Source: Nitrospirota bacterium
GTDB taxonomy: Bacteria; Nitrospirota; Thermodesulfovibrionia; Thermodesulfovibrionales; JdFR-85
Direction: 5' to 3'
Length of the DNA stretch: 55,583 nucleotides
NCBI GenBank assembly: GCA_015492645.1
Contig: WGER01000085.1
Location: 1 to 55,583 of the forward strand
Part shown: positions 1 to 55,583 of the stretch, one piece after another
How positions within the stretch are numbered: the stretch's first letter is position 1
Layout: each line of letters begins with the position of its first letter
Translations under genes and position numbers: made by a program
The notes under the pieces: generated by a model
Told to the model about the DNA's origin: nothing
Databases searched by the model: none
The model's input: the letters and a program-made list of their open reading frames with translations, nothing else

Positions 1-1
1 G

Positions 2-358
2 TATAGGACCCGTGCATTGATAGAGATAGTGGTGAAGACCTCGGTTTATACCTTCAACACACCTCTCAGTGTGGCCATCATGGCCTGTTTCTACCCCTAC
101 CTGAGGAGCAGACACAGGAGGCTTTACAGGGTGTATCTGGAGGCATTACTTTTACTGCTTCTGGTTCACCTTCTTTATGTCTTTTCACTGGAGGGAGAGT
201 CAGTCAGAAGCGGGATGGTCCGCCTGGGATATAAGAGCCGTGAGTTTATGAGCATATTTTTCTGGCAGTTTCTCTGGCAGTTCACCGACAACATGATTGT
301 CAGGTTTGAGCCCTTCCTGCTCGGTGCCTATCTTTACCTGAGGAGACCCCTGAAGTGA
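2..358 (+). CDS. C-terminal part of a membrane protein (possibly exosortase-associated)
   Basis: The reading frame is open to the left edge of the window, so this is probably the end of a longer gene; the TTG at 17 and later internal codons are not convincing starts. The visible ~118 residues contain a hydrophobic segment rich in Leu (about residues 45-60 of the visible part) and a C-terminal stretch with aromatic and hydrophobic residues (FFWQFLWQF, then EPFLLGAYLYLRR), so it is an inner-membrane protein. The next gene encodes a secreted protein with an IPTL-CTERM-like tail, whose processing normally needs exosortase H. Small membrane proteins accompany that exosortase in many genomes and this could be one, but this is inferred from context and loose resemblance only. 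I cannot name it firmly. Confidence 0.5.
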   Translation, partial: YRTRALIEIVVKTSVYTFNTPLSVAIMACFYPYLRSRHRRLYRVYLEALLLLLLVHLLYVFSLEGESVRSGMVRLGYKSREFMSIFFWQFLWQFTDNMIVRFEPFLLGAYLYLRRPLK

Positions 359-635
359 GCCTCAACTGTCAACCGAGAGATTTGCAAAAAACAGAGCAAT
401 ATTCACATGATCCTCTCACGAATAGGTGACTGATGTGAAAACCTGAGAAGAATGACCAACGAAGGTGCAGTTTTTTTATTATACACTTTTGTATCTACAG
501 GAATTCCCTTATAAAATACGGGTTTTCCCTGATAGACATTTACCGTCAAATCAAATAAAATAGAGAGTGTTCAAGAAAATGAAATATCTCCTTGGCGAAC
601 CACGGGATATTCCGGGTTAAAGAGGAGGTTTGAGG
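359..635. other. Intergenic region upstream of the surface protein
   Basis: About 275 bases without a gene. It is AT-rich, with a weak promoter-like pair (TTGTAT at 489-494 and TATAAA at 510-515, spacing only 15). I see no strong terminator or conserved RNA. The ribosome binding site AGGAGG at 623-628 serves the next gene. Confidence 0.4.
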
Positions 636-3182
636 ATGGGTAAAGTGAGGTTTCTATTATTACTGCTTTTTTACTTTTTCCATTTCTTTCTTCCTTCACT
701 TCTGGGTGCACAGGTATTCAATGTCTCAACCCCTGCGGAGTTTCAGGATGCCCTTACGACTGCAGAGACAAACGGTGAGGACGATGTGATCAATGTCCAG
801 GCTGACATGAACATAACCTCCACACTCACCTACGAAGGCAAGGAGGGGCACACCCTTACAATCAACGGCAATGGCCACACCCTTGACGGTGGAGGAAGCG
901 TGCGGATAATGCGGATCAGTACCTCCATATGGCTTGCTGACGACTCAAACTCAGACATAACCGTCCAGAACCTCACCTTCAGGAATGGCAATGTCTCAGG
1001 CAGTGGTGGAGGGCTTTATGTTTGGACAGATTCTGCTGACATTGCCATTAAAGACTGCACCTTCATTGGCAACTCTGCTACTAGTGATGGTGGTGGCGTT
1101 AAGGTGAGTACATCTTCAGGCACAATCACGCTCACGAACAACACATTCAGTGGAAACTCGGCTGATATTGATGGTGGTGGTGCTGAGGTAGTGACACTTT
1201 CAGGCACAGCCATACTCACGAACAACACCTTCATTGGCAACTCCGCTGGTGATGATGGTGGTGGCGCTGATGTGGGGACATCTTCAGGCACAGTCACGCT
1301 CACGAACAACACCTTCAGTGGTAATTCTGCTGGTGATGATGGTGGTGGCGCTGATGTGAGCCCAGACACAGGCACAGCCATACTCACGAACAACACCTTC
1401 AGTGGCAATTCTGCTGGTAATAATGGCGGTGGTGCAAGAGTGTGGCCATACTTTGACCAGGCAACAGCCAACATCTACAACAACATCATCTGGAGCAACA
1501 CCGCAAGTGCAGGTGGAAACGACGGGGATGACCTCTATGTATGGTCTGACGTGGATGGTAACGGCACGGGCTGTACCATAAACCTCTACAACAACGATCT
1601 TGGCCCTAACAGTAACTTCACCACAGGCCAGTCAGAAGACCTCGTCATAACAGACACAGACAACTACTCCTATGGTGGAAACATAACAAACGACCCCAAT
1701 CTTGTTGACCCTGCAAATGGAGACTTCCACCTTCAGGCTGGTTCACCAGCCATAGATGCAGGCCTCAATGGTGCTCCTGGAATTCCTTCAACGGACTTTG
1801 AGGGGGACCCGAGGGTAATCAACGGCACGGTTGACATTGGTGCGGATGAGTATGGTGCGGGCCCTCCAGCACATACCCTTACAGTCACGAAGACAGGCAC
1901 AGGAAGTGGTACAGTAACGAGCAATCCTGCGGGGATAGACTGTGGAGGGACATGCTCTGCACAGTTTGCAGACGGCACTGCAGTAACTCTTACAGCCACG
2001 GCAGATCCAGGCTCTGTGTTCAGTGGCTGGGCAGGAGACTGCCAGGGCTGCGGGCAAAATGCCCAGTGCCAGATAACCATGGACTCTGACAAGCAGTGCA
2101 CCGCAACATTTGATTTGACCCATACCGTAACGCCTTCTGTCGGTTCAGGGCAGGGAAGCATTGACCCGTCCACGCCTCAGACGGTGAACCACAACGCAAC
2201 GGTTCAATTCACACTCACACCTGCTCAGTGCTACCACATAGACAGCGTGGGTGGTACCTGCGGTGGCACCTTAAACGGCAATGTATTTACCACCAATCCT
2301 GTAACGCAGGACTGCACAGTGGTGGCAAACTTTGCTATCAACACCTATACCATCACGGCAACGGCGGGTCCAGGTGGAAGCATCAATCCGTCAGGCAATG
2401 TAGTGGTCAACTGTGGTGCCGATCAGACCTTTACCATAATCCCTGATGCAGGATACAGGATAGAGGATGTGGTGGTTGACGGGCAATCAGTGGGGGCAGT
2501 AAACAGTTATACCTTTACAGGCGTAACCTCTAACCACACAATTCAAGCAAGTTTCGGTCAAGACGACGGAGACGGGGTTGATGCTTCTGTAGAGGACGGT
2601 GCACCCAACGGAGGAGACGGAAACGCAGACGGAGTGCCTGACAGGCTGCAGAGCCATGTAACCTCACTGCCATCGGCAACAGGGCGGGGTTACATTACCG
2701 TGGAACTTACAGGAGGGTGTTCTCAGAATGAAAATGTCAGGACTCAGGCAGAAGACCCAGATGATCCTGGTTATACCTATCCTTTCGGGCTTGTAGGTTT
2801 TGAACTTCCCTGCAGTTCTGCCAGGGTGAGGGTGTATTTTTACGGGAGCGATGAGCTGGTGGGCTACATTTACAGAAAGTATGGGCCAACCACGCCTGGA
2901 GACCCTACGACCACCACATGGTACACCATGCCAGGAGTAACCTTTGGCACGGCAAATATAGCAGGAAACACTATTGCCTATGCAGAATTTACTCTGACAG
3001 ACGGACAGATGGGTGATGACACAGGAGCAGACGGTAGAATTGTAGACCAGGGGGGACCTGGGCAGCCTGTGGCTATAACAGCTGTACCCACCATGACCGA
3101 ATGGGGGATGATAATATTCATGGTGCTTGCCGGATTTACTGCGGTGTATTATCTGAGAGGAAGGGTTCAGGAGAGACTGTAA
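636..3182 (+). CDS. Secreted beta-helix surface protein with IPTL-CTERM-like sorting signal
   Basis: An 848-aa secreted protein. The start is ATG 636, seven bases after AGGAGG (623-628); the upstream TTG at 630 is too close to that site. Residues 1-26 form a signal peptide with a Leu/Phe-rich core ending LLGAQ. Residues ~100-285 are a right-handed beta-helix region; five 28-residue repeats (NNTFSGNSA...DGGGA) occupy residues ~142-281. Three Cys-bearing 'bacterial repeat'/InlB-B-like modules follow (~412-645, with FSGWAGDC in the first), then a choice-of-anchor-U-like domain (~680-815). The last ~30 residues (PTMTEWGMI, a hydrophobic helix, then basic [10 protein letters not shown]) match the IPTL-CTERM sorting pattern. 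Such proteins are normally processed by exosortase H and displayed on the outer surface. A rho-independent terminator follows, so it is a single-gene unit. Ligand and role are unknown. Confidence 0.85.
1059..1478 (+). repeat. Five in-frame 84-bp tandem repeats
   Basis: Units begin at 1059, 1143, 1227, 1311 and 1395, exactly 84 bp apart, each encoding a T-F-(S/I)-G-N-S-A...G-G-G-A block of 28 residues. Nucleotide similarity between units is high (for example AACAACACCTTCA recurs), which suggests recent duplication or gene conversion, so the copy number may vary between strains. Confidence 0.9.
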
Positions 3183-3194
3183 CTATATATAAGG

Positions 3195-3221
3195 AAAGGC
3201 GGGCGCTACCCCGCCTTTTTT
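3195..3221 (+). terminator. Rho-independent terminator after the surface protein gene
   Basis: AAAGGCGGG (3195-3203) pairs with CCCGCCTTT (3210-3218), leaving a six-base loop; a run of six T residues occupies 3216-3221. It lies 13 bases after the stop codon. Confidence 0.9.
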
Positions 3222-3399
3222 GATTACTCACGGCTTAAGTATATTCATGCCTTTTTAGTCTCCTTGTGGAATAATGGCTTGTTCTGCTACATGCCTCTCT
3301 TAAATGAGAAATCCTTTAAGTTCTGAATGATTTAAGAAGGTTTTAAAAGATTACTAACAGTGGTTAAGGAACGCGAAAAAGAGAAAGACCTTCCTTATG

Positions 3400-3408
3400 T
3401 GATAAAAT
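3400..3408 (+). promoter_or_regulatory. Putative extended -10 promoter of hicBA
   Basis: TGATAAAAT matches the extended -10 form TGnTATAAT. No -35 box is visible 16-18 bases upstream. The start codon lies ~30 bases downstream after GAGGAGG. The same motif precedes several other genes in the window. Confidence 0.4.
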
Positions 3409-3438
3409 AGAACTAAAAATTGAAATGAGGAGGTCATG

Positions 3439-3651
3439 ATGAGAGAGGTAATTTTTATCCTTGAAGAGGATATTGAAGGTGGATACACTGCCCGTTCACT
3501 TGAGTTTCCTATATTCACTCAGGGAGAAACGTTGGAGGAACTAAAAAGGAATATAAGAGATGCCCTCAAATGCCACTTTGATAAAGAAGACGAGATTCCA
3601 AGGGTAATAAGACTGCATATGGTCAAAGAGGAAGTTTTCACCTATGCCTAA
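3439..3651 (+). CDS. hicB: HicB-family antitoxin
   Basis: A ~70-residue protein with the partial RNase H-like fold of HicB antitoxins: an N-terminal strand (REVIFILEED), G-G-Y-T-A-R-S-L-E-F-P, then G-E-T-L-E-E-L and a helix. It would bind and inhibit the HicA RNase encoded next. It has no C-terminal helix-turn-helix or ribbon-helix-helix domain, so autorepression by HicB alone is doubtful. Two adjacent ATG codons (3436, 3439) follow GAGGAGG; 3439 has the better spacing. It overlaps hicA by 8 bases, the usual compact antitoxin-toxin arrangement. Non-toxin relatives of HicB exist, but the neighbouring HicA makes this call likely. Confidence 0.75.
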   Translation: MREVIFILEEDIEGGYTARSLEFPIFTQGETLEELKRNIRDALKCHFDKEDEIPRVIRLHMVKEEVFTYA

Positions 3652-3841
3652 AATCCCGAGAGACATATCAGGTAGGCAACTGGCTGAACTTCTTAAAAAA
3701 TACGGATATGAGATAACACGCCAAACAGGAAGCCATATACGGCTGGTAAGTTCCATCAAAAATGAACCTCACCATATAACCATACCTGATCATATGCCTC
3801 TGAAGATAGGAACATTCTTTAATGTTCCGATTTCAAGTTAA
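3644..3841 (+). CDS. hicA: HicA-family toxin, probably shortened at the C-terminus
   Basis: A 65-aa protein with the HicA double-stranded RNA-binding-like fold. The N-terminus reads I-S-G-R-Q-L-A-E-L-L-K-K-Y-G-Y and the catalytic-His motif G-S-H-I-R-L is present, followed by H-H-I-T-I-P-D-H and P-L-K-I-G-T. HicA proteins act as ribosome-independent mRNA interferases. Family members normally continue after LKIGT with a helix of 10-20 residues (the NxILxxV type); here only FFNVPISS remains before the stop, so the last helix is missing or frameshifted. The pair may therefore be decaying, although the active-site His is intact. It overlaps hicB by 8 bases. Confidence 0.7.
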   Translation: MPKIPRDISGRQLAELLKKYGYEITRQTGSHIRLVSSIKNEPHHITIPDHMPLKIGTFFNVPISS

Positions 3842-3901
3842 TGAGGTCTTTGCCTTCTAAAAGGTAGTGTCTTTTCTTCTTGAGGGGTTACCCTACATTG
3901 C

Positions 3902-3920
3902 CATTAGAAATACGATTAAA
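3902..3920 (+). repeat. Solo end of the intergenic repeat family
   Basis: CATTAGAAATACGATTAAAG resembles the outer end of the larger repeats at 27576-27871 (TTAGAAATATGAGTAAAAGG) and 48631-48928 (minus strand, ATTAGAAAT...ACGATTAAAAGG). It may be a fragment left by the same element family. Confidence 0.4.
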
Positions 3921-3945
3921 GTTATTGGGAATTTATAATTTTCTC

Positions 3946-4335
3946 ATGATAGACACTCTTCAGATTTATGAGGAACTAAAGGACGAGATAACACCTTCTG
4001 CTGCCAGAAAGATAGCTGAAGTAATGGGAGGGTGTATAGTGAACTTTTGAATACAGTAACAAAGGAGGAACTTAAAGAACTCACAAAGGCGGTAAATGAA
4101 CTTGCCAAGGCCCAGAAGAGGACGGAGGCAAGGATAGAGGATCTTGTAGAGGCTCAAAAAAGGACAGAGGCAGAACTTAAGGAATTCTGTAAGAGCACAG
4201 AGAAGGAGTTCAAGTGGGTCTGGACTGCCATAGGAGAACTCCACTGAGGCACAGAGAAGAATAGAACAGAGGGTGAATGTTAATAGAGTATATATGCCTC
4301 TGTCACATAGCGTCTCATCATCCTGTGGGAGTTGA
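3946..4335 (+). pseudogene. Decayed coiled-coil protein gene with two frameshifts
   Basis: From ATG 3946 the frame reads MIDTLQIYEELKDEITPSAA then RKIAEVMGG before leaving frame near 4030. The next frame continues YSELLNTVTKEELKELTKAV... with heptad KRTEA repeats to a stop at 4245-4247. At 4243 the first frame again continues in register (TEAQRRIEQRV) to a stop at 4333-4335, inside the 3' end of the opposing glgP. Together the three pieces form one continuous coiled-coil protein of a type found in multiple copies in thermophilic and sulfate-reducing bacteria (MIDTL..YEELK...NTVTKEEL). Two compensating shifts are therefore present. The usual C-terminal part is absent, so this is a remnant rather than a working gene. 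A sequencing error at either shift is the main alternative. Confidence 0.65.
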
Positions 4336-5977
4336 AGTAATAGGCGAGCAAACGGATTGAGTTCCGCATAATCCTGATCCAGTCCTCACGGTGGTTGTAG
4401 TACATGGGTATGATTATTTCTTCCAGTTTTCTGTAGAGGTCATCGGCCTCCCTCTGAGGGTCAGACGGTTCTTCAGGAGGACCGCCGATAGCCCATCCAG
4501 TCACACCTTCTTCGTGTCCCTCTATCCACCAGCCATCCAGAACGCTGAAGTTTATAACACCATTAAGGGCCGCCTTCATGCCGCTTGTGCCCGATGCTTC
4601 ATAGGGCCTCTGGGGTGTGTTCAGCCAGACATCCACCCCTGAGACAATCTTAAGGGCGAGGTCCATGTTGTAGTTTTTCAGATAGGCGATCTTGATCCTT
4701 GGGTCAAGTTCCCTCATCAACTGGTGTATCCTCCTGATCAGTTCTTTGCCCTGGAGGTCCCTCGGATGGGCCTTCCCTGCAAAGATAAACTGGACCCTCC
4801 CCTCACATATCTGCAGGAGTTTCTGGATATCCGTAAAGATCAGGTCTGCCCTTTTGTAGGCGGTTGCCCTCCTCGCAAATCCTATGGTGAGGATATCAGG
4901 TCCTAATTCAATGCCCGTTGTCTCTTTCACATATTCTAACAATTCCCTTTTTGCCTCGGAATGGGCCTGCCATAGGGCCTCCTTCGGGATCTTACCAGCC
5001 CTTACAAATATCTCAGGCTCATTTGCCCAGCCCGGCAGGTAACGGTCATAGAGTTCACGGAGTCGTGGATGGGTCCATGTGAAGGGATGGACACCGTTGG
5101 TGATCGCATGGATCTCATAACCGGGGAACATCTGCATTGATACCTCCTGATGCCTCTTTGCTACCCCGTTTATGAAGTGGCTCAGATTCAGCCCGAGGAG
5201 TGTCATGTTGAGATGCTCCCCGCCACCGTACTCCTTAATCACTTCTAAGGGAACTGTGTCGGTGTATACCCTTTTCACCAGGTCATAGGGGAACTTGTCA
5301 TGGCCAGCCTCTACAGGTGTATGGGTTGTAAATACACACTGCCTCCTGACCGCCTCAGCATCCCACACGAGTTTCTCATCCCAGACCTCTTCAATGTCTC
5401 TCCTGTGTCTGCTGAGGAGTTCGATTGTAAGCAGAGAGGAATGTCCCTCATTCATATGATACTTCCTCACCTCAAAGCCCAGTTCTTCCAACATCCTCAC
5501 CCCTCCTATCCCGAGCACGATCTCCTGTTTAAGCCTGTATTCCTGGTCTCCACCGTACAGGTAGTCAGTAAGGGTCCTGTCCTCAGGGGTATTCCCCTCT
5601 ATATCGGTATCGAGAAATATGATTGGCACCCTGCCTCCTGTCACGCTCTCGTGTACATAAAGCCATGCACCTATCAGCACCGACCTGCCCTCAATCCCCA
5701 CGCTCACCCTCTGGGATAACCTCATGAGGTGTGTTGATGGGTCCCATACATCGGGTATCTCTATCTGGTTCCCTTCCTCATCGATATCCTGTCTGAAGTA
5801 CCCCTTTCTTGAGATAAGGGTGATGCCGACCATGGGGACCCTCATGTCCGCAGCACTCCTTATGGTGTCACCTGCAAGGACACCAAGCCCCCCACTGTAG
5901 GTGGGGATATCACTCCTCAGTCCTATCTCCATGGAGAAGTAGGCAATTACTGGCCTGTCAGTGAATTCCTCAATCAT
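4280..5977 (-). CDS. glgP: Alpha-glucan (glycogen/maltodextrin) phosphorylase
   Basis: A 565-aa GT35 phosphorylase of the short bacterial/archaeal type, which releases glucose-1-phosphate from the non-reducing ends of alpha-1,4-glucans. The N-terminus has YFSMEIGL and TYSGGLGVLAGD; the middle has MNEGHSS and TTHTPVEAGHD; the C-terminal part carries GTSGMKAALNG, which includes the PLP-binding lysine. The catalytic core looks complete and the length is near the short-family norm (~550-600 aa). The start has a good site (CTGGAGG just upstream on the minus strand). An extended -10 promoter lies at 5995-6003. It stands alone between the coiled-coil remnant and the divergent efflux operon, and likely mobilises stored glycogen. 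Confidence 0.93.
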   Translation of the reverse strand: MIEEFTDRPVIAYFSMEIGLRSDIPTYSGGLGVLAGDTIRSAADMRVPMVGITLISRKGYFRQDIDEEGNQIEIPDVWDPSTHLMRLSQRVSVGIEGRSVLIGAWLYVHESVTGGRVPIIFLDTDIEGNTPEDRTLTDYLYGGDQEYRLKQEIVLGIGGVRMLEELGFEVRKYHMNEGHSSLLTIELLSRHRRDIEEVWDEKLVWDAEAVRRQCVFTTHTPVEAGHDKFPYDLVKRVYTDTVPLEVIKEYGGGEHLNMTLLGLNLSHFINGVAKRHQEVSMQMFPGYEIHAITNGVHPFTWTHPRLRELYDRYLPGWANEPEIFVRAGKIPKEALWQAHSEAKRELLEYVKETTGIELGPDILTIGFARRATAYKRADLIFTDIQKLLQICEGRVQFIFAGKAHPRDLQGKELIRRIHQLMRELDPRIKIAYLKNYNMDLALKIVSGVDVWLNTPQRPYEASGTSGMKAALNGVINFSVLDGWWIEGHEEGVTGWAIGGPPEEPSDPQREADDLYRKLEEIIIPMYYNHREDWIRIMRNSIRLLAYYFNSHRMMRRYVTEAYILY

Positions 5978-5994
5978 AAAACCTCCAGAGTGAC

Positions 5995-6003
5995 ATTATA
6001 ACA
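5995..6003 (-). promoter_or_regulatory. Extended -10 promoter of glgP
   Basis: On the minus strand this reads TGTTATAAT, a perfect TGnTATAAT. No -35 is visible. The implied transcription start (~5988) lies just before the ribosome binding site at 5982-5986, so the leader would be only ~11 bases. Confidence 0.55.
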
Positions 6004-6111
6004 TTTCTCTAATCGTTGTGCCTAAGAATTCGTGAGCCCCCTTATTCACCCAGTGGGTAAAATGCCATAACATTGGACACGGCCTCTGATAAAAACAGTG
6101 AGTATGGATTG

Positions 6112-6120
6112 TGATAAAAT
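6112..6120 (+). promoter_or_regulatory. Putative extended -10 promoter of the RND efflux operon
   Basis: TGATAAAAT, identical to the motif before hicB, ~45 bases upstream of the first efflux gene. A weaker TGATAAAAA copy lies at 6088-6096. No clear -35. Confidence 0.4.
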
Positions 6121-6166
6121 ATCTGGTGCCATGCCTTCTTGAAGATAGTGGACAGGTCACTTGGCA

Positions 6167-7597
6167 ATGCCTGTAATTATTGGATGCAATAGGTGGTCCC
6201 TCCGGAGTTTACTCATCTTTCTGTTCCTTCTTCAGATGGGACTCTCAGGATGTAGCACTGTCAGGAAGGAATCCCCTCTGATTGATGTTCCACATAATTT
6301 TAAAAATGCAAGAGAGACCCAGGAGGGGGTCTCTTATGCCAGGTGGTGGAGAGAATTTAAAGACCCCTTACTTGAAAACCTGGTTCAGGAGGCAATTGAG
6401 AACAACCATGACATAAGGATAGCAAGAGAAAGGGTGCTTCAGGCACTGGCTGCGGTAAGGATGAAAGAGGCAGATACCCTCCCATCAATTGATCTGCAGT
6501 TGAGTCTACAGAGACAGAGGTATAGCACCCTGCAGGCCTTTGGCCCTCAGGGGGTGACCCTTGGAACGATCGGGATCACCTTTTCTACCTTTTATGAACT
6601 GGACCTCTGGGGAAGGCTTGCAGCAGCAAAGGGAGCAGAGGTTGCGAAACTACTCGAGGCTGAGCATGTTAGGCAGCAGATAATCAACACAGTGGTGACA
6701 GAGGTGGTAAAGACCTACCTTCAGTGGAAGGCCCTCAATAGGAGACTATCAATTCTATCTGAAAGGATCAAAAATGCTCAGGAGACATTGGACCTCGTGA
6801 AGGCGAGATACCAGAGGGGACTTGTCTCCCTGTTGCAGGTGAGACAGGCAGGGGAGGAGGTTCTGTCTCTTAAGGCACTTGAACCTGCGTTAAGACGGGA
6901 TGCCTCAGAGGTGACTCAGAGGCTATCAGTGCTCCTGGGAAGATATCCTGATCTGCTGGAGGAGGGAGGGAGTCCCTGGAAAGGTCTTTTGATAATGGAC
7001 CCTGTGCCTCCTGGACTGCCTTCAGAATTGCTGAAGAGGAGACCTGACATCAGGGCTGCTGAGGCAAGGATGGAAGGGATGTTTTCAGAGTGGAAGAAGG
7101 CCAAGGCAGCCCTCTTTCCGAGAATCACACTTACAGGTGAATCAGGATGGTCAAGCAGTGTGCTGAAGGGCCTGCTTCAGCCTGAGAGCCAGTTATGGCG
7201 TCTTGCCGCAGGTGTGATGGAGCCGTTCTTTGATGCCGGGAGGCTGAAGGCAGAGGAGGAACTGGCCCAGTCAAGGTATAGAGAGGCCGTGGTTGATTAT
7301 GCCAAAACGGTTCTGAACGCCTTTTATGAAGTGGAGAATGCCCTCCTGAGCAGAAGACTCCTTCTGGAGAGGAGGGAGTTGCTTATCCGGAGTCTCAAGG
7401 AGGTAGAAGAGGAGGTAAGGGTTGCAAGAGACAGATACAACAGGGGACTCATAGATCTGCTTACACTCTTGAGGGCAGAACAGAGGAGGTATGAGATGCA
7501 GGACCGATTGGTTCAGACAGAGTTACAGATAATGCTGACCAGGGTCAATCTCTACATGGCCCTTGGAGGCGGCTGGGAGGACCAGGATGAAGGGTAG
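6167..7597 (+). CDS. RND efflux outer-membrane lipoprotein (TolC/OprM/NodT family)
   Basis: A ~476-aa outer-membrane factor forming the exit duct of a tripartite efflux pump. The N-terminus has a signal peptide with lipobox LSGC (Cys ~29), so it should be lipid-anchored. Two repeated outer-membrane-efflux halves are visible: the first with ARWWREFKDPLLENLVQEAI, DLWGRL and long coiled helices, the second with LPSELLKRRPDIRAAEARM and ARDRYNRGLIDLLTLL. Such proteins trimerise into a beta-barrel with a periplasmic alpha-tunnel. ATG 6167 is preferred over TTG 6161, though neither has a strong ribosome binding site. Its 3' end overlaps the adaptor gene by 11 bases, so the three pump genes form one operon. 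The substrate cannot be read from sequence. Confidence 0.9.
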   Translation: MPVIIGCNRWSLRSLLIFLFLLQMGLSGCSTVRKESPLIDVPHNFKNARETQEGVSYARWWREFKDPLLENLVQEAIENNHDIRIARERVLQALAAVRMKEADTLPSIDLQLSLQRQRYSTLQAFGPQGVTLGTIGITFSTFYELDLWGRLAAAKGAEVAKLLEAEHVRQQIINTVVTEVVKTYLQWKALNRRLSILSERIKNAQETLDLVKARYQRGLVSLLQVRQAGEEVLSLKALEPALRRDASEVTQRLSVLLGRYPDLLEEGGSPWKGLLIMDPVPPGLPSELLKRRPDIRAAEARMEGMFSEWKKAKAALFPRITLTGESGWSSSVLKGLLQPESQLWRLAAGVMEPFFDAGRLKAEEELAQSRYREAVVDYAKTVLNAFYEVENALLSRRLLLERRELLIRSLKEVEEEVRVARDRYNRGLIDLLTLLRAEQRRYEMQDRLVQTELQIMLTRVNLYMALGGGWEDQDEG

Positions 7598-8753
7598 GTT
7601 GGGGGGCAGGGTCTTACAGTTCCTTCTGGTGGTGGTTGTACTTCTTGGAGGTTATCTGATTGCAAAGAGGGTTATTGAGACAAGACCTGTTGTGAGAAGG
7701 ACAGGGATAACCGAGGTGACCCCTGTTGTCACGGTTAAGACAGTAAGGCCTTCTGTAAGGCAGGTGGTCATAGAGAAGTACGGTACGGTTAACCCCTCGG
7801 AGACAGTAAAGATCACACCTGAGGTTTCAGGTAAAGTAGTTTATGTTGCTCCGGGTCTGAAGAGAGGCAGAACGGTTCGGCGAGGTGAGGTGCTTCTGAG
7901 GATAGACGATTCTGACTACAGAGTCCTCTATGCCCAGGCAGAGGCCGAGGTGAAGAGGGTGAAGTCTGAACTGAAGAGGTTGAAGGAGGAAGCAGAGGTA
8001 TCTATCCAGGAGTGGCAGAGGTACAGTCCCGGGGTAGAGCCACCCCCTCTTGTCGCGATGACTCCGCAACTGGAGGCACTCGAGGCTGAACTGCTGGCAG
8101 CAGAGTCCAGACTCAGGAAGGCATCCCTTGATCTCGCCAGGACTGTCCTGAAGGCACCCTTTGATGCGGTGGTCATAGAGGAGGCCGTAGGACCGGGACA
8201 GTACCTTAATGCATCACAGTCTGTGGCAACACTTGCCTCTACGGATGCGGCAGAGATCAGGGTCTATCTGAAAGAGGGAGAGGTGGGTTTTCTGGATATA
8301 CCAGGTCTTAACACCGATTCCCCAGAGGGCTCAGAGGCCCTGGTTCATGCAGAAATAGGAGGGGTGAAAAGGAAATGGAGGGGTGTTGTTAGGAGGGCAG
8401 AGCCTGTGGATGAAAGGACAAGGCTCTTTCCAGTGGTCGTTGTGGTAAAGAGCCCCTACCAGGCCACTCCACCGCTCAGTTTTGGACTCTTCGTGAGGGT
8501 CTTGCTGAAAGGTAAAGGGATAAGGGACGCTGTGCTTCTTCCAGAAGGGGCAGTTCAATGGGATAGTGATGGGACTCCCTTTGTATGGGTTGTAGGTGAG
8601 AATGAGAGGCTCCAGAAGGGGAAGGTGGAGATTGTGAAGTTGATAGAGAAGGGTGTCCTGCTTCGAGGACTCAGAGACCAGCAAAGAGTGGTTCTCACAC
8701 CACCGGCAGTTGCCACAGAGGGTATGAAAGTGAGACCTGTAGAGTCACCATAA
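7587..8753 (+). CDS. RND efflux periplasmic adaptor (membrane fusion protein)
   Basis: A 388-aa HlyD/AcrA-type adaptor that bridges the inner-membrane pump and the outer-membrane duct. ATG 7587 is chosen because GGGAGG sits 6 bases upstream and the residues after it form a single N-terminal membrane anchor (VLQFLLVVVVLLGGYL). Next come a lipoyl/barrel-sandwich half (YGTVNPSETVKITPEVSGKV), a coiled-coil hairpin (~110-200), the second lipoyl half (KAPFDAVVIEEAVGPGQYL) and beta-barrel and membrane-proximal domains. No lipobox is seen. It overlaps the upstream gene and ends 9 bases before the pump gene. Confidence 0.92.
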   Translation: MKGRLGGRVLQFLLVVVVLLGGYLIAKRVIETRPVVRRTGITEVTPVVTVKTVRPSVRQVVIEKYGTVNPSETVKITPEVSGKVVYVAPGLKRGRTVRRGEVLLRIDDSDYRVLYAQAEAEVKRVKSELKRLKEEAEVSIQEWQRYSPGVEPPPLVAMTPQLEALEAELLAAESRLRKASLDLARTVLKAPFDAVVIEEAVGPGQYLNASQSVATLASTDAAEIRVYLKEGEVGFLDIPGLNTDSPEGSEALVHAEIGGVKRKWRGVVRRAEPVDERTRLFPVVVVVKSPYQATPPLSFGLFVRVLLKGKGIRDAVLLPEGAVQWDSDGTPFVWVVGENERLQKGKVEIVKLIEKGVLLRGLRDQQRVVLTPPAVATEGMKVRPVESP

Positions 8754-8762
8754 GGGATCGCC

Positions 8763-11700
8763 GTGCGTGGATTGATAAGATGGTTTGCTGATAATCATGT
8801 GGCGGCCAATCTGCTGATGTTGTTTGTCCTGGCAGCGGGTCTCTTCAGTGCACTTACTGCCAAAGTGGAGATCTTTCCCGAGACTGCTGCAGATAAGGTG
8901 ACCATACGGGTGGAGTATCCAGGGGCATCTCCCTCTGAGGTGGAGGATGGGGTGGTGAAGAAGATCGAGGAGGCGATATCCGGTGTCGATGGAATAAAGG
9001 AGATCAACTCCTATGCCTCTGAGGGGGTTACTGTGGTGGAGGCAGAGGCAACAGAGGGATGGGATGTGGACAAACTCTTTGATGACATAAGGTCAGAGGT
9101 GAACAGGATTACCACCCTTCCTGAAGATGCGGAAAGACCCGTGGTGCAGAAGTTTGTGTTCAAGGCGCCTGTTCTGAATGTTGCCGTTTATGGCGATCTG
9201 GATGTCAGGATACTGAAAGAGGTGGCAGAAAGGCTCAGAGACGGTATAGTGGAGTTGAAGGATGTCACTGAGGCGGATGTATTCGGGGTGAGTGACCCCA
9301 TAATAGCGATAGAGGTCCCTGAGTCTGAACTCAGAAAGTACAACCTGACACTCCCTTCACTGGCCGAGAAGGTGAGACAGTACAGTATTGACCTTGGCGG
9401 TGGTGAGGTTAAAACCCTTTCTGGATATATACTGTTAAGGGCCAAGGGCAAGAGATACCTCGCGAGAGAGTACGGAGATATAGTAATTGCCACAGCACCT
9501 GATGGAAGAGAGGTGAGGCTTTCGGACATAGCCCTGCTCAGAGAAGGCCTTGAAAACCCGAATGTCTCCTCGAGGTTTAACGGTGTGCCTTCTGTGGGGA
9601 TACTGGTGTACAGGGTGGGCAGGGAGAATGCCCTTACCGTGGCAGACAGTGTTCGTAACTATATTGATAGGATAAGAGATACGCTTCCTGAAGGGGTCCA
9701 TGTGGAGGTCTTCGGAGATCGATCTGAGATACTGAAGGCAAGGCTGCAACTCCTTCTTAAAAACATGGCCTATGGGATGATACTTGTGGTGTTGGTACTC
9801 GGGGTGTTTCTGAACAGACGGCTCGCCTTCTGGATCACCATCGGGATACCCGTCTCCTTCGCCTTTGGCCTTGCCCTGCTCCCCTATCATGGGGTATCCA
9901 TTAACATGGTCTCCCTCTTCGCCTTCATTATGGTCCTCGGGATAGTGGTGGACGATGCGATTGTGGTGGGTGAGAGTATCTTCAGGAGGCGACAGGCAGG
10001 GCTACCACCCCTTCAGGCTGCCGTGGAGGGGACGATGGAGGTGGCCGTGCCTGTGGTATTTGCTGTCCTCACCACTGTGGTTGCCTTCTGGCCATTACTT
10101 CTGGGTACTGGGGTTATGGGTAAGGTGATAAAAAATATACCAGTAGTGGTGATAACAGTACTCATGGGTTCCCTGCTGGAGGCACTCTTTATACTACCAG
10201 CCCATCTGCACAGGACGAGGCTACCCAGGACAGGTAGAAAGGAGAACTTTGTGGCGAACTGTATGGAGGGTTTTATCAGAGGCCCATATAGAAGGGTGCT
10301 CAGGCTCCTTCTTAGATGGAGGTATCTCTCAATAGCCACAGGGATCTCCCTTCTGGTGGTGAGTCTGAGCCTCTGGTTCGGGGGAAGGATAAAGTTTACC
10401 TTTTTCCCCTCTGTGGAGAGCGACCGGATGGTCTGTGAGGTGACGATGCCTCCTGGTACACCCTACCAGAGGACCCTCAGTGTGGTTGAGGAACTGGAGA
10501 GGGCAGCCCGTGAGGCATCAGAGGAGGTGGAGTCAAAGAGGAGGAACCCCTCTGAGCATTTAATAAGGTATATATACTCAATTGTGGGTGAACAGTTACC
10601 AATGGGACATCGGAGTACCACCGGGCCCACCCCATCTGGCTCACATGTGGGTCAGGTGGTCGTACAGTTGATAGGGGCAGAGAAGAGGAGGGATGTGAGT
10701 ACTTCAGAGGTGACCAGAGTATGGAGACAGAAGGTTGGCAGCATCCCTGATGCAGAGATGGTAAGGTTTTATAGTGAACTCTTCAGTGCAGGCAAAGCGG
10801 TCTCCTTTGACCTTACAATGGCTGATGAAGAGGCACTGCAGGCAGTGGTAGAGGAGTTGAAGGATGAGTTGAGGAGATATCCTGGAGTCTATGATGTTGA
10901 GGACTCCTATATCCCCGGTAAAGAGGAGATCAGATTCTCCCTCACCCCTGAGGCCAGGACCCTGGGGATCACCTTGGAGGAGGTGGCCAGACAGGTGAGG
11001 GCCGGTTTTTATGGGGCAGAGGCCCTGAGGCTACAGAGGGGGAGAGACGAGGTTAAGGTCTTGGTGAGATATCCCGAAGATGAGAGGCGGACCCTCAAGA
11101 GCCTCTTTGAGATGGAGTTGGAACTACAGGGAGGACTGAGGGTCCCTCTATCAGAGGTGGTGAATATAGAGAGGCAGAGGGGATATGTAACCATAACAAG
11201 AAGAGACCGCCAGAGGATCGTCACAGTTGGTGCTGAGGTGAACGAGGAGGTGACTAATGCCAATGAACTGAGGGAGGAATTAATGAGGGATGTGTTGCCG
11301 CGCCTCAAGTCCCGTTATCCAGAGCTGAAATACAGCATTGCAGGTGAGGGCAGGGAGCAGATGGAATCGATGAGGGATGTGGTTAGGGGGATGGGACTGG
11401 CCATCCTACTGATATACACCCTGCTGGCAATTCCCCTCAGGTCCTTCAGCCAGCCCCTGGTCATCATGGCCGCCATACCCTTTGGTGTGATAGGTGCGAT
11501 ATATGGCCACCTGCTGATGGGGATGAACCTCAGCATAATGAGTCTATTTGGAGTTGTGGGGCTCTCCGGGGTTGTTGTAAATGACTCCCTGATACTTTTT
11601 GTTGCGATAAACAGGCTCAGGCGGCAGGGGCTGGACACACTTTCTGCAATACTCAAGGGAACGGCCGAGAGGTTCCGCCCGGTGATCCTGACTACATTAA

Positions 11701-11933
11701 CCACCTTTGCAGGCCTGATACCCATAATCACAGAAAGGAGCGTTCAGGCAAGATTCCTTATCCCTATGGCCCTCAGTCTCGCCTTCGGGGTCCTGTTCGC
11801 AACGGTGATAACCCTGATACTGGTCCCCTGTGGCTATCAGATAATGGAGGATATAAGGGGTATCCTGGGATCAGGAAGGGGTAGCCACAACAAAGATATA
11901 GAGGAGATAAAAGAGGAGGCCCAGGAGGAGTAG
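8763..11933 (+). CDS. RND-family efflux permease (HAE1/AcrB type)
   Basis: A 1056-aa proton-driven inner-membrane pump of the AcrB/MdtC (HAE1) type. The N-terminal helix begins RWFADNHVAANLLM; the two large periplasmic halves each carry porter sequences (VRVEYPGASPSEVEDGV-type in the first); the central six-helix bundle holds GIVVDDAIVVGESIFR, with the paired Asp residues of the proton relay; the second bundle has GVVVNDSLILF. Length is near the family norm of ~1030-1050. Start is GTG 8763, after AAGGGA. Its 3' end overlaps the convergent exchanger gene by 63 bases. Probable cargo is drugs, bile-type amphiphiles or toxic compounds, but this is not determined by sequence. Confidence 0.93.
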   Translation: MRGLIRWFADNHVAANLLMLFVLAAGLFSALTAKVEIFPETAADKVTIRVEYPGASPSEVEDGVVKKIEEAISGVDGIKEINSYASEGVTVVEAEATEGWDVDKLFDDIRSEVNRITTLPEDAERPVVQKFVFKAPVLNVAVYGDLDVRILKEVAERLRDGIVELKDVTEADVFGVSDPIIAIEVPESELRKYNLTLPSLAEKVRQYSIDLGGGEVKTLSGYILLRAKGKRYLAREYGDIVIATAPDGREVRLSDIALLREGLENPNVSSRFNGVPSVGILVYRVGRENALTVADSVRNYIDRIRDTLPEGVHVEVFGDRSEILKARLQLLLKNMAYGMILVVLVLGVFLNRRLAFWITIGIPVSFAFGLALLPYHGVSINMVSLFAFIMVLGIVVDDAIVVGESIFRRRQAGLPPLQAAVEGTMEVAVPVVFAVLTTVVAFWPLLLGTGVMGKVIKNIPVVVITVLMGSLLEALFILPAHLHRTRLPRTGRKENFVANCMEGFIRGPYRRVLRLLLRWRYLSIATGISLLVVSLSLWFGGRIKFTFFPSVESDRMVCEVTMPPGTPYQRTLSVVEELERAAREASEEVESKRRNPSEHLIRYIYSIVGEQLPMGHRSTTGPTPSGSHVGQVVVQLIGAEKRRDVSTSEVTRVWRQKVGSIPDAEMVRFYSELFSAGKAVSFDLTMADEEALQAVVEELKDELRRYPGVYDVEDSYIPGKEEIRFSLTPEARTLGITLEEVARQVRAGFYGAEALRLQRGRDEVKVLVRYPEDERRTLKSLFEMELELQGGLRVPLSEVVNIERQRGYVTITRRDRQRIVTVGAEVNEEVTNANELREELMRDVLPRLKSRYPELKYSIAGEGREQMESMRDVVRGMGLAILLIYTLLAIPLRSFSQPLVIMAAIPFGVIGAIYGHLLMGMNLSIMSLFGVVGLSGVVVNDSLILFVAINRLRRQGLDTLSAILKGTAERFRPVILTTLTTFAGLIPIITERSVQARFLIPMALSLAFGVLFATVITLILVPCGYQIMEDIRGILGSGRGSHNKDIEEIKEEAQEE

Positions 11934-12980
11934 CCAGGCCGGCAGGGTCTTTTTCATCGAGATGTAAGAAAGCAGAATGGTGGACATGAGTATACAGGAC
12001 AGGATGTTGAATATTTCATGACTGGATATCCTCCATCCTGTAAAGAGTAATCCCACAGCAGCAGGTACTGTTGACTGAAAGACCATTGCCCCTGTGATAT
12101 TGGACAGCCCTATGGTGTCCCTGCCCTTCAGGGTCCAGGTGATGGAGTTGAACTTCTCCGGCAACTCTGTTGCCACCGGGGTGATTATCAGGGAGAGAAA
12201 AAGTGGGGAGACCCCGGTCTTCAGGGAGAGTGCCCCTAAGTACTGTACAAAGAGGTGGGCGCCTGAGAAGATGAGAACCAGTCCGGCCAGTGTCTGAAGG
12301 GCTATCCATCTTATCCTCAAAGGGCAACCAAGAATGCTGCTCAGATAGAATGTCTCGGTGTATTTCTCACCTTCCTGCTGCTCATGCCTGAGGGCGGTCA
12401 CAAAGAAGACCCCGTAAAGTAAGATAAGCCCCAGAGCGAGGGCCTGTCTGAGGAGTGAGAACCTTACGAGAGATGCCACCAGGAGCCCTGCTATGGCAGG
12501 CAGGAAGAAGGAGAGTTCAAACCTTACAGCCCTGAGGTTTACATTTAGGGATGCCCTCTCTCGTCTATCCAGTGCCCTGTCCACAAGCACAGCAATTCCG
12601 AGGAGAAACAGTGCAAGGGTGCTGAGCATAAAGGGTGCACCCAGTATGGCACCTATGGCGATCTCCTCCCGGTTTATGGGCCTGCCAAAGAGCAGTGCCA
12701 CAACAGGCACAGATGTCTCAGGTAAGGCGGTACCAACAGCCGCGAAAAGGCTTCCCACAGTGGCATGTGAGAGGTTGAGACGCCTTCCAAGGCACTCCAC
12801 CGCATTCGCAAAGACCTCACAGCCTGCCAGGATGCTGATAAGACCGATGAAGAGACAGCCTATTATGGTACCATACCCTGATTCAGGGGTTGCCTCAGAC
12901 AGGATTGAGATAGTGAGGTTGGCAGTTATCAGGGTGACTCCGGTCAGGAGTATGATCTTACTCATAGACATCTTTCGCAT
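11871..12980 (-). CDS. Sodium/calcium exchanger (CaCA) superfamily membrane protein
   Basis: A 369-aa inner-membrane protein with about ten hydrophobic segments and two inverted alpha-repeats, each with a G/A-T-x-L-P-E signature (GTALPETSVPVV in the first half, ATELPEKFNSITW in the second). These acidic residues bind cation in CaCA exchangers, which couple Ca2+ (or another cation) export to Na+ or H+ entry. Three ATG codons (12980, 12971, 12965) are possible starts. An extended -10 element ends only 11 bases before the first ATG, so the mRNA would be almost leaderless. The gene diverges from the YwiC-like gene and converges on the RND permease. The ion is not determined. Confidence 0.85.
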   Translation of the reverse strand: MRKMSMSKIILLTGVTLITANLTISILSEATPESGYGTIIGCLFIGLISILAGCEVFANAVECLGRRLNLSHATVGSLFAAVGTALPETSVPVVALLFGRPINREEIAIGAILGAPFMLSTLALFLLGIAVLVDRALDRRERASLNVNLRAVRFELSFFLPAIAGLLVASLVRFSLLRQALALGLILLYGVFFVTALRHEQQEGEKYTETFYLSSILGCPLRIRWIALQTLAGLVLIFSGAHLFVQYLGALSLKTGVSPLFLSLIITPVATELPEKFNSITWTLKGRDTIGLSNITGAMVFQSTVPAAVGLLFTGWRISSHEIFNILSCILMSTILLSYISMKKTLPAWLLLLGLLFYLLYIFVVATPS

Positions 12981-12990
12981 AGAGAGATTT

Positions 12991-12999
12991 ATTATAACA
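12991..12999 (-). promoter_or_regulatory. Extended -10 promoter of the exchanger gene
   Basis: Minus strand reads TGTTATAAT, identical to the motif before glgP. The predicted start of transcription (~12984) is only ~4 bases from ATG 12980. Confidence 0.5.
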
Positions 13000-13002
13000 G
13001 CA

Positions 13003-13692
13003 ATGAAGGGTTATCTGCTTAAGGAGTACGGTTCCTGGACAGTTACAGGGGTTGCCTTTCTCGTTGGGGTGGTCTACTGGACAACCCCTGATTACAGATC
13101 TCTCCTGAGCCTCCTCCTTGCCACCTTCCTATTTATAAATTCAAAACAGGCGATGGTCCTGTGGATTAAGAGAGGACAGAGGAGAGGTCTTCTGGGGTTC
13201 CTGACACAGATTGCCCTTTCAGGGCTTATGATACTGCTTGCAGGCCCACCATTAGCACCACTGTTCTATGGGGTATCAATCTCGGCACTGTATCTCTTTC
13301 TATTTCATCGACTGGGAGAACACCATATACTTACCGAAACTGTCGGCTTTGGTGTGCTCACACTTCCTGCCCTTGTGATCTCTGCCATGAATGGGCACCT
13401 TTACTGGAGACTGTACCTTGTCGCCTGGCTCTTCTTTGTGGCAGGGGTCCTGAGGGTGAGGGTTCAGTTGACAAAGACGACTCTCTACAGGGTACTTATG
13501 GTACTTTACCCAATCCTCTTAGCAGTGGCATTTCCACTCCTCGGATATACACCCCTGACAGTTTTACCATTAATTGAGAATGTCGCCTACAGTCTGCTCC
13601 TCTATCCCATGAAACTCCGTTGTACAGGATGGACCGAGTTGACCAAGGCAGTTCTGCTTCTCCTTGTCATCATGACCTTCCAAAATAGATAA
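13003..13692 (+). CDS. YwiC-like integral membrane protein
   Basis: A 229-aa polytopic inner-membrane protein with about seven hydrophobic segments. The N-terminus KGYLLKEYGSW resembles the conserved KxxGAW start of YwiC-like proteins, a family of unknown function. ATG 13003 is chosen because the upstream in-frame stretch lies entirely opposite the exchanger gene. No good ribosome binding site precedes it, and its start region is the promoter region of the divergent exchanger. A charged loop (KRGQRRG) follows the second segment. No catalytic motif is visible, so no function is proposed. Confidence 0.7.
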   Translation: MKGYLLKEYGSWTVTGVAFLVGVVYWTTPDYRSLLSLLLATFLFINSKQAMVLWIKRGQRRGLLGFLTQIALSGLMILLAGPPLAPLFYGVSISALYLFLFHRLGEHHILTETVGFGVLTLPALVISAMNGHLYWRLYLVAWLFFVAGVLRVRVQLTKTTLYRVLMVLYPILLAVAFPLLGYTPLTVLPLIENVAYSLLLYPMKLRCTGWTELTKAVLLLLVIMTFQNR

Positions 13693-13800
13693 GATTTTCT
13701 TATATAACAATTTTAATTTTTTTCTTGAAATCTAAAAGATACATTAAGTAGTATATTGTGTCTTGAGGGAGAGGTATAAAAAATCCAGAGGGAGGTTCGG
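13693..13800. promoter_or_regulatory. AT-rich region upstream of adk-sat-apr
   Basis: A 108-base AT-rich gap that probably carries the promoter of the sulfate-activation operon. Candidate elements are TATATT at 13752-13757 and TATAAA at 13775-13780; neither has an extended TG or a good -35. GAGGGAGG near 13789 is the ribosome binding site of adk. Confidence 0.35.
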
Positions 13801-14451
13801 ATGAGAATAGTCCTTTTAGGTGCACCGGGTGCAGGGAAGGGTACACAGGCCAAGAAGATAGTGGAAAAATACGGTATCCCTCAGATATCCACCGGAGATA
13901 TACTCAGACAGGCAGTAGCAGATGGTACCCCTCTCGGGCTTGAGGCGAAGAAGTACATGGACAAGGGTGAACTGGTTCCTGATGAGGTGGTTATAGGACT
14001 TGTAAAGGAGAGGCTCGGGCAGGACGACTGTAAGAAGGGCTTTATCCTGGATGGTTTTCCGAGAAATACCTCTCAGGCAGAGGTGCTCGACAGGGTCCTT
14101 GGGGAGATGAACATGCCACTGCAACTCGCCCTGAGTGTGGATGTGGACTTTGATGTCCTGATGAAGAGGCTTACAGGCCGGAGGACATGCCGTCAGTGTG
14201 GACAGATGTACAATATATATTACAACCCACCAAAGAAGGAGGGGGTCTGTGACAAGTGTGGTGGTGAACTCTACCAGAGGGACGACGATAAAGAGGAGAC
14301 TATCCGGAAGAGGTTGGAGGTCTATCAGGCCCAGACTGCCCCTCTTATTGAGTATTATGACAGGAAGGGCATCCTCAAAAGGGTGAATGGTGTGGGCAAC
14401 ATAGATGAGATCTTTGCCAATATATGTGCGATACTTGATACGCTTAAGTAG
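13801..14451 (+). CDS. adk: Adenylate kinase, zinc-lid type
   Basis: A 216-aa adenylate kinase (AMP + ATP to 2 ADP). The P-loop is [11 protein letters not shown] (residues 7-17), the AMP-binding part contains STGDILR and DGFPRN, and the lid carries four cysteines (CRQCG...CDKCG) that should bind zinc, as in Gram-positive and thermophilic enzymes. The gene lies 8 bases upstream of sat, so the two are probably co-transcribed. The context is meaningful: APS reduction releases AMP, and adenylate kinase is needed to return it to the ATP/ADP pool. Start ATG 13801 has AGGGAGG upstream. Confidence 0.97.
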
Positions 14452-14459
14452 GAGAAAGG

Positions 14460-15752
14460 ATGCCACTCGTAAACCCCCATGGTAAGGAGAAGACCCTGAA
14501 GGTCCTGCTCCTGCAGGGTGAGGAACTCGTGGAGGAGAGAAAGAGGGCGAAGACTCTCACCGAGGTAAGGATGACCTCACGGGAGACAGGAGACCTTATC
14601 ATGATGGGTATTGGGGGGTTTACTCCCCTTGAGGGTTTTATGGGATACGATGACTGGAGGGGTGTTTGTGAAGATATGACCATGACTGACGGAACCTTCT
14701 GGCCCATCCCGATAACGCTTTCCACCACAAAAGGTCAGGCAGACAGCATAAAAGTGGGTGAGGATGTGGCCCTGGTGGATGAGGAGTCAGGTGAGGTGAT
14801 GGGTATCATGACGGTGATGGACAAATACAGACCCGATAAGGAGTTTGAGTGCAGGCATGTCTTCAGGACCACTGACCTGGAACACCCGGGTGTGGCCCAG
14901 GTGATGTCACAGGGTGAGGTGAACCTGGGGGGGCCAGTAAAGGTGTTGAGTGAGGGTAAGTTTCCGACACAATACAGGGGTATTTATATGAGGCCAGCAG
15001 AGACGAGAAAGGCCTTTGAGGAGAAGGGATGGTCTACTGTGGCGGCCTTCCAGACCCGTAACCCGATGCACAGGAGCCACGAGTACATGACCAAGGTGGC
15101 GATAGAGGTCTGTGATGGTGTCTTCATCCATATGCTTCTGGGGAAGTTGAGGCCAGGAGATATTCCTGCCGAGGTGAGGATGAGAGCGATTACGGCCCTT
15201 ATTGAGAACTATTATGTGAAGGACACGATAATGGTGGGGGGGTACCCCCTTGACATGAGATATGCCGGTCCAAGAGAGGCATTACTGCATGCGGTGTTCA
15301 GGCAGAATTACGGATGCAGTCACCTGATAGTTGGGCGTGACCATGCGGGTGTGGGGGATTATTATGGACCCTTTGATGCCCAGAGGATATTCGATGAGAT
15401 ACCACCGGATGCCTTGGAGATAAGGCCCCTGAAGATAGACTGGACCTTCTACTGTTACAAATGTGATGGGATGGCCTCAATGAGGACCTGTCCCCATGGC
15501 AGGGGAGACAGGCTCATCCTGAGTAATACAAAACTGAGGAAGTTGCTCTCCGAAGGGCAGGAGATACCGGAGAAATTCAGCCGTCCTGAGGTGATAGAGA
15601 TCCTCAGGGAGTACTATGAGGGTCAGAGAGGCGTATCCGGAACAGGTTCCAAGGAATTCAAAGGCCCTATAAGGCTACACAGGGGAGCCAGAGGGTCTAC
15701 ACCAGAAGATGAGGGTTTCTCTGGCACCAGCAGACATGCAGAGGGTGCCTGA
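14460..15752 (+). CDS. sat: Sulfate adenylyltransferase (ATP sulfurylase), first copy
   Basis: A 430-aa ATP sulfurylase that converts sulfate and ATP to APS and PPi in the cytoplasm. Seen motifs: [11 protein letters not shown] (the nucleotide/sulfate-binding QTRNPxHxxHE), [13 protein letters not shown], and a Cys/His cluster [15 protein letters not shown] that probably binds zinc, as in other dissimilatory enzymes. No APS-kinase domain is fused. After the fold ends near residue 385 there is an unusual ~45-residue Gly/Ser/Arg-rich tail, likely disordered. Start ATG 14460 follows AGGAGAAAGG. It lies between adk and aprB in the same orientation and is the more Desulfovibrio-like of two sat genes in this window. 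Confidence 0.96.
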
Positions 15753-15781
15753 GGCATTAAAGAGTATTAAAGAAAGGAGGT

Positions 15782-15840
15782 GAGAGGGGCAGGAAAGAGC
15801 CTCTCGGTTATGTCTCAGGAAATTGAGATTTTCTGAGACA
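15782..15840 (+). other. Two hairpins in the sat-aprB spacer
   Basis: The first hairpin is small (GAGAGG 15782-15787 with CCTCTC 15800-15805). The second is strong: TGTCTCAGGAAAT (15811-15823) pairs with ATTTTCTGAGACA (15828-15840) around a four-base loop. No T-run follows either, so they are not classic terminators. They could stabilise or process the mRNA ahead of the highly expressed apr genes. Confidence 0.6.
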
Positions 15841-15891
15841 GGTTGATTAGTTCCTCTTGAGTCTCAAAACTAAAGTAAAGGAGGTATGAGT

Positions 15892-16326
15892 ATGCCAAGC
15901 TATGTGATCAATGAGAAGTGCGACGGTTGCAAGGGGCAGGAGAGGACCGCCTGCATGTACATCTGTCCCAACGACCTGATGAAACTTGACCGGGACAGGA
16001 TGAAGGCTTACAACCAGGAGCCTGAACAGTGCTGGGAGTGTTACAACTGTGTAAAGATCTGTCCACAGCAGGCTATTGAGGTGAGGGGTTACCAGGACTT
16101 CTGTCCAATGGGTGCCAATGTCATCCCCCTGAGGGGTACGGACTCCATCATGTGGACGATCAAGTTCAGGGATGGCTCCCTCAAGAGGTTCAAGTTCCCC
16201 ATCAGGACCACCCCTGAGGGCTCAATTGACCCCTATGCAGGGAAGCCAGAGCCGGACTACAACAGGATAAAGGAGCCCGGGTTCTTTACCCATCAGGGTG
16301 AAGGAGTAACAATGCCCACTCCATAG
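15892..16326 (+). CDS. aprB: Adenylylsulfate reductase, beta (iron-sulfur) subunit
   Basis: A 144-aa ferredoxin-like subunit with two [4Fe-4S] clusters that passes electrons to the FAD of AprA. Cluster cysteines are visible in CDGCKGQERTACMYICP and CWECYNCVKICP, with a further DFCP. The C-terminal tail (~residues 90-144) lacks cysteine and would wrap around AprA, as in known structures. ATG 15892 is preferred over 15886 because AAAGGAGG ends at 15884, giving seven-base spacing, and the protein then begins MPSYVI, typical of AprB. aprA follows 39 bases downstream with its own strong ribosome binding site. Confidence 0.97.
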   Translation: MPSYVINEKCDGCKGQERTACMYICPNDLMKLDRDRMKAYNQEPEQCWECYNCVKICPQQAIEVRGYQDFCPMGANVIPLRGTDSIMWTIKFRDGSLKRFKFPIRTTPEGSIDPYAGKPEPDYNRIKEPGFFTHQGEGVTMPTP

Positions 16327-16365
16327 AGAGGTATTTAAAAAATAATAATTTAAAAGGAGGAAGTC

Positions 16366-18348
16366 ATGGAAAAAGAAACTTGCACCTTTTCTTACTGTGC
16401 AGAGCCCGAGATAATCGAGGTGGAGACTGATATTCTTCTAATTGGTGGTGGTATGGCCGCCTGCGGGGCAGCCTTTGAGGCATGCCGCTGGGCCACACCA
16501 AAGGGTATCAAGGTGACAATGGTGGACAAGGCCGCCACTGATCGTTCTGGCGCTGTTGCGATGGGCCTTAGTGCTATCAATACCTACCTTGGCGAGAACA
16601 CCCCTGATGATTATGTGAGGTATGTGAGGGGCGACCTGATGGGGATCATCAGGGAGGACCTCGTCTATGACCTTGGCCGCCATGTGGACGACTCAGTACA
16701 CCTGTTTGAGGAGTGGGGACTGCCGATCTGGAAGACCCTCGAGGACGGCAAGAAGGTCGACGGCGCTGAGGGCAAAAGGGTTGCCAAACCCCTGAAGGAG
16801 GGTGGCAAGCCCGTCCGTTCAGGCCGCTGGCAGATAATGATAAACGGTGAGTCCTACAAGGTGATCGTGGCAGAGGCAGCAAAGAAGGCACTCGAGTACA
16901 ACCGTCAGGCCACAGGGGTGGAGCAGAACCACTTCGAGAGGGTCTTCATCGTGAAACTGATCCCTGACAAGAACAACCCCAACAGGGTAGCCGGAGCAGT
17001 TGGCTTCAGCGTCCGTGAGCATAAGGCATATCTCTTCAAGGCAAAGTGCATGCTTGTGGCAGGTGGCGGCTGTGTGAATGTCTTCAGGCCTAGGTCAGTC
17101 GGTGAGGGTATGGGCAGGACATGGTTTGCTGTCTGGAATGCCGGGTCCACCTATGCGATGCCTGCCCAGTTGGGTGCCAAGATGGTCCAGATGGAGAACA
17201 GGTTTGTGCCTGCCAGGTTTAAGGATGGTTACGGTCCTGTGGGGGCCTGGTTCCTGTTCTTCAAGGCAAAGGCCACCAACGCCCTCGGTGAGGATTACTG
17301 TGCCAAGTGGCATGAGCAGTTGAAGAAGGAATATGGTAAGTATGCTGAGATACTCGGTACCGCCCTCAGAAACGACGCAATGATGAGGGATATGAAGGCA
17401 GGTCTTGGTCCGATCTGGATGAGGACGGACCTGGCCTTTGAAGAGGCGAAGAAGCACATGGATGCGAAGGAACTGAAACACCTTGAGGCAGAGGCATGGG
17501 AGGACTTCCTTGACATGACCATCGCACAGGCCGGACTCTGGGCAGCAAACAACATCCGTCCAGAGGAGAAGCCCTCTGAGTTGATGCCCTCTGAGCCATA
17601 CCTGCTCGGCTCTCACGCAGGCTGTGCAGGGCTGTGGTGCAGTGGTCCTGAGGACATCTGTAAGAAGCACGGCCTGGATGAGTACTTCTGGGGTTACAAC
17701 AGGATGACCACAGTGGACGGCCTGTTCACTGCTGGTGACGGCTGTGGTGCCTCAGGGCACAAGTTCTCCTCAGGCTCCCATGCAGAGGGCCGTATCGCCG
17801 GTAAGGAGATGGTCCGTTATGTCCTTGAGCACATGGACTACAAGCCCGAGATAGAGAAACCAGCAAAGGAGTATGTGGCAGAGATATTCCTCCCCTTCGA
17901 GATCTACGAAAAGTACAAGAACTACACCACTGACCCTAATGTGAACCCACACTATATCAGGCCGAGACTCCTGCAGATGAGGTTGATGAAGATCATGGAC
18001 GAGTATGTGGGTGGTGCTGGTTACTGGTACATGACATCAAAGACGATGCTTGAGGAGGGCCTGAGACAACTGGAACTCCTGAAGGAGGACTCAGTCAGGA
18101 TGGCTGCTGCTGACCATCACGAACTTATGAGGTGCTGGGAGAACTACCACAGGATCATCACTGGTGAGGCCCATGCAAGGAGCATACTGTTCAGGGAGGA
18201 GACCAGGTATCCTGGTTACTACTACAGGGGTGACTTCCCGCAGATTGATGACGAGAACTGGAAGTGCTTCACTGTCTGCAGGATCAACCCGGAGACAGGA
18301 CAGTGGGAGTTCGAGAAGGTGCCTTACAAACAGATCATTCCTGACTAA
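16366..18348 (+). CDS. aprA: Adenylylsulfate reductase, alpha (FAD) subunit
   Basis: A 660-aa flavoprotein of the fumarate-reductase/succinate-dehydrogenase fold that reduces APS to sulfite and AMP. The N-terminal FAD-binding segment reads DILLIGGGMAACGAAFEA, followed by KAATDRSGAVAMGLSAIN. The capping domain and the C-terminal FAD part (TTVDGLFTAGDGCGASGHKF) are complete, and length matches the family (~650-670). The ribosome binding site AAAAGGAGG lies before ATG 16366. It forms the AprAB heterodimer with the upstream product and receives electrons from the QmoABC complex encoded next. A strong terminator follows, so the adk-sat-aprBA unit probably ends here. Confidence 0.98.
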   Translation: MEKETCTFSYCAEPEIIEVETDILLIGGGMAACGAAFEACRWATPKGIKVTMVDKAATDRSGAVAMGLSAINTYLGENTPDDYVRYVRGDLMGIIREDLVYDLGRHVDDSVHLFEEWGLPIWKTLEDGKKVDGAEGKRVAKPLKEGGKPVRSGRWQIMINGESYKVIVAEAAKKALEYNRQATGVEQNHFERVFIVKLIPDKNNPNRVAGAVGFSVREHKAYLFKAKCMLVAGGGCVNVFRPRSVGEGMGRTWFAVWNAGSTYAMPAQLGAKMVQMENRFVPARFKDGYGPVGAWFLFFKAKATNALGEDYCAKWHEQLKKEYGKYAEILGTALRNDAMMRDMKAGLGPIWMRTDLAFEEAKKHMDAKELKHLEAEAWEDFLDMTIAQAGLWAANNIRPEEKPSELMPSEPYLLGSHAGCAGLWCSGPEDICKKHGLDEYFWGYNRMTTVDGLFTAGDGCGASGHKFSSGSHAEGRIAGKEMVRYVLEHMDYKPEIEKPAKEYVAEIFLPFEIYEKYKNYTTDPNVNPHYIRPRLLQMRLMKIMDEYVGGAGYWYMTSKTMLEEGLRQLELLKEDSVRMAAADHHELMRCWENYHRIITGEAHARSILFREETRYPGYYYRGDFPQIDDENWKCFTVCRINPETGQWEFEKVPYKQIIPD

Positions 18349-18356
18349 GAACCGGA

Positions 18357-18383
18357 GAGGGGGGCACAATGCCCCCCTTTTTT
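18357..18383 (+). terminator. Rho-independent terminator after aprA
   Basis: GGGGGGCA (18359-18366) pairs with TGCCCCCC (18370-18377) around a three-base loop, followed by six T residues (18378-18383). It separates adk-sat-aprBA from qmoABC. Confidence 0.92.
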
Positions 18384-18525
18384 ACCCCCGGAATTTTTCT
18401 GGGTGGTGTCCTTAAGGTGCTGAATGGATGGTTCCTTTATGGGCTTCCCCTCCGGGGATACCCAGATGTTGTTTGGGGTTCACATGAAGGAGCTATCCAA
18501 AATCTTGCTGAAAGGGAGGATATAA

Positions 18526-19788
18526 ATGGCTATTGCTCCTGAAAGGACCGCCCTTGTGGTGGGAGGAGGTATCAGCGGTCTCACCGTGGCGGTAGAGACT
18601 GCTGAGGCAGGAACAAAGGTTGTGCTGGTAGAAAAGAACCCCTATCTCGGTGGAAGGGTGGCACAACTGTACAGGTACTTCCCCAAACTCTGCCCGCCTT
18701 ACTGTGGCCTGGAGATCAACTTCCGACGCATCAGGCAGAACCCGGCCATAACCTACTACACAATGGCAGAGGTGCAGGACATTTCAGGTAGTGCAGGTGA
18801 CTACAGGGTCACAGTAAGGCAGAGACCACGGTATGTTAATGAGAAGTGTACTGCCTGTGGTGAGTGCGAGAAGATCTGCCCTGTGGAAAGGCCCAATGAC
18901 TTCAACTTCGGTATGGATACCACCAAGGCGATATATCTGCCCCATGAGATGGCCTTTCCGATGAGATATGTGATAGATGATACTGTCTGTAAGGGCAGGG
19001 AATGTGCAAAGTGTGTGGAGGTCTGTAAGTACGGGGCGATAGACCTGGATATGAAGGAGAAGACCTTTGAGGTCCAGGCAGGCTCTGTTGTATTTGCCAC
19101 GGGGTGGAACCCCTACGATGCCACAAAGATTGACAACCTCGGGTTTGGCAGGGTGAAGAATGTAATAACCAATATGATGATGGAGAGGCTGGCTGCACCA
19201 AACGGTCCGACAAAGGGCAGAATCTTGAGACCCTCAGATGGTAAGGAGGTCCAGAGTGTTGCCTTTGTCCAGTGTGCAGGCTCAAGGGATGAGAACCATC
19301 TGGACTTCTGTTCTGCTATATGCTGTCTGGCCTCAATGAAACAGGCCACCTACCTGAGGGAGAAGAATCCGGAGTCAAAGGCGACAATCTTTTACATAGA
19401 CCTGAGGGCACCGGGTAAGTATGAGGCCTTCATGCAGAAGGTCCAGGCAGACGAGAATATTACCTTTATCAAGGGCAAGGTCGCGAAGATCGAGGAAGAC
19501 CCGGAGACTGGAGATGTCCTTGTAACGGCAGAGGAGGTTGCCTCTGGAAAGAAGATCACAGAGAGGTTTGAGATGGTGGTACTTGCCACAGGGATGGAGC
19601 CTACTACCAGGATGGTCAAACTGCCGGGCAACCTACAGTATGAACAGAATGGGTTTCTGAGGGCAGTCCAGTCTGAGGGGGTCTTCGCCTCAGGGGTGGC
19701 AACGAGACCCCTCGATGTGAACTCCTCTGTGCAGGACTCTACCGCAAAGGCGATCAAGGTTATCCAAACCCTATTAGGAGGTAAATAA
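18526..19788 (+). CDS. qmoA: Quinone-interacting oxidoreductase subunit QmoA
   Basis: A 420-aa HdrA-like flavoprotein of the QmoABC complex, which moves electrons between menaquinol and AprAB. The N-terminal FAD motif is VVGGGISGLTVAVETAEAG, followed by EKNPYLGGRV. Cysteine motifs CTACGECEKICP and the C-rich CKGRECAKCVEVCK indicate iron-sulfur clusters, and the second nucleotide/FAD part has FVQCAGSRD and SAICC. Start ATG 18526 has AAAGGGAGGA upstream. The 142-base gap from the aprA terminator has no clear promoter. qmoB starts 2 bases after the stop, so the qmo genes are one transcript. The assignment follows both the sequence and the conserved aprBA-qmoABC order. Confidence 0.96.
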   Translation: MAIAPERTALVVGGGISGLTVAVETAEAGTKVVLVEKNPYLGGRVAQLYRYFPKLCPPYCGLEINFRRIRQNPAITYYTMAEVQDISGSAGDYRVTVRQRPRYVNEKCTACGECEKICPVERPNDFNFGMDTTKAIYLPHEMAFPMRYVIDDTVCKGRECAKCVEVCKYGAIDLDMKEKTFEVQAGSVVFATGWNPYDATKIDNLGFGRVKNVITNMMMERLAAPNGPTKGRILRPSDGKEVQSVAFVQCAGSRDENHLDFCSAICCLASMKQATYLREKNPESKATIFYIDLRAPGKYEAFMQKVQADENITFIKGKVAKIEEDPETGDVLVTAEEVASGKKITERFEMVVLATGMEPTTRMVKLPGNLQYEQNGFLRAVQSEGVFASGVATRPLDVNSSVQDSTAKAIKVIQTLLGGK

Positions 19789-19790
19789 AT

Positions 19791-22109
19791 ATGGAAAAGG
19801 TACTGGGAGTATATATCTGTACGGGTTGTGGTATAGGTGAGGCCCTTGATGTCGAGAAACTAAAGGAGGCGGCCGATTACTACAAGCCGAAGGTCCTGAA
19901 GACGCATGAGTTCCTCTGCTCACAGGAGGGCGTTCAGATAATAAAGGATGATATTACGGGCGAGGGTGTCAACTACATAGTGATAGCAGCATGCTCAATG
20001 AGGGTCAACACCGATGTCTTTGACTTTGACCCACTCAAGTATGTGGTTGAGAGGGTGAATCTCAGGGAGCATGTGGTCTGGACCCAGCCCCCAAATGATG
20101 AGAAGACACAGTGGATGGCAGAGGACTACATCAGGATGGGTATAACCAGGGCCCAGAATGCAGAACCCCCGGTTCCAAAGACCGCCGAACTGGAGAAGAC
20201 CATCCTTGTTGTGGGTGGTGGAGTTGCTGGGCTGAGTGCCGCCCTTGAGGCATCAAAGGCCGGTTACAGGGCAGTGATAGTGGAGAAGGGACCTGAACTG
20301 GGTGGAAGGGTGAGGAAGATGAAAAGGATCCTGCCCTCTGAGCCACCCTTTGACAGGCCTCAGCAGGTGCAGGTGGATGACCTGATAAAAACTGTAGAAT
20401 CGGACCCTAATATCAAGGTCTATACAAATACCACCGTGGTGAGCATCGAGGGCGAGCCCGGGATGTTTGATGTTACAGTCTGCCCCAGTGAACAGGTGAC
20501 GAAGAAGGAGATAGATATACAGGAAGAGGTGAAGAAGGGAGGACCTGCCAGGTTCCCCCTGCCAGAATGTTCCTCACCAGAGACATTCAGGGTGGGTGCC
20601 ATAGTGTTTGCAATAGGCTGGAGGCCCTATGATGCCACCAGACTGGAGGCACTCGGGTACGGGCGTATCAAGAATGTGGTGACGAATGTAGAACTGGAAG
20701 AGATGGCGAAGGAGGGACGGATAAGAAGGCCCTCTGACGGACAGGCCGTAAAGACAGCCGTGTTTGTGCAGTGCGCAGGACAGAGGGATCCTGAACACCT
20801 CCCCTACTGCTCCAGTGTCTGTTGTATGACTTCACTGAAACAGGCCCAGTATATCCGGGAATCCAACCCTGAGGCAGGTGCCTTTATTATATATAAGGAT
20901 ATGAGGACCCCCGGACTGTATGAAAACTTCTACAAGCAGATGCAGGATGATCCGGGAGTGTTCCTTGTAAAGGGTGAGATACAGGCGATTGAGGAGGCGG
21001 AGGATGGCTCCGTCACCGTGAGGTTTGAAAACAAACTCCTTGGGGGCAGCAGTGTGGTCAAGGCCGACCTCGTGGTGCTGGCTACAGGTATGATCACAAA
21101 TATGGTTCCTGAGGGGAAGGCCCCCAAAGACCTGACAGATGAGTTTATCGGTGTGATAGTAACAAAGCAGACTGATACAGGACCGGTAGATGAACTGGTG
21201 CCTGAGCCGATAGCACTACACCTGAAGTACCGTCAGGGGCCGGAGATGCCCCATCTGAGGTGGGGATTTCCTGATTCCCATTTTATCTGCTTTCCCTATG
21301 AGACCAGGAGGACAGGGATATATGCGGCGGGTGCTGTCAGACACCCGATGAATGCCACAGAGGCGATGATGGATGGTGCTGGTGCTGCGCTGAAGGCGAT
21401 ACAGTGTGTGGAACTCACCTCTGAAGGGAAGGCCGTGCATCCCCGGGCAGGTGACATGACATTTCCTGAGTTCAGGCTGGAGTCATGCACCCAGTGCCGC
21501 AGGTGTACAGTGGAGTGTCCCTTCGGGGTGCTGGACGAGGATGAGAAGGGCACACCTCAGGAACACCCCTACAGGTGTCGTAGGTGTGGGACCTGTATGG
21601 GTGCATGCCCTCAGAGGATTATAAACTTCAAGGACTACAACATAGAGATGATGTCAGCGATATTGAGGGAACTGAATGTGCCCACAGAGGAGGAACTCTT
21701 CCCCTACATAGTTGGGTTCATCTGCGAGAATGACGCCTATCCGGCCTTTGACATGGCCGGGATAAACAGGTTTCAACTTCCACCAAACTTCAGACTTATA
21801 AGGCTCCGTTGTCTGGGTGGTATGAACCTCGCCTGGATATCTGATGCCCTTTCCAAAGGAGTGGATGGCGTGGTCCTGATAGGCTGTAAGTTTGGTGATG
21901 ACTACCAGTGCCACTTTGTGAAGGGGTCCCAGATGGCGAATGAGAGGCTTGGTAAGGTCCAGGAGACCCTCGACAGGTTGATGCTTGAGTCAGAGAGGGT
22001 GGCCCTGTACCAGTTGGCAATAAATGAGTACGACAAACTGCCAGAGATACTCAATGAGTTTATGGAGAGGGTGAAAGAGATTGGTGCCAACCCCTATAAG
22101 GGCTTCTAA
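19791..22109 (+). CDS. qmoB: Quinone-interacting oxidoreductase subunit QmoB (HdrA-MvhD fusion)
   Basis: A 772-aa subunit fusing an HdrA-like flavoprotein with a C-terminal MvhD/FlpD-like domain. The N-terminus has CTGCGIGEA and a CSMR motif; the FAD motif VVGGGVAGLSAALEASKAG lies around residue 140; EKGPELGGRV follows. Two ferredoxin-type motifs (CTQCRRCTVECP, CRRCGTCMGACP) occur near 565-610. The final ~140 residues (LRCLGGMNLAWISDALSKG, then LIGCKFGDDYQCHF) match the MvhD [2Fe-2S] domain that docks hydrogenase or dehydrogenase modules in methanogens. Such a domain suggests QmoB may accept a second electron input. The spacer to qmoC is 53 bases and includes AAAAAGGAGG. Confidence 0.96.
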   Translation: MEKVLGVYICTGCGIGEALDVEKLKEAADYYKPKVLKTHEFLCSQEGVQIIKDDITGEGVNYIVIAACSMRVNTDVFDFDPLKYVVERVNLREHVVWTQPPNDEKTQWMAEDYIRMGITRAQNAEPPVPKTAELEKTILVVGGGVAGLSAALEASKAGYRAVIVEKGPELGGRVRKMKRILPSEPPFDRPQQVQVDDLIKTVESDPNIKVYTNTTVVSIEGEPGMFDVTVCPSEQVTKKEIDIQEEVKKGGPARFPLPECSSPETFRVGAIVFAIGWRPYDATRLEALGYGRIKNVVTNVELEEMAKEGRIRRPSDGQAVKTAVFVQCAGQRDPEHLPYCSSVCCMTSLKQAQYIRESNPEAGAFIIYKDMRTPGLYENFYKQMQDDPGVFLVKGEIQAIEEAEDGSVTVRFENKLLGGSSVVKADLVVLATGMITNMVPEGKAPKDLTDEFIGVIVTKQTDTGPVDELVPEPIALHLKYRQGPEMPHLRWGFPDSHFICFPYETRRTGIYAAGAVRHPMNATEAMMDGAGAALKAIQCVELTSEGKAVHPRAGDMTFPEFRLESCTQCRRCTVECPFGVLDEDEKGTPQEHPYRCRRCGTCMGACPQRIINFKDYNIEMMSAILRELNVPTEEELFPYIVGFICENDAYPAFDMAGINRFQLPPNFRLIRLRCLGGMNLAWISDALSKGVDGVVLIGCKFGDDYQCHFVKGSQMANERLGKVQETLDRLMLESERVALYQLAINEYDKLPEILNEFMERVKEIGANPYKGF

Positions 22110-22162
22110 GAGGCCCAGAAACTCGGAGAGTTTCTGGAATCCAATAAAAAGGAGGTTGATCA

Positions 22163-23278
22163 ATGGCAGATGAGATGGTACTGAGCCCTGACATTGAGTT
22201 CATAAAAGGGGTCCGTGCAGCAGGTGGTGATACGGTGAAGAGGTGTTATCAGTGTGCCACCTGTGGGGTGGTCTGCCCTATCTCCCCTGAGGACAAACCC
22301 TTTCCACGCAAGGAGATGATAATGGCACAGTTGGGGATGAAGGATGCCCTCCTTGCGAGTCCTGACATCTGGTACTGCCATAACTGTAACGACTGTTCAA
22401 AGTACTGTCCCAGAGGGGCAAGGCCAGGAGATGTCCTTGGTGCCCTGAGGCAGATGTTTATCAAGGAGTACTCGGTGCCGAAGTTCATGGGCTCAATTGT
22501 GACCAACCCGGCCCTCACAATAGTTGCCCTCGCGATCCCCCTGATCATCTTTCTTGTGGTTCTCGGCATTACAGGACACCTTCATATACCAGAGGGGAGG
22601 ATCGTTTACTCCCATTTCTTTCCAATCCTGTATGTGGAGGCGATATTTATACCGCTGGTGGGTCTTGCCGGGATCGCCTATATTGTGAGTCTCAGGAGGT
22701 ACTGGAATACACTGAAGAGAGTGAACGGTACAGAGTACAGGATGAACTTCGGGGATGCCTTTGTTGAGACGATACTGGAGTTTCTCGGTCATGGCAAGTT
22801 CACAAAGTGTGAGGCGAACAGGGACAGGAGGACAGCCCATCTGCTCGTCTTCTATGGGTTTGTTGCCCTTTTTATCGTCACCTGCTGGCTCACCTTTTAT
22901 GACTATGTGATGGGGAAGGAGTCTCCCATTCCCCTGTCAGACCCGATGAAGTGGCTTGCCAATATGGGTGCACTGTCTCTTCTACTGGGTATCCTTCTTG
23001 TCATAGCCAACAGGACAAAGGCTAAGGGGATCAATACAAAGAGTTCTGGTTTTGACTGGACCTTTGCCATAATAATACTTCTTCTGGCGATTACCGGTAT
23101 CCTTACTGAGGTGATCAGGCTTGCAGGTATAAGGACCCTTGCCTATCCAATGTATTTAGTACACCTGATGTTCGTCTTCTACACCATTGTGTATTTTCCC
23201 TATTCCAAACTGGCCCACATGGGTTACAGGGCCCTTGCCATTACCCATTATAAGATGACCGGGAAGGACATAAAATGA
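22163..23278 (+). CDS. qmoC: Quinone-interacting oxidoreductase subunit QmoC (HdrC-HdrE fusion)
   Basis: A 371-aa subunit that anchors the complex in the membrane. The N-terminal ~100 residues carry two HdrC-like [4Fe-4S] motifs (CYQCATCGVVCP and CHNCNDCSKYCP). The rest has about five to six hydrophobic helices of the HdrE/NarI cytochrome b type; histidines such as HLLVFYGF and YPMYLVHLMF could ligate haem b and lie near the quinone site. Start ATG 22163 follows AAAAAGGAGG. Its stop overlaps the next start (ATGA at 23275-23278), so the CBS-domain gene is translationally coupled to it. Confidence 0.96.
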   Translation: MADEMVLSPDIEFIKGVRAAGGDTVKRCYQCATCGVVCPISPEDKPFPRKEMIMAQLGMKDALLASPDIWYCHNCNDCSKYCPRGARPGDVLGALRQMFIKEYSVPKFMGSIVTNPALTIVALAIPLIIFLVVLGITGHLHIPEGRIVYSHFFPILYVEAIFIPLVGLAGIAYIVSLRRYWNTLKRVNGTEYRMNFGDAFVETILEFLGHGKFTKCEANRDRRTAHLLVFYGFVALFIVTCWLTFYDYVMGKESPIPLSDPMKWLANMGALSLLLGILLVIANRTKAKGINTKSSGFDWTFAIIILLLAITGILTEVIRLAGIRTLAYPMYLVHLMFVFYTIVYFPYSKLAHMGYRALAITHYKMTGKDIK

Positions 23279-23715
23279 AGGTCAAGGATATACTTAAGGA
23301 GAAGGGAAGGGAGTTAATCACCATTGGTGCCAATGCCAGCCTGACTGAGGCAGCCTCAAGGATGATGGCCCGTAACATAGGGGCCCTCCTTGTGGAGGAC
23401 AGTGGCAGACTGGTGGGACTTATAACAGAGAGGGACCTTGTAAGGACAGTGGCAAAGACTGACTGCGAGATGGATGAGTTGAAAGTGAAAGATATCATGG
23501 TAAAGAGTGAAAACCTCGTTGTGGCTGAGCCTGAAGACGAGGTGGAGTATGTTATGGCGGTGATGATACAGAATGCTATAAGACATATTCCTATTGTGGA
23601 AGGGGGTGAACTGGTAGGGATACTGTCTATAAGGGATGTTGTAAAAACACATGTGAGAAAACTTAAGGCAGAGATACACTTCCTCAAGGAGTATATCTCT
23701 GACAAATACTTTTAG
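23275..23715 (+). CDS. CBS-domain pair protein coupled to qmoC
   Basis: A 146-aa protein made almost entirely of two CBS motifs (residues ~5-60 and ~72-128: MMARNIGALLVEDSGRLVGL then IRHIPIVEGGELVGILSIRD). CBS pairs (Bateman modules) bind AMP, ADP, ATP or related adenosyl ligands and act as energy sensors. No catalytic or DNA-binding domain is attached. The start overlaps the qmoC stop by 4 bases, which ensures coupled translation. Since APS reduction produces AMP, a nucleotide-sensing role beside Qmo is reasonable, but it is only an inference from position. The C-terminal ~20 residues form a charged helix. The hppA gene starts 55 bases downstream. Confidence 0.85.
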   Translation: MKVKDILKEKGRELITIGANASLTEAASRMMARNIGALLVEDSGRLVGLITERDLVRTVAKTDCEMDELKVKDIMVKSENLVVAEPEDEVEYVMAVMIQNAIRHIPIVEGGELVGILSIRDVVKTHVRKLKAEIHFLKEYISDKYF

Positions 23716-23770
23716 AAGGGGTTTCCCTGAGTTTGAGAGCACAATACAAAAATAAAAGGAGGTAGGGTAG

Positions 23771-25810
23771 ATGGAAGGTCTGACAAACATAGCATGGCTC
23801 TTCGGGGCTGGGGGGCTTGTACTGGCACTGCTGATTTATATGTCAGTTGCCAGGAAGCCTGAAGGGAATGAGACGATGAGGGATATTGCGGCAATGATCC
23901 ACGAGGGTGCGATGGCCTATCTGAAGAGGCAGTACTCGATCCTGAGCATCTTCATAGGGGTGGTGTTTGTGGCAATGTACTTCTATCTCGGGATAGAGTC
24001 CTCCATAGCCTTTCTGTCAGGTGCGATCTGCTCAATTGCTGCAGGTTTCCTCGGGATGAAGGCAGCAACGAAGGCGAATGTGAGGACTGCCGAGGCTGCC
24101 AACCAGTACAAGCCTGATCATTCCAAGGCGCTTTCTGTGGCATTCTACGGTGGTGCAGTTATGGGCCTTGCTGTGGCAGGTATCGGACTTCTGGGTGTGG
24201 GTATCTTCTACTATCTTTTTGGACGCGACCCGAAGACAGCATTTGTTATGAGTGCATTTGGTATGGGGGCCTCTTCCATAGCCCTGTTTATGCGTGTGGG
24301 TGGAGGTATCTACACCAAGGCGGCAGATGTGGGTGCGGATCTGGTTGGTAAGGTGGAGGCGGGTATCCCTGAGGACGACCCCCGTAATCCAGGGGTTATT
24401 GCTGACAATGTGGGTGACAATGTGGGTGATGTGGCAGGAATGGGGGCGGACCTCTTTGAGTCATATGTGAACTCCATCATCGCCACCATAGCAATTGGTG
24501 CCACTGCTGCAGTTGGTTCCAAGGTGGCTGGACTGGGAGATACCCTTCATCTGATGGCCCTGCCGGTTCTTCTGGCTGTAATGGGGATCATCTCCTCTGT
24601 ATTGGGGATCCTCGGGATGAGGATACTTGAAAGGATGGACCCGGCTGCTGCACTGAGGTACTCAACCTTTATTGCTGCAGGTATATTCCTGGCACTCTCA
24701 TATGTGGCGATAAATGCGATGGGTGTAAGCGATCATGTCTTCTGGGCGGTGGTGGCAGGCTGTATAGGCGGGATACTGATTGGTCTGCTAACGGAGTACT
24801 ACACCTCGGGTAGCCCGATAAAGAGGATTGCAGAGGCATCCCAGACGGGTCCTGGTACCAACATCATAACGGGTCTTGCCGTAGGGCTTGAAAGCACCGC
24901 CCTGCCTGTGCTCGGCATCTGTGTGGCAATATTTATTGCCAACAAGGTGGCGGGGCTTTACGGGATAGGAATTGCAGCAGTGGGTATGCTCGGTACCATC
25001 GGAATCACGATGAGTGTGGATGCCTACGGGCCTATTGCTGACAATGCGGGCGGTATCTCAGAGATGAGCGGTCTTGGTGAGGATACAAGGGCGATTACAG
25101 ATAGCCTTGATGCCCTTGGTAATACCACTGCTGCTATAGGTAAGGGCTTTGCCATAGGTTCTGCTGCACTGACGGCCCTCGCTCTGTTTTCAGCATATAC
25201 CCAGACTGTAAACCATGCAAGGGTGGAGAAGGGGCTGGAGAAGTTGTCCATTATTATCACCGAGCCTATGGTGGTTATTGGGCTTCTGCTTGGAGGAATT
25301 CTGCCCTTCTTTGTTGCTGCCCTTACAATGACCGCAGTTGGTAGGGCAGCCTTCAAGATGGTCAACGAGATCAGGCGTCAGTTCAGGGAGATACCGGGCC
25401 TGCTTGAGGGCAAACCTGGTGTTAAGCCAGACTCGAAGAGATGTGTGGACATATCTACCACAGCGGCCCTGAAGGAGATGATACTGCCAGGGCTTACAGC
25501 AGTGATCAGTCCTATACTGGTGGGCTTTATACTGGGGCCTGCGGCCTTAGGTGGTATGCTTGCTGGTGCCACGGTGACAGGAGTTATGCTGGCACTAATG
25601 ATGGCCAATGGTGGTGGTGCCTGGGACAACGCAAAGAAGTACATTGAGAAGGGCAATCTCGGTGGTAAGGGTTCAGAGGCACACAAGGCGGCAGTGGTTG
25701 GTGATACTGTGGGTGATCCATTCAAGGATACATCAGGACCGTCAATGAATATACTTATAAAGTTGATGAGCGTGGTTGCCCTGGTTATAGCACCACTTAT
25801 TGCACTGTAA
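23771..25810 (+). CDS. hppA: Membrane-bound ion-pumping pyrophosphatase, K+-dependent type
   Basis: A 679-aa integral membrane pyrophosphatase (~16 helices) that hydrolyses PPi and pumps H+ or Na+ outwards. The substrate motif [20 protein letters not shown] and the C-terminal [17 protein letters not shown] supply the Asp/Mg2+ ligands. The sequence [11 protein letters not shown] has Ala at the position where K+-independent enzymes have Lys, so it should be K+-dependent; whether H+ or Na+ is moved cannot be settled here. The ribosome binding site AAAAGGAGG precedes ATG 23771. Its location between qmoC and a second sat gene fits its role: removing the PPi made by ATP sulfurylase and saving part of its energy. 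Confidence 0.97.
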
Positions 25811-25818
25811 AGCGAGAA

Positions 25819-25836
25819 GGGGGCTATAGGGCCCCC
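25819..25836 (+). terminator. GC-rich hairpin after hppA (weak terminator)
   Basis: GGGGGC (25819-25824) pairs with GCCCCC (25831-25836). The following sequence TAAATAATAG is AT-rich but not a T-run, so read-through into the second sat gene is likely. Confidence 0.5.
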
Positions 25837-25863
25837 TAAATAATAGAGTTAAGGGAGGTAGGA

Positions 25864-27135
25864 ATGGACAACATCGGCCACGGTGGGAAGGAGATAGTAG
25901 AAAGGATACTGCCGAGGGACGAGGCGGTAAAAAAGGTGGAAGAACTGAAACAGAAGGGTGCACCTGAAATTGAGGTGAGGAGACAGATCGCCACAGAGGT
26001 GATTGACATCGCCTACGGGTTCTTCTGCCCCTTAGAGGGGTTCATGGGGAAGGCGGATGTGGATGGCGTCTGCAAGAATATGAGACTTGCAGACGGTACC
26101 GTCTGGAGCATACCGATAGTCTTTGACATCTCAGATGAGGAACTCTCTCAGAAGGGGATAAAGGAGGGTACAGAGGTCCTCCTAACATACATGGGTAACC
26201 CCATGGCACTGTTTGAGGTGAGCGAGGTCTTCACCTATGACAAACAGGAGATGGCCCAGAATGTGTATGGTACCACTGAAGAGAAGCATCCAGGGGTGAA
26301 GAGGACCTATGCCTACAAGGACAAGTTCTTAGGAGGTAAGATCACTCTGCTGAATCCCCCCAAGATTAATCCCGTGTTTGAACCGTTCTTTATCCCACCC
26401 CTTGAGATGAGAAAGAGGTTTCAGGAGAAGGGCTGGAAGAGGGTAGTTGCTCACCAGACCCGTAATGTCCCACATACCGGGCATGAGTGGCTCATGAAGG
26501 GGGCCTGGTTCCAGACCTATGGTGAGCTCCCCATTGACAAGCCCTATGTTGGCGTCCTTGTGAACGCGATAATTGGAGAGAAGAGGGTGGGCGACTACAT
26601 AGATGAGGCGATAGTGCTAGCCCACGACATGCTTCGTAAGGCGGGATACTTTGGTGAGCACAACCATATGACCTCTATCACCTTCTGGGACATGAGGTAT
26701 GCAGGTCCCAGGGAGGCGGTATTCCATGCTGCCCTCAGGACGAATCTGGGGCTCACCCACCACATGTATGGTAGGGACCATGCTGGTGTGGGTACATACT
26801 ACGGACCATACGATGCACACAATCTTTTGATGTCCATTCAGGATGACCTCAGAATAACCCCCACATTCTCAATGAACTGGCTATACTGCCCTCACTGTGG
26901 TGAGGTTACCTACGAGGGACTCTGCAATCACAAAGACGAGTGGCAGAAATACAGTGGGACCCTGATAAGGAGTATCATAATAGATGGAGTGAAGCCGCCG
27001 AGGTTGATCATGAGACCAGAGGTGTTTGATGTGGTGATGGAGTGTGCTGAAAAATATGGATTTGGCTCCCCCTTTGTGACAGAGGAGTATCTCGAGAAGA
27101 GAACCCCAGTGTTCACAATAGAACCACTGAAGTAG
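25864..27135 (+). CDS. sat: Sulfate adenylyltransferase, second, divergent copy
   Basis: A 423-aa ATP sulfurylase of a different subtype from the copy at 14460-15752. The conserved elements are HQTRNVPHTGHEW (QTRNxPHxGHE variant), [17 protein letters not shown], and YCPHCGE...CNH as a likely zinc site. The N-terminus (KEIVERILPRDEAVKKVEEL) differs completely from the first copy, and the protein has no extended tail. The active-site residues look intact, so it should make APS (or work in the ATP-forming direction). Start ATG 25864 follows AAGGGAGG. It is 13 bases upstream of a small unknown gene, with which it forms a two-gene unit ending in a terminator. Confidence 0.94.
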   Translation: MDNIGHGGKEIVERILPRDEAVKKVEELKQKGAPEIEVRRQIATEVIDIAYGFFCPLEGFMGKADVDGVCKNMRLADGTVWSIPIVFDISDEELSQKGIKEGTEVLLTYMGNPMALFEVSEVFTYDKQEMAQNVYGTTEEKHPGVKRTYAYKDKFLGGKITLLNPPKINPVFEPFFIPPLEMRKRFQEKGWKRVVAHQTRNVPHTGHEWLMKGAWFQTYGELPIDKPYVGVLVNAIIGEKRVGDYIDEAIVLAHDMLRKAGYFGEHNHMTSITFWDMRYAGPREAVFHAALRTNLGLTHHMYGRDHAGVGTYYGPYDAHNLLMSIQDDLRITPTFSMNWLYCPHCGEVTYEGLCNHKDEWQKYSGTLIRSIIIDGVKPPRLIMRPEVFDVVMECAEKYGFGSPFVTEEYLEKRTPVFTIEPLK

Positions 27136-27148
27136 AAAGGAGGAAGAG

Positions 27149-27460
27149 ATGGCAGAGACCTATCCGATTAATATATGGATCAATGAAGAGAGATTTGAGA
27201 AACTCCAGCAGGCAGGACTTGCCAGTATGGCGAAGGAGAAGATGGCAGGGCTTAAGGTTCTACCAGTGCCCACAAATGAGGAGCAGAAGGACAAGATACT
27301 GAAACTCTTTCCGATGGCCAAGTTTGACAGCGCCACAACAAAGAGCATAGAGTTGCTTCCCAGGGAAGTGAAGGACCGCATCTTTGACTTGATCATCCAG
27401 AAGAAGACCCTTGACGTAATTGATGACTTCATCAAGATGGTAGAGGAGGAGAGAAAGTAA
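27149..27460 (+). CDS. Small unknown protein paired with the second sat
   Basis: A 103-aa soluble, charged, mostly helical protein. I see no signal peptide, membrane helix, cysteine, or known catalytic motif. The N-terminus PINIWINEERFEKLQQAG suggests a short beta strand followed by a helix, and the C-terminal half is amphipathic helix. It follows sat by 13 bases, has a strong site (AAAGGAGG) and is followed immediately by a terminator, so it is a real gene. Position suggests a partner or regulator of the second ATP sulfurylase, but no function is shown by the sequence. Confidence 0.8.
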   Translation: MAETYPINIWINEERFEKLQQAGLASMAKEKMAGLKVLPVPTNEEQKDKILKLFPMAKFDSATTKSIELLPREVKDRIFDLIIQKKTLDVIDDFIKMVEEERK

Positions 27461-27493
27461 AGGAGAGATGGGCCCTGTGCCCACCTCTCCTTT
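27459..27493 (+). terminator. Terminator after the sat-small protein unit
   Basis: A 15-bp arm AAAGGAGAGATGGGC (27459-27473) pairs with GCCCACCTCTCCTTT (27479-27493) with one mismatch and a five-base loop. The T-run is short. It marks the end of the sulfate-reduction block. Confidence 0.85.
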
Positions 27494-27575
27494 ACTGAAA
27501 CTCTTACACTATACAATTAAAAATCCTTTCATGAGGCCTTAGGACCCTTCACTATCAAGGTGGTCCGGATTTGTG

Positions 27576-27871
27576 TTAGAAATATGAGTAAAAGGTGGCA
27601 GAAGGTTGCCGAAAAAGGGGGCGGAAATACTTTGATTTTTCGGGACAGAAAACTGAACTAATGCGACAGTCCCTCCCTACACCCTCTCTCTTCAAGGGGT
27701 GGAGGTGAAAGATGAAGGTTGTTACATTGGGCAAGGCACCTGTGGTGTCGCTTAACTGAAGTCGGAAGTCAGAGGTCTGAACTCAGAGGATCTTCTGACC
27801 TCTGATTTCCGACTTCTGATTTCTGTCTTTCGGCAAGGGTTCTCAGGAAAATCCTGGATTTTCGGGGGGAG
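27576..27871 (+). repeat. Intergenic repeat, copy A, with long imperfect palindrome
   Basis: A ~295-base non-coding element filling most of the 27494-27998 gap. It matches the inverted copy at 48631-48928: shared blocks include AATGCGACAG, GTTGTTACATTGGG and a long GAAGTCGGAAGTCAGAGG-type stretch. Its core is a palindrome with arms 27758-27777 and 27797-27816 (19 of 20 positions pair). No open reading frame is conserved between copies, so it looks like a non-autonomous mobile or structural repeat. Confidence 0.8.
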
Positions 27872-27948
27872 TTCCTCTGTCTCTGCCTGCTTACTATAGT
27901 ATTGGCCGAATCTGGGTTTTTTGGCTCTGGATGGCAGTGGTAATATAT

Positions 27949-27957
27949 TGATAAAAT
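27949..27957 (+). promoter_or_regulatory. Putative extended -10 promoter of the nitroreductase gene
   Basis: TGATAAAAT, the same motif seen before hicB and the efflux operon, ~42 bases before ATG 27999. No proper -35. Confidence 0.4.
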
Positions 27958-27998
27958 GTCTGGTCAGTAAAATCTCTCATACTTAAAAGGAGGTTGTG

Positions 27999-28661
27999 AT
28001 GGATGCACTTGAGTGTATAAGGACCAGGATGAGCATCAGGTCCTACCGGAAGGACCCTGTGCCAAGGGATGTTTTTGAACGGATTGTTGAGATCGCAAGG
28101 TGGAGTCCATCTTACAAGAACACCCAGCCCTGGGAAGTGGTGATAGTGTCAGGTAAAAAGAAAGAGGCCCTTTCTGAGATGCTGATTGAACTGCTGGAGA
28201 AGGGTGAGCCACCCTGTCCTGACATACCGGAACCTGAGGGATGGCCTGAAGTGAATCAGGAAAGGATTGAACGCCTCTATCGGCTCCGTGCAGAGAAGAT
28301 GGGAATAGACCTGACAGATCCGGAGGTGATCAAGAAGGCAAAGGTTGCAAACTTTAATTTTTATGGGGCACCTCATGCGATTTACCTGTATCAGGACTCG
28401 TCTCTGCCCCTATGGTCATTATTTGATATCGGTCTGTTTGCCCAGAGTTTAATGCTTGCAGCCCATGCCCTCGGAGTTGCTACAGTACCGCAGGCATTCG
28501 CCACTGATTATGCAAAATATATAAAGGATTTTCTGGGTATTCCTCAGTCAAAGCGGCTTGTACTCGGAATTTCTGCTGGATATCCTGACCAGGACTCCCC
28601 TGCTAATACCCTGAGACCTGACAGGGCAGCCCTGGATGAGATACTCATGTGGGTGGAGTAG
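27999..28661 (+). CDS. Nitroreductase-family FMN oxidoreductase
   Basis: A 220-aa FMN-dependent NAD(P)H oxidoreductase. The N-terminus reads MDALECIRTRMSIRSYRKDP with the FMN-phosphate-binding R-x-S-x-R element, followed by ARWSPSYKNTQPWEVVIV. The middle has SLFDIGLFAQSLMLAAHALGV and the C-terminal part VLGISAGYPD. These are typical of the family, which reduces nitroaromatics, quinones or flavins. ATG 27999 is preferred because AAAGGAGG ends 5 bases before it. The gene stands alone after the repeat element. The natural substrate is unknown. Confidence 0.9.
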   Translation: MDALECIRTRMSIRSYRKDPVPRDVFERIVEIARWSPSYKNTQPWEVVIVSGKKKEALSEMLIELLEKGEPPCPDIPEPEGWPEVNQERIERLYRLRAEKMGIDLTDPEVIKKAKVANFNFYGAPHAIYLYQDSSLPLWSLFDIGLFAQSLMLAAHALGVATVPQAFATDYAKYIKDFLGIPQSKRLVLGISAGYPDQDSPANTLRPDRAALDEILMWVE

Positions 28662-28690
28662 ATCGGAGAGTTCACCTGAGATTACCTGTA

Positions 28691-28709
28691 GTTTTTGACC
28701 GAAAGTCAA
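28691..28709. promoter_or_regulatory. Palindrome TTGAC-CGAAA-GTCAA, part of a direct repeat
   Basis: GTTTTTGACCGAAAGTC (28691-28707) contains a perfect 5-bp inverted repeat (28695-28699 and 28705-28709). A nearly identical copy occurs at 29341-29356, on the other side of the thioesterase gene. It overlaps the thioesterase stop codon. It could be a regulator site or a small repeat. Confidence 0.35.
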
Positions 28710-29140
28710 TCTGATTTGACTGAAAGGCCGTCTCTCCAGATAATCTCCTCAAGGGGCGTGTTTTTTCTGTATACAGTGCCCTGAAAAAGGGCCACCATCT
28801 TGCCGGTTTCGTCTGTAACCCTGATCAGATATGTACCGAGCCTGGGGTTTAAAGAGACCTCTTCTGCTTCTGCATAAAGGGTGCCTCCTTTCAATGCCTT
28901 AAAATAGGAAATAGAGACATTGATAGCCATTGCGAGAGTCCCATGGGAGTTTGATGCTGCAGAAAACACTGCATCAGCAAGGGCAAAGATGGCCCCTCCG
29001 TGAAGGGTGCCCGCACTGTTGAGATGTGATTGCTTGATGACCATTCTGCCCTTTGCCCTTCCTTCGCATGCCTCAAGAATCTCAATTCCGTTATGTCTTG
29101 CAAAACTATCCTTCTCAATAAATCTCCTTAAGACATCCAA
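28706..29140 (-). CDS. Hotdog-fold thioesterase (PaaI family)
   Basis: A 144-aa acyl-CoA thioesterase-like protein. The family signature is visible in HLNSAGTLHGGAIFALADAVF, with the H-G-G-x-x-x-x-L-A-D pattern of the PaaI/YdiI group. Later strands (AMAINVSISYFKAL) complete the hotdog fold. Such proteins are cytoplasmic tetramers that hydrolyse aryl- or acyl-CoA esters. The gene is alone on the minus strand between the nitroreductase and FAH-family genes. Start ATG 29140 follows a GGAGG on the minus strand. Confidence 0.88.
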   Translation of the reverse strand: MDVLRRFIEKDSFARHNGIEILEACEGRAKGRMVIKQSHLNSAGTLHGGAIFALADAVFSAASNSHGTLAMAINVSISYFKALKGGTLYAEAEEVSLNPRLGTYLIRVTDETGKMVALFQGTVYRKNTPLEEIIWRDGLSVKSD

Positions 29141-29183
29141 GACGAACCTCCTGCATTAAATCAGATTACTTCAATAAATCACC

Positions 29184-29192
29184 TGATAAAAT
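29184..29192 (+). promoter_or_regulatory. TGATAAAAT motif upstream of the FAH-family gene
   Basis: Same extended -10 motif as elsewhere, here 195 bases before the FAH-family start, so the leader would be long. Between them lies the GTTTTGACCGAAAGTC repeat (29341-29356). Confidence 0.3.
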
Positions 29193-29340
29193 ACCATAAG
29201 AATGGATCCCAATGCTACACAAACTGGACAAACTCTTCTATAGATCTCCTCGTTGGTCGTGGAAGAAGGCTGACGACGCTTTTTTGTTCTATAATATTGT
29301 CAAGGACATACTATTCCCAGAATTATTCCATGTTTATAAA

Positions 29341-29356
29341 GTTTTGACCGAAAGTC
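29341..29356 (+). repeat. Second copy of GTTTTGACCGAAAGTC
   Basis: Matches 28691-28707 apart from one T. It lies ~30 bases before the FAH-family start codon. Confidence 0.4.
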
Positions 29357-29386
29357 GAACGGCAAATCTGGAAAAGGAGGAAGGCC

Positions 29387-30127
29387 ATGGTCCTTTGCAG
29401 GGTCCTTTATCAGGGTAAGGTCGCCAAAGGTATAGTGAAAGGGGATAAGGTAACCATTACCTCAGGCACTTTCAAGGGCAGAAGAATATCCCTTGACAAA
29501 CTCAAACTCCTGACACCAACCAGACCAACGAAGATCGTCTGCGTTGGCCTGAACTACCGTGACCATGCAGAAGAACTTGGGATGCCTATTCCAGAAGAAC
29601 CGGTGATATTCTTGAAGCCATCCACCTCTTCCCTTGCCCATGGAGGGGAAATCGTCTTTCCTCCTATCTCAAACCGCGTGGATTACGAGGCAGAACTGGC
29701 AGTAGTAATTGGTCGCAGGTGTAGAAATGTCTCCCCTCAGGATGCAGAGAGATACATACTCGGTTACACCTGCTTCAATGATGTCACTGCTCGTGACCTC
29801 CAGCAGAAGGACGGCCAGTGGACAAGGGCAAAGGGTTTTGATACCTTTGCTCCCTTCGGCCCCTTTGTTGTCAGTCCTGATGATGTCCCTGAAGAGATGG
29901 AGATAAGACTCTACCTGAACGGAAAACTCAAACAGAAGGGAACCACAAAGAACATGATATTTCCTGTCTCTGAGATCGTCTCCTTTGTCTCACAGGTGAT
30001 GACCCTTCTTCCTGGAGACATCATTGCCACAGGCACCCCACCAGGTGTGGGACCCATGAGCCCTGGTGATGAGGTGGTGGTGGAGATATCGGGCATTGGC
30101 AGACTCGTAAACAGGGTAAAGGCGTAG
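29387..30127 (+). CDS. Fumarylacetoacetate hydrolase family protein
   Basis: A 246-aa enzyme of the FAH superfamily (acylpyruvate hydrolase/decarboxylase type). The catalytic domain has VCVGLNYRDHAEELG, then VDYEAELAVVIGR with the metal-binding acidic residues, GYTCFNDVTARDLQ, TRAKGFDTFAPFGP and LPGDIIATGTPPGVG. The first ~50 residues form the small N-terminal extension typical of the group. Start ATG 29387 follows AAAAGGAGG. It is a monocistronic gene of general metabolism. Substrate could be an acylpyruvate or oxaloacetate tautomer; sequence does not decide. Confidence 0.9.
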   Translation: MVLCRVLYQGKVAKGIVKGDKVTITSGTFKGRRISLDKLKLLTPTRPTKIVCVGLNYRDHAEELGMPIPEEPVIFLKPSTSSLAHGGEIVFPPISNRVDYEAELAVVIGRRCRNVSPQDAERYILGYTCFNDVTARDLQQKDGQWTRAKGFDTFAPFGPFVVSPDDVPEEMEIRLYLNGKLKQKGTTKNMIFPVSEIVSFVSQVMTLLPGDIIATGTPPGVGPMSPGDEVVVEISGIGRLVNRVKA

Positions 30128-30314
30128 GATGCTCCTTTTAAATGCTCTTTTTCAGCCTCTACAGTGGGATGCATGGCTATGCCCTCTGGCGGGCAAAGTC
30201 AGCCCTCAATCTTGACACTTTAAAAATGGTAACCACAAAGAATGCCGAGGAATTGACAAACTGCCTGTACTTTCATTAAGGTAATATCTTCTATAATACT
30301 TCTAAGGAGGTTCG
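30128..30314. promoter_or_regulatory. Gap upstream of the glycyl-tRNA synthetase gene
   Basis: Contains TTGACA at 30212-30217 and 30253-30258 and a TATAAT at 30292-30297, but no pair has standard spacing. With TATAAT as the -10, transcription would start next to the ribosome binding site AAGGAGG (30304-30310). No T-box element is visible. Confidence 0.35.
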
Positions 30315-33305
30315 GTGGAGTTTCAGGAGATTATAATGAGGTTGAACAGATTTTGGGCAGACAGGGGGTGTCTGCTCCTACAGCCCTATGATATTGAAGT
30401 GGGAGCCGGGACCTTCCATCCAGCCACCTTCCTGAGGGTCCTGGGGCCTGAACCGTGGAGGGTGGCCTATGTTGAACCCTCCCGCAGACCTACTGATGGC
30501 AGATATGGTGAAAACCCCAACAGACTTCAGCACTACTATCAGTATCAGGTAATACTGAAACCGTCTCCGCTACAGAGTCAGGAACTCTACTTAGAGAGCC
30601 TGAAGGCACTGGGGCTTGATCCCCTCAAGCATGACATAAGGTTCGTGGAGGACGACTGGGAATCTCCCACCCTTGGGGCCTGGGGCCTTGGGTGGGAGGT
30701 CTGGCTCGATGGAATGGAGATAACCCAGTTTACATACTTCCAGCAGGCAGGAGGTATTGACCTGAAACCCGTATCTCTGGAGATCACTTACGGACTGGAA
30801 AGAATCGCCATGTATCTGCAGGGCGTGGATAATGTCTTCGACATAATCTGGACCAGGGGTATCAGGTATAGGGAGTTACACCACCAGACAGAGGTGGAAT
30901 TTTCCAGGTTCAACTTTGACCTCTCTGATCCACATCTGCTAAAGAGATGGTTCGATGATTATGAAAGAGAGTCAAAGAGGTTGCTGAAGGAGGGACTGGT
31001 TCTGCCTTCCTATGAGTTCTGCCTCAAGTGTTCCCATACATTCAACCTCTTAGATGCAAGGGGGGTGCTTTCAGTCACTGAGAGGACAGGATACATAGCA
31101 AGGGTTAGAGGCCTGGCAAAGGCGGTGGCAGAGGCATATCTGGAGCAGAGAAGTACGATGGGCTTTCCCCTTTCAGGACAGTGGCAGGATGAAATCTCCT
31201 CAGAGAAACCAGAGGCCACCCGCCCTGGGTCATCATCTGAGAGGCCCTTCAGGGGGGAACTCCTCTTCGAGATAGGCACGGAAGAGATCCCTGCCAGGTT
31301 TATCCCCTCTGCAATAAAACAACTGAAGGAGAATGCTCGAAGTGCCTTCAATCAGATGGGCATTCCCTATGACGAAATAGCAACCTTTGCCACCCCCAGG
31401 AGGCTCGTCCTTTATGTGAAAGGACTTTCAGAGAGGCAGCAGAAGAGGATAAAGAAGGTCTATGGACCTCCTGCCAAGGTCGCCTTCGATGAAAAGGGAC
31501 GGCCAACCAGGGCTGCTGAGGGATTTGCAAGGTCAGTCGGGGTCAGCACAGAGGCCCTTAATAGAGAGAGTACAGAAAAGGGAGAGTATGTATATGTAGA
31601 GATACATGAGGGAGGTGTTGAAACGAAGCATCTACTGCCAGGGATACTGAAGGATCTCGTTTTATCAATACACTTTCCGAAAACGATGCGATGGGCAGAC
31701 GGGGACCTCAGGTTCGCAAGACCCATCCACTGGTTTGTTGCTATCCTGGATGGAGAGGTGATAGAGTTTGAGGTTGACGGGATCCGGAGCGGAAACATCA
31801 GCAGGGGACATCGTTTCCTGAGCCCTGAAGAATTCAGAGTAGAGGACCCCCAACAGTACTTCTCTGAACTGAAAAAACGGTATGTGGTTCTTGACCAGTA
31901 TGAAAGGATGGAGAAGATCCTCTCAGATGCCGAGGCCCTTGCCGGCTCAAGGGCCGGAATGCTGCTTAAAGACGAGGAACTCCTTGAAGAGGTGACCTTT
32001 CTCGTGGAGTATCCGAGGGCAGTCCTGTGTAGTTTTCCCGAGGAATACCTCACCCTTCCGAAGGAACTGCTCGTGACAGTAATGAAGGATCACCAGAGGT
32101 ACTTTGCTGTTGTTAACACCAAGGGTGATCTTCTCAATTCCTTTGTTGTGGTGAGTAATACCACTGAAGATAACGACTCCACTGTGAGAGAGGGTGCTGA
32201 GAGGGTTATCAGGGCAAGGTTTGAGGATGCAAGGTTCTACTATGAAGAGGACACCAAGAGGCCCCTTATTGAAAGGGTCCAGGAATTAAAGGGTGTGATA
32301 TATCATGAAAAACTGGGCAGTTTGTATGACAAGACCCAGAGGATACTCGAGATAGGTCTTGCCATATCAGCAAGGACAGGGGCAGAACCAGAGAAGGTGA
32401 AAAGGGCATCTCTGCTCTGCAAGGCAGACCTGGTCACAGGAGTGGTTAGAGAGTTTCCGGAACTACAGGGGGTAATGGGTATGTACTACTGTCTCAGGGA
32501 TGAGGACCCAGAGGTGGCCAGGGCCGTTTATGAACACTATCTTCCCCGCCATGCCAGTGATGAGCTACCTGAGACACCAACAGGCACCACCGTGGCAATT
32601 GCTGACAGGGTGGATACCCTTGTCAACTTCTTCTCAGTTGGTCTCAAGCCCACCGGCTCAGAAGACCCCTTTGCACTCCGTAGGGCTGCCCTGGGTATCA
32701 TCACCATCCTGCTAAAGAAAGGTATTGACCTGCCTGTGGAGGAATTAATTGATACTGCCGTCAGGGTGAGTAAGAGACAACGGGAACCCCTCACAGAAGA
32801 GATAAGGCAGTTCTTTTTACAGAGAATTGAACACTTCTTCCTCTCCATGGGCTATCCCCATGACCTGCTCCTTGCTGTCAGGACAGGTCTCCTCAGCCGC
32901 TCCTTAGGTGCAACTAGTGCACTTCTGAAGGCGCTACGGGAATTCCGTGGAGTGAAGGAACACACTCCCCTGACAGTAGCAATTAAAAGGGCCTTCAACA
33001 TACTTGGAGAAAGAGATATCCCCACTGAAGTAAAGGAACACCTCCTGAAAGAGCCTCAAGAGAGGAGACTATATGAAGAGGTGAAATCACTTGCAGAGAT
33101 ACTGCCTCCTCTGATAACAGAACAGAGATACGATGAGGCCCTCCTGAGATGTGTCCAACTTATTGAACCGATAAATGAGTTCTTTGATAATGTCCTTGTG
33201 ATGGACAAGGACCCTGAAGTAAGAAATAATCGGCTTGCATTACTTAACAAATTGAGAGAAAACATTCTTATGCTGGCAGATCTCTCTAAGTTAACGGAAG
33301 TCTGA
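30315..33305 (+). CDS. glyQS: Glycyl-tRNA synthetase, fused alpha and beta chains
   Basis: A 996-aa fusion of the two subunits that are separate in most bacteria. Residues 1-287 are the class II catalytic alpha chain ([68 protein letters not shown]). A ~26-residue linker rich in Ser, Glu and Pro joins the beta chain (~314-996), which starts [15 protein letters not shown] and includes [10 protein letters not shown], an HD-type region and an anticodon-binding C-terminus. The start is GTG 30315 after AAGGAGG. Fused GlyRS is known from Chlamydia and several other lineages. It precedes the glycine-cleavage H-protein gene by 123 bases. Confidence 0.96.
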
Positions 33306-33310
33306 GGTTG

Positions 33311-33338
33311 TTGACAAATACAACCATTCTGTGATAAG
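33311..33338 (+). promoter_or_regulatory. Possible promoter of gcvH-lpd
   Basis: A perfect TTGACA (33311-33316) is followed 16 bases later by GATAAG (33333-33338). The -10 match is poor. Confidence 0.3.
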
Positions 33339-33428
33339 AAAAAACCTCAGGGTTTCCAGAGGTCTTCTTATTTTCTGGACCCAAGAGCCTGTATTACAGG
33401 TGAAGACTCTCTTAGAGGAGGCATCATC

Positions 33429-33818
33429 ATGAGGATCCCTGAAGACTTAAGGTACCATAAGGAGCATACCTGGGTCAGGGTCTCCGGTAAGAAGGCCACT
33501 ATAGGTATCACCGATTATGCGCAGGACCAACTGGGTGACATAGTATATATTGACCTGCCCGATGTGGACACCGAAATCGAAAGGGATGAGGAATTCACAG
33601 AAATCGAGTCCACAAAGGCAACTTCTCCAGTGATAGCCCCTCTCTCAGGCACTATCATAGAGGTGAACGAGGAACTCGATGAATCCCCCGAGATAATCAA
33701 TGAAGACCCTTATGGTAAGGGATGGATAGTGGTGGTGGAGATGTCTGACCCATCTGAACTGGATGATCTCATGGATGCCTCTGACTATGAGAGATACCTG
33801 GAGGAGGAAGCAAAGTAG
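33429..33818 (+). CDS. gcvH: Glycine cleavage system H protein
   Basis: A 129-aa lipoyl carrier protein. The N-terminus RIPEDLRYHKEHTWVRV is typical of GcvH, and the lipoylated lysine lies in EIESTKATSPVIAPL (near residue 64). The C-terminal part (NEDPYGKGWIVVVEM) is also typical. In glycine cleavage it shuttles the aminomethyl group between P, T and L proteins. The lpd gene follows with no intergenic base, but genes for P and T proteins are not in this window. Start ATG 33429 follows GAGGAGG. A role as lipoate relay for other complexes is the alternative. Confidence 0.95.
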   Translation: MRIPEDLRYHKEHTWVRVSGKKATIGITDYAQDQLGDIVYIDLPDVDTEIERDEEFTEIESTKATSPVIAPLSGTIIEVNEELDESPEIINEDPYGKGWIVVVEMSDPSELDDLMDASDYERYLEEEAK

Positions 33819-35204
33819 ATGAGGCTCGGTATAATCGGAGCCGGCCCTGGCGGCTATGTGGCTGCTATAAAGGCTGCCCAACTTGGAGCAGAGGTTCTAA
33901 TTGTCGAGGACACAGAGGTTGGCGGGACCTGCCTTAACAGTGGCTGTATCCCCACCAAGACCCTGCTGGCCAGTACAGAACTGTACTCCAAGGTGAAGGA
34001 GATGGACAGATTTGGCCTGCAACTGGAAGGCTCCGTACAACCGAGGCTCGATCTGATGATGGCAAGAAAAAGGAATGTTATAGAGACCCAGGTGAAGGGG
34101 ATTAAGAGGCTGTTTAAGAGTTGGGGGATCAAACTGATTCAGGGGAAGGGCAGGCTCAAGGCCCCTGACCTGATTGAGGTGTCAACAGATGAAGGAACTG
34201 AAGAGATAAAGGTGGACAGTGTAATTGTGGCCACAGGCTCAAAACCTGCAGAGATCCCTCTCTTCCCCTTTGATGGCAGGACCATCCTGAACTCCACTGA
34301 TGCCCTTGAACTGACAGAGATACCCAGGAGTCTCCTCATTGTGGGCGCAGGAGTGATAGGCTGTGAGTTTGCCTGTATTTTTAGAGAACTGGGCACAGAG
34401 GTCACACTGATTGAGTTACTACCAAGGGCCGTCTCAACAGAGGATGAAGAGATATCGGACCTCCTTGAAAGGGAATTTAAAAAGAAGAAGATCAAACTCT
34501 TTACAGGGGTGAAGGCGGAGAGAGTGGAGTTAAAAGAGGATGGAGTGCATACCCATCTATCCGATGGAAGGGAACTGGTAACAGAAAGGGTCCTCGTCTC
34601 CATAGGGAGGTCCTTTAACTCAGAGGGGATTGGACTGGAGGAGGTAGGTGTAGCAAAGGGTGAACGGGGTGAGATAAAGGTGAACAGGAGGATGGAGACA
34701 TCAGTAAAAGGGGTCTATGCCGTGGGGGATGTGACTGGTGGGATACTGCTTGCCCATGTGGCCTCAAAGGAGGGTATTGTGGCAGCAAGAAATATTATGG
34801 GAGAGGATGTGGAGATGGAGTATAATGTCGTGCCAGCCGCGATATTCACCTCACCAGAGATAGCATCTGTTGGACTGAGAGAACACCAGGCAAAAGAGAT
34901 GGGGCTGTCTTACATTACAGGACACTTCCCTTTCCGTGCACTTGGAAAGGCCCATGCGATGGGTGAGATATCAGGCCTTGTAAAGGTAATTGCTGACAGC
35001 AGGACAGACAGGGTACTTGGAGTACATATTATAGGTCCGCATGCCTCTGACCTTATACACGAGGCAGCACTGGCAATTAGGGCATCTCTCAAGGTCAAGG
35101 ATATTGTAGAGACCATACATGCCCATCCAACTCTGTCTGAGGGGATTATGGAGGCAGCAGAGGATGTCCATGGCTCTGCTGTACATCTGCCAAGAAAGTC
35201 ATGA
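33819..35204 (+). CDS. lpd: Dihydrolipoyl dehydrogenase (L protein)
   Basis: A 461-aa flavoprotein disulfide reductase that reoxidises dihydrolipoyl groups with NAD+. The N-terminal FAD site is GIIGAGPGGYVAAIKAAQLG; the redox-active disulfide is in GGTCLNSGCIPTKTLL; the NAD site is LLIVGAGVIGCEFACIF; FAD contact VYAVGDVTGG; and the C-terminal catalytic His-Glu pair is in HAHPTLSEGIMEAA. It starts directly after the gcvH stop, showing close coupling. Its own end overlaps the next gene by ATGA. It serves glycine cleavage and possibly 2-oxoacid dehydrogenases. Confidence 0.96.
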   Translation: MRLGIIGAGPGGYVAAIKAAQLGAEVLIVEDTEVGGTCLNSGCIPTKTLLASTELYSKVKEMDRFGLQLEGSVQPRLDLMMARKRNVIETQVKGIKRLFKSWGIKLIQGKGRLKAPDLIEVSTDEGTEEIKVDSVIVATGSKPAEIPLFPFDGRTILNSTDALELTEIPRSLLIVGAGVIGCEFACIFRELGTEVTLIELLPRAVSTEDEEISDLLEREFKKKKIKLFTGVKAERVELKEDGVHTHLSDGRELVTERVLVSIGRSFNSEGIGLEEVGVAKGERGEIKVNRRMETSVKGVYAVGDVTGGILLAHVASKEGIVAARNIMGEDVEMEYNVVPAAIFTSPEIASVGLREHQAKEMGLSYITGHFPFRALGKAHAMGEISGLVKVIADSRTDRVLGVHIIGPHASDLIHEAALAIRASLKVKDIVETIHAHPTLSEGIMEAAEDVHGSAVHLPRKS

Positions 35205-36631
35205 TACATCCGCTTATTGAAGATAGTGGCTGGTTTGATAAGGTCAGAAAAAAGCACCAGAAGCCCCTTTCAGAGATAGACACACTTCTGAGAGGTGTTG
35301 TAAGGTTCTTTAATATTTCAAACCTCTTTACAGAAGACACAGGGGTGGCTGGCAGGAACTTCCGCGCGGAATTGAAGGTGCTGAGAGACACCATCTACCA
35401 TCTGCTGGGCCTGATTGAGACCGTAATACCTGAAAGGTACAAAAATGCCTTCTGGTTCCAGAAGTATGCCGAACAGAGCCTCCTTTCTGACCATGACAGG
35501 GACCGCCTGAGACAGAATCTCATAAGACAGGAAAGCCCTGAACAGTCCCTACTGCTGATGTACGATACACTGGTAAATATAAAGGTGATCATACAGGGCC
35601 TCCTCAGTGCTGACAGGGTCTCCTATTCAGAATTTAAACACCTCGGAGACATCCTGGAGAGACAGATGAGAGAGAACATATACTTCGGTCCCTTCAGGAA
35701 AGAGATTGACCCTGAGTTTGACAGGATATCCAACAGGATGGTATCCAGGGCGGTAAGATCAATTAGTGACAGGAATGAGAGAAAGGTTGTCTCCACTCTC
35801 GTATTGTATCTGTTCCGATGTCTCAGGTTCATCGGTCATATCAACCCTAACGCCTACGAAAGTGTTACACTCAGTGTTTCTCTGGTGATTCTGGTCCTGT
35901 TGAATTCTGAGATCAGAAGTATCATCGAGTACATAGAGGGCACAGGTAACAGGATAGAAAATGGAGATTTGAGGAGTCTTCTCGATTCCATCGGCTTTCA
36001 GATGAGAATGGAGTCGAAAAGGGTCTTCCGGCAGGAACTACGGAATGTCCTCGGTGGTGTCACCCTTGCAAGACTCAAAGGCAAGATAGAGGCAAGCCAG
36101 GGGATTCTCAGAAACATGATAGAACAATGTATACTACAGATAATCAAATTCTATCAGCCTGATATCAAAGGAGAGGAGATATTTCCAGGTTTTGTGACAA
36201 GACTGGAACAATCTCTCAAACTGAGAGATGATGTGTACACGCTCTGGAGGATTGTGGACATACTTGAAACCAACTTCAAGGATAGAGATAAGAGACGGTC
36301 AATCTTTGAAGCCCTCAGGGCCTATATGATGTATTTCCAGAGTTTCACCTTCAGGCTCCTGAGACACGACGATTATGAGGAGTTCGACAGGTTTTTTAAC
36401 AAGTTTCTTGCCATCTCTGCAGAACGGATCCTTGAAATGGATGACGAGAAGTTCCTTCATGAACTGCACAGGTTCAGGATATTCCTTGAGACCACAGTTA
36501 AGATGGTCTCACAGAGGGAAGAACTGAAGGACAGACAGATCGATACCGAAAAGATAGATGCTGTGATATCTCAGTTTATGCCCATGTACAGAGAACTCAA
36601 TCAGATCTCTTCTTCCGGGCCTTCAGAATGA
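35201..36631 (+). CDS. Unknown 476-aa helical protein coupled to lpd
   Basis: I do not recognise this protein. It is soluble, almost entirely helical and strongly charged, with many Arg/Glu and Leu heptad-like patterns. One moderately hydrophobic stretch (SVTLSVSLVILVLLN, ~residues 221-235) may be buried or membrane-associated. No nucleotide-binding, metal or catalytic motif is obvious. ATG 35201 overlaps the lpd stop by 4 bases, indicating translational coupling, although its own ribosome binding site is weak. The 3' end overlaps the convergent cheW gene by 35 bases. Its place between lpd and a chemosensory operon does not indicate a role. Confidence 0.75.
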   Translation: MIHPLIEDSGWFDKVRKKHQKPLSEIDTLLRGVVRFFNISNLFTEDTGVAGRNFRAELKVLRDTIYHLLGLIETVIPERYKNAFWFQKYAEQSLLSDHDRDRLRQNLIRQESPEQSLLLMYDTLVNIKVIIQGLLSADRVSYSEFKHLGDILERQMRENIYFGPFRKEIDPEFDRISNRMVSRAVRSISDRNERKVVSTLVLYLFRCLRFIGHINPNAYESVTLSVSLVILVLLNSEIRSIIEYIEGTGNRIENGDLRSLLDSIGFQMRMESKRVFRQELRNVLGGVTLARLKGKIEASQGILRNMIEQCILQIIKFYQPDIKGEEIFPGFVTRLEQSLKLRDDVYTLWRIVDILETNFKDRDKRRSIFEALRAYMMYFQSFTFRLLRHDDYEEFDRFFNKFLAISAERILEMDDEKFLHELHRFRIFLETTVKMVSQREELKDRQIDTEKIDAVISQFMPMYRELNQISSSGPSE

Positions 36632-37049
36632 TTTCACCCTCCTCTGAGGATATCTTTTCTATATTCAGGGCAATTATTACACGATCCTTGCCCTCTTCGA
36701 TTATACCGTCTATAAATCTCGCCCTCATTCCCCTGTAAAGTCTTGAGGGCCTCTTTATCCGTGTATCATCGACCTCCCTTATTCCTATCACCTCATCTAC
36801 AAGGAGCCCTATCTTTTCTCCGGGTATCCTCACTATCACCATCCTCTCCTTGGATGGTCTGCTCTCAAGGTGGAGTCTCTTCCTCATATCCATTATGGTG
36901 ATCGCTTCACCACGGAGGTTAATCACACCGTACACATAATCCGGGGCCTCCGGAAGGACGGTTGCCTTCTGGGGATTTACTATCTCAACGACCGAAGATA
37001 TCTCTACACCAAACCACTGATCGTCAATCCTGAAGAGGAGTAACTTCAT
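36597..37049 (-). CDS. cheW: CheW-type coupling protein (last gene of the chemosensory operon)
   Basis: A 150-aa single CheW domain, which bridges chemoreceptors and CheA. Typical elements are LLFRIDDQWFGVEISSVVEI, YVYGVINLRGEAITIMDMR and GLLVDEVIGIREVDD. The start ATG overlaps the stop of the upstream receptor gene, so it is the last of eight co-directional genes. A second CheW is encoded earlier in the operon (41914-42492); two coupling proteins may pair with two different receptors. The 3' end overlaps the convergent 476-aa gene by 35 bases. Confidence 0.93.
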   Translation of the reverse strand: MKLLLFRIDDQWFGVEISSVVEIVNPQKATVLPEAPDYVYGVINLRGEAITIMDMRKRLHLESRPSKERMVIVRIPGEKIGLLVDEVIGIREVDDTRIKRPSRLYRGMRARFIDGIIEEGKDRVIIALNIEKISSEEGEIILKARKKRSD

Positions 37050-39052
37050 TATGCTCCTTCTGAGTATCTGCTTGATTTGGAGAGTCCCTGGGTTGTATAG
37101 GTCTGTAGTTCTCTATATAGGTCCTCCGCCTCCTGATAGAGAGACTTCATCAGTTGAGCCACCTCTCTGGTATCTCTCTCCATAGCAGAGGCAATCTCAG
37201 CAAGATTCTTGAATGAACTCTCAAGTCCCCGTGTCCTGTTTAGATCATCCTTCAGATGCACTATAAGAGATGAGACTATCTCTGATGACCTCTGCAGATT
37301 TTCAGAGATATACCCTGCTGTCTCTTTCTGTTGAGATGTGGAGTTCTTTATCAACTCAATTGAATCCATCACCTTCGACAGGATGCTGGTGTAATTCCTT
37401 ACAGACTCTATCTGACTATAAAGTCCCCCCTGAAGTTCCTTGAGTATTGATCTCAGGTTCTCTATCACCTCCTGTAATAGGGACACACCTGCACTCTGTT
37501 CAGCAGTGGCCCTCTTTATGGTTCTAACCATCTCCGTAGTGGCATCTGAGGCAGACCTTATCCTGCTGAAGACCTCTGAGGCGTTTTCTACGTCTCCCTT
37601 CGTCTGCTTAACCACCTTTACAACCCCCTTGATCTTATCACTCGTATGAAGTATCTGCTTCTTCACATCTGCTACTATCTGGGCTATTGTATTTGTTGAA
37701 TCTGCCGTCTTTTCTGCCAACTCACTCATCTGCTCCGCCACCACAGAGAAACTCCTACCTTCAGTGCCTGACTGGACCGCCAGTATCTGGGCATTCAAAC
37801 TGAGAAGCCTTGTCTTTTCAGCGATGTCCCGTATAACGGCCACAATCTCTCCTATATCAGTAGAATGCCTCTCGAGGGTCCTGGTGGTCATCTGCAGATG
37901 ATTCACCTCATCCTCCATTAACCTCATTGAACTGGTAATAGCCTCTATGGATTCAAGCCCATCCTCTTTCACCCTCTCTGTCACATCCTTACTCAGTTGA
38001 AGTGTCTTTGAAACCGCACTGTCAATCTCTGAGATGGCCCTCCTCACCTCTTCCACTGAAGAAGAGGCATTCTCTATAGAATTCACCGCTCTGTCCAGGA
38101 GACCACCCAGAGAAGAATTGTTCTCCTCAAATTCTGAACTGAGCATAGACAGTTGCTGAAGGTCCCTGAGTATATCGTCTGCGGCCTGAAGGATCTCATC
38201 TGTGGATGCCTTCATCTGCAGTATTGCAGACTGATTCTCTTCTGTAATACCATGCAACCTCTTGGTGGTATCAATCGCATCTTCCAGGATTGTATCAATA
38301 CTTTCAACCCCCATCTTCAACGTTTTGATCTCCTGTCCCTCTTTAATGGACTTCTCTGTCAGCGAGTCCTGGTTCAGTAACAACTGTTCTATAGCAGCCA
38401 CTATATTCCTGAAGCCTCCCTTCAGTCTATCTATAACATCTTTCAACCGATCCAAAAGGAGGGTGCTCCTTTGGGAGACCTCTCTTATCACAGGAACCCC
38501 ATGTGAGGATGGAATATTCACTGTAAGATCTCCCACAGCAGCCCTGTCAAGAAGATGACTCAAATACTTGAGTGGGCCTGAGATGCTGTTCTGAAAGAGG
38601 AGATAGAGTACAAGGGCAAGTACAAAAATGAGACCTGATTGTATAAAGACTGCTGTATAGGAGATGCCGGAAATCTCAGGAGAGTATCTTACTATGAGAG
38701 TGTATTTCTCACCCAGTTGGAGTTTCAGTATCCTCAGAGTCTTACCGGTAAATGGCTTATTCTTGAGGAGTATTGAATCCCCTTTTGCAGAAACAAGTTC
38801 AACAGAATAGACCCGCCTGATCCTTAAAAGTCTATCAAAGAGGCCCTCTACCTCTGTCATATCTCTATTCTCTCTGAGGGTCTCGGTGAGGAGGACGGCT
38901 ACACCTCTCAGGGTATCCTCAAAGTTCCTGAGCACCATCTCCCTCTGTCTTTCAGTAACAATGACTGAAAGAAGGGTCTCAATCATCAGAAATATCAAAA
39001 AGACGAGTATGAAAATCCGCAGCACCCTGTTTTCTCTTAATGTGTTTAGCAT
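37049..39052 (-). CDS. Methyl-accepting chemotaxis-like receptor with divergent tip
   Basis: A 667-aa receptor. Membrane helix 1 lies at ~13-33, a periplasmic sensor at 34-130 with no recognised fold, helix 2 at ~133-153, HAMP at 154-208 and a long coiled coil to the end. The hairpin tip that contacts CheA and CheW (~407-450) reads DIAEKTRLLSLNAQILAVQS then EGRSFSVVAEQMSELAEKT. It follows the usual pattern but differs from the canonical [16 protein letters not shown]-type core at many positions. It may couple weakly or to a dedicated partner. Start ATG 39052 lies 9 bases after the previous receptor gene. The ligand is unknown. Confidence 0.9.
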   Translation of the reverse strand: MLNTLRENRVLRIFILVFLIFLMIETLLSVIVTERQREMVLRNFEDTLRGVAVLLTETLRENRDMTEVEGLFDRLLRIRRVYSVELVSAKGDSILLKNKPFTGKTLRILKLQLGEKYTLIVRYSPEISGISYTAVFIQSGLIFVLALVLYLLFQNSISGPLKYLSHLLDRAAVGDLTVNIPSSHGVPVIREVSQRSTLLLDRLKDVIDRLKGGFRNIVAAIEQLLLNQDSLTEKSIKEGQEIKTLKMGVESIDTILEDAIDTTKRLHGITEENQSAILQMKASTDEILQAADDILRDLQQLSMLSSEFEENNSSLGGLLDRAVNSIENASSSVEEVRRAISEIDSAVSKTLQLSKDVTERVKEDGLESIEAITSSMRLMEDEVNHLQMTTRTLERHSTDIGEIVAVIRDIAEKTRLLSLNAQILAVQSGTEGRSFSVVAEQMSELAEKTADSTNTIAQIVADVKKQILHTSDKIKGVVKVVKQTKGDVENASEVFSRIRSASDATTEMVRTIKRATAEQSAGVSLLQEVIENLRSILKELQGGLYSQIESVRNYTSILSKVMDSIELIKNSTSQQKETAGYISENLQRSSEIVSSLIVHLKDDLNRTRGLESSFKNLAEIASAMERDTREVAQLMKSLYQEAEDLYRELQTYTTQGLSKSSRYSEGA

Positions 39053-39061
39053 CTCATCTCC

Positions 39062-41917
39062 TTAGATCAGGTCGAGTCTTGACATTATTTCTCTTATCCT
39101 CTTGTAATCCTCAGAGGTGGCATCAACAAAGCCCGTATAATGGGGATCGATCGATTTAAGTACCACTGAGGTCTCTGGAGCATCTTCCCTCAGGGAGAGA
39201 AAGACCTTCTTCACCCTCTCAACCTCTTCTGTAGGCAACTCCGGGTTCACACAGATGTTGAATTCCGGGATCTCCTCAGAGTACTTCAGAAACTTCAGTC
39301 CCATCTGCCTGAATCTTTCAGCCACACTCTCCATAACCCCACCTGCATCATACTCACCGTTCAGGACCGCCTTTGCCACCTCATCATGGTGTCCCAGGAA
39401 GTTGTAAAAGAGGAGGTCTTCAAGTCCCACGCCTGCCTCGTATAGCATGTATCTCGGGACAATATAGGATGAGGTGGACTCCTTATCACCAAAGGCAAAG
39501 GACCTGCCCTTAAGATCACTAAGGGAGGTAATAGTGCTGTCCTGTCTGGTTATAATTACCGAGTGGTGATATGGTTTGCCATCCCTGAGTGCCTTGAGAA
39601 TCACCCTCACCCCGTACTGCTCCTGTGCCTTTATAAAGGTGGAGGGGGTCATATAGGCGAGCATGGTCAGGCCACCGCCTATCTCCCGGATTGCTGTGTC
39701 AAAATCAGAGGCCACTCTCAATTCTACCCTCTTATTCAGAGCCGTTGAGAGATAGTCAGCAAGGGGTTTGAACTTCCTGTACATCTCTGCCGGAGACTGG
39801 AGAGGGACCACCCCGAAGGTGAGAACATCCTCCTTGACCGATATACCAACCAGTTTAAACTTCTCCATCTCCGTCATTATGAGTTCAGTATCCTTTACAA
39901 GGCCCCTCAGAGAGTTATTTAATCTGAAGGACAGTTCCCTGTTACGGACAGGTAGATCCTTTATATGTTCCACAGAAGTCTTTATCTCCTGCGACCCCAC
40001 CTTCTGCTCCCTTATCGCATTTGCTATCAACTGGCTCTTTTCCTTTGCACTATCAGTACTCTCTTTGATCAGTCTGCTCTGATCAGACTGTTCCTGAGTC
40101 GCCTTTCTCAACTGTTCTGCGATGAACTTCACGGTATCAGAGGCATCCATTATCAGGGCCATCCCTTTTGACTGTTCAGAGGTGGCCTTGGCTATCTGGC
40201 TCACCATGTTCCTCACATTCTCCATCATATCCGCAACAAACTCCGCTGCCCTTGACTGCTCAGAGGTGGATGTCTTGATAGCCTTTGCCATCTCGGAGGA
40301 CTGTCGGGCGCTGTCCAGTATCCTCTTGAATGCCTCTGAGGCCTCTCTCGCCAGTTTCAGACCCTCATTCACCGCCTCAACACCGTACTGGGTGGTCTCA
40401 ATCGCCTCCCTTATCTCCTTCCTCACATTGTTTATCAGGGCCGAGATCTCCTGAGTGGAGAATGAGGTCCTCTCAGCAAGGTTCCTTATCTCTTCTGCCA
40501 CCACAGAAAAGCCCTTTCCGTGTTCTCCAGCCTGGGCAGCAAGAATTGCTGCATTAAGTGCAAGCAGTGTTGTCTGATCTGCTACCTCATCTATTACAGT
40601 CAGTATCTTGCCGATCTCTTCAGAACGTGTGCCCAACTGGTTTATATATTCAGCAGTGGTCTCTGTTGATATCTTTATCCTTTCCATCCCCTTCAGTGTC
40701 TTCTCTATAGCCTCCATCCCGTAGGTTGAGGCATCCTGCATAACCTTCTCACTGAGTGCCGCTGATTCTTTCGCATTGCCATCAACCTCCTTGATCGTTG
40801 CCTTGATCTCCTCTAAGGCAGCAAGGGTGTCATCCGCACCTTTGAGGAGCCGGTCGGCACTATCCGAGATCTCTTTTAGGGCCGTATTCATCTGTTGTAT
40901 CGAGGCTGAAGTTGACTCCACTGACTCAAAGAGGTTATTACTGTTGTCAGCAATCTTCGAGATGCTCATTGTCATCTCCTCAATAGCAGTTGCTATCTGC
41001 TCAAAGGTCACAGCAAGCGCCTCTGCTGCATCGGTTATCTCTGAGATGGAGGCATTCAGTTCCTCTACAGAGGATGATATATTCTCGATGGCTTCTGCCT
41101 CTTTCTTGGTCCCCTCAAGCAGGTCTCTTGACTCGGCCTCTATCTCCGATCCCACCTTGGTAAGCCTCTTGGAGACGTCCTTCACCCTGCTCAATATACC
41201 GGAGATACTCCTCAACGCCTCCTGTAACGCAGAGGCAACACTGCCGATCTCATCATCAGGCAACCTTGAAAATCTTATATCAAGGTCTCCCTCAGAAAGC
41301 CTCTTTGCCGCCATCTCTATCTCCTTTACAGGTGTTACCACTATCCTTCTCAGCAGCACCAGTGTAATAAAGGAGAGGGTCAGTATTGCAAAAACAGAAG
41401 CACCAACATTAAAGAGAAACATCTCTCTCACCTTCTTGTTCTCATCTTTCATGCTGAGAGAGATCTTCAATGCGCCCAAGACCTTTGTGGCCCCGCTATG
41501 ACACTTACTACAGGCAGGTGTATTCATAAGTGGCAGATATACCACCAGATTTTCTCCCTCCACCATATTTACGGGCAGGGGCTCCTTCTTCAGTCTTGAG
41601 AGCATCTCACGCTCTGTTGCCTCAGCCCCCTTCATAAAGGCCTCTCTGCCCTCATGATTGAATACATCGATCTGCTCTACACCAAAGACATTCCGTAGAT
41701 CACCCACTATTGCCCTTGTAACCTCGGCCTTACCTTCAAGCATTGTTCTTTCTATGTTCCTGGCCATTATCTCTGCTGCAATGAGCATCTTCTTCTTTGC
41801 CGTCTCATAGATAGACTTCCTCTGCATAAGCGTCACTATAGTAACCGCAAATATACAGCCCACTATTATGACACCAACAATGACACCTGTTATCTTCTTT
41901 TCCAGAGTTCCCATCAT
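39062..41917 (-). CDS. Chemoreceptor with CxxCH sensor and C-terminal PhnD-like domain
   Basis: A 951-aa receptor of unusual design. Helix 1 is at ~9-30; the periplasmic part (31-165) contains ACSKCH (Cys136, Cys139, His140), a c-type haem motif like that of Tll0287/DUF3365-type sensors; helix 2 is at ~167-190; HAMP at 191-243; the signalling coiled coil at ~250-650 has a conventional tip ([20 protein letters not shown]). After this, residues ~698-951 match PhnD-type phosphonate/phosphite-binding proteins ([20 protein letters not shown], ...[19 protein letters not shown]). No third membrane helix separates the two, so this solute-binding-like domain should be cytoplasmic. Its start overlaps the upstream cheW stop by 4 bases. 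It may sense redox state or haem ligands outside and an anion inside. Confidence 0.9.
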
Positions 41918-42492
41918 ATATCCATCCTCCCATCAAAGGTAAAGGTTTCTTGAATGTTTAAAATACTGTAAAGATGTCCTCTGTAGATTACCACACCCTT
42001 GATAAACCTTGCATCTTCTTCGGACAGGCTGGGAGGGGGTGGTCTCATTTCATTCTCTTCTATAGAGACTATCTCCAGCACCCTTTCAGCAAATAACCCT
42101 GCTGGCCCCTTTGGGCCCTTCACTATGATTATCCTGTGATACTTCTGTTCCTCAAATGGCCCTGTTTTGTCCTCTATCTTGAGCCTCACAGCAAGATCAA
42201 GCACTGGTATCACCTTGCCCCGAAGGGAGATTATCCCCATCACAAAGGGCGGAGTAAGCGGAACAGGTGTGATCGGACGGGGCTTGATAACCTCCTGAAC
42301 CTCGCTTACCTCCATGGCAAAGCCTTCTGGCCCTGATTTAAAAAGAAGAAGTTCAATGGATTTCTCTAAGGTTATCTCCTCCTGTGGCCACTCAGTAAAT
42401 ACCTCCCCTTCAGATACCACAATTTCCGAGGAACGCTTCTCCGATTCCTTCCTTGATGGTCTCAGTTTTTTTCTTATCTTTGCGAGGTCCAC
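41914..42492 (-). CDS. cheW: CheW-type coupling protein with N-terminal extension
   Basis: A 192-aa protein: residues ~1-45 are a charged, probably flexible extension ([17 protein letters not shown]), and ~46-185 form a CheW domain ([40 protein letters not shown]). CheW proteins link receptors to CheA. It overlaps the ATPase gene upstream by 19 bases and the haem/PhnD receptor gene by 4 bases, so it is probably the main partner of that receptor. The extension could add a docking site. It is the first of two cheW genes in this operon. Confidence 0.92.
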
Positions 42493-43334
42493 GCTTTATC
42501 CCTCGACGTCTGCACCTGGGTACAGATCTGGAGAAACTCAATCTCTGAGAGAGCCCTTCTGACACATGAGGCATCAACTATCCTCTTATCACTGCCTATC
42601 GCCTCAAGCATCGCATTCGTTGCCAGGGTATTTATCACCCTTGGAATACCTCCTGAATATTTATATATCAGTCTTATCGCCTCTTTATCAAAGACATCTG
42701 CAGTGGCACCGGCCACCCTCAGTCTGTGCTTTATATACTCCTCTGTCTCATCCTCTGTAAGAGGAGGCAGATGAAAATACAGGGCTATACGTTGAAGAAG
42801 GGGTCTGTAAACCCTATGGGCAAATCTCCTTTTAAGGTCTGGCTGAGCCACAAGGATTATACTGAGGAGATTTTTATGGTCCAGTTGGAAATTGGTGAGG
42901 AGTCTTATCTCTTCAAAGGTCTCCCGTCTGGGGATCAACTGTGCCTCATCTATGATTATCACCGTGTTTATCCCTGCAGTGTCCAGTTGATAGAGCCTCT
43001 CGTAGATGATATCAAGCAGTTCCTGTCTGAATCTGGGGGTCTCTGTAATATCGAGTCTCTTTGCTACAGCCTTCAAAAATTGGGCGGGAGACAACCTGGG
43101 ATTAATAATCAATACTATCTGATAGGCGGTATCATCCAGTTCGTCCATCAATGCCCTTGTAAGGGTGGTCTTGCCACAACCCACCTCTCCTGTGAGCAGG
43201 ACCATCTCCCTCTCCTCGACAGCATACTGGAGCCTTGCAAGTGCCTCCTCATGGACACTGCTGAGATATAGATATCTCGGATCAGGTGTCTTACTGAAGG
43301 GCTTCTCCTTCAGACCAAAGTACTCCTCAAGCAT
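42474..43334 (-). CDS. ExeA/MshM-type AAA ATPase inside the chemosensory operon
   Basis: A 286-aa ATPase of the ExeA (general secretion pathway A) type. It begins MLEEYFGLKEKPFSKTPDPR, the usual signature, followed by Walker A GEVGCGKTT (~48-56), Walker B VIIIDEAQ (~122-129), sensor motifs and the AAA lid. ExeA proteins normally have a peptidoglycan-binding domain; this one does not, as is also the case for MshM-like ATPases of pilus systems. It overlaps CheA by 8 bases and CheW by 19, so it is an integral part of the operon. This suggests that the output is linked to pilus, secretion or array positioning rather than to flagella, but no direct evidence is seen. Confidence 0.88.
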   Translation of the reverse strand: MLEEYFGLKEKPFSKTPDPRYLYLSSVHEEALARLQYAVEEREMVLLTGEVGCGKTTLTRALMDELDDTAYQIVLIINPRLSPAQFLKAVAKRLDITETPRFRQELLDIIYERLYQLDTAGINTVIIIDEAQLIPRRETFEEIRLLTNFQLDHKNLLSIILVAQPDLKRRFAHRVYRPLLQRIALYFHLPPLTEDETEEYIKHRLRVAGATADVFDKEAIRLIYKYSGGIPRVINTLATNAMLEAIGSDKRIVDASCVRRALSEIEFLQICTQVQTSRDKAWTSQR

Positions 43335-45276
43335 GCTCCGTTGTCCTTATAAGATTCTCTGTAATGATGGATTCTGTATCTATCACGAGAATGAGATTAC
43401 CACTTTCTATCTCGGCCGCACCGGCAAATCCTCTACATCCTTCAAAGTATGGTCCCAAGGGTTTTATTACTATATCCTCAGCACCCACAAGTTCCTCAAC
43501 CAGAAGGCCGACCTGTCTATTCTCAACTCCGGTGATCACAACAAAGGCCTCCCTGTTTCCGGTATCTGCCAGACCATAATACCGTCTCAGAGAGACCAGA
43601 GGTACGGGTCTACCTCTGAGGTTATAGACCTGCCTCCCCTCTACTGAATTGACCAGTTCCTCTTCGAGTTCAAGGGACTCAGCCACTGAGGTGAGTGGTA
43701 TCGCAAATTTACGCCCTCCTGTCCTGACCATAAGGGTCTTAATAATTGCCAGTGTGATCGGAAGGGTTAGAGAAAACCTTGTGAAACTGCCCTCCTCAGA
43801 CTGGACCTCCACATATCCACCCAGGGAGGCGACCTTTTCCTTCACCACATCCATCCCCACACCTCTGCCAGAGACCTCTGAGGCCGAGTCCTTTGTGCTC
43901 AGCCCTGGAAGGAAGATCAGATCAAGGACTTCACTGTCAGACAGTTGCTGATTCTCTTGCACGAGGCCCTGAGCAATCGCCTTCTCAAGGACCTTTCTCT
44001 TGTTTATACCCCTGCCGTCGTCCTCCACCTCTATCACCACATGGTTGCCCTTCTGATAGGCCCTCAAGGCGATATTGCCTTCCTCCTTCTTGCCAGCCCT
44101 TTTCCTCTCATCAGGGGGTTCTATGCCATGGTCTATACTGTTCCTTATTATATGCATCAGTGGATCGGCCACCTCCTCGGCAACAAATTTATCCAGTTCT
44201 GTATCCTCACCGTAGACCTGCAGATTCACCTTCTTCTGCATCTGCCTGGCGTATCTCCTCACAACCTGTGCCACACGGGTGAATACCTGTCCGATGGGAA
44301 CCATTCTGATATCAAGGATGCTCTGCTGGAGTTCTGCCAGTGTCCTTTCAAGCATCTGATTTGCCATATGAGTCTGAAACACTATATCTGCATAACCATA
44401 AATCTGGCGGAGTTGCTGTTCCAGGGACCTGAACATAGACCTCGACAGATAGACCTCACCCACAATATCGAGTATTCTGTCAATCTTATCAATATCCACC
44501 CTCAGGGTGCTGGTCGTGGATTTTATGCTATCAAGCGGAACCTGTGAAGGTTGAGGAGGGGTGGGCCTGAATACCTCTGTGGGCGGCCTTCCAATGGTCT
44601 CTCCAAGTTGCTCTGGAGACCTGTCCGATGCAAAGAGGAGTTTAAAGCCAATATGGCCCTCTGGGACATTCTGTGTTGTGGGTAGAGTGGATATGAGTTC
44701 TCCCATGGCCTTCACCTTTTCACTCACCTCAAGGAGCCTCCTGTCAAAGCCATCGAGAGGGAAGACCACATCAATGGTATAGATCCCCTTATTGTTCTTT
44801 ATATTCTCCTTCAACCTGTGTTCTTCATACTCTGAAAGTACCTTGAGTATCTCGGAATCTATTTTGCCCTCTAAGGATTCCTCTTTCCCTGTGGAAGGTG
44901 CCCTCTTTCTGAAATCCTCAACCTCCTGTATCTCTCTGGTTACATCTATCTCGCCACCCTCTTCGAGTCTCTTTAATGCCTTCTTGAGAGAGTCTGTCTT
45001 ATGGAACAGGAATTCCACTACCTCTTCATCTACGGGTCGTCTGCCCATCCTGAGGTCGTCAAGGAGTTCCTCCAGATTATGTGTAAGGTCCTTCAGGTTG
45101 TTCTGTCCAAAAAGAGAGGAGTTCCCCTTCAGTGTGTGGAAGGCCCTGAACAGCGCATTCAACAGATCCGGCGGTATCTCTGTGTCCAAGTTTTCCTGGA
45201 GTTGTAAAAGGTTGGCTTCTATCTGCTGGATTATCTCTTCTGATTCTGCAATGAATTCCTTTATAGAGCCGTTCAT
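43327..45276 (-). CDS. cheA: Chemosensory histidine kinase CheA
   Basis: A 649-aa kinase. The HPt (P1) domain at ~1-105 has phosphorylated His47 in AFHTLKGNSS. A middle domain (~155-235) replaces the classical CheY-binding P2. Dimerisation P3 begins at STLRVDIDKIDRILDIVGEV; the catalytic P4 carries HIIRNSIDHGIEPPDERK (N box), EVEDDGRGIN and GRGVGMDVVKEKV; the C-terminal CheW-like P5 completes it. No receiver domain is fused. It would autophosphorylate under receptor control and pass phosphate to the CheY encoded just upstream. Overlaps of 4 and 8 bases link it to cheY and the ATPase gene. Confidence 0.95.
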   Translation of the reverse strand: MNGSIKEFIAESEEIIQQIEANLLQLQENLDTEIPPDLLNALFRAFHTLKGNSSLFGQNNLKDLTHNLEELLDDLRMGRRPVDEEVVEFLFHKTDSLKKALKRLEEGGEIDVTREIQEVEDFRKRAPSTGKEESLEGKIDSEILKVLSEYEEHRLKENIKNNKGIYTIDVVFPLDGFDRRLLEVSEKVKAMGELISTLPTTQNVPEGHIGFKLLFASDRSPEQLGETIGRPPTEVFRPTPPQPSQVPLDSIKSTTSTLRVDIDKIDRILDIVGEVYLSRSMFRSLEQQLRQIYGYADIVFQTHMANQMLERTLAELQQSILDIRMVPIGQVFTRVAQVVRRYARQMQKKVNLQVYGEDTELDKFVAEEVADPLMHIIRNSIDHGIEPPDERKRAGKKEEGNIALRAYQKGNHVVIEVEDDGRGINKRKVLEKAIAQGLVQENQQLSDSEVLDLIFLPGLSTKDSASEVSGRGVGMDVVKEKVASLGGYVEVQSEEGSFTRFSLTLPITLAIIKTLMVRTGGRKFAIPLTSVAESLELEEELVNSVEGRQVYNLRGRPVPLVSLRRYYGLADTGNREAFVVITGVENRQVGLLVEELVGAEDIVIKPLGPYFEGCRGFAGAAEIESGNLILVIDTESIITENLIRTTEHA

Positions 45277-45644
45277 CTCTCCAGTACCTTTAACACCGTC
45301 TCCTGCAACTCCTTCACCTTGAAGGGTTTTGTCACATAGGCAGTAGCACCGAGGGAGAGCCCTCTCCTCCTATCCTCATCAGACCTCTCTGTACTGATGA
45401 TTATAACCGGTATATCCCTGTAGTTCTCAGAGTTTTTTATATAACTTATCAACTCAAGGCCATTTATGTCAGGCATATTTATATCTGTTATAACAAGGTC
45501 AAAACTCACAGTGGGCAGGAGTTTGAGTGCCTCAAAACCATTTGCTGCCTCATAGACCTCAAATTCCTCCCCCAGATCCTCAATCATGGCCCTCACCAGT
45601 GATCTCGTGGAGGCAGAGTCATCTACTACAAGGATGTTTTTCAC
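45273..45644 (-). CDS. cheY: CheY-like single-domain response regulator
   Basis: A 123-aa receiver domain without output domain. The acidic pocket (VVDDS, Asp8-Asp9), the phosphoacceptor Asp54 (VITDINMPD), Thr/Ser at 84-85 (IIIST) and Lys106 (TKPF) are all present, so it should be phosphorylated by the adjacent CheA. It overlaps both neighbours by 4 bases. The output could be a motor, pilus or another cellular target. No cheZ, cheR, cheB or flagellar gene occurs in the window. Confidence 0.94.
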   Translation of the reverse strand: MKNILVVDDSASTRSLVRAMIEDLGEEFEVYEAANGFEALKLLPTVSFDLVITDINMPDINGLELISYIKNSENYRDIPVIIISTERSDEDRRRGLSLGATAYVTKPFKVKELQETVLKVLER

Positions 45645-46741
45645 TCTGTTCCCCCTGTAGGCTTGCTGTTGCCCTTTTCCATCAGTTTCTTTTTTAGTAT
45701 CGCCTTTTCTATAGCCATACCTGCCTGGTTGAGAAAGATCTCCAGGCCTGTGGTATCCAGGATTGGCTCGTTCTCTGGGATGTTATCACAGTACAGGATT
45801 GCTATTACCTTGCCGTCTGCCACAATAGGACCTATCACCACCTCCTCAGGCCACTCACCTCCAGAGACCTCGATGAAGTGTCTCGTCTGGGGATCATCAA
45901 TCAACTCGCCCCTGTAAAGCCTGCCTGATCTTATAATTCTACTCAGAAAGGGACTCTCCCTGATATGGATTACTGTATCCTTTATTTTTTTGTCAGCATC
46001 TTCAATCTGGAGACCAAATTGACCAAAGCCCTCCAGAGTCTCTCCATGTAGCAGGAAGATCACCCCCCTTTGATAGATACTGCTTGCAAATCTGAGGATG
46101 AGAAGAAATATCTCTGATATGCTCTCCGGGAATCTCAATTCCTGAACTATGGATCTGAGTGCTGAGATATCCTTGGGAAAGGTGTCATCTTCATAAAAGG
46201 ATTGCTCTTCAGGGAACTCCTCTTCCAGGACCCTCCCGTAATGGGTCGTCTCATCATATATCCTTGCACATTCCATCAGGAGATACTCAGGTGCGACTCC
46301 CTTTTTCAGGAACCACTCTCCTCTCAGTATAGGTTCGTCCTCCTTGAAGACATCCGGTTCAAAACTAAAACTCCCCTCCTTTACAAGCAGAAGCCTGTAG
46401 ATCAACCTCTCGATTCTCTTCTTTGTTATAGCCTCCAACTGGCCTGTATCCAGATAGCCAAGATCCATAAGGATGCTGCCAAGTGTCCTGTCAGGCAGTT
46501 GTTTCATAACTTTTCTTGAAATCTGAAGGGCCTCTTCACTGATCAGCCCTGCCTGAAGCAGATCCTCTCCTATATCATCCTCACCGTCAGTGGCTGCCCC
46601 TACCACAAGCCCCTGTTTGAATAGTATTACAGCCCTATGACCTTCAAAATCCAGATAAAGAGTCCCGCTTCTTTTGCCCAGACCTATAATCTGGAGAATG
46701 TCACTAAGGCCAAGGTCCTCAAGTCTGCCTGTTAGGCTCAT
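45641..46741 (-). CDS. DUF4388 (PATAN-like) and GAF-like regulatory protein
   Basis: A 366-aa cytoplasmic protein, the first gene of the chemosensory operon. The N-terminal ~160 residues match DUF4388/PATAN proteins (MSLTGRLEDLGLSDILQIIG, RSGTLYLDFEGHRAVILFKQ), which occur with receiver domains and control of twitching or pattern formation in cyanobacteria and Myxococcota. Residues ~195-350 look like a GAF-type sensor (GVIFLLHGETLEGFGQFGLQ, VVIGPIVADGKVIAILYCDN). It may act as an adaptor between CheY and its target. The stop overlaps the cheY start. The divergent gap upstream contains two facing -10-like boxes. Confidence 0.82.
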   Translation of the reverse strand: MSLTGRLEDLGLSDILQIIGLGKRSGTLYLDFEGHRAVILFKQGLVVGAATDGEDDIGEDLLQAGLISEEALQISRKVMKQLPDRTLGSILMDLGYLDTGQLEAITKKRIERLIYRLLLVKEGSFSFEPDVFKEDEPILRGEWFLKKGVAPEYLLMECARIYDETTHYGRVLEEEFPEEQSFYEDDTFPKDISALRSIVQELRFPESISEIFLLILRFASSIYQRGVIFLLHGETLEGFGQFGLQIEDADKKIKDTVIHIRESPFLSRIIRSGRLYRGELIDDPQTRHFIEVSGGEWPEEVVIGPIVADGKVIAILYCDNIPENEPILDTTGLEIFLNQAGMAIEKAILKKKLMEKGNSKPTGGTE

Positions 46742-46769
46742 CAGAGATCCTTCTGGTTTTTTCCATTGT

Positions 46770-46810
46770 ATTATACACTATACATAAAAAATACTACATT
46801 TGTGTATAAT
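46770..46810. promoter_or_regulatory. Inverted repeat with facing -10-like boxes between divergent units
   Basis: ATTATACAC (46770-46778) and GTGTATAAT (46802-46810) are perfect inverted copies 23 bases apart. Each contains TATAAT facing its own gene (the chemosensory operon to the left, the Yip1-like gene to the right). This could be a shared divergent promoter or operator. No -35 boxes are evident. Confidence 0.5.
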
Positions 46811-46815
46811 TAATC

Positions 46816-46836
46816 AAAAAGGCTGTATCACAGCCT
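46816..46836 (-). terminator. Hairpin with T-run on the minus strand
   Basis: AGGCTGT (46820-46826) pairs with ACAGCCT (46830-46836). On the minus strand it is followed by five T residues (46816-46820), so it could stop leftward read-through from the rseC/methyltransferase side before the chemosensory promoter. On the plus strand it is a leader hairpin of the Yip1-like gene. Confidence 0.45.
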
Positions 46837-46862
46837 ATACAATCTATCAGGGGAGGTAAACG

Positions 46863-47414
46863 ATGGGTAAAAAGATAACCTCGACAATTAAAGGTATTGT
46901 CTTTACACCCTCAGAGTTCTTTTCTCAGATGCCAAAGAAAGGTGGCTATAAAGAACCCTCTCTGTTTCTTATTCTCATGATATTCGTTGGTCTCTTAATC
47001 AATACCATAGGTACGGCACTGTTTGTAGGGAGGCCCAATCCCCTTTCCATACCTATAATCCTGATAGTGGGCACAGTGATAATATTTCTGGCATGCTCGT
47101 TTGGTGCAGCCCTGCTGTACGGGATATGGAGAGTAATGGGATCAGAGGAGTCCTTTGAGACCGCTTTCAGGTGCCTCGCCTATATCAGTGCAATTTCTCC
47201 CTTCACCTCATTACTCTCCTTTATACCGGTAATCGGTCCTCTCGCATCCATCGTCTGGGTCTTTTTATTAATAATCCTCGCATCTATAAAGGTTCATCAT
47301 ATAAGATCCACCCTTGCATGGGCCGTCTGGGGTAGTATTGGAACAATCTTCTTTATTACGACCCTGGTGGCGCAGGTCGCATACAGGCCACCCCTGGTTG
47401 TGCTGGTAGAATAG
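46863..47414 (+). CDS. Yip1-family membrane protein
   Basis: A 183-aa integral membrane protein with five hydrophobic segments. It has the Yip1/YIP domain layout: a soluble start (IKGIVFTPSEFFSQMPKKGG), a first helix (SLFLILMIFVGLLINTIG), a second and third, and a pattern of Pro/Gly turns (YISAISPFTSLLSFIPVIGP). Bacterial Yip1 proteins are common but their function is unknown. Start ATG 46863 follows AGGGGAGG. Its promoter region is shared with the chemosensory operon, which may mean joint regulation. Confidence 0.8.
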   Translation: MGKKITSTIKGIVFTPSEFFSQMPKKGGYKEPSLFLILMIFVGLLINTIGTALFVGRPNPLSIPIILIVGTVIIFLACSFGAALLYGIWRVMGSEESFETAFRCLAYISAISPFTSLLSFIPVIGPLASIVWVFLLIILASIKVHHIRSTLAWAVWGSIGTIFFITTLVAQVAYRPPLVVLVE

Positions 47415-47484
47415 AAAGGATTGTCAATCCTATTTCGGAGGTCACCGCCTTTGAGTGGATCTCCCTGGACAGATGCTACCCCGC

Positions 47485-47934
47485 TTAAGAGGCGGAGTTG
47501 TGTGTGCCTGGATATACACGGTCCTCTATACCTTTTATGTACATCCGATAATTCCTGTCAAGAGAGTTGAGCCTCCTGAAGCAGTAGTATGCAGACAGCC
47601 CGAGAAAGAGAAAACCACCCACGACGTCTGCACCTTTAAGGCCTGTTAGTGAACCACCGATGGCACCCAGAAACATACACACCAATGGAATTATAAAGGC
47701 GAGAAGATAGCCCTTCAGATGTACCCTCTGATCTATACCGATCTTCACCCTGTCTCCAACTCCTGCATTTAATGGATTCCTCACCTTCAGGACCATCCCA
47801 GCACCTCCAGGTCTGCACATGCCGAGTTTCGCCATTCCACATCCCTTACAGGAAGTTCCCTGCTCCACCATAACAGTGGCATAGTTGCCGTCTGTTTCAA
47901 GCACCCTTGCTGTCTCCACCACAGAGGTCTTCAT
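47485..47934 (-). CDS. rseC: RseC/MucC-type SoxR-reducing system protein
   Basis: A 149-aa membrane protein of the RseC/MucC family. A soluble N-terminus with four cysteines (CKGCGMAKLGMC in part) is followed by two membrane helices (LLAFIIPLVCMFLGAIGG and VVGGFLFLGLSAYYCF). The usual pattern C-x2-C-x5-C is seen. In E. coli RseC is part of the Rsx/Rse system that keeps SoxR reduced and interacts with sigma-E control; related RnfABCDGE complexes are membrane electron-transfer machines. No rnf gene is in this window. Start ATG 47934. Confidence 0.85.
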   Translation of the reverse strand: MKTSVVETARVLETDGNYATVMVEQGTSCKGCGMAKLGMCRPGGAGMVLKVRNPLNAGVGDRVKIGIDQRVHLKGYLLAFIIPLVCMFLGAIGGSLTGLKGADVVGGFLFLGLSAYYCFRRLNSLDRNYRMYIKGIEDRVYPGTHNSAS

Positions 47935-47973
47935 ATTGAAATTCTATAGTATTACCAGATACAAAGGTATGAT

Positions 47974-48537
47974 TTATGTCAGTCTCAACAGAACGGCCCT
48001 GCTGAGCGGGACCTTAAGGGTTCTTTCCCTCTTCAATCCTTCCTTCTCGGCCATCTCTACAAAGGATGAGAAGTCCTCCTCTGATACATGTCCCCTCGGC
48101 TCAGCCAAAATAACCATCCCTCCCCTCTTCAGGAGTCTCGAGAGTTGTCTGAATAATTCCTCGGGCTCTTTTACCTCATGCACCACTGCAAACAGCAATG
48201 CCAGATCAAACTCTGCCTCACGTCCATCAAGCATAAGAGAATCCTCTGTGCATTGGACTGTCTCTATCCTCTCAGAAAGACCCCTTTTCTCTGCCCTCTT
48301 CTTCAGTACCTCAAGCATCTTTGACTGCAGATCTACCGCCACTACCCTCCCCCCAGGACCCACCATCTCAGCCATAGGAAGGGTAAAAAAACCCATGCCA
48401 GGACCAACATCCAGTACCTTCATACCCCTTCTCACAAAGGGAGACAGGAGTCTCTTGGGGTTATGGATAGCCTTTCTTAAAGGACAAAGCAGGAAATATC
48501 CAGCCCACACAGGACATGTATGCTCCTTCTGATCCAT
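47974..48537 (-). CDS. Class I SAM-dependent methyltransferase
   Basis: A 187-aa methyltransferase of the Rossmann type. Motif I is VLDVGPGMGFFTLPMAEMVG, motif II has VVAVDLQSKML, and FDLALLFAVVHEVKEPEELF and GGMVILAEPRGHVSEEDF complete the fold. The N-terminus contains CPVWAGYFLLCPLRKAIHNP, common to a subgroup of unknown specificity. The gene lies 39 bases upstream (in transcription sense) of rseC, so they are probably co-transcribed. The substrate is unknown. Start ATG 48537. Confidence 0.86.
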   Translation of the reverse strand: MDQKEHTCPVWAGYFLLCPLRKAIHNPKRLLSPFVRRGMKVLDVGPGMGFFTLPMAEMVGPGGRVVAVDLQSKMLEVLKKRAEKRGLSERIETVQCTEDSLMLDGREAEFDLALLFAVVHEVKEPEELFRQLSRLLKRGGMVILAEPRGHVSEEDFSSFVEMAEKEGLKRERTLKVPLSRAVLLRLT

Positions 48538-48630
48538 GATTTTATAATAGGGACTCTGGTGAGTCAGGAGTCAAGAGTCCACTGAAGGTAGTTGTCTCAT
48601 TTTGAGGTCCTCAATCTACGTGGAGGGGGT

Positions 48631-48928
48631 CCTGCCCGGGGAAAATCTCCGATCTTCCTGGGAGCCCTCTGCCGAAAGACAGAAATCAGAAGTCGGAAAT
48701 CAGAAGATCCTCTGAGTTCAGACCTCTGACTTCCGACTTCTGTCCATCGACACCTCAAGGGCATTACCCAATGTAACAACCCTTATCTTTCACCCCACCC
48801 CTTCCTCTTGAAGGGGAGGGTAGAAGGGGCTGTCGCATTAATTCAATTTTCTGCCTCGAAAATCAAAGATTTTCGGAGCCCCCATTTTGAGACCCCCGCG
48901 CCTTTTAATCGTATTTTTAATTTCTAAT
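48631..48928 (-). repeat. Intergenic repeat, copy B (inverted relative to copy A)
   Basis: On the minus strand this matches 27576-27871: ATTAGAAAT...ACGATTAAAAGG, AATTAATGCGACAG, GTTGTTACATTGGG and the GAAGTCGGAAGTCAGAGG block occur in the same order. The palindrome has arms 48687-48704 and 48725-48742 (17 of 18 pair). CATTTTGAG occurs at both 48598-48606 and 48883-48891, possibly by chance or as target duplication. It fills most of the 440-base gap between the methyltransferase and RHH genes. Confidence 0.8.
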
Positions 48929-48944
48929 GGCAAATCTGTGTGCT

Positions 48945-48974
48945 TTGAGGTTATATGAACCGCTCTGGTATATT
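48945..48974 (+). promoter_or_regulatory. Promoter of the RHH gene, apparently leaderless
   Basis: TTGAGG (48945-48950) and TATATT (48969-48974) are 18 bases apart. The ATG of the RHH gene follows 6 bases after the -10, so transcription would begin at or near the start codon. No ribosome binding site is visible. Confidence 0.45.
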
Positions 48975-48980
48975 AAATTA

Positions 48981-49151
48981 ATGGAGGAGAAACTTGTAAA
49001 ATTCACCGTATATCTGGAAGAGGAGGTCCTTGAGGCCCTTGAAGAGGCTGCCAGAGAGTATACAGCGCAGACGGGTAAGAGGTGGTCAAAGGCAGCGGTC
49101 ATAAGACTTGCCCTCAGTGAGTTTTTCAGGCAGAGAGGAAAACTACTGTAG
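48981..49151 (+). CDS. Small ribbon-helix-helix-like protein
   Basis: A 56-aa protein with the RHH layout: a strand (KLVKFTVYLEEEVLEALEEA), a long helix, a turn (QTGKRWSKAAVIRLAL) and a second helix ending SEFFRQRGKLL. RHH proteins bind DNA as dimers and often act as antitoxins or plasmid/phage regulators. ATG 48981 is preferred over an upstream alternative (48927) because the product then matches the compact fold; there is no ribosome binding site. No toxin gene is adjacent, and the 3' end overlaps the convergent kinase gene by 9 bases. The role is unknown. Confidence 0.65.
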   Translation: MEEKLVKFTVYLEEEVLEALEEAAREYTAQTGKRWSKAAVIRLALSEFFRQRGKLL

Positions 49152-50183
49152 ATACCTGTTCGGTTCTCTGTAGTCAAAGGCATCGGCCCTGAGGACGTTC
49201 CTCACAAACCGGAAGATGAGGTGTCTCTGCTCAAGACTCAACTGAGGGTAAAAAAGTGGATGGGCAACCACCGCGCCCCTGAAGGCATAAAATGGGGCCA
49301 CTACAGAGAGTATCTCCTCGTCTGAAGTCTTCTCAATATAGGTATCATAGAAGAGTATCAGGGCCTCCCTGTATGCGCCCTTCACCTGGTTATGGTACAT
49401 AATGGAGTAAAAGATGTAATTGATACTCAGTGCCGTGATGTCGTCAGCAGGTTCTCCCCAGGGTCCCCGACTCCTGTCTAAAAGGACAAAGTCACTGTCA
49501 CTAAACCAGATGTTACCAGGATGAAAGTCCCCGTGAATCTGGGAGAGTCTCCGGTAAAGGGGTTTCAGTTTTGCCCTGTAGTCCACAGCGAGTTTCTCTA
49601 TCTCTGCCATCTCTTCATATGTGAGTATCCCTTCAGGATACGAATCAAATACACCCATCAGGCACTCCCCGTGTCCTATGGTGTCTCTCAGTTTTCTCCA
49701 GTAAAGGGTTCTGGAGTCCTTTTTGCGGGAGTGGATCTCCCTGAGGTAATCCGTCATTGCATGGATCTTCTTTCTGTCTCTGTCCAGAAGGCTATCCCTC
49801 TGTTTCATCGCCTCAAGGTCATTAAAGTAGTTTGTCCCCTCCGCCTTCTCCATAATAAGGAAATACTCCCTGCCACCACTTATGGATTGGAGGGAACCGT
49901 CTTCCCTGAGGGCAAGGACATCTATGGCCCTCACATGACGAGGAAGTCTGTTGTACTCATCGTAGGCAAGGAGAAATACTGAGGCCCTGTCAGAGGGGTA
50001 GTCATGTCCGAGGCCTTCGGGGATCAGGTCCTTTATCACATAGTCGTATCTCTGTCCATCTACCTCAAAGACGAGAGAGAAGCCTGTACCATGGACACCT
50101 GTGCCAAGTCTTCGGAACTCAATAAGCCTTACCGGGCCATATCTCTGCCTGAGGTATTCTTCTATTGCCTCCTTTCCTATCAT
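49143..50183 (-). CDS. Aminoglycoside-phosphotransferase-like (APH/choline kinase fold) protein
   Basis: A 346-aa kinase-like protein. The catalytic loop HGDFHPGNIWFSDSDF and the metal-binding Asp in LLDRSRGPWGEPADDITAL are typical of the APH/HSK2/choline-kinase fold, and the N-lobe has VFEVDGQRYDYVIKDL with a likely ATP-binding Lys. The substrate is not identified; such proteins phosphorylate small molecules and are often misnamed as antibiotic-resistance enzymes. Start ATG 50183 is divergent from the ferredoxin gene at 50258. No resistance cassette features are present. Confidence 0.82.
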   Translation of the reverse strand: MIGKEAIEEYLRQRYGPVRLIEFRRLGTGVHGTGFSLVFEVDGQRYDYVIKDLIPEGLGHDYPSDRASVFLLAYDEYNRLPRHVRAIDVLALREDGSLQSISGGREYFLIMEKAEGTNYFNDLEAMKQRDSLLDRDRKKIHAMTDYLREIHSRKKDSRTLYWRKLRDTIGHGECLMGVFDSYPEGILTYEEMAEIEKLAVDYRAKLKPLYRRLSQIHGDFHPGNIWFSDSDFVLLDRSRGPWGEPADDITALSINYIFYSIMYHNQVKGAYREALILFYDTYIEKTSDEEILSVVAPFYAFRGAVVAHPLFYPQLSLEQRHLIFRFVRNVLRADAFDYREPNRYLQ

Positions 50184-50257
50184 CTCAGAGATTATATAAT
50201 ATAGATACTCAGGCTATCAATAGAGGTGGCCCTGTAGTGTACACTCTGGAGGTGGGG

Positions 50258-50452
50258 ATGAGGATATGGATTGATGAGGATAAGTGTATTGGTTGCGGCA
50301 GTTGTCAGGAGATATGCCCTGCGGTCTTTGCCCTTGATGAGGAGATCGGCAAGTCACGGATAATCGATCCCTTTGGTTGTGAATATGCAGGTTGTTGTGA
50401 GGCAGCAGCAGAGAACTGTCCAGTAGAGGCGATAGTGATTGAGGAGGAGTGA
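50258..50452 (+). CDS. Monocluster [4Fe-4S] ferredoxin
   Basis: A 64-aa ferredoxin of the Thermotoga/Desulfovibrio single-cluster type. Cluster ligands are CIGCGSCQEICP in the first half and the last Cys in ENCPVEAI; an additional pair (AGCC) could form the disulfide found in related proteins. ATG 50258 is chosen because CTGGAGG ends about 6 bases upstream; the frame extends further left without a better start. It carries electrons in anaerobic metabolism. The nth gene starts within its 3' end. Confidence 0.92.
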   Translation: MRIWIDEDKCIGCGSCQEICPAVFALDEEIGKSRIIDPFGCEYAGCCEAAAENCPVEAIVIEEE

Positions 50453-51110
50453 GATAAGAGAGGGTGACATTCACAGGGTAATAAGACTCTTGAGACGACA
50501 GGTTAAGGGACTGAAGGTCCCCTATATAGAGCATATGGCAGACACCAGAGGGGACCCCTTCCAGGTTCTCGTGAGTTGTATACTCAGTTTGAGGACCCAG
50601 GATGCCACCACATCATCGGCCACAGAGAGGCTCTTCCGGCTGGCTGACACCCCGGAAAAACTCTGTAAGACCCCTGTTCAGGAGATAGAAAGGGCGATAT
50701 ACCCTGTTGGGTTTTACAGGATCAAGGCAAGGAGATTGAGAGACATTGCCTGTGAGATTGTTGAGAAGTATGGTGGAAGGGTGCCTGACAGTCTGGAGGC
50801 ACTGTTGAGTCTGAAGGGAGTGGGTAGAAAGACTGCCAACCTTGTGCTTACCAAAGGATACAACAGATACGGGATATGTGTGGATACCCATGTGCACAGG
50901 ATAACAAATAGATGGGGATATGTAAGGACAAAGACACCCGAGGAAACGGAGATGGTCCTGAGGGCTAATCTGCCGAAGAGGTACTGGAAAGAGATCAATG
51001 GATTACTGGTTGCCTTCGGTCAGGGGATATGCAGGCCAATAAGTCCATTATGTTCAAGGTGTCTTATCAGGGACTACTGCGAGAGGGTTGGTGTGGTGAG
51101 GTCCAGGTGA
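50439..51110 (+). CDS. nth: Endonuclease III (DNA glycosylase/AP lyase)
   Basis: A ~220-aa base-excision repair enzyme. The helix-hairpin-helix element LKGVGRKTANLVL has the catalytic Lys region and CVDTHVHRITNRWG the catalytic Asp. The C-terminal [4Fe-4S] cysteines are in CRPISPLCSRCLIRDYC (spacing C-x6-C-x2-C-x5-C). The start is uncertain: TTG 50439 overlaps the ferredoxin gene by 14 bases without its own ribosome binding site, while GAGGAGG at 50441-50447 would serve a start near 50454, where the in-frame codon is ATA. Both starts give a full-length catalytic core. Confidence 0.92.
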   Translation: MRRSEIREGDIHRVIRLLRRQVKGLKVPYIEHMADTRGDPFQVLVSCILSLRTQDATTSSATERLFRLADTPEKLCKTPVQEIERAIYPVGFYRIKARRLRDIACEIVEKYGGRVPDSLEALLSLKGVGRKTANLVLTKGYNRYGICVDTHVHRITNRWGYVRTKTPEETEMVLRANLPKRYWKEINGLLVAFGQGICRPISPLCSRCLIRDYCERVGVVRSR

Positions 51111-51477
51111 AACCAGTAATGTACGTAAAGGAGTTGTAATAGGTCTTTACTTTAACTTGGAATTGCCCGTGGTCTTGCCACGGGGTAGTTCATTAAAGTC
51201 ATTGCTGTCCAAAATAACCTGCGATAGTATACACAGGCGGTGTACCGAATAGCAGAGGTCGGATATCAGAGGTCAGAAGTCGGATTTTTCCTTAGTTTTC
51301 TGACCCCTGACTTCAGACTTCTGACCTCTGTTTTTAGGCATACCGCCTGTGCCTCAATCCTATTTTGGACAGATGTGGATTAAAGTCTAACAGCAATCTA
51401 CGGATCGGTGGGGTCCTTGCCTGTAAGCACCCGAACTTAGTATATTTACTAATCCTCTATAAGGGAAGGAGAGGTAA
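51111..51477. other. Intergenic region between nth and the amidase gene
   Basis: Holds the 166-base inverted-repeat element at 51206-51371, flanked by ATTAAAGTC at 51192-51200 and 51379-51387. A possible promoter for the amidase gene lies at its right end (TTGCCT 51417-51422, TATATT 51441-51446). No RNA gene is seen. Confidence 0.5.
51205..51372. mobile_element. MITE-like nested inverted-repeat element (copy C)
   Basis: Terminal inverted repeats CTGTCCAAAATA (51205-51216) and TATTTTGGACAG (51361-51372) match perfectly. Inside are further inverted pairs: CACAGGCGGT with ACCGCCTGTG, and CAGAGGTCAGAAGTC (51267-51281) with GACTTCTGACCTCTG (51316-51330). The direct repeat ATTAAAGTC flanks both sides a few bases out. 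There is no coding capacity. The core resembles the palindrome of copies A and B. Confidence 0.7.
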
Positions 51478-52470
51478 GTGAAGAGTAAGGGAGTCTCACT
51501 TTTGATTGTTCTCGTTCTGTCTTGGGTCTTTTCAGCAGACACATTTTCCGTCAAAAAGGTTGACGAAGAGGAGATTACATTGAAGTATGACATAAAGGAT
51601 GATCTATTGAGGATAGTACTTCAAACAACAACAGATAGATATGTTCAGAATGCAAAGGTGCGTTCCACCTATTCACTTGTTAAGATACAATTCCCCGGAG
51701 ACTTCATCCTTAATACCCCCACAGATACAGGAGGTCGATTTGAATACTCAAAGAAACTCTCCAACCTCTATTTAAATGTAAGAGACCTTAAGTGGATAAA
51801 GATATTGAGGCTGAAGTCACCACCCCGACTCGTTATAGACGCCTATCTTCACGGTATTGAAAAAGAAAGGAGACAACCCGAGGAAGTGCCTGAAGTGGAG
51901 ATGCCCCGACCGAAGGGAGAGATTAAGACTGTAGTGGTGGACCCGGGTCATGGTGGAACGGAAATAGGAATATATTCACCTGGGTTTGTCGAGAAGAAGG
52001 TGGTGTTGAGGGTAGCCTGGGAGTTGAGCAGAAGGTTGAAGGGGACAAGGGCCTATCTCACCCGTACCAGCGACAGGCGAGTATCACTCATGAAGAGGAT
52101 ACTCTTCGGTAGGGCAAAGGATCCCGACATTTTTATTTCCTTACACCTGACAACAACAAATAGTGTAAACATCTTTACAGCCTCTGAGAGGTATCTCAGG
52201 GACAAAGAGCCTCTGCTGCTGAGTGCATCCCAGATGCGTTATCTGCAAGAGAGCAAAAAACTTGCACGGGCATTGGGAGAAGAACTTCAGAATGTTCTGG
52301 GGATAGAGGTTCGGTATCTGGAGGCACCTCTACCAGTGCTGACACATATGGATTCTCCGGCTGTGCTGATAGAGTTACCGAGTGGTGAGTTTTTTGAATA
52401 TAATCTAAAGAACATCAAGGAGATTGCTGAAGCCATAAAAAGGGGGATGGAAAGATATGAGTCTTCGTAG
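51478..52470 (+). CDS. N-acetylmuramoyl-L-alanine amidase (AMIN-like plus Amidase_3)
   Basis: A 330-aa periplasmic peptidoglycan hydrolase. A signal peptide (SLLIVLVLSWVFSA) starts the protein; an AMIN-like beta domain (~30-130) targets it to the cell wall; the zinc amidase follows. Predicted zinc ligands are His158 (DPGHGG), Glu172 (FVEKKVVL) and His223 (FISLHLT), and Glu299 in AVLIELPSGE is the likely catalytic residue. The SIHAN motif is altered to SLHLT and a segment after it is shortened, so this is a divergent member. Start GTG 51478. It overlaps the GerMN gene by 14 bases. Confidence 0.87.
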   Translation: MKSKGVSLLIVLVLSWVFSADTFSVKKVDEEEITLKYDIKDDLLRIVLQTTTDRYVQNAKVRSTYSLVKIQFPGDFILNTPTDTGGRFEYSKKLSNLYLNVRDLKWIKILRLKSPPRLVIDAYLHGIEKERRQPEEVPEVEMPRPKGEIKTVVVDPGHGGTEIGIYSPGFVEKKVVLRVAWELSRRLKGTRAYLTRTSDRRVSLMKRILFGRAKDPDIFISLHLTTTNSVNIFTASERYLRDKEPLLLSASQMRYLQESKKLARALGEELQNVLGIEVRYLEAPLPVLTHMDSPAVLIELPSGEFFEYNLKNIKEIAEAIKRGMERYESS

Positions 52471-52999
52471 TTTTATCCTCTTAATTGTAGCAGTCCTTGT
52501 GGCAGGTGCATTAACTGGGGTTGTCTATTTTTATTATAAGCAGAGGCAACAGAAGGAGGAATTTCCTGTGCTAACCCAGCCAGAGGTCAGTTATACCTAT
52601 CTCAGGATCTTTTTCCCAGTGGGAGACAGATTGGAAGTCTTTGAAAAGAGGGTTGAAGGGAGGTTTCTACCTGTACAAATGGCCGAGATGCTTATTAAAG
52701 AATACATATCCCTATCAGAGGAGATGCACACTGGTCTGATACCAGAGGGCACTAAACTGAAGGGGGCCTATCTGTCTTCAGAAGGCATCATTTATCTGGA
52801 TTTTGATAAGGTCCTGGCAAGGCGTTTCAATGGAGATGTGATGGATGAACTTATGTTCCTCAGGAGTATCTACGAGACCATGATAAGCAATCTCGAGATA
52901 AACGATGTGGTGGTCCTATTTGATGGAAAGGAAGAGGAAAGCCTTGGAGGCCACTTTTTCATCAACAGGCCACTGAAGGAAACGGTTGGAGGGCTCTAA
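52457..52999 (+). CDS. GerMN-domain membrane-anchored protein
   Basis: A 180-aa protein with an N-terminal anchor (FILLIVAVLVAGALTGVVYF) and a periplasmic GerMN (sporulation/spore-germination) domain at ~45-175; features are YLRIFFPVGDRLEVFEKRV, IPEGTKLKGAYLSSEGIIYL and DFDKVLARR. The domain occurs in non-sporulating bacteria beside amidase and murI genes, where it probably binds cell-wall material. It overlaps the amidase gene and precedes murI by 2 bases, so these genes are co-expressed. Confidence 0.85.
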   Translation: MSLRSFILLIVAVLVAGALTGVVYFYYKQRQQKEEFPVLTQPEVSYTYLRIFFPVGDRLEVFEKRVEGRFLPVQMAEMLIKEYISLSEEMHTGLIPEGTKLKGAYLSSEGIIYLDFDKVLARRFNGDVMDELMFLRSIYETMISNLEINDVVVLFDGKEEESLGGHFFINRPLKETVGGL

Positions 53000-53001
53000 G
53001 G

Positions 53002-53829
53002 ATGAAGGACCTCCCTGTTGGTATCTTCGATTCAGGGGTAGGCGGGCTCACAGTGGTAAAAGAGGTGTTGAAACTGATGCCCTTTGAGGATGTCGTGTAT
53101 CTTGGTGATACTGCAAGGGTCCCATACGGGATAAGATCGAAGGAGACCGTTACCCGCTATGCTATTGAGAATACAGAGTTTCTTCTGTCCATAGGGATCA
53201 AGATGATCATAATCGCCTGTAATACCGTCAGTGCAGTGGCGATTGAAGAGGTCTCTTCAAGGGTGGACATTCCAGTGGTGGGCGTAATAAAACCGGGTGC
53301 CTTGGCTGCCCTGAGGGTGACCAGGAACCACAGGATTGGAGTAATTGGTACAGAGACAACCATTAATAGCAGCACCTATCAGAGGGAATTAAAAAAACTC
53401 GATCCTGATATAGAGGTCTTTGTAAAGGCCTGTCCACTCTTCGTCCCGCTTGTTGAGGAAGGGTTAACAGGGGGTGAGATAGCAGAACTGGTAGTCCGAT
53501 ATTACTTGGATGAGATGAAAGACAATGGGATTGATACGCTGGTCCTCGGATGTACCCATTATCCTCTGCTGAAGGCGGTGATCAGGGATGTGGTCGGCCC
53601 AGAGGTAGTGCTGATCGATTCGGCAGTAGAGACAGCAGAGGCAGCCAGGGATATATTGAAGGAGATCGATCTCCTCAGGCAGACAAATCCATCTCCCAGC
53701 AGGAGGTTCTTTGTAACCGATTCGCCTGAGAGATTCAGGAGCGTGGGTGAAAGGTTTCTCGGTCAGTCATTAGATATGGTGGAGAAGGTTCAGATTCCTC
53801 TGAGGAACCCGGTGTCTCAGAAACTATGA
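53002..53829 (+). CDS. murI: Glutamate racemase
   Basis: A 275-aa racemase that makes D-glutamate for peptidoglycan. The two catalytic cysteines are in ACNTVSAVA and GCTHYPLL, with the N-terminal [10 protein letters not shown] and GDTARVPYG motifs. It starts 2 bases after the GerMN gene. Its stop overlaps an alternative upstream start of rph, but the rph gene most probably starts at 53850. Confidence 0.96.
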
Positions 53830-53849
53830 TATATACAGGAGGTCTTGGT

Positions 53850-54584
53850 ATGCGAAAAGACGGCAGGAAGAACGATGAATTGAGACCCGTAAAGATCCAG
53901 AAGGGGTTTATTTCTACTGCAGAGGGCTCTGTACTGATTGAGATGGGTAATACAAAGGTGATATGCACAGCCTCTCTTGAAGAGAAGGTCCCCCCCTTTC
54001 TTAAGGACACGGGAAGGGGATGGGTTACGGCAGAGTACGGTATGCTTCCGAGGGCTACCTCTACCAGGAGCCTGAGGGAATCTGTGGTTGGTAGAATCAG
54101 TGGCAGGACCCACGAGATCCAGAGACTGATAGGCAGAAGCCTCAGATCGGTGGTGGATCTGGATAAACTGGGGGAGAGGACTGTCTGGATAGACTGTGAT
54201 GTGATCCAGGCAGATGGAGGGACAAGGACAGCCGCAATCACAGGTGCCTATGTTGCCCTTGTGGAGGCTATGAGGTATGCTGTCAGAAATGGTATAATTG
54301 AACACAATCCCGTAAGGAATCAGGTTGCTGCAGTAAGTGTAGGGGTGGTAAAGGGGGAGGCCCTTCTTGACCTCTGTTATGAGGAGGACTTTAATGCTGA
54401 GGTGGATATGAATGTGGTGATGACGGATGATGGCAGGTTTGTAGAGGTGCAGGGCACTGCAGAGGCGGTCCCCTTTTCAAAGGAGACCCTTGATAGACTC
54501 CTCCTGCTTGCTGAGAAAGGTGTGAAGGAGTTAATCCAGATACAGAAGGAGTGCTTAGGTGAAGATTCTTATAGCTACGGGTAA
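53850..54584 (+). CDS. rph: Ribonuclease PH
   Basis: A 244-aa 3'-to-5' phosphorolytic exoribonuclease that trims tRNA 3' ends. Signature sequences include [64 protein letters not shown] and the EVQGTAE motif. ATG 53850 follows AGGAGG (53837-53842) by 7 bases; an earlier ATG at 53826 lacks that spacing. Downstream, the XTP pyrophosphatase gene overlaps by 26 bases, as in many bacteria. Confidence 0.97.
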
Positions 54585-55155
54585 TAAGGGTAAGATAAGG
54601 GAGATGAATGAACTCTTCAGTGATATGCCCGTGGAGTTTGTGGGCATAGATACCCTTGAAGAGGTGCCAGAGGTGGTGGAGGACGGGAGCACCTTCCATG
54701 AAAATGCCCTGAAAAAGGCGATGACCTTTTACAACAGGGCCTCTATGCCTGTGCTTGCAGAGGATTCTGGTCTTGAGGTTGAGGCCCTTGAAGGGGCCCC
54801 CGGGATATACTCTGCAAGATATGCTGGGGCGGAGGCGACTGATGAGGACAACATCAGAAAACTCCTGGATGCACTGAAGGGTGTCCCTCCTGAACAGAGA
54901 AGGGCAAGGTTCGTCTCTGTGCTCTGCTTTGTCCTTGATGGTAAGCCACATTTTTTTGAAGGGGAAGTGGAGGGATGGATCACGGACAGACCATCGGGCA
55001 GTTATGGCTTTGGCTATGACCCTGTATTTGTGCCAGATGGTTATGATAAGACCTTTGCTGAACTGGGGCCTGAGATAAAAAATCGGATAAGCCACAGGGC
55101 GAAGGCGATTGCCGAATTCAAAGAGTTCCTGAAGGGGCTTCTGGCGAAAGAGTGA
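54559..55155 (+). CDS. rdgB: Non-canonical purine NTP pyrophosphatase (RdgB/HAM1)
   Basis: A 198-aa house-cleaning enzyme that removes ITP, XTP and dITP. The family signature is clear: [63 protein letters not shown]-type sequence and [11 protein letters not shown]. Start is GTG 54559, within rph. Its stop overlaps the start of the ClC gene (GTGA at 55152-55155), so the cluster continues out of the window. Confidence 0.96.
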
Positions 55156-55583
55156 GGACCTTTGTAGAGAGATTAACCAAGAAGGTCTATCTCTTCAAAC
55201 TCGGCCCCCACACCTCCCTTATTATTATGGCATTTCTGATTGGCCTGCTTAGTGGTGGTGCAAACATGCTCTTCCGTGGGTGTCTGGAACTGTCAAGGGC
55301 CTTTATCTTTGAGGGGATGGGAAACCTGCTTGGTGTACATAAAGGTGGAATTTACAGGATCTTCACGCCTCTTTTGCCTGTCTCAGGTGCACTGCTTTTG
55401 ATACCCCTTGCCTATAGATTTCCAGGAGAGGTCTATGGCTATGGCTTCCCGGACTTTCTCGAGAAGGTGAACCTGAAAGACGGAATTATAAGGTTAAAGA
55501 GCATCATTGTCAAATTGGTTGCCCCCTCTCTTACCATAGGATCGGGGGGATCTGCAGGGGTTGAGGGTCCCATCGCACAGATC
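55152..55583 (+). CDS. ClC-family chloride channel/transporter, N-terminal part
   Basis: From GTG 55152 to the window edge, 144 codons are open. The translation has an N-terminal cytoplasmic stretch ([16 protein letters not shown]), a first long helix (SLIIMAFLIGLLSGGANMLF), a second region (LLPVSGALLLIPLAY) and the ClC selectivity signature GSGGSAGVEGPIAQI, where many members have GREGP. The protein continues beyond the window, so CBS or other C-terminal domains cannot be seen. It is coupled to the upstream gene by a 4-base overlap. Confidence 0.85.
   Translation, partial: MRTFVERLTKKVYLFKLGPHTSLIIMAFLIGLLSGGANMLFRGCLELSRAFIFEGMGNLLGVHKGGIYRIFTPLLPVSGALLLIPLAYRFPGEVYGYGFPDFLEKVNLKDGIIRLKSIIVKLVAPSLTIGSGGSAGVEGPIAQI

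Follow-up and report, generated by a model that had tools for sequence, protein, structure and literature searches.

A family of probable IS1380-derived MITEs recurrently lying just upstream of promoter-like sites in a Nitrospirota genome and its relatives

The window, a stretch of 55,583 nucleotides from a genome of the order Thermodesulfovibrionales (contig WGER01000085.1, positions 1 to 55,583), encodes an ATP sulfurylase whose nearest named relative is that of Nitrospirae bacterium JdFR-85 (92% identity), contains no tRNA, and over its whole length gives 0 Rfam matches at gathering score. Within ORF 630-3182, matching Pfam Flg_new_2 and Pectate_lyase_5, 84-bp tandem repeats occupy positions 1058-1432. 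The repeats considered here, and a promoter-like site beside one of them, are as follows.

3891..3927, + strand: solo left-type end, CCCTACATTGCCATTAGAAATACG (end-motif scan)
27564..27916 (approximate), + strand: copy A, an IS1380-type MITE from end to end (ends and blastn)
27757..27819, + strand: central palindrome module nested in copy A, with degenerate 7-nt units inverted (GAAGTCG.../...CGACTTC) (folding; period 7/14 tandem repeats)
27931..27957, + strand: weak promoter-like ATGGCA / TAAAAT upstream of a nitroreductase gene (27996) (8/12 consensus positions)
~29336..29371, - strand: solo right-type end, AGTTTTGACCGAAAGTCGAACGGCAAATCTGG (end-motif scan)
48612..48940, - strand: copy B, same MITE family as A, inverted (blastn and end scan)
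~51157..51403, no strand assigned: third element, distinguished from A and B by its core (CTGTCCAAAATAACC...) and sharing their GAAGTC palindrome module (end scan; compare G000:C52:67112-67348)

A preliminary description of this DNA had recognized A and B as two copies of a repeat of about 295 bases, and the two are indeed alike over essentially the whole of that length (78% identity, query positions 17-304 of 331, E 7.5e-60, blastn against the genome itself). Both elements are real, but the limits proposed for them, 27576-27871 and 48631-48928, do not hold: A is longer, and B has its left end at 48940 and a decayed right end near 48612. Copy A begins with TCCGG-ATTTGTGTTAGA and finishes with GCTTACTATAGTATTGGCCGA..ATCTGGG, a right end that has lost part of the terminus and that by eye resembles other right ends minus a short internal deletion. 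The flanks of A and B are without clear target duplication. No ORF of at least 90 aa covers copy A, in keeping with the proposed absence of a conserved reading frame, and the solo end placed at 3902-3920 is genuine, with a fuller extent of 3891-3927. The inventory of two copies and one solo end was incomplete, having overlooked the third element, of which the right end lies at 51403 and the left end was assigned by eye, and the solo end near 29336-29371. The promoter-like site beside A begins 14 nt beyond its right end, and promoter scores beside the window elements are modest (8/12 for A, 7/12 for B and 9/12 for the third element).

The palindrome with arms of about 20 bp, previously considered a part of the repeat, is borne out by folding, but it constitutes a module in its own right, with solitary occurrences in other parts of the genome (blastn). 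Both copies fold strongly, as the earlier term 'structured' implied: copy A has a z of -5.6 as DNA (0/100 shuffles equally good) and -4.8 as RNA, and copy B a z of -5.8 as RNA. The same is true of the element cores, defined as the element minus 38 nt on each side; for 49 elements folded as DNA the median z is -4.2, with 36/49 below -2 versus 3/40 random 150-nt stretches. When copy A was compared with 40 relatives, only short, weak matches to the central palindrome were found, in 10/40 genomes, and the single genome of the same genus gave no blastn match. The ends of these elements are conserved while the interiors are unrelated between genera; the interiors vary by genus but are usually self-complementary. 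One palindrome, CATTGCGAGC...GCAATCTC, is present in MITEs of two end types (L407 in genome G063, L336-L345 in genome G066), and because it sits within both, interiors have seemingly been exchanged between families.

The window's own genome (G000, 2.43 Mb) gives 68 blastn matches to copy A at E<=10, many of them to the central palindrome alone, and 52 matches to copy B at E<=1. The preliminary description had allowed that further copies might be lacking and the likeness limited to the palindrome; instead, more long copies exist, on contig C29 (76% over query 6-312), on C5 (79% over query 53-304), and on C82, C16, C28, C68 and more. Read outward, the copies share a terminus, CCC-NN-A[A/T]TTGCCG[A/T]TAGA, inverted at both element ends. 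A 13-mer of this end, at up to 1 mismatch, is found 107 times in the genome versus 19 times for the reversed control, and an 18-mer 65 times versus 0. End pairs enclose 30 elements, at 49-511 bp motif to motif, in 243,577 bases of G000 that were chosen for their richness in elements. Direct repeats in the flanks score at least 5 for 12/30 of these elements, versus a permuted mean of 2.4 and a maximum of 8 (1000 permutations). When these 30 pairs are joined with 32 from seven other genomes (a few overlapping rows share one end), a perfect 5-bp duplication lies right at the ends in 10/62 pairs (permuted mean 0.28, maximum 2) and a perfect 6-bp duplication in 9/62 (permuted mean 0.20, maximum 3). 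The elements are therefore short, multicopy and devoid of a transposase gene, with terminal inverted repeats and a 5-6 bp target duplication (19/62 perfect), which are the properties of MITEs. The earlier suggestion of a non-autonomous element is upheld by the inverted termini, the target duplications, the many dispersed and gene-less copies, and an insertion sequence with the same ends in relatives. As judged from heuristic ORFs, 26/30 elements of G000 have predicted genes on both sides, 15/26 lie between divergent genes, and 23/30 overlap no ORF of at least 90 aa. Neither the same-genus genome nor JdFR-85 presents a clean empty site, each keeping the gene on a single side of every insertion compared. 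One pair of ends 1.15 kb apart on C16 was considered as an autonomous element of G000, and rejected, as it encloses a carbonic-anhydrase-like gene (by eye) and no transposase.

Within the order, 13/176 genomes carry at least 7 ends by the 18-mer motif, a cut for end-rich genomes that was chosen after the counts were known. Given with the reversed control in parentheses, these are G063 with 74 (1), G000 with 65 (0), G064 with 46 (0), G066 with 41 (2), G022 with 26 (1), G003 with 20 (1), G128 with 19 (0), G027 with 15 (0), G008 with 11 (1), G011 with 11 (0), G045 with 11 (1), G004 with 7 (0) and G035 with 7 (1). For the end-rich genomes, the end positions used are the first among the matches listed, and the ends were gathered by similarity or motif, not randomly. 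A transposase homologue (E<=1e-12) is encoded in 9/13 end-rich versus 16/162 other genomes (P 2.9e-6), and in 7/11 versus 16/162 with the two query genomes left out (P 7e-5); the end-rich genomes G003 and G004 have no transposase match at E<=0.01. A 2.7-kb end pair in G027 (L167, G027:C1:1045848-1048558), inside which an IS21-like gene pair is seen by eye, was likewise rejected as a candidate autonomous element, the IS21-like pair being taken as an insertion nested in a MITE of this family.

As to the transposase with matching ends that the preliminary description had envisaged, it is present in related genomes (L357, L397 and L400) and was not found in the window's own; ends shared with an autonomous transposon occur within the order, not inside G000. 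One example is a contig of G064, where a family end adjoins a truncated transposase gene, of which the 3' portion is present and matches IS1380 (NF033539, 149 bits). A search with this gene led to a complete example, L357 in G066, a genome from another family of the same order, in which an open transposase frame is accompanied by the two ends, CCCCTATTTTGCCGATAGAAAACC and CCCCTAAATTGCCGATAGGAAATT, separated by about 1.62 kb. The encoded protein of 427 aa matches the IS1380 profile NF033539 at 243 bits (cutoff 180) and Pfam DDE_Tnp_1_4 at 89.8 (cutoff 34.7); L357 itself displays no target duplication by eye. A distance of 111-118 nt separates the left end from the transposase start downstream of it in L357 (G066), L397 (G064), L400 (G128), and L403 and L404 (G045). 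L403 and L405, which are shortened and retain parts of the transposase gene, are intermediate between insertion sequence and MITE. The leader of the insertion sequence runs from a TATAAA-like box into a palindrome, TCACCCAATGGGTGA, followed by AAGGAGG and the start codon. Pieces of this leader are retained in MITEs of G000: one on C14 has a 32-nt match to it (81%, E 4e-4), and one on C31 a 43-nt match to the leader of the G000 IS1380 copy (72%). The leader palindrome in the form TCACC-N4-6-GGTGA is found 15 times in the 243,577 bases of G000 versus 0.6 expected from composition, a count affected by the enrichment of these stretches in elements, and 11/36 elements carry it at up to 1 mismatch, 8 of the 11 exactly. 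Because of these retained pieces, the MITEs would be deletion derivatives moved in trans.

The sole IS1380 match of G000 itself (C50:21556-22380) shares 40% identity with L357 over 275 aa and runs to the contig end; truncated in this way, it scores 166 bits to NF033539, below the cutoff of 180. Its left end, CCCAAAATCCGAAATAGGA, is unlike the MITE end, and a 15-nt match between the two, equalled in 1/500 shuffles, is only suggestive of homology. The simplest account would be that the matching transposase has been lost from G000 or resides in unassembled sequence. Directly upstream of the truncated copy, at G000:C50:21200-21375, lies an element sharing the core of the third element.

The position of the ends relative to promoters was assessed with a scan for TTGACA-16..18-TATAAT at 9/12 or better, which reports consensus matches and not mapped start sites. 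It was applied to 245 outward flanks from nine genomes, defined by the strict end motif in five and a looser one in four, after ends with less than 60 nt of flank and flanks with identical first 40 nt had been dropped. The start of a -35 box falls 8-19 nt beyond the end in 66/245 cases versus 4.9 in shuffles, while 20-110 nt from the end the count (33/245) matches the shuffles (31.6); the modal offsets of 13, 14 and 15 account for 17, 21 and 14 counts. The hexamers separately behave alike: among 241 ends, TTGACA at 5/6 or better is found at offsets 13, 14 and 15 in 21, 25 and 9, against a background of 1.47 for each offset, and TATAAT at 36, 37, 38 and 39 in 12, 21, 32 and 19 of 241 flanks (background about 3). 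In the 138 flanks without a -35-like hexamer the -10 box is nonetheless in place in 34, versus 9 and 2 in control windows, and therefore these sites are marked by the promoter rather than just by TTGACA. Per element, a promoter is in place at one end at least in 29/62 (15/30 in G000 and 14/32 elsewhere), versus 3, 1 and 2 of 60, 2/59 and 0/58 at five shifted positions; 33/62 elements have no promoter scoring 9/12 or better in place. The right ends of IS1380 copies in G064 follow suit, with 8/19 having a promoter in place versus 2, 1, 0 and 0 at shifts. An outward start codon lies no more than 400 nt away from 93 ends, most often at a distance of 50-59 nt (17/93).

No orientation bias, with one end type facing the promoter, was found in G000 (7/20 vs 11/40). 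In the MITEs of G066 (L341, L342, L345, L429-L430, L447-L450) a promoter is in place at one end in 2/3 and at the other in 1/13, small numbers that perhaps reflect oriented insertion. A smaller set of -35 boxes is seen closer in, at 4-7 nt, nearer to the ends than the main peak by roughly one turn of the helix (245 flanks). At many element-side promoters of G000, no more than about 6-12 nt separate the -10 box from the start codon and there is no Shine-Dalgarno sequence, as in leaderless transcripts. Several G000 loci share a motif, CTAATGCG(G), in the interval from the element end to the -35 box.

A second IS1380 group, with the end CCCAAATCCCGATATAGAA, is represented in 21/175 genomes of the order and absent from G000. 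Its ends have TTGACA at 5/6 or better at offset 13 in 14/62 cases, versus at most 2 at other offsets, and promoters at 9/12 or better in 21/62, 12 of the 21 at 13-14; several of its 12 pairs have 5-6-bp duplications by eye.

Overall, A and B are best viewed as old members of a MITE family with the origin and placement set out below, a reading (probability about 0.86) that draws on the ends, the target duplications, the copy number, an intact IS1380 with the same ends, the leader remnants and the promoter-relative placement, all of them established at the level of sequence. The family would have originated from an IS1380-family insertion sequence that lost internal DNA, and an IS1380 transposase recognizing the CCC-NN-A[A/T]TTGCCG[A/T]TAGA ends would have multiplied it in trans, inserting copies at sites some 13-15 nt before the -35 box of sigma70-type promoters and duplicating 5-6 bp of target each time, presumably by reading the promoters or the RNA polymerase bound to them. 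Because selection for mobility would act on the ends only, the interiors would have given way to DNA that is specific to each genus and mostly self-complementary.

The main competing argument is that the spacing stems from selection, not from targeting, with insertions occurring anywhere and survivors being found only just upstream of promoters. Survival bias is to be expected in small genomes, and the elements are mostly intergenic (23/30 overlap no ORF of at least 90 aa), but this process predicts a lower limit and not a narrow peak, while offsets 13-15 gather 52 counts and 20-110 are at background, and the second end type also peaks, at 13; we thus deem it unlikely. Somewhat more doubtful still is the possibility that the elements are domesticated regulatory modules, whose terminal repeat, some 60 nt ahead of the start site, would be the site of a host regulator spread by transposition. 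The fixed distance to promoters, the conserved terminal sequence and the operator-like palindrome TCACCCAATGGGTGA kept in some elements would suit such a role, but the transposase-linked IS ends in G064 share the placement, recognition by the transposase already accounts for the end sequence, and the spacing is common to two different end types.

A function residing in the hairpin, either as a structured RNA or as a REP/ERIC-like intergenic repeat, appears quite improbable: despite the strong folding of the cores (median z -4.2, 36/49 below -2 vs 3/40 controls), interiors are unrelated across genera while ends are conserved, target duplications are present, and Rfam offers no match. Structured RNA was accordingly rejected as the main reading, with 0 Rfam matches and no interior conserved across genera. 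As to the ends belonging to a Mutator-like (p-MULT) element, with a chance link to IS1380, an equal distance to the -35 box is described in the sections of PMC3942029 consulted, but in several genomes the ends are found on either side of IS1380 transposase genes, L357 matches IS1380 and no Mutator-type family in NCBIfam, and the duplications are of 5-6 bp, making this proposal scarcely credible.

With respect to known systems, the likeness to the IS1380 family, judging from the portions of the literature available, encompasses the transposase profile, a partner of about 1.6 kb, imperfect terminal repeats and 5-bp duplications (IS1247, a member, is listed at 1672 bp, IR 16/13 and DR 5 in Table 2 of PMC3281130), while the window elements differ in being gene-less MITEs. 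The transposable modules (TMos) of ISPme1 and ISEcp1, as presented in parts of PMC9330008, also have DNA beyond its own gene moved by an IS1380 transposase, but that DNA is adjacent, past one end, whereas here there are two true ends and a non-coding cargo. TIMEs and MITEPye1, MITEs of the Tn3 and IS1182 families (excerpts of PMC4133298 and PMC11578231), are likewise short and gene-less, with the ends of a known transposon family and foldable transcripts; they belong to other transposase families, have few copies, and in those excerpts no promoter-relative placement is mentioned. The closest parallel in placement is TnGBS, whose insertions fall 15-17 bp before the -35 box at sigmaA promoters (criterion 13-17 bp), and some insertion sequences of the ISKra4 group insert likewise, with promoters on both sides where the terminal repeats are close to symmetrical (relevant sections of PMC3942029). 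The ends studied here fall in the 13-17 bp range set for these TnGBS/ISLre2/ISKra4 elements, which have a Mutator-superfamily transposase, whereas the partner here is IS1380. Neither 'IS1380' nor 'MITE' occurs in the available text of PMC3942029, nor IS1380 in that of a review of prokaryotic MITEs (PMC10969869); the IS1380 parts seen of PMC3281130, PMC9330008 and PMC4133298 make no mention of placement upstream of -35 boxes; and the literature searched, accessible in part and covering few subscription journals, contains no report of IS1380 insertion upstream of promoters. As far as these searches go, the class of MITEs is known, while this family, its parent insertion sequence and its promoter-upstream placement are new.

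In conclusion, we lean toward the IS1380 transposases of this order being readers of promoters, perhaps by attaching, near position -50, to sigma70 RNA polymerase that is bound there. This habit would have evolved apart from that of TnGBS/ISKra4, and in each genome their MITEs would have put a changing, foldable spacer ahead of dozens of promoters. If true, unrelated DDE transposases would have converged on a common safe target for insertion, either the promoter or RNA polymerase. In a family of which one member, ISEcp1, spreads resistance genes (PMC9330008, in part), the manner in which a transposase sees a promoter would become directly testable with an enzyme of about 430 aa, and we would have an example of a MITE family whose ends outlast complete replacement of the interior.

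Follow-up and report, generated by a model that had tools for sequence, protein, structure and literature searches.

Solute-binding domains usually serve as periplasmic sensors or as transport partners, PhnD-type proteins being periplasmic partners of ABC transporters, and the question raised by the locus described here is what such a domain does at the far end of a chemoreceptor, behind its signalling domain. The gene comes from a Nitrospirota bacterium (lineage JdFR-85; contig WGER01000085.1, assembly GCA_015492645.1), and "the window" refers throughout to the whole 55,583-nt stretch of that contig. On the reverse strand, 39062-41917 forms a single unbroken reading frame for a 951-residue protein in which Pfam recognises, from N to C terminus, a Mcp40H-20 haem sensor, a HAMP domain, an MCP signalling domain and a complete Phosphonate-bd domain (Table 1). 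An MCPsignal hairpin with a conserved tip, HAMP, and CheA and CheW partners are all present, as in other members of the MCP family.

Table 1. Features of the receptor gene and its operon, in window coordinates
Feature	Position	Strand	Evidence
CheW, 150 aa, same operon	36597..37049	-	Pfam 3.3e-36; conserved position
Second MCP, 667 aa, same operon	37049..39052	-	Pfam 1.8e-27
Chemoreceptor gene, 951 aa	39062..41917	-	ORF; Pfam domains; orthologues in 71/149 order genomes
Cytoplasmic (predicted) PhnD/PtxB-type solute-binding domain, residues 698-948	39074..39826	-	Pfam, TIGR01098, AlphaFold, Foldseek
F886, replacing the phosphite-capping Tyr of PtxB	39260..39262	-	Alignment; 94% Phe
H844, equivalent to PtxB H155	39386..39388	-	Alignment; 94% conserved
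S814-T815-S816, oxyanion cradle equivalent to PtxB S124-T125-S126	39470..39478	-	Alignment
Signalling hairpin, helices 223-462 and 464-685	39863..41251	-	Full-length model; MCPsignal
HAMP domain, residues 188-238	41204..41356	-	Pfam, 6.6e-8
Membrane helix 2, residues 171-189	41351..41407	-	Kyte-Doolittle
Periplasmic haem-Cache sensor PF21563, residues 51-156	41450..41767	-	Pfam; PDB 3b47 (GSU0582) E 6.9e-5
CSKCH haem-c attachment motif, residues 136-140	41498..41512	-	Sequence; 47/48 orthologues
Met59, equivalent to the distal haem ligand Met60 of GSU0935	41741..41743	-	Alignment to 3b42
Membrane helix 1, residues 12-30	41828..41884	-	Kyte-Doolittle
CheW, 192 aa, same operon	41914..42492	-	Pfam 1.1e-32
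ExeA-like AAA ATPase, same operon	42474..43334	-	Pfam AAA_22 3.4e-24; TIGR03015 4.7e-66, below cut-off
CheA, 649 aa	43327..45276	-	Hpt, H-kinase_dim, HATPase_c and CheW domains
CheY-like receiver, 123 aa	45273..45644	-	Pfam 1.6e-29
DUF4388 protein, 366 aa	45641..46741	-	DUF4388 2.2e-24; GAF_2 0.0075, below cut-off

Topology and outer sensor

A Kyte-Doolittle profile (19-residue window, threshold 1.6) gives the two membrane helices that a sequence-only reading of the window had described, and Pfam recovers the HAMP domain and the normal signalling hairpin of that description (MCPsignal at residues 422-570, 9.4e-45). There is no third membrane helix after HAMP, the highest later 19-residue window reaching 1.13, and the check proposed at the time, for a helix between the signalling and C-terminal domains, thus finds none. 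Because HAMP and the CheA/CheW-binding hairpin are necessarily cytoplasmic and no membrane helix lies beyond HAMP, the C-terminal Venus-flytrap domain is, by its predicted topology, on the cytoplasmic side of the membrane.

CxxCH motifs bind c-type haem, and one had been noted in the outer part of the protein as the mark of a periplasmic haem sensor. This is borne out by an above-cut-off match to Mcp40H-20_sensor (PF21563, 5.8e-7), by retention of the motif in 47 of 48 full-length orthologues and by a predicted haem site; DUF3365, which had been suggested as the model to look for, is itself unmatched, the Pfam model being PF21563. GSU0935 (3b42) matches residues 51-156 more weakly than does GSU0582 (3b47). 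On the printed alignment, with Cys140 of GSU0935 as the starting point for counting backwards, Met59, conserved at least 90% in the 48 orthologues, is the equivalent of Met60, described as the distal haem ligand of GSU0935 (PMC8396549). GSU0582 and GSU0935, the reference proteins of PF21563, belong to the haem-Cache group according to a 2026 preprint, which renames the family sCache_heme, reports its enrichment among Nitrospirota and attributes NO sensing to the signalling-linked members (PMC12889525). The outer half of the receptor is, on the strength of these matches, a member of this known kind. Both Geobacter sulfurreducens proteins likewise combine an outer CxxCH haem-c Cache and a Met distal ligand with HAMP and an MCP hairpin, whereas the C-terminal solute-binding domain of the Nitrospirota receptor is not described for them in the accessible parts of these sources.

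A flytrap predicted to lie beside HAMP

The suggestion that some 250 C-terminal residues are PhnD-like is confirmed by a match of PF12974 to residues 701-938 that covers the full model (E 2e-66) and by TIGR01098 (5.7e-45, above cut-off). Structure prediction, which had been named among the checks, agrees: AlphaFold2 (60 sequences) gives residues 686-951 a two-lobed type II solute-binding fold (pLDDT 94.9, pTM 0.89), for which the top Foldseek match is PtxB (5o37/5o2j; E about 8e-30, TM 0.80), with ArrX at TM 0.83 and PhnD, AioX, HtxB and XAC2383 also retrieved. The domain has in common with PtxB and PhnD its fold, the full PF12974 match and the STS-H cradle, but it is not exported, no transporter partner was found for it and the phosphite cap has been lost; between HAMP and the flytrap the Kyte-Doolittle profile contains no signal or membrane segment of the kind that periplasmic export would call for. 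ArrX, AioX and XAC2383 are periplasmic sensory flytraps that work together with a histidine kinase or a cyclase, and in them the PhnD-type fold likewise serves sensing and not transport, but they are separate periplasmic proteins, while the domain described here is fused and predicted to be cytoplasmic.

The best-conserved region of the receptor is the hairpin tip (0.92), the CheA/CheW-binding part of which lies near residues 441-490. Since the two hairpin arms are nearly equal in length, residues 698-948 would be attached next to HAMP, at the opposite end of the hairpin from its tip, and in the full-length model, whose pTM of 0.39 makes domain placement unreliable in detail, the flytrap appears to follow a complete returning arm at the HAMP end of the hairpin. 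The sequence-only reading was thus right to place the fold after the signalling tip without a further membrane helix, but a position near the tip gives way to one near HAMP.

Homologous loci show how freely the inputs are exchanged. In six of them (L074, L076, L077, L078, L079 and L080) the membrane helices are split by a short loop, leaving no outer sensor, and the flytrap is kept; it is also kept in four others (L075, the second copy in L081, L082 and L084) where the outer sensor is a different Cache. The haem sensor is kept and the flytrap lost in L086, and L087, L088 and L106 have neither. Because it is retained when the outer sensor is lost, the flytrap is most simply itself an input, and its persistence where the outer sensor is swapped or deleted suggests a sensor in its own right. 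Exchange on both sides of a constant hairpin would be the pattern expected of two independent inputs. The flytrap is dispensable to the pathway, since the operons of L086, L087, L088 and L106 keep a receptor without it.

The pocket and its candidate ligands

The ligand-contacting positions of PtxB, as defined in PMC5700983, map to L706, F739, H784, S814, T815, S816, H844 and F886. The STS-H cradle is retained in 81-100% of homologues; changed relative to PtxB are the positions equivalent to D16, Y49, Y94 and the capping Tyr, and the Asp partner of that Tyr is Leu (L706 here). Our reading of these alignments is a functional anion pocket whose specificity has changed. It might instead be that the flytrap no longer binds a small molecule and has become a scaffold for another protein or a stabiliser of the receptor dimer, a reading to which the several altered positions lend themselves, as does the adoption of quite different ligands, sterols, by other proteins of the PF12974 fold (PMC10942540). 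We consider this unlikely, given that conservation at the eight pocket positions exceeds the average for the domain (0.836 vs 0.65, permutation p 0.009) and that the signature L706, H/Q784, STS, H844 and PEFN (884-887) is restricted to the fused clade and differs from that of periplasmic flytraps of the same lineage.

Less probable still is a flytrap that reads sulfite, thiosulfate or tetrathionate as a specific sulfur-oxyanion sensor in dissimilatory sulfur metabolism. The window genome contains dsrA, as do 66 of the 71 genomes of its order that carry the fusion (hereafter carriers), but so do 64 of 78 non-carriers (Fisher p 0.052), and co-occurrence with a gene this nearly universal was rejected as uninformative. 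The domain also matches the tetrathionate kinase TtrS, though weakly (5.9e-4) and far below the cut-off, and another flytrap of the same genome (L092) matches TtrS better than the receptor domain does.

A shade more doubtful again is the phosphonate or phosphite ligand originally proposed, by which the domain, like PtxB or PhnD, would sense imported reduced phosphorus. PtxB is indeed its closest solved relative by sequence (1.4e-33) as well as in the Foldseek search, and the cradle is conserved, but the capping Tyr is Phe in 94% of homologues and its Asp partner Leu in 85-88%, and in PtxB itself the Tyr-to-Phe change lowers phosphite affinity by about three orders of magnitude (PMC5700983). 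The PhnE permease has no match in the window genome at E up to 0.001, on which ground a link to phosphonate transport was rejected, and is found in only 3 of the 71 carriers. With a Phe/Leu cap in place of Tyr/Asp and a genome without PhnE, the phosphite/phosphonate reading is weak.

Distribution and origin of the fusion

Full or nearly full-length orthologues occur in 14 of the 17 genomes of the window's family, with a further one divided between contig ends. Within the order the fusion is present in 71 of 149 sampled genomes, a total compiled by hand that includes a few copies cut by contig ends, and within a phylum sample in about 60 of 296 (also a hand count), so that it recurs across several families and a class, and in additional families of the phylum. 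All 48 aligned members have HAMP, MCPsignal and PF12974, and 43 have the haem sensor. A chimaera joining a chemoreceptor gene to a PhnD gene, created in assembly or annotation, has a negligible probability: nothing was found in its favour, and it is refuted by the recurrence of this junction in dozens of genomes across several families, among them the single-contig genomes G021 and G111. A contig scan reaching only close relatives returned seven fusion loci, six in Nitrospirae/Nitrospirota and one in 'Bacterium BMS3Bbin07', and a plasmid search returned no place covering 80% of the query.

In a tree of flytrap domains, 40 of 41 fused domains fall in one clade (99/95); its neighbours are periplasmic flytraps encoded in these genomes, and the PtxB references lie elsewhere. 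Apart from the receptor, the window genome has three strong PhnD-family loci, all of them next to a histidine kinase. At L092 in this genome (1088-5773 on contig C74), one protein has two PhnD-like domains in tandem behind a hydrophobic N-terminal segment, and a Cache histidine kinase and a sigma-54 response regulator come next; the second of its flytraps shares 40% identity with the domain of the receptor. Elsewhere, L089 (2351-4294, forward strand) encodes a 648-aa membrane chemoreceptor with no recognised outer sensor and a C-terminal flytrap, a receptor type that may represent an independent fusion, and L081 and L090 are two C-terminal-flytrap chemoreceptors that are near each other on a single contig and differ in their outer sensors.

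Operon and pathway output

The receptor is encoded in a che operon of the order DUF4388 - CheY - CheA - ExeA-like ATPase - CheW - receptor - second MCP - CheW, which is conserved across the class, with genes absent or at contig ends in some loci, and among carriers the fusion receptor is usually found in this same operon. The AAA ATPase, of ExeA/XrtA-associated type (42474-43334, reverse strand), stays inside the operon in most orthologous operons. In L101 the operon continues into genes for a HEAT-repeat protein, CheR and CheB; a like-sized gene set is present on contig C73 of the window genome, where a family search identified CheR and the HEAT and CheB neighbours are assigned solely from gene order and size. 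By family search, full chemoreceptors in the window genome number only three.

FliG is present in the window genome, and neighbouring genes look flagellar. Among the 71 carriers of the order, FliG was not found in 46, of which 33 are genomes at least 95% complete, and it is rarer in carriers than in non-carriers (Fisher p 8e-6, a descriptive value that ignores relatedness); three FliG-positive families of the order-wide sample (f3, f9 and f12) are without the receptor. Because most carriers are without FliG, the output in most of them is probably not a flagellar motor. DUF4388, present in the operon, is the PATAN domain, which in cyanobacteria is associated with the control of type IV pili. 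In the flagellum-less G021, possible pilus genes within 83% of the genome are limited to a type II secretion cluster and two ORFs, one of them pilin-like and the other PilT-like but truncated.

A receptor with probable inputs on both sides of the membrane

We think it probable that the protein is a two-input chemoreceptor, in which an outer haem-Cache and an inner flytrap jointly signal to the receptor's own CheA-CheW-CheY, with a mostly non-flagellar output. Outside, the c-type-haem Cache would exchange its Met ligand and in this way sense redox state or a diatomic molecule that binds haem, such as NO. The flytrap may have been captured from a periplasmic sensory solute-binding protein, and a short linker would attach it where the returning hairpin arm ends, level with HAMP; there we infer that it binds a cytoplasmic oxyanion or a phosphorylated or sulfur-oxyanion metabolite. 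Its closure would alter the packing of HAMP and of the hairpin base and so bias CheA, a mechanical coupling suggested by the geometry of the model, and the receptor would thereby integrate what the haem reports from outside with the metabolite sensed inside, signalling to the CheA-CheW-CheY of its conserved operon. More tentatively, the move of the flytrap to the cytoplasmic side may have made it an internal sensor, through which external redox or NO is set against an internal oxyanion pool to steer non-flagellar behaviour.

Ortega and Krell (2020) describe chemoreceptors whose ligand-binding domain lies C-terminal to the signalling domain as a poorly characterised subfamily; it comprises at least 17 types of such domains, the CZB zinc-binding domain being the most populated (PMC7390727). 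The Nitrospirota receptor likewise carries its sensor, here predicted to bind ligand, after the signalling domain, but that sensor is a two-lobed type II solute-binding fold, and the receptor also has a haem sensor outside. The sequence-only reading had taken the architecture for an undescribed class; the C-terminal position is already known from that subfamily, and it is the combination with a flytrap and a haem sensor that appears unreported. A search of the literature, of a kind that misses most subscription journals, found no study of the chemoreceptor-PF12974 combination, and nothing on chemoreceptors with PF12974/Phosphonate-bd beyond a survey of solute-binding proteins. The new part would be input from both sides of the membrane in a C-terminal-LBD chemoreceptor. 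If external redox or NO and an internal oxyanion are indeed both sensed, the receptor would define a distinct class of dual-compartment chemoreceptor. A conserved cytoplasmic flytrap able to act on HAMP and the hairpin base would be a testable integrator of inner metabolism and outer cues, for which relatives without the outer sensor, without the flytrap or with neither provide natural controls.

Other features of the window

Rfam has no matches anywhere in the 55,583 nt. Beside the operon, a 476-aa ORF (35201-36631, forward strand) has no Pfam match, and its 3' end overlaps the convergent CheW gene by 35 bases; among the loci compared it accompanies the operon only in a genome of the same genus (64%). 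A 996-aa ORF (30315-33305, forward strand) encodes the alpha and beta subunits of glycyl-tRNA synthetase as a single fused protein.
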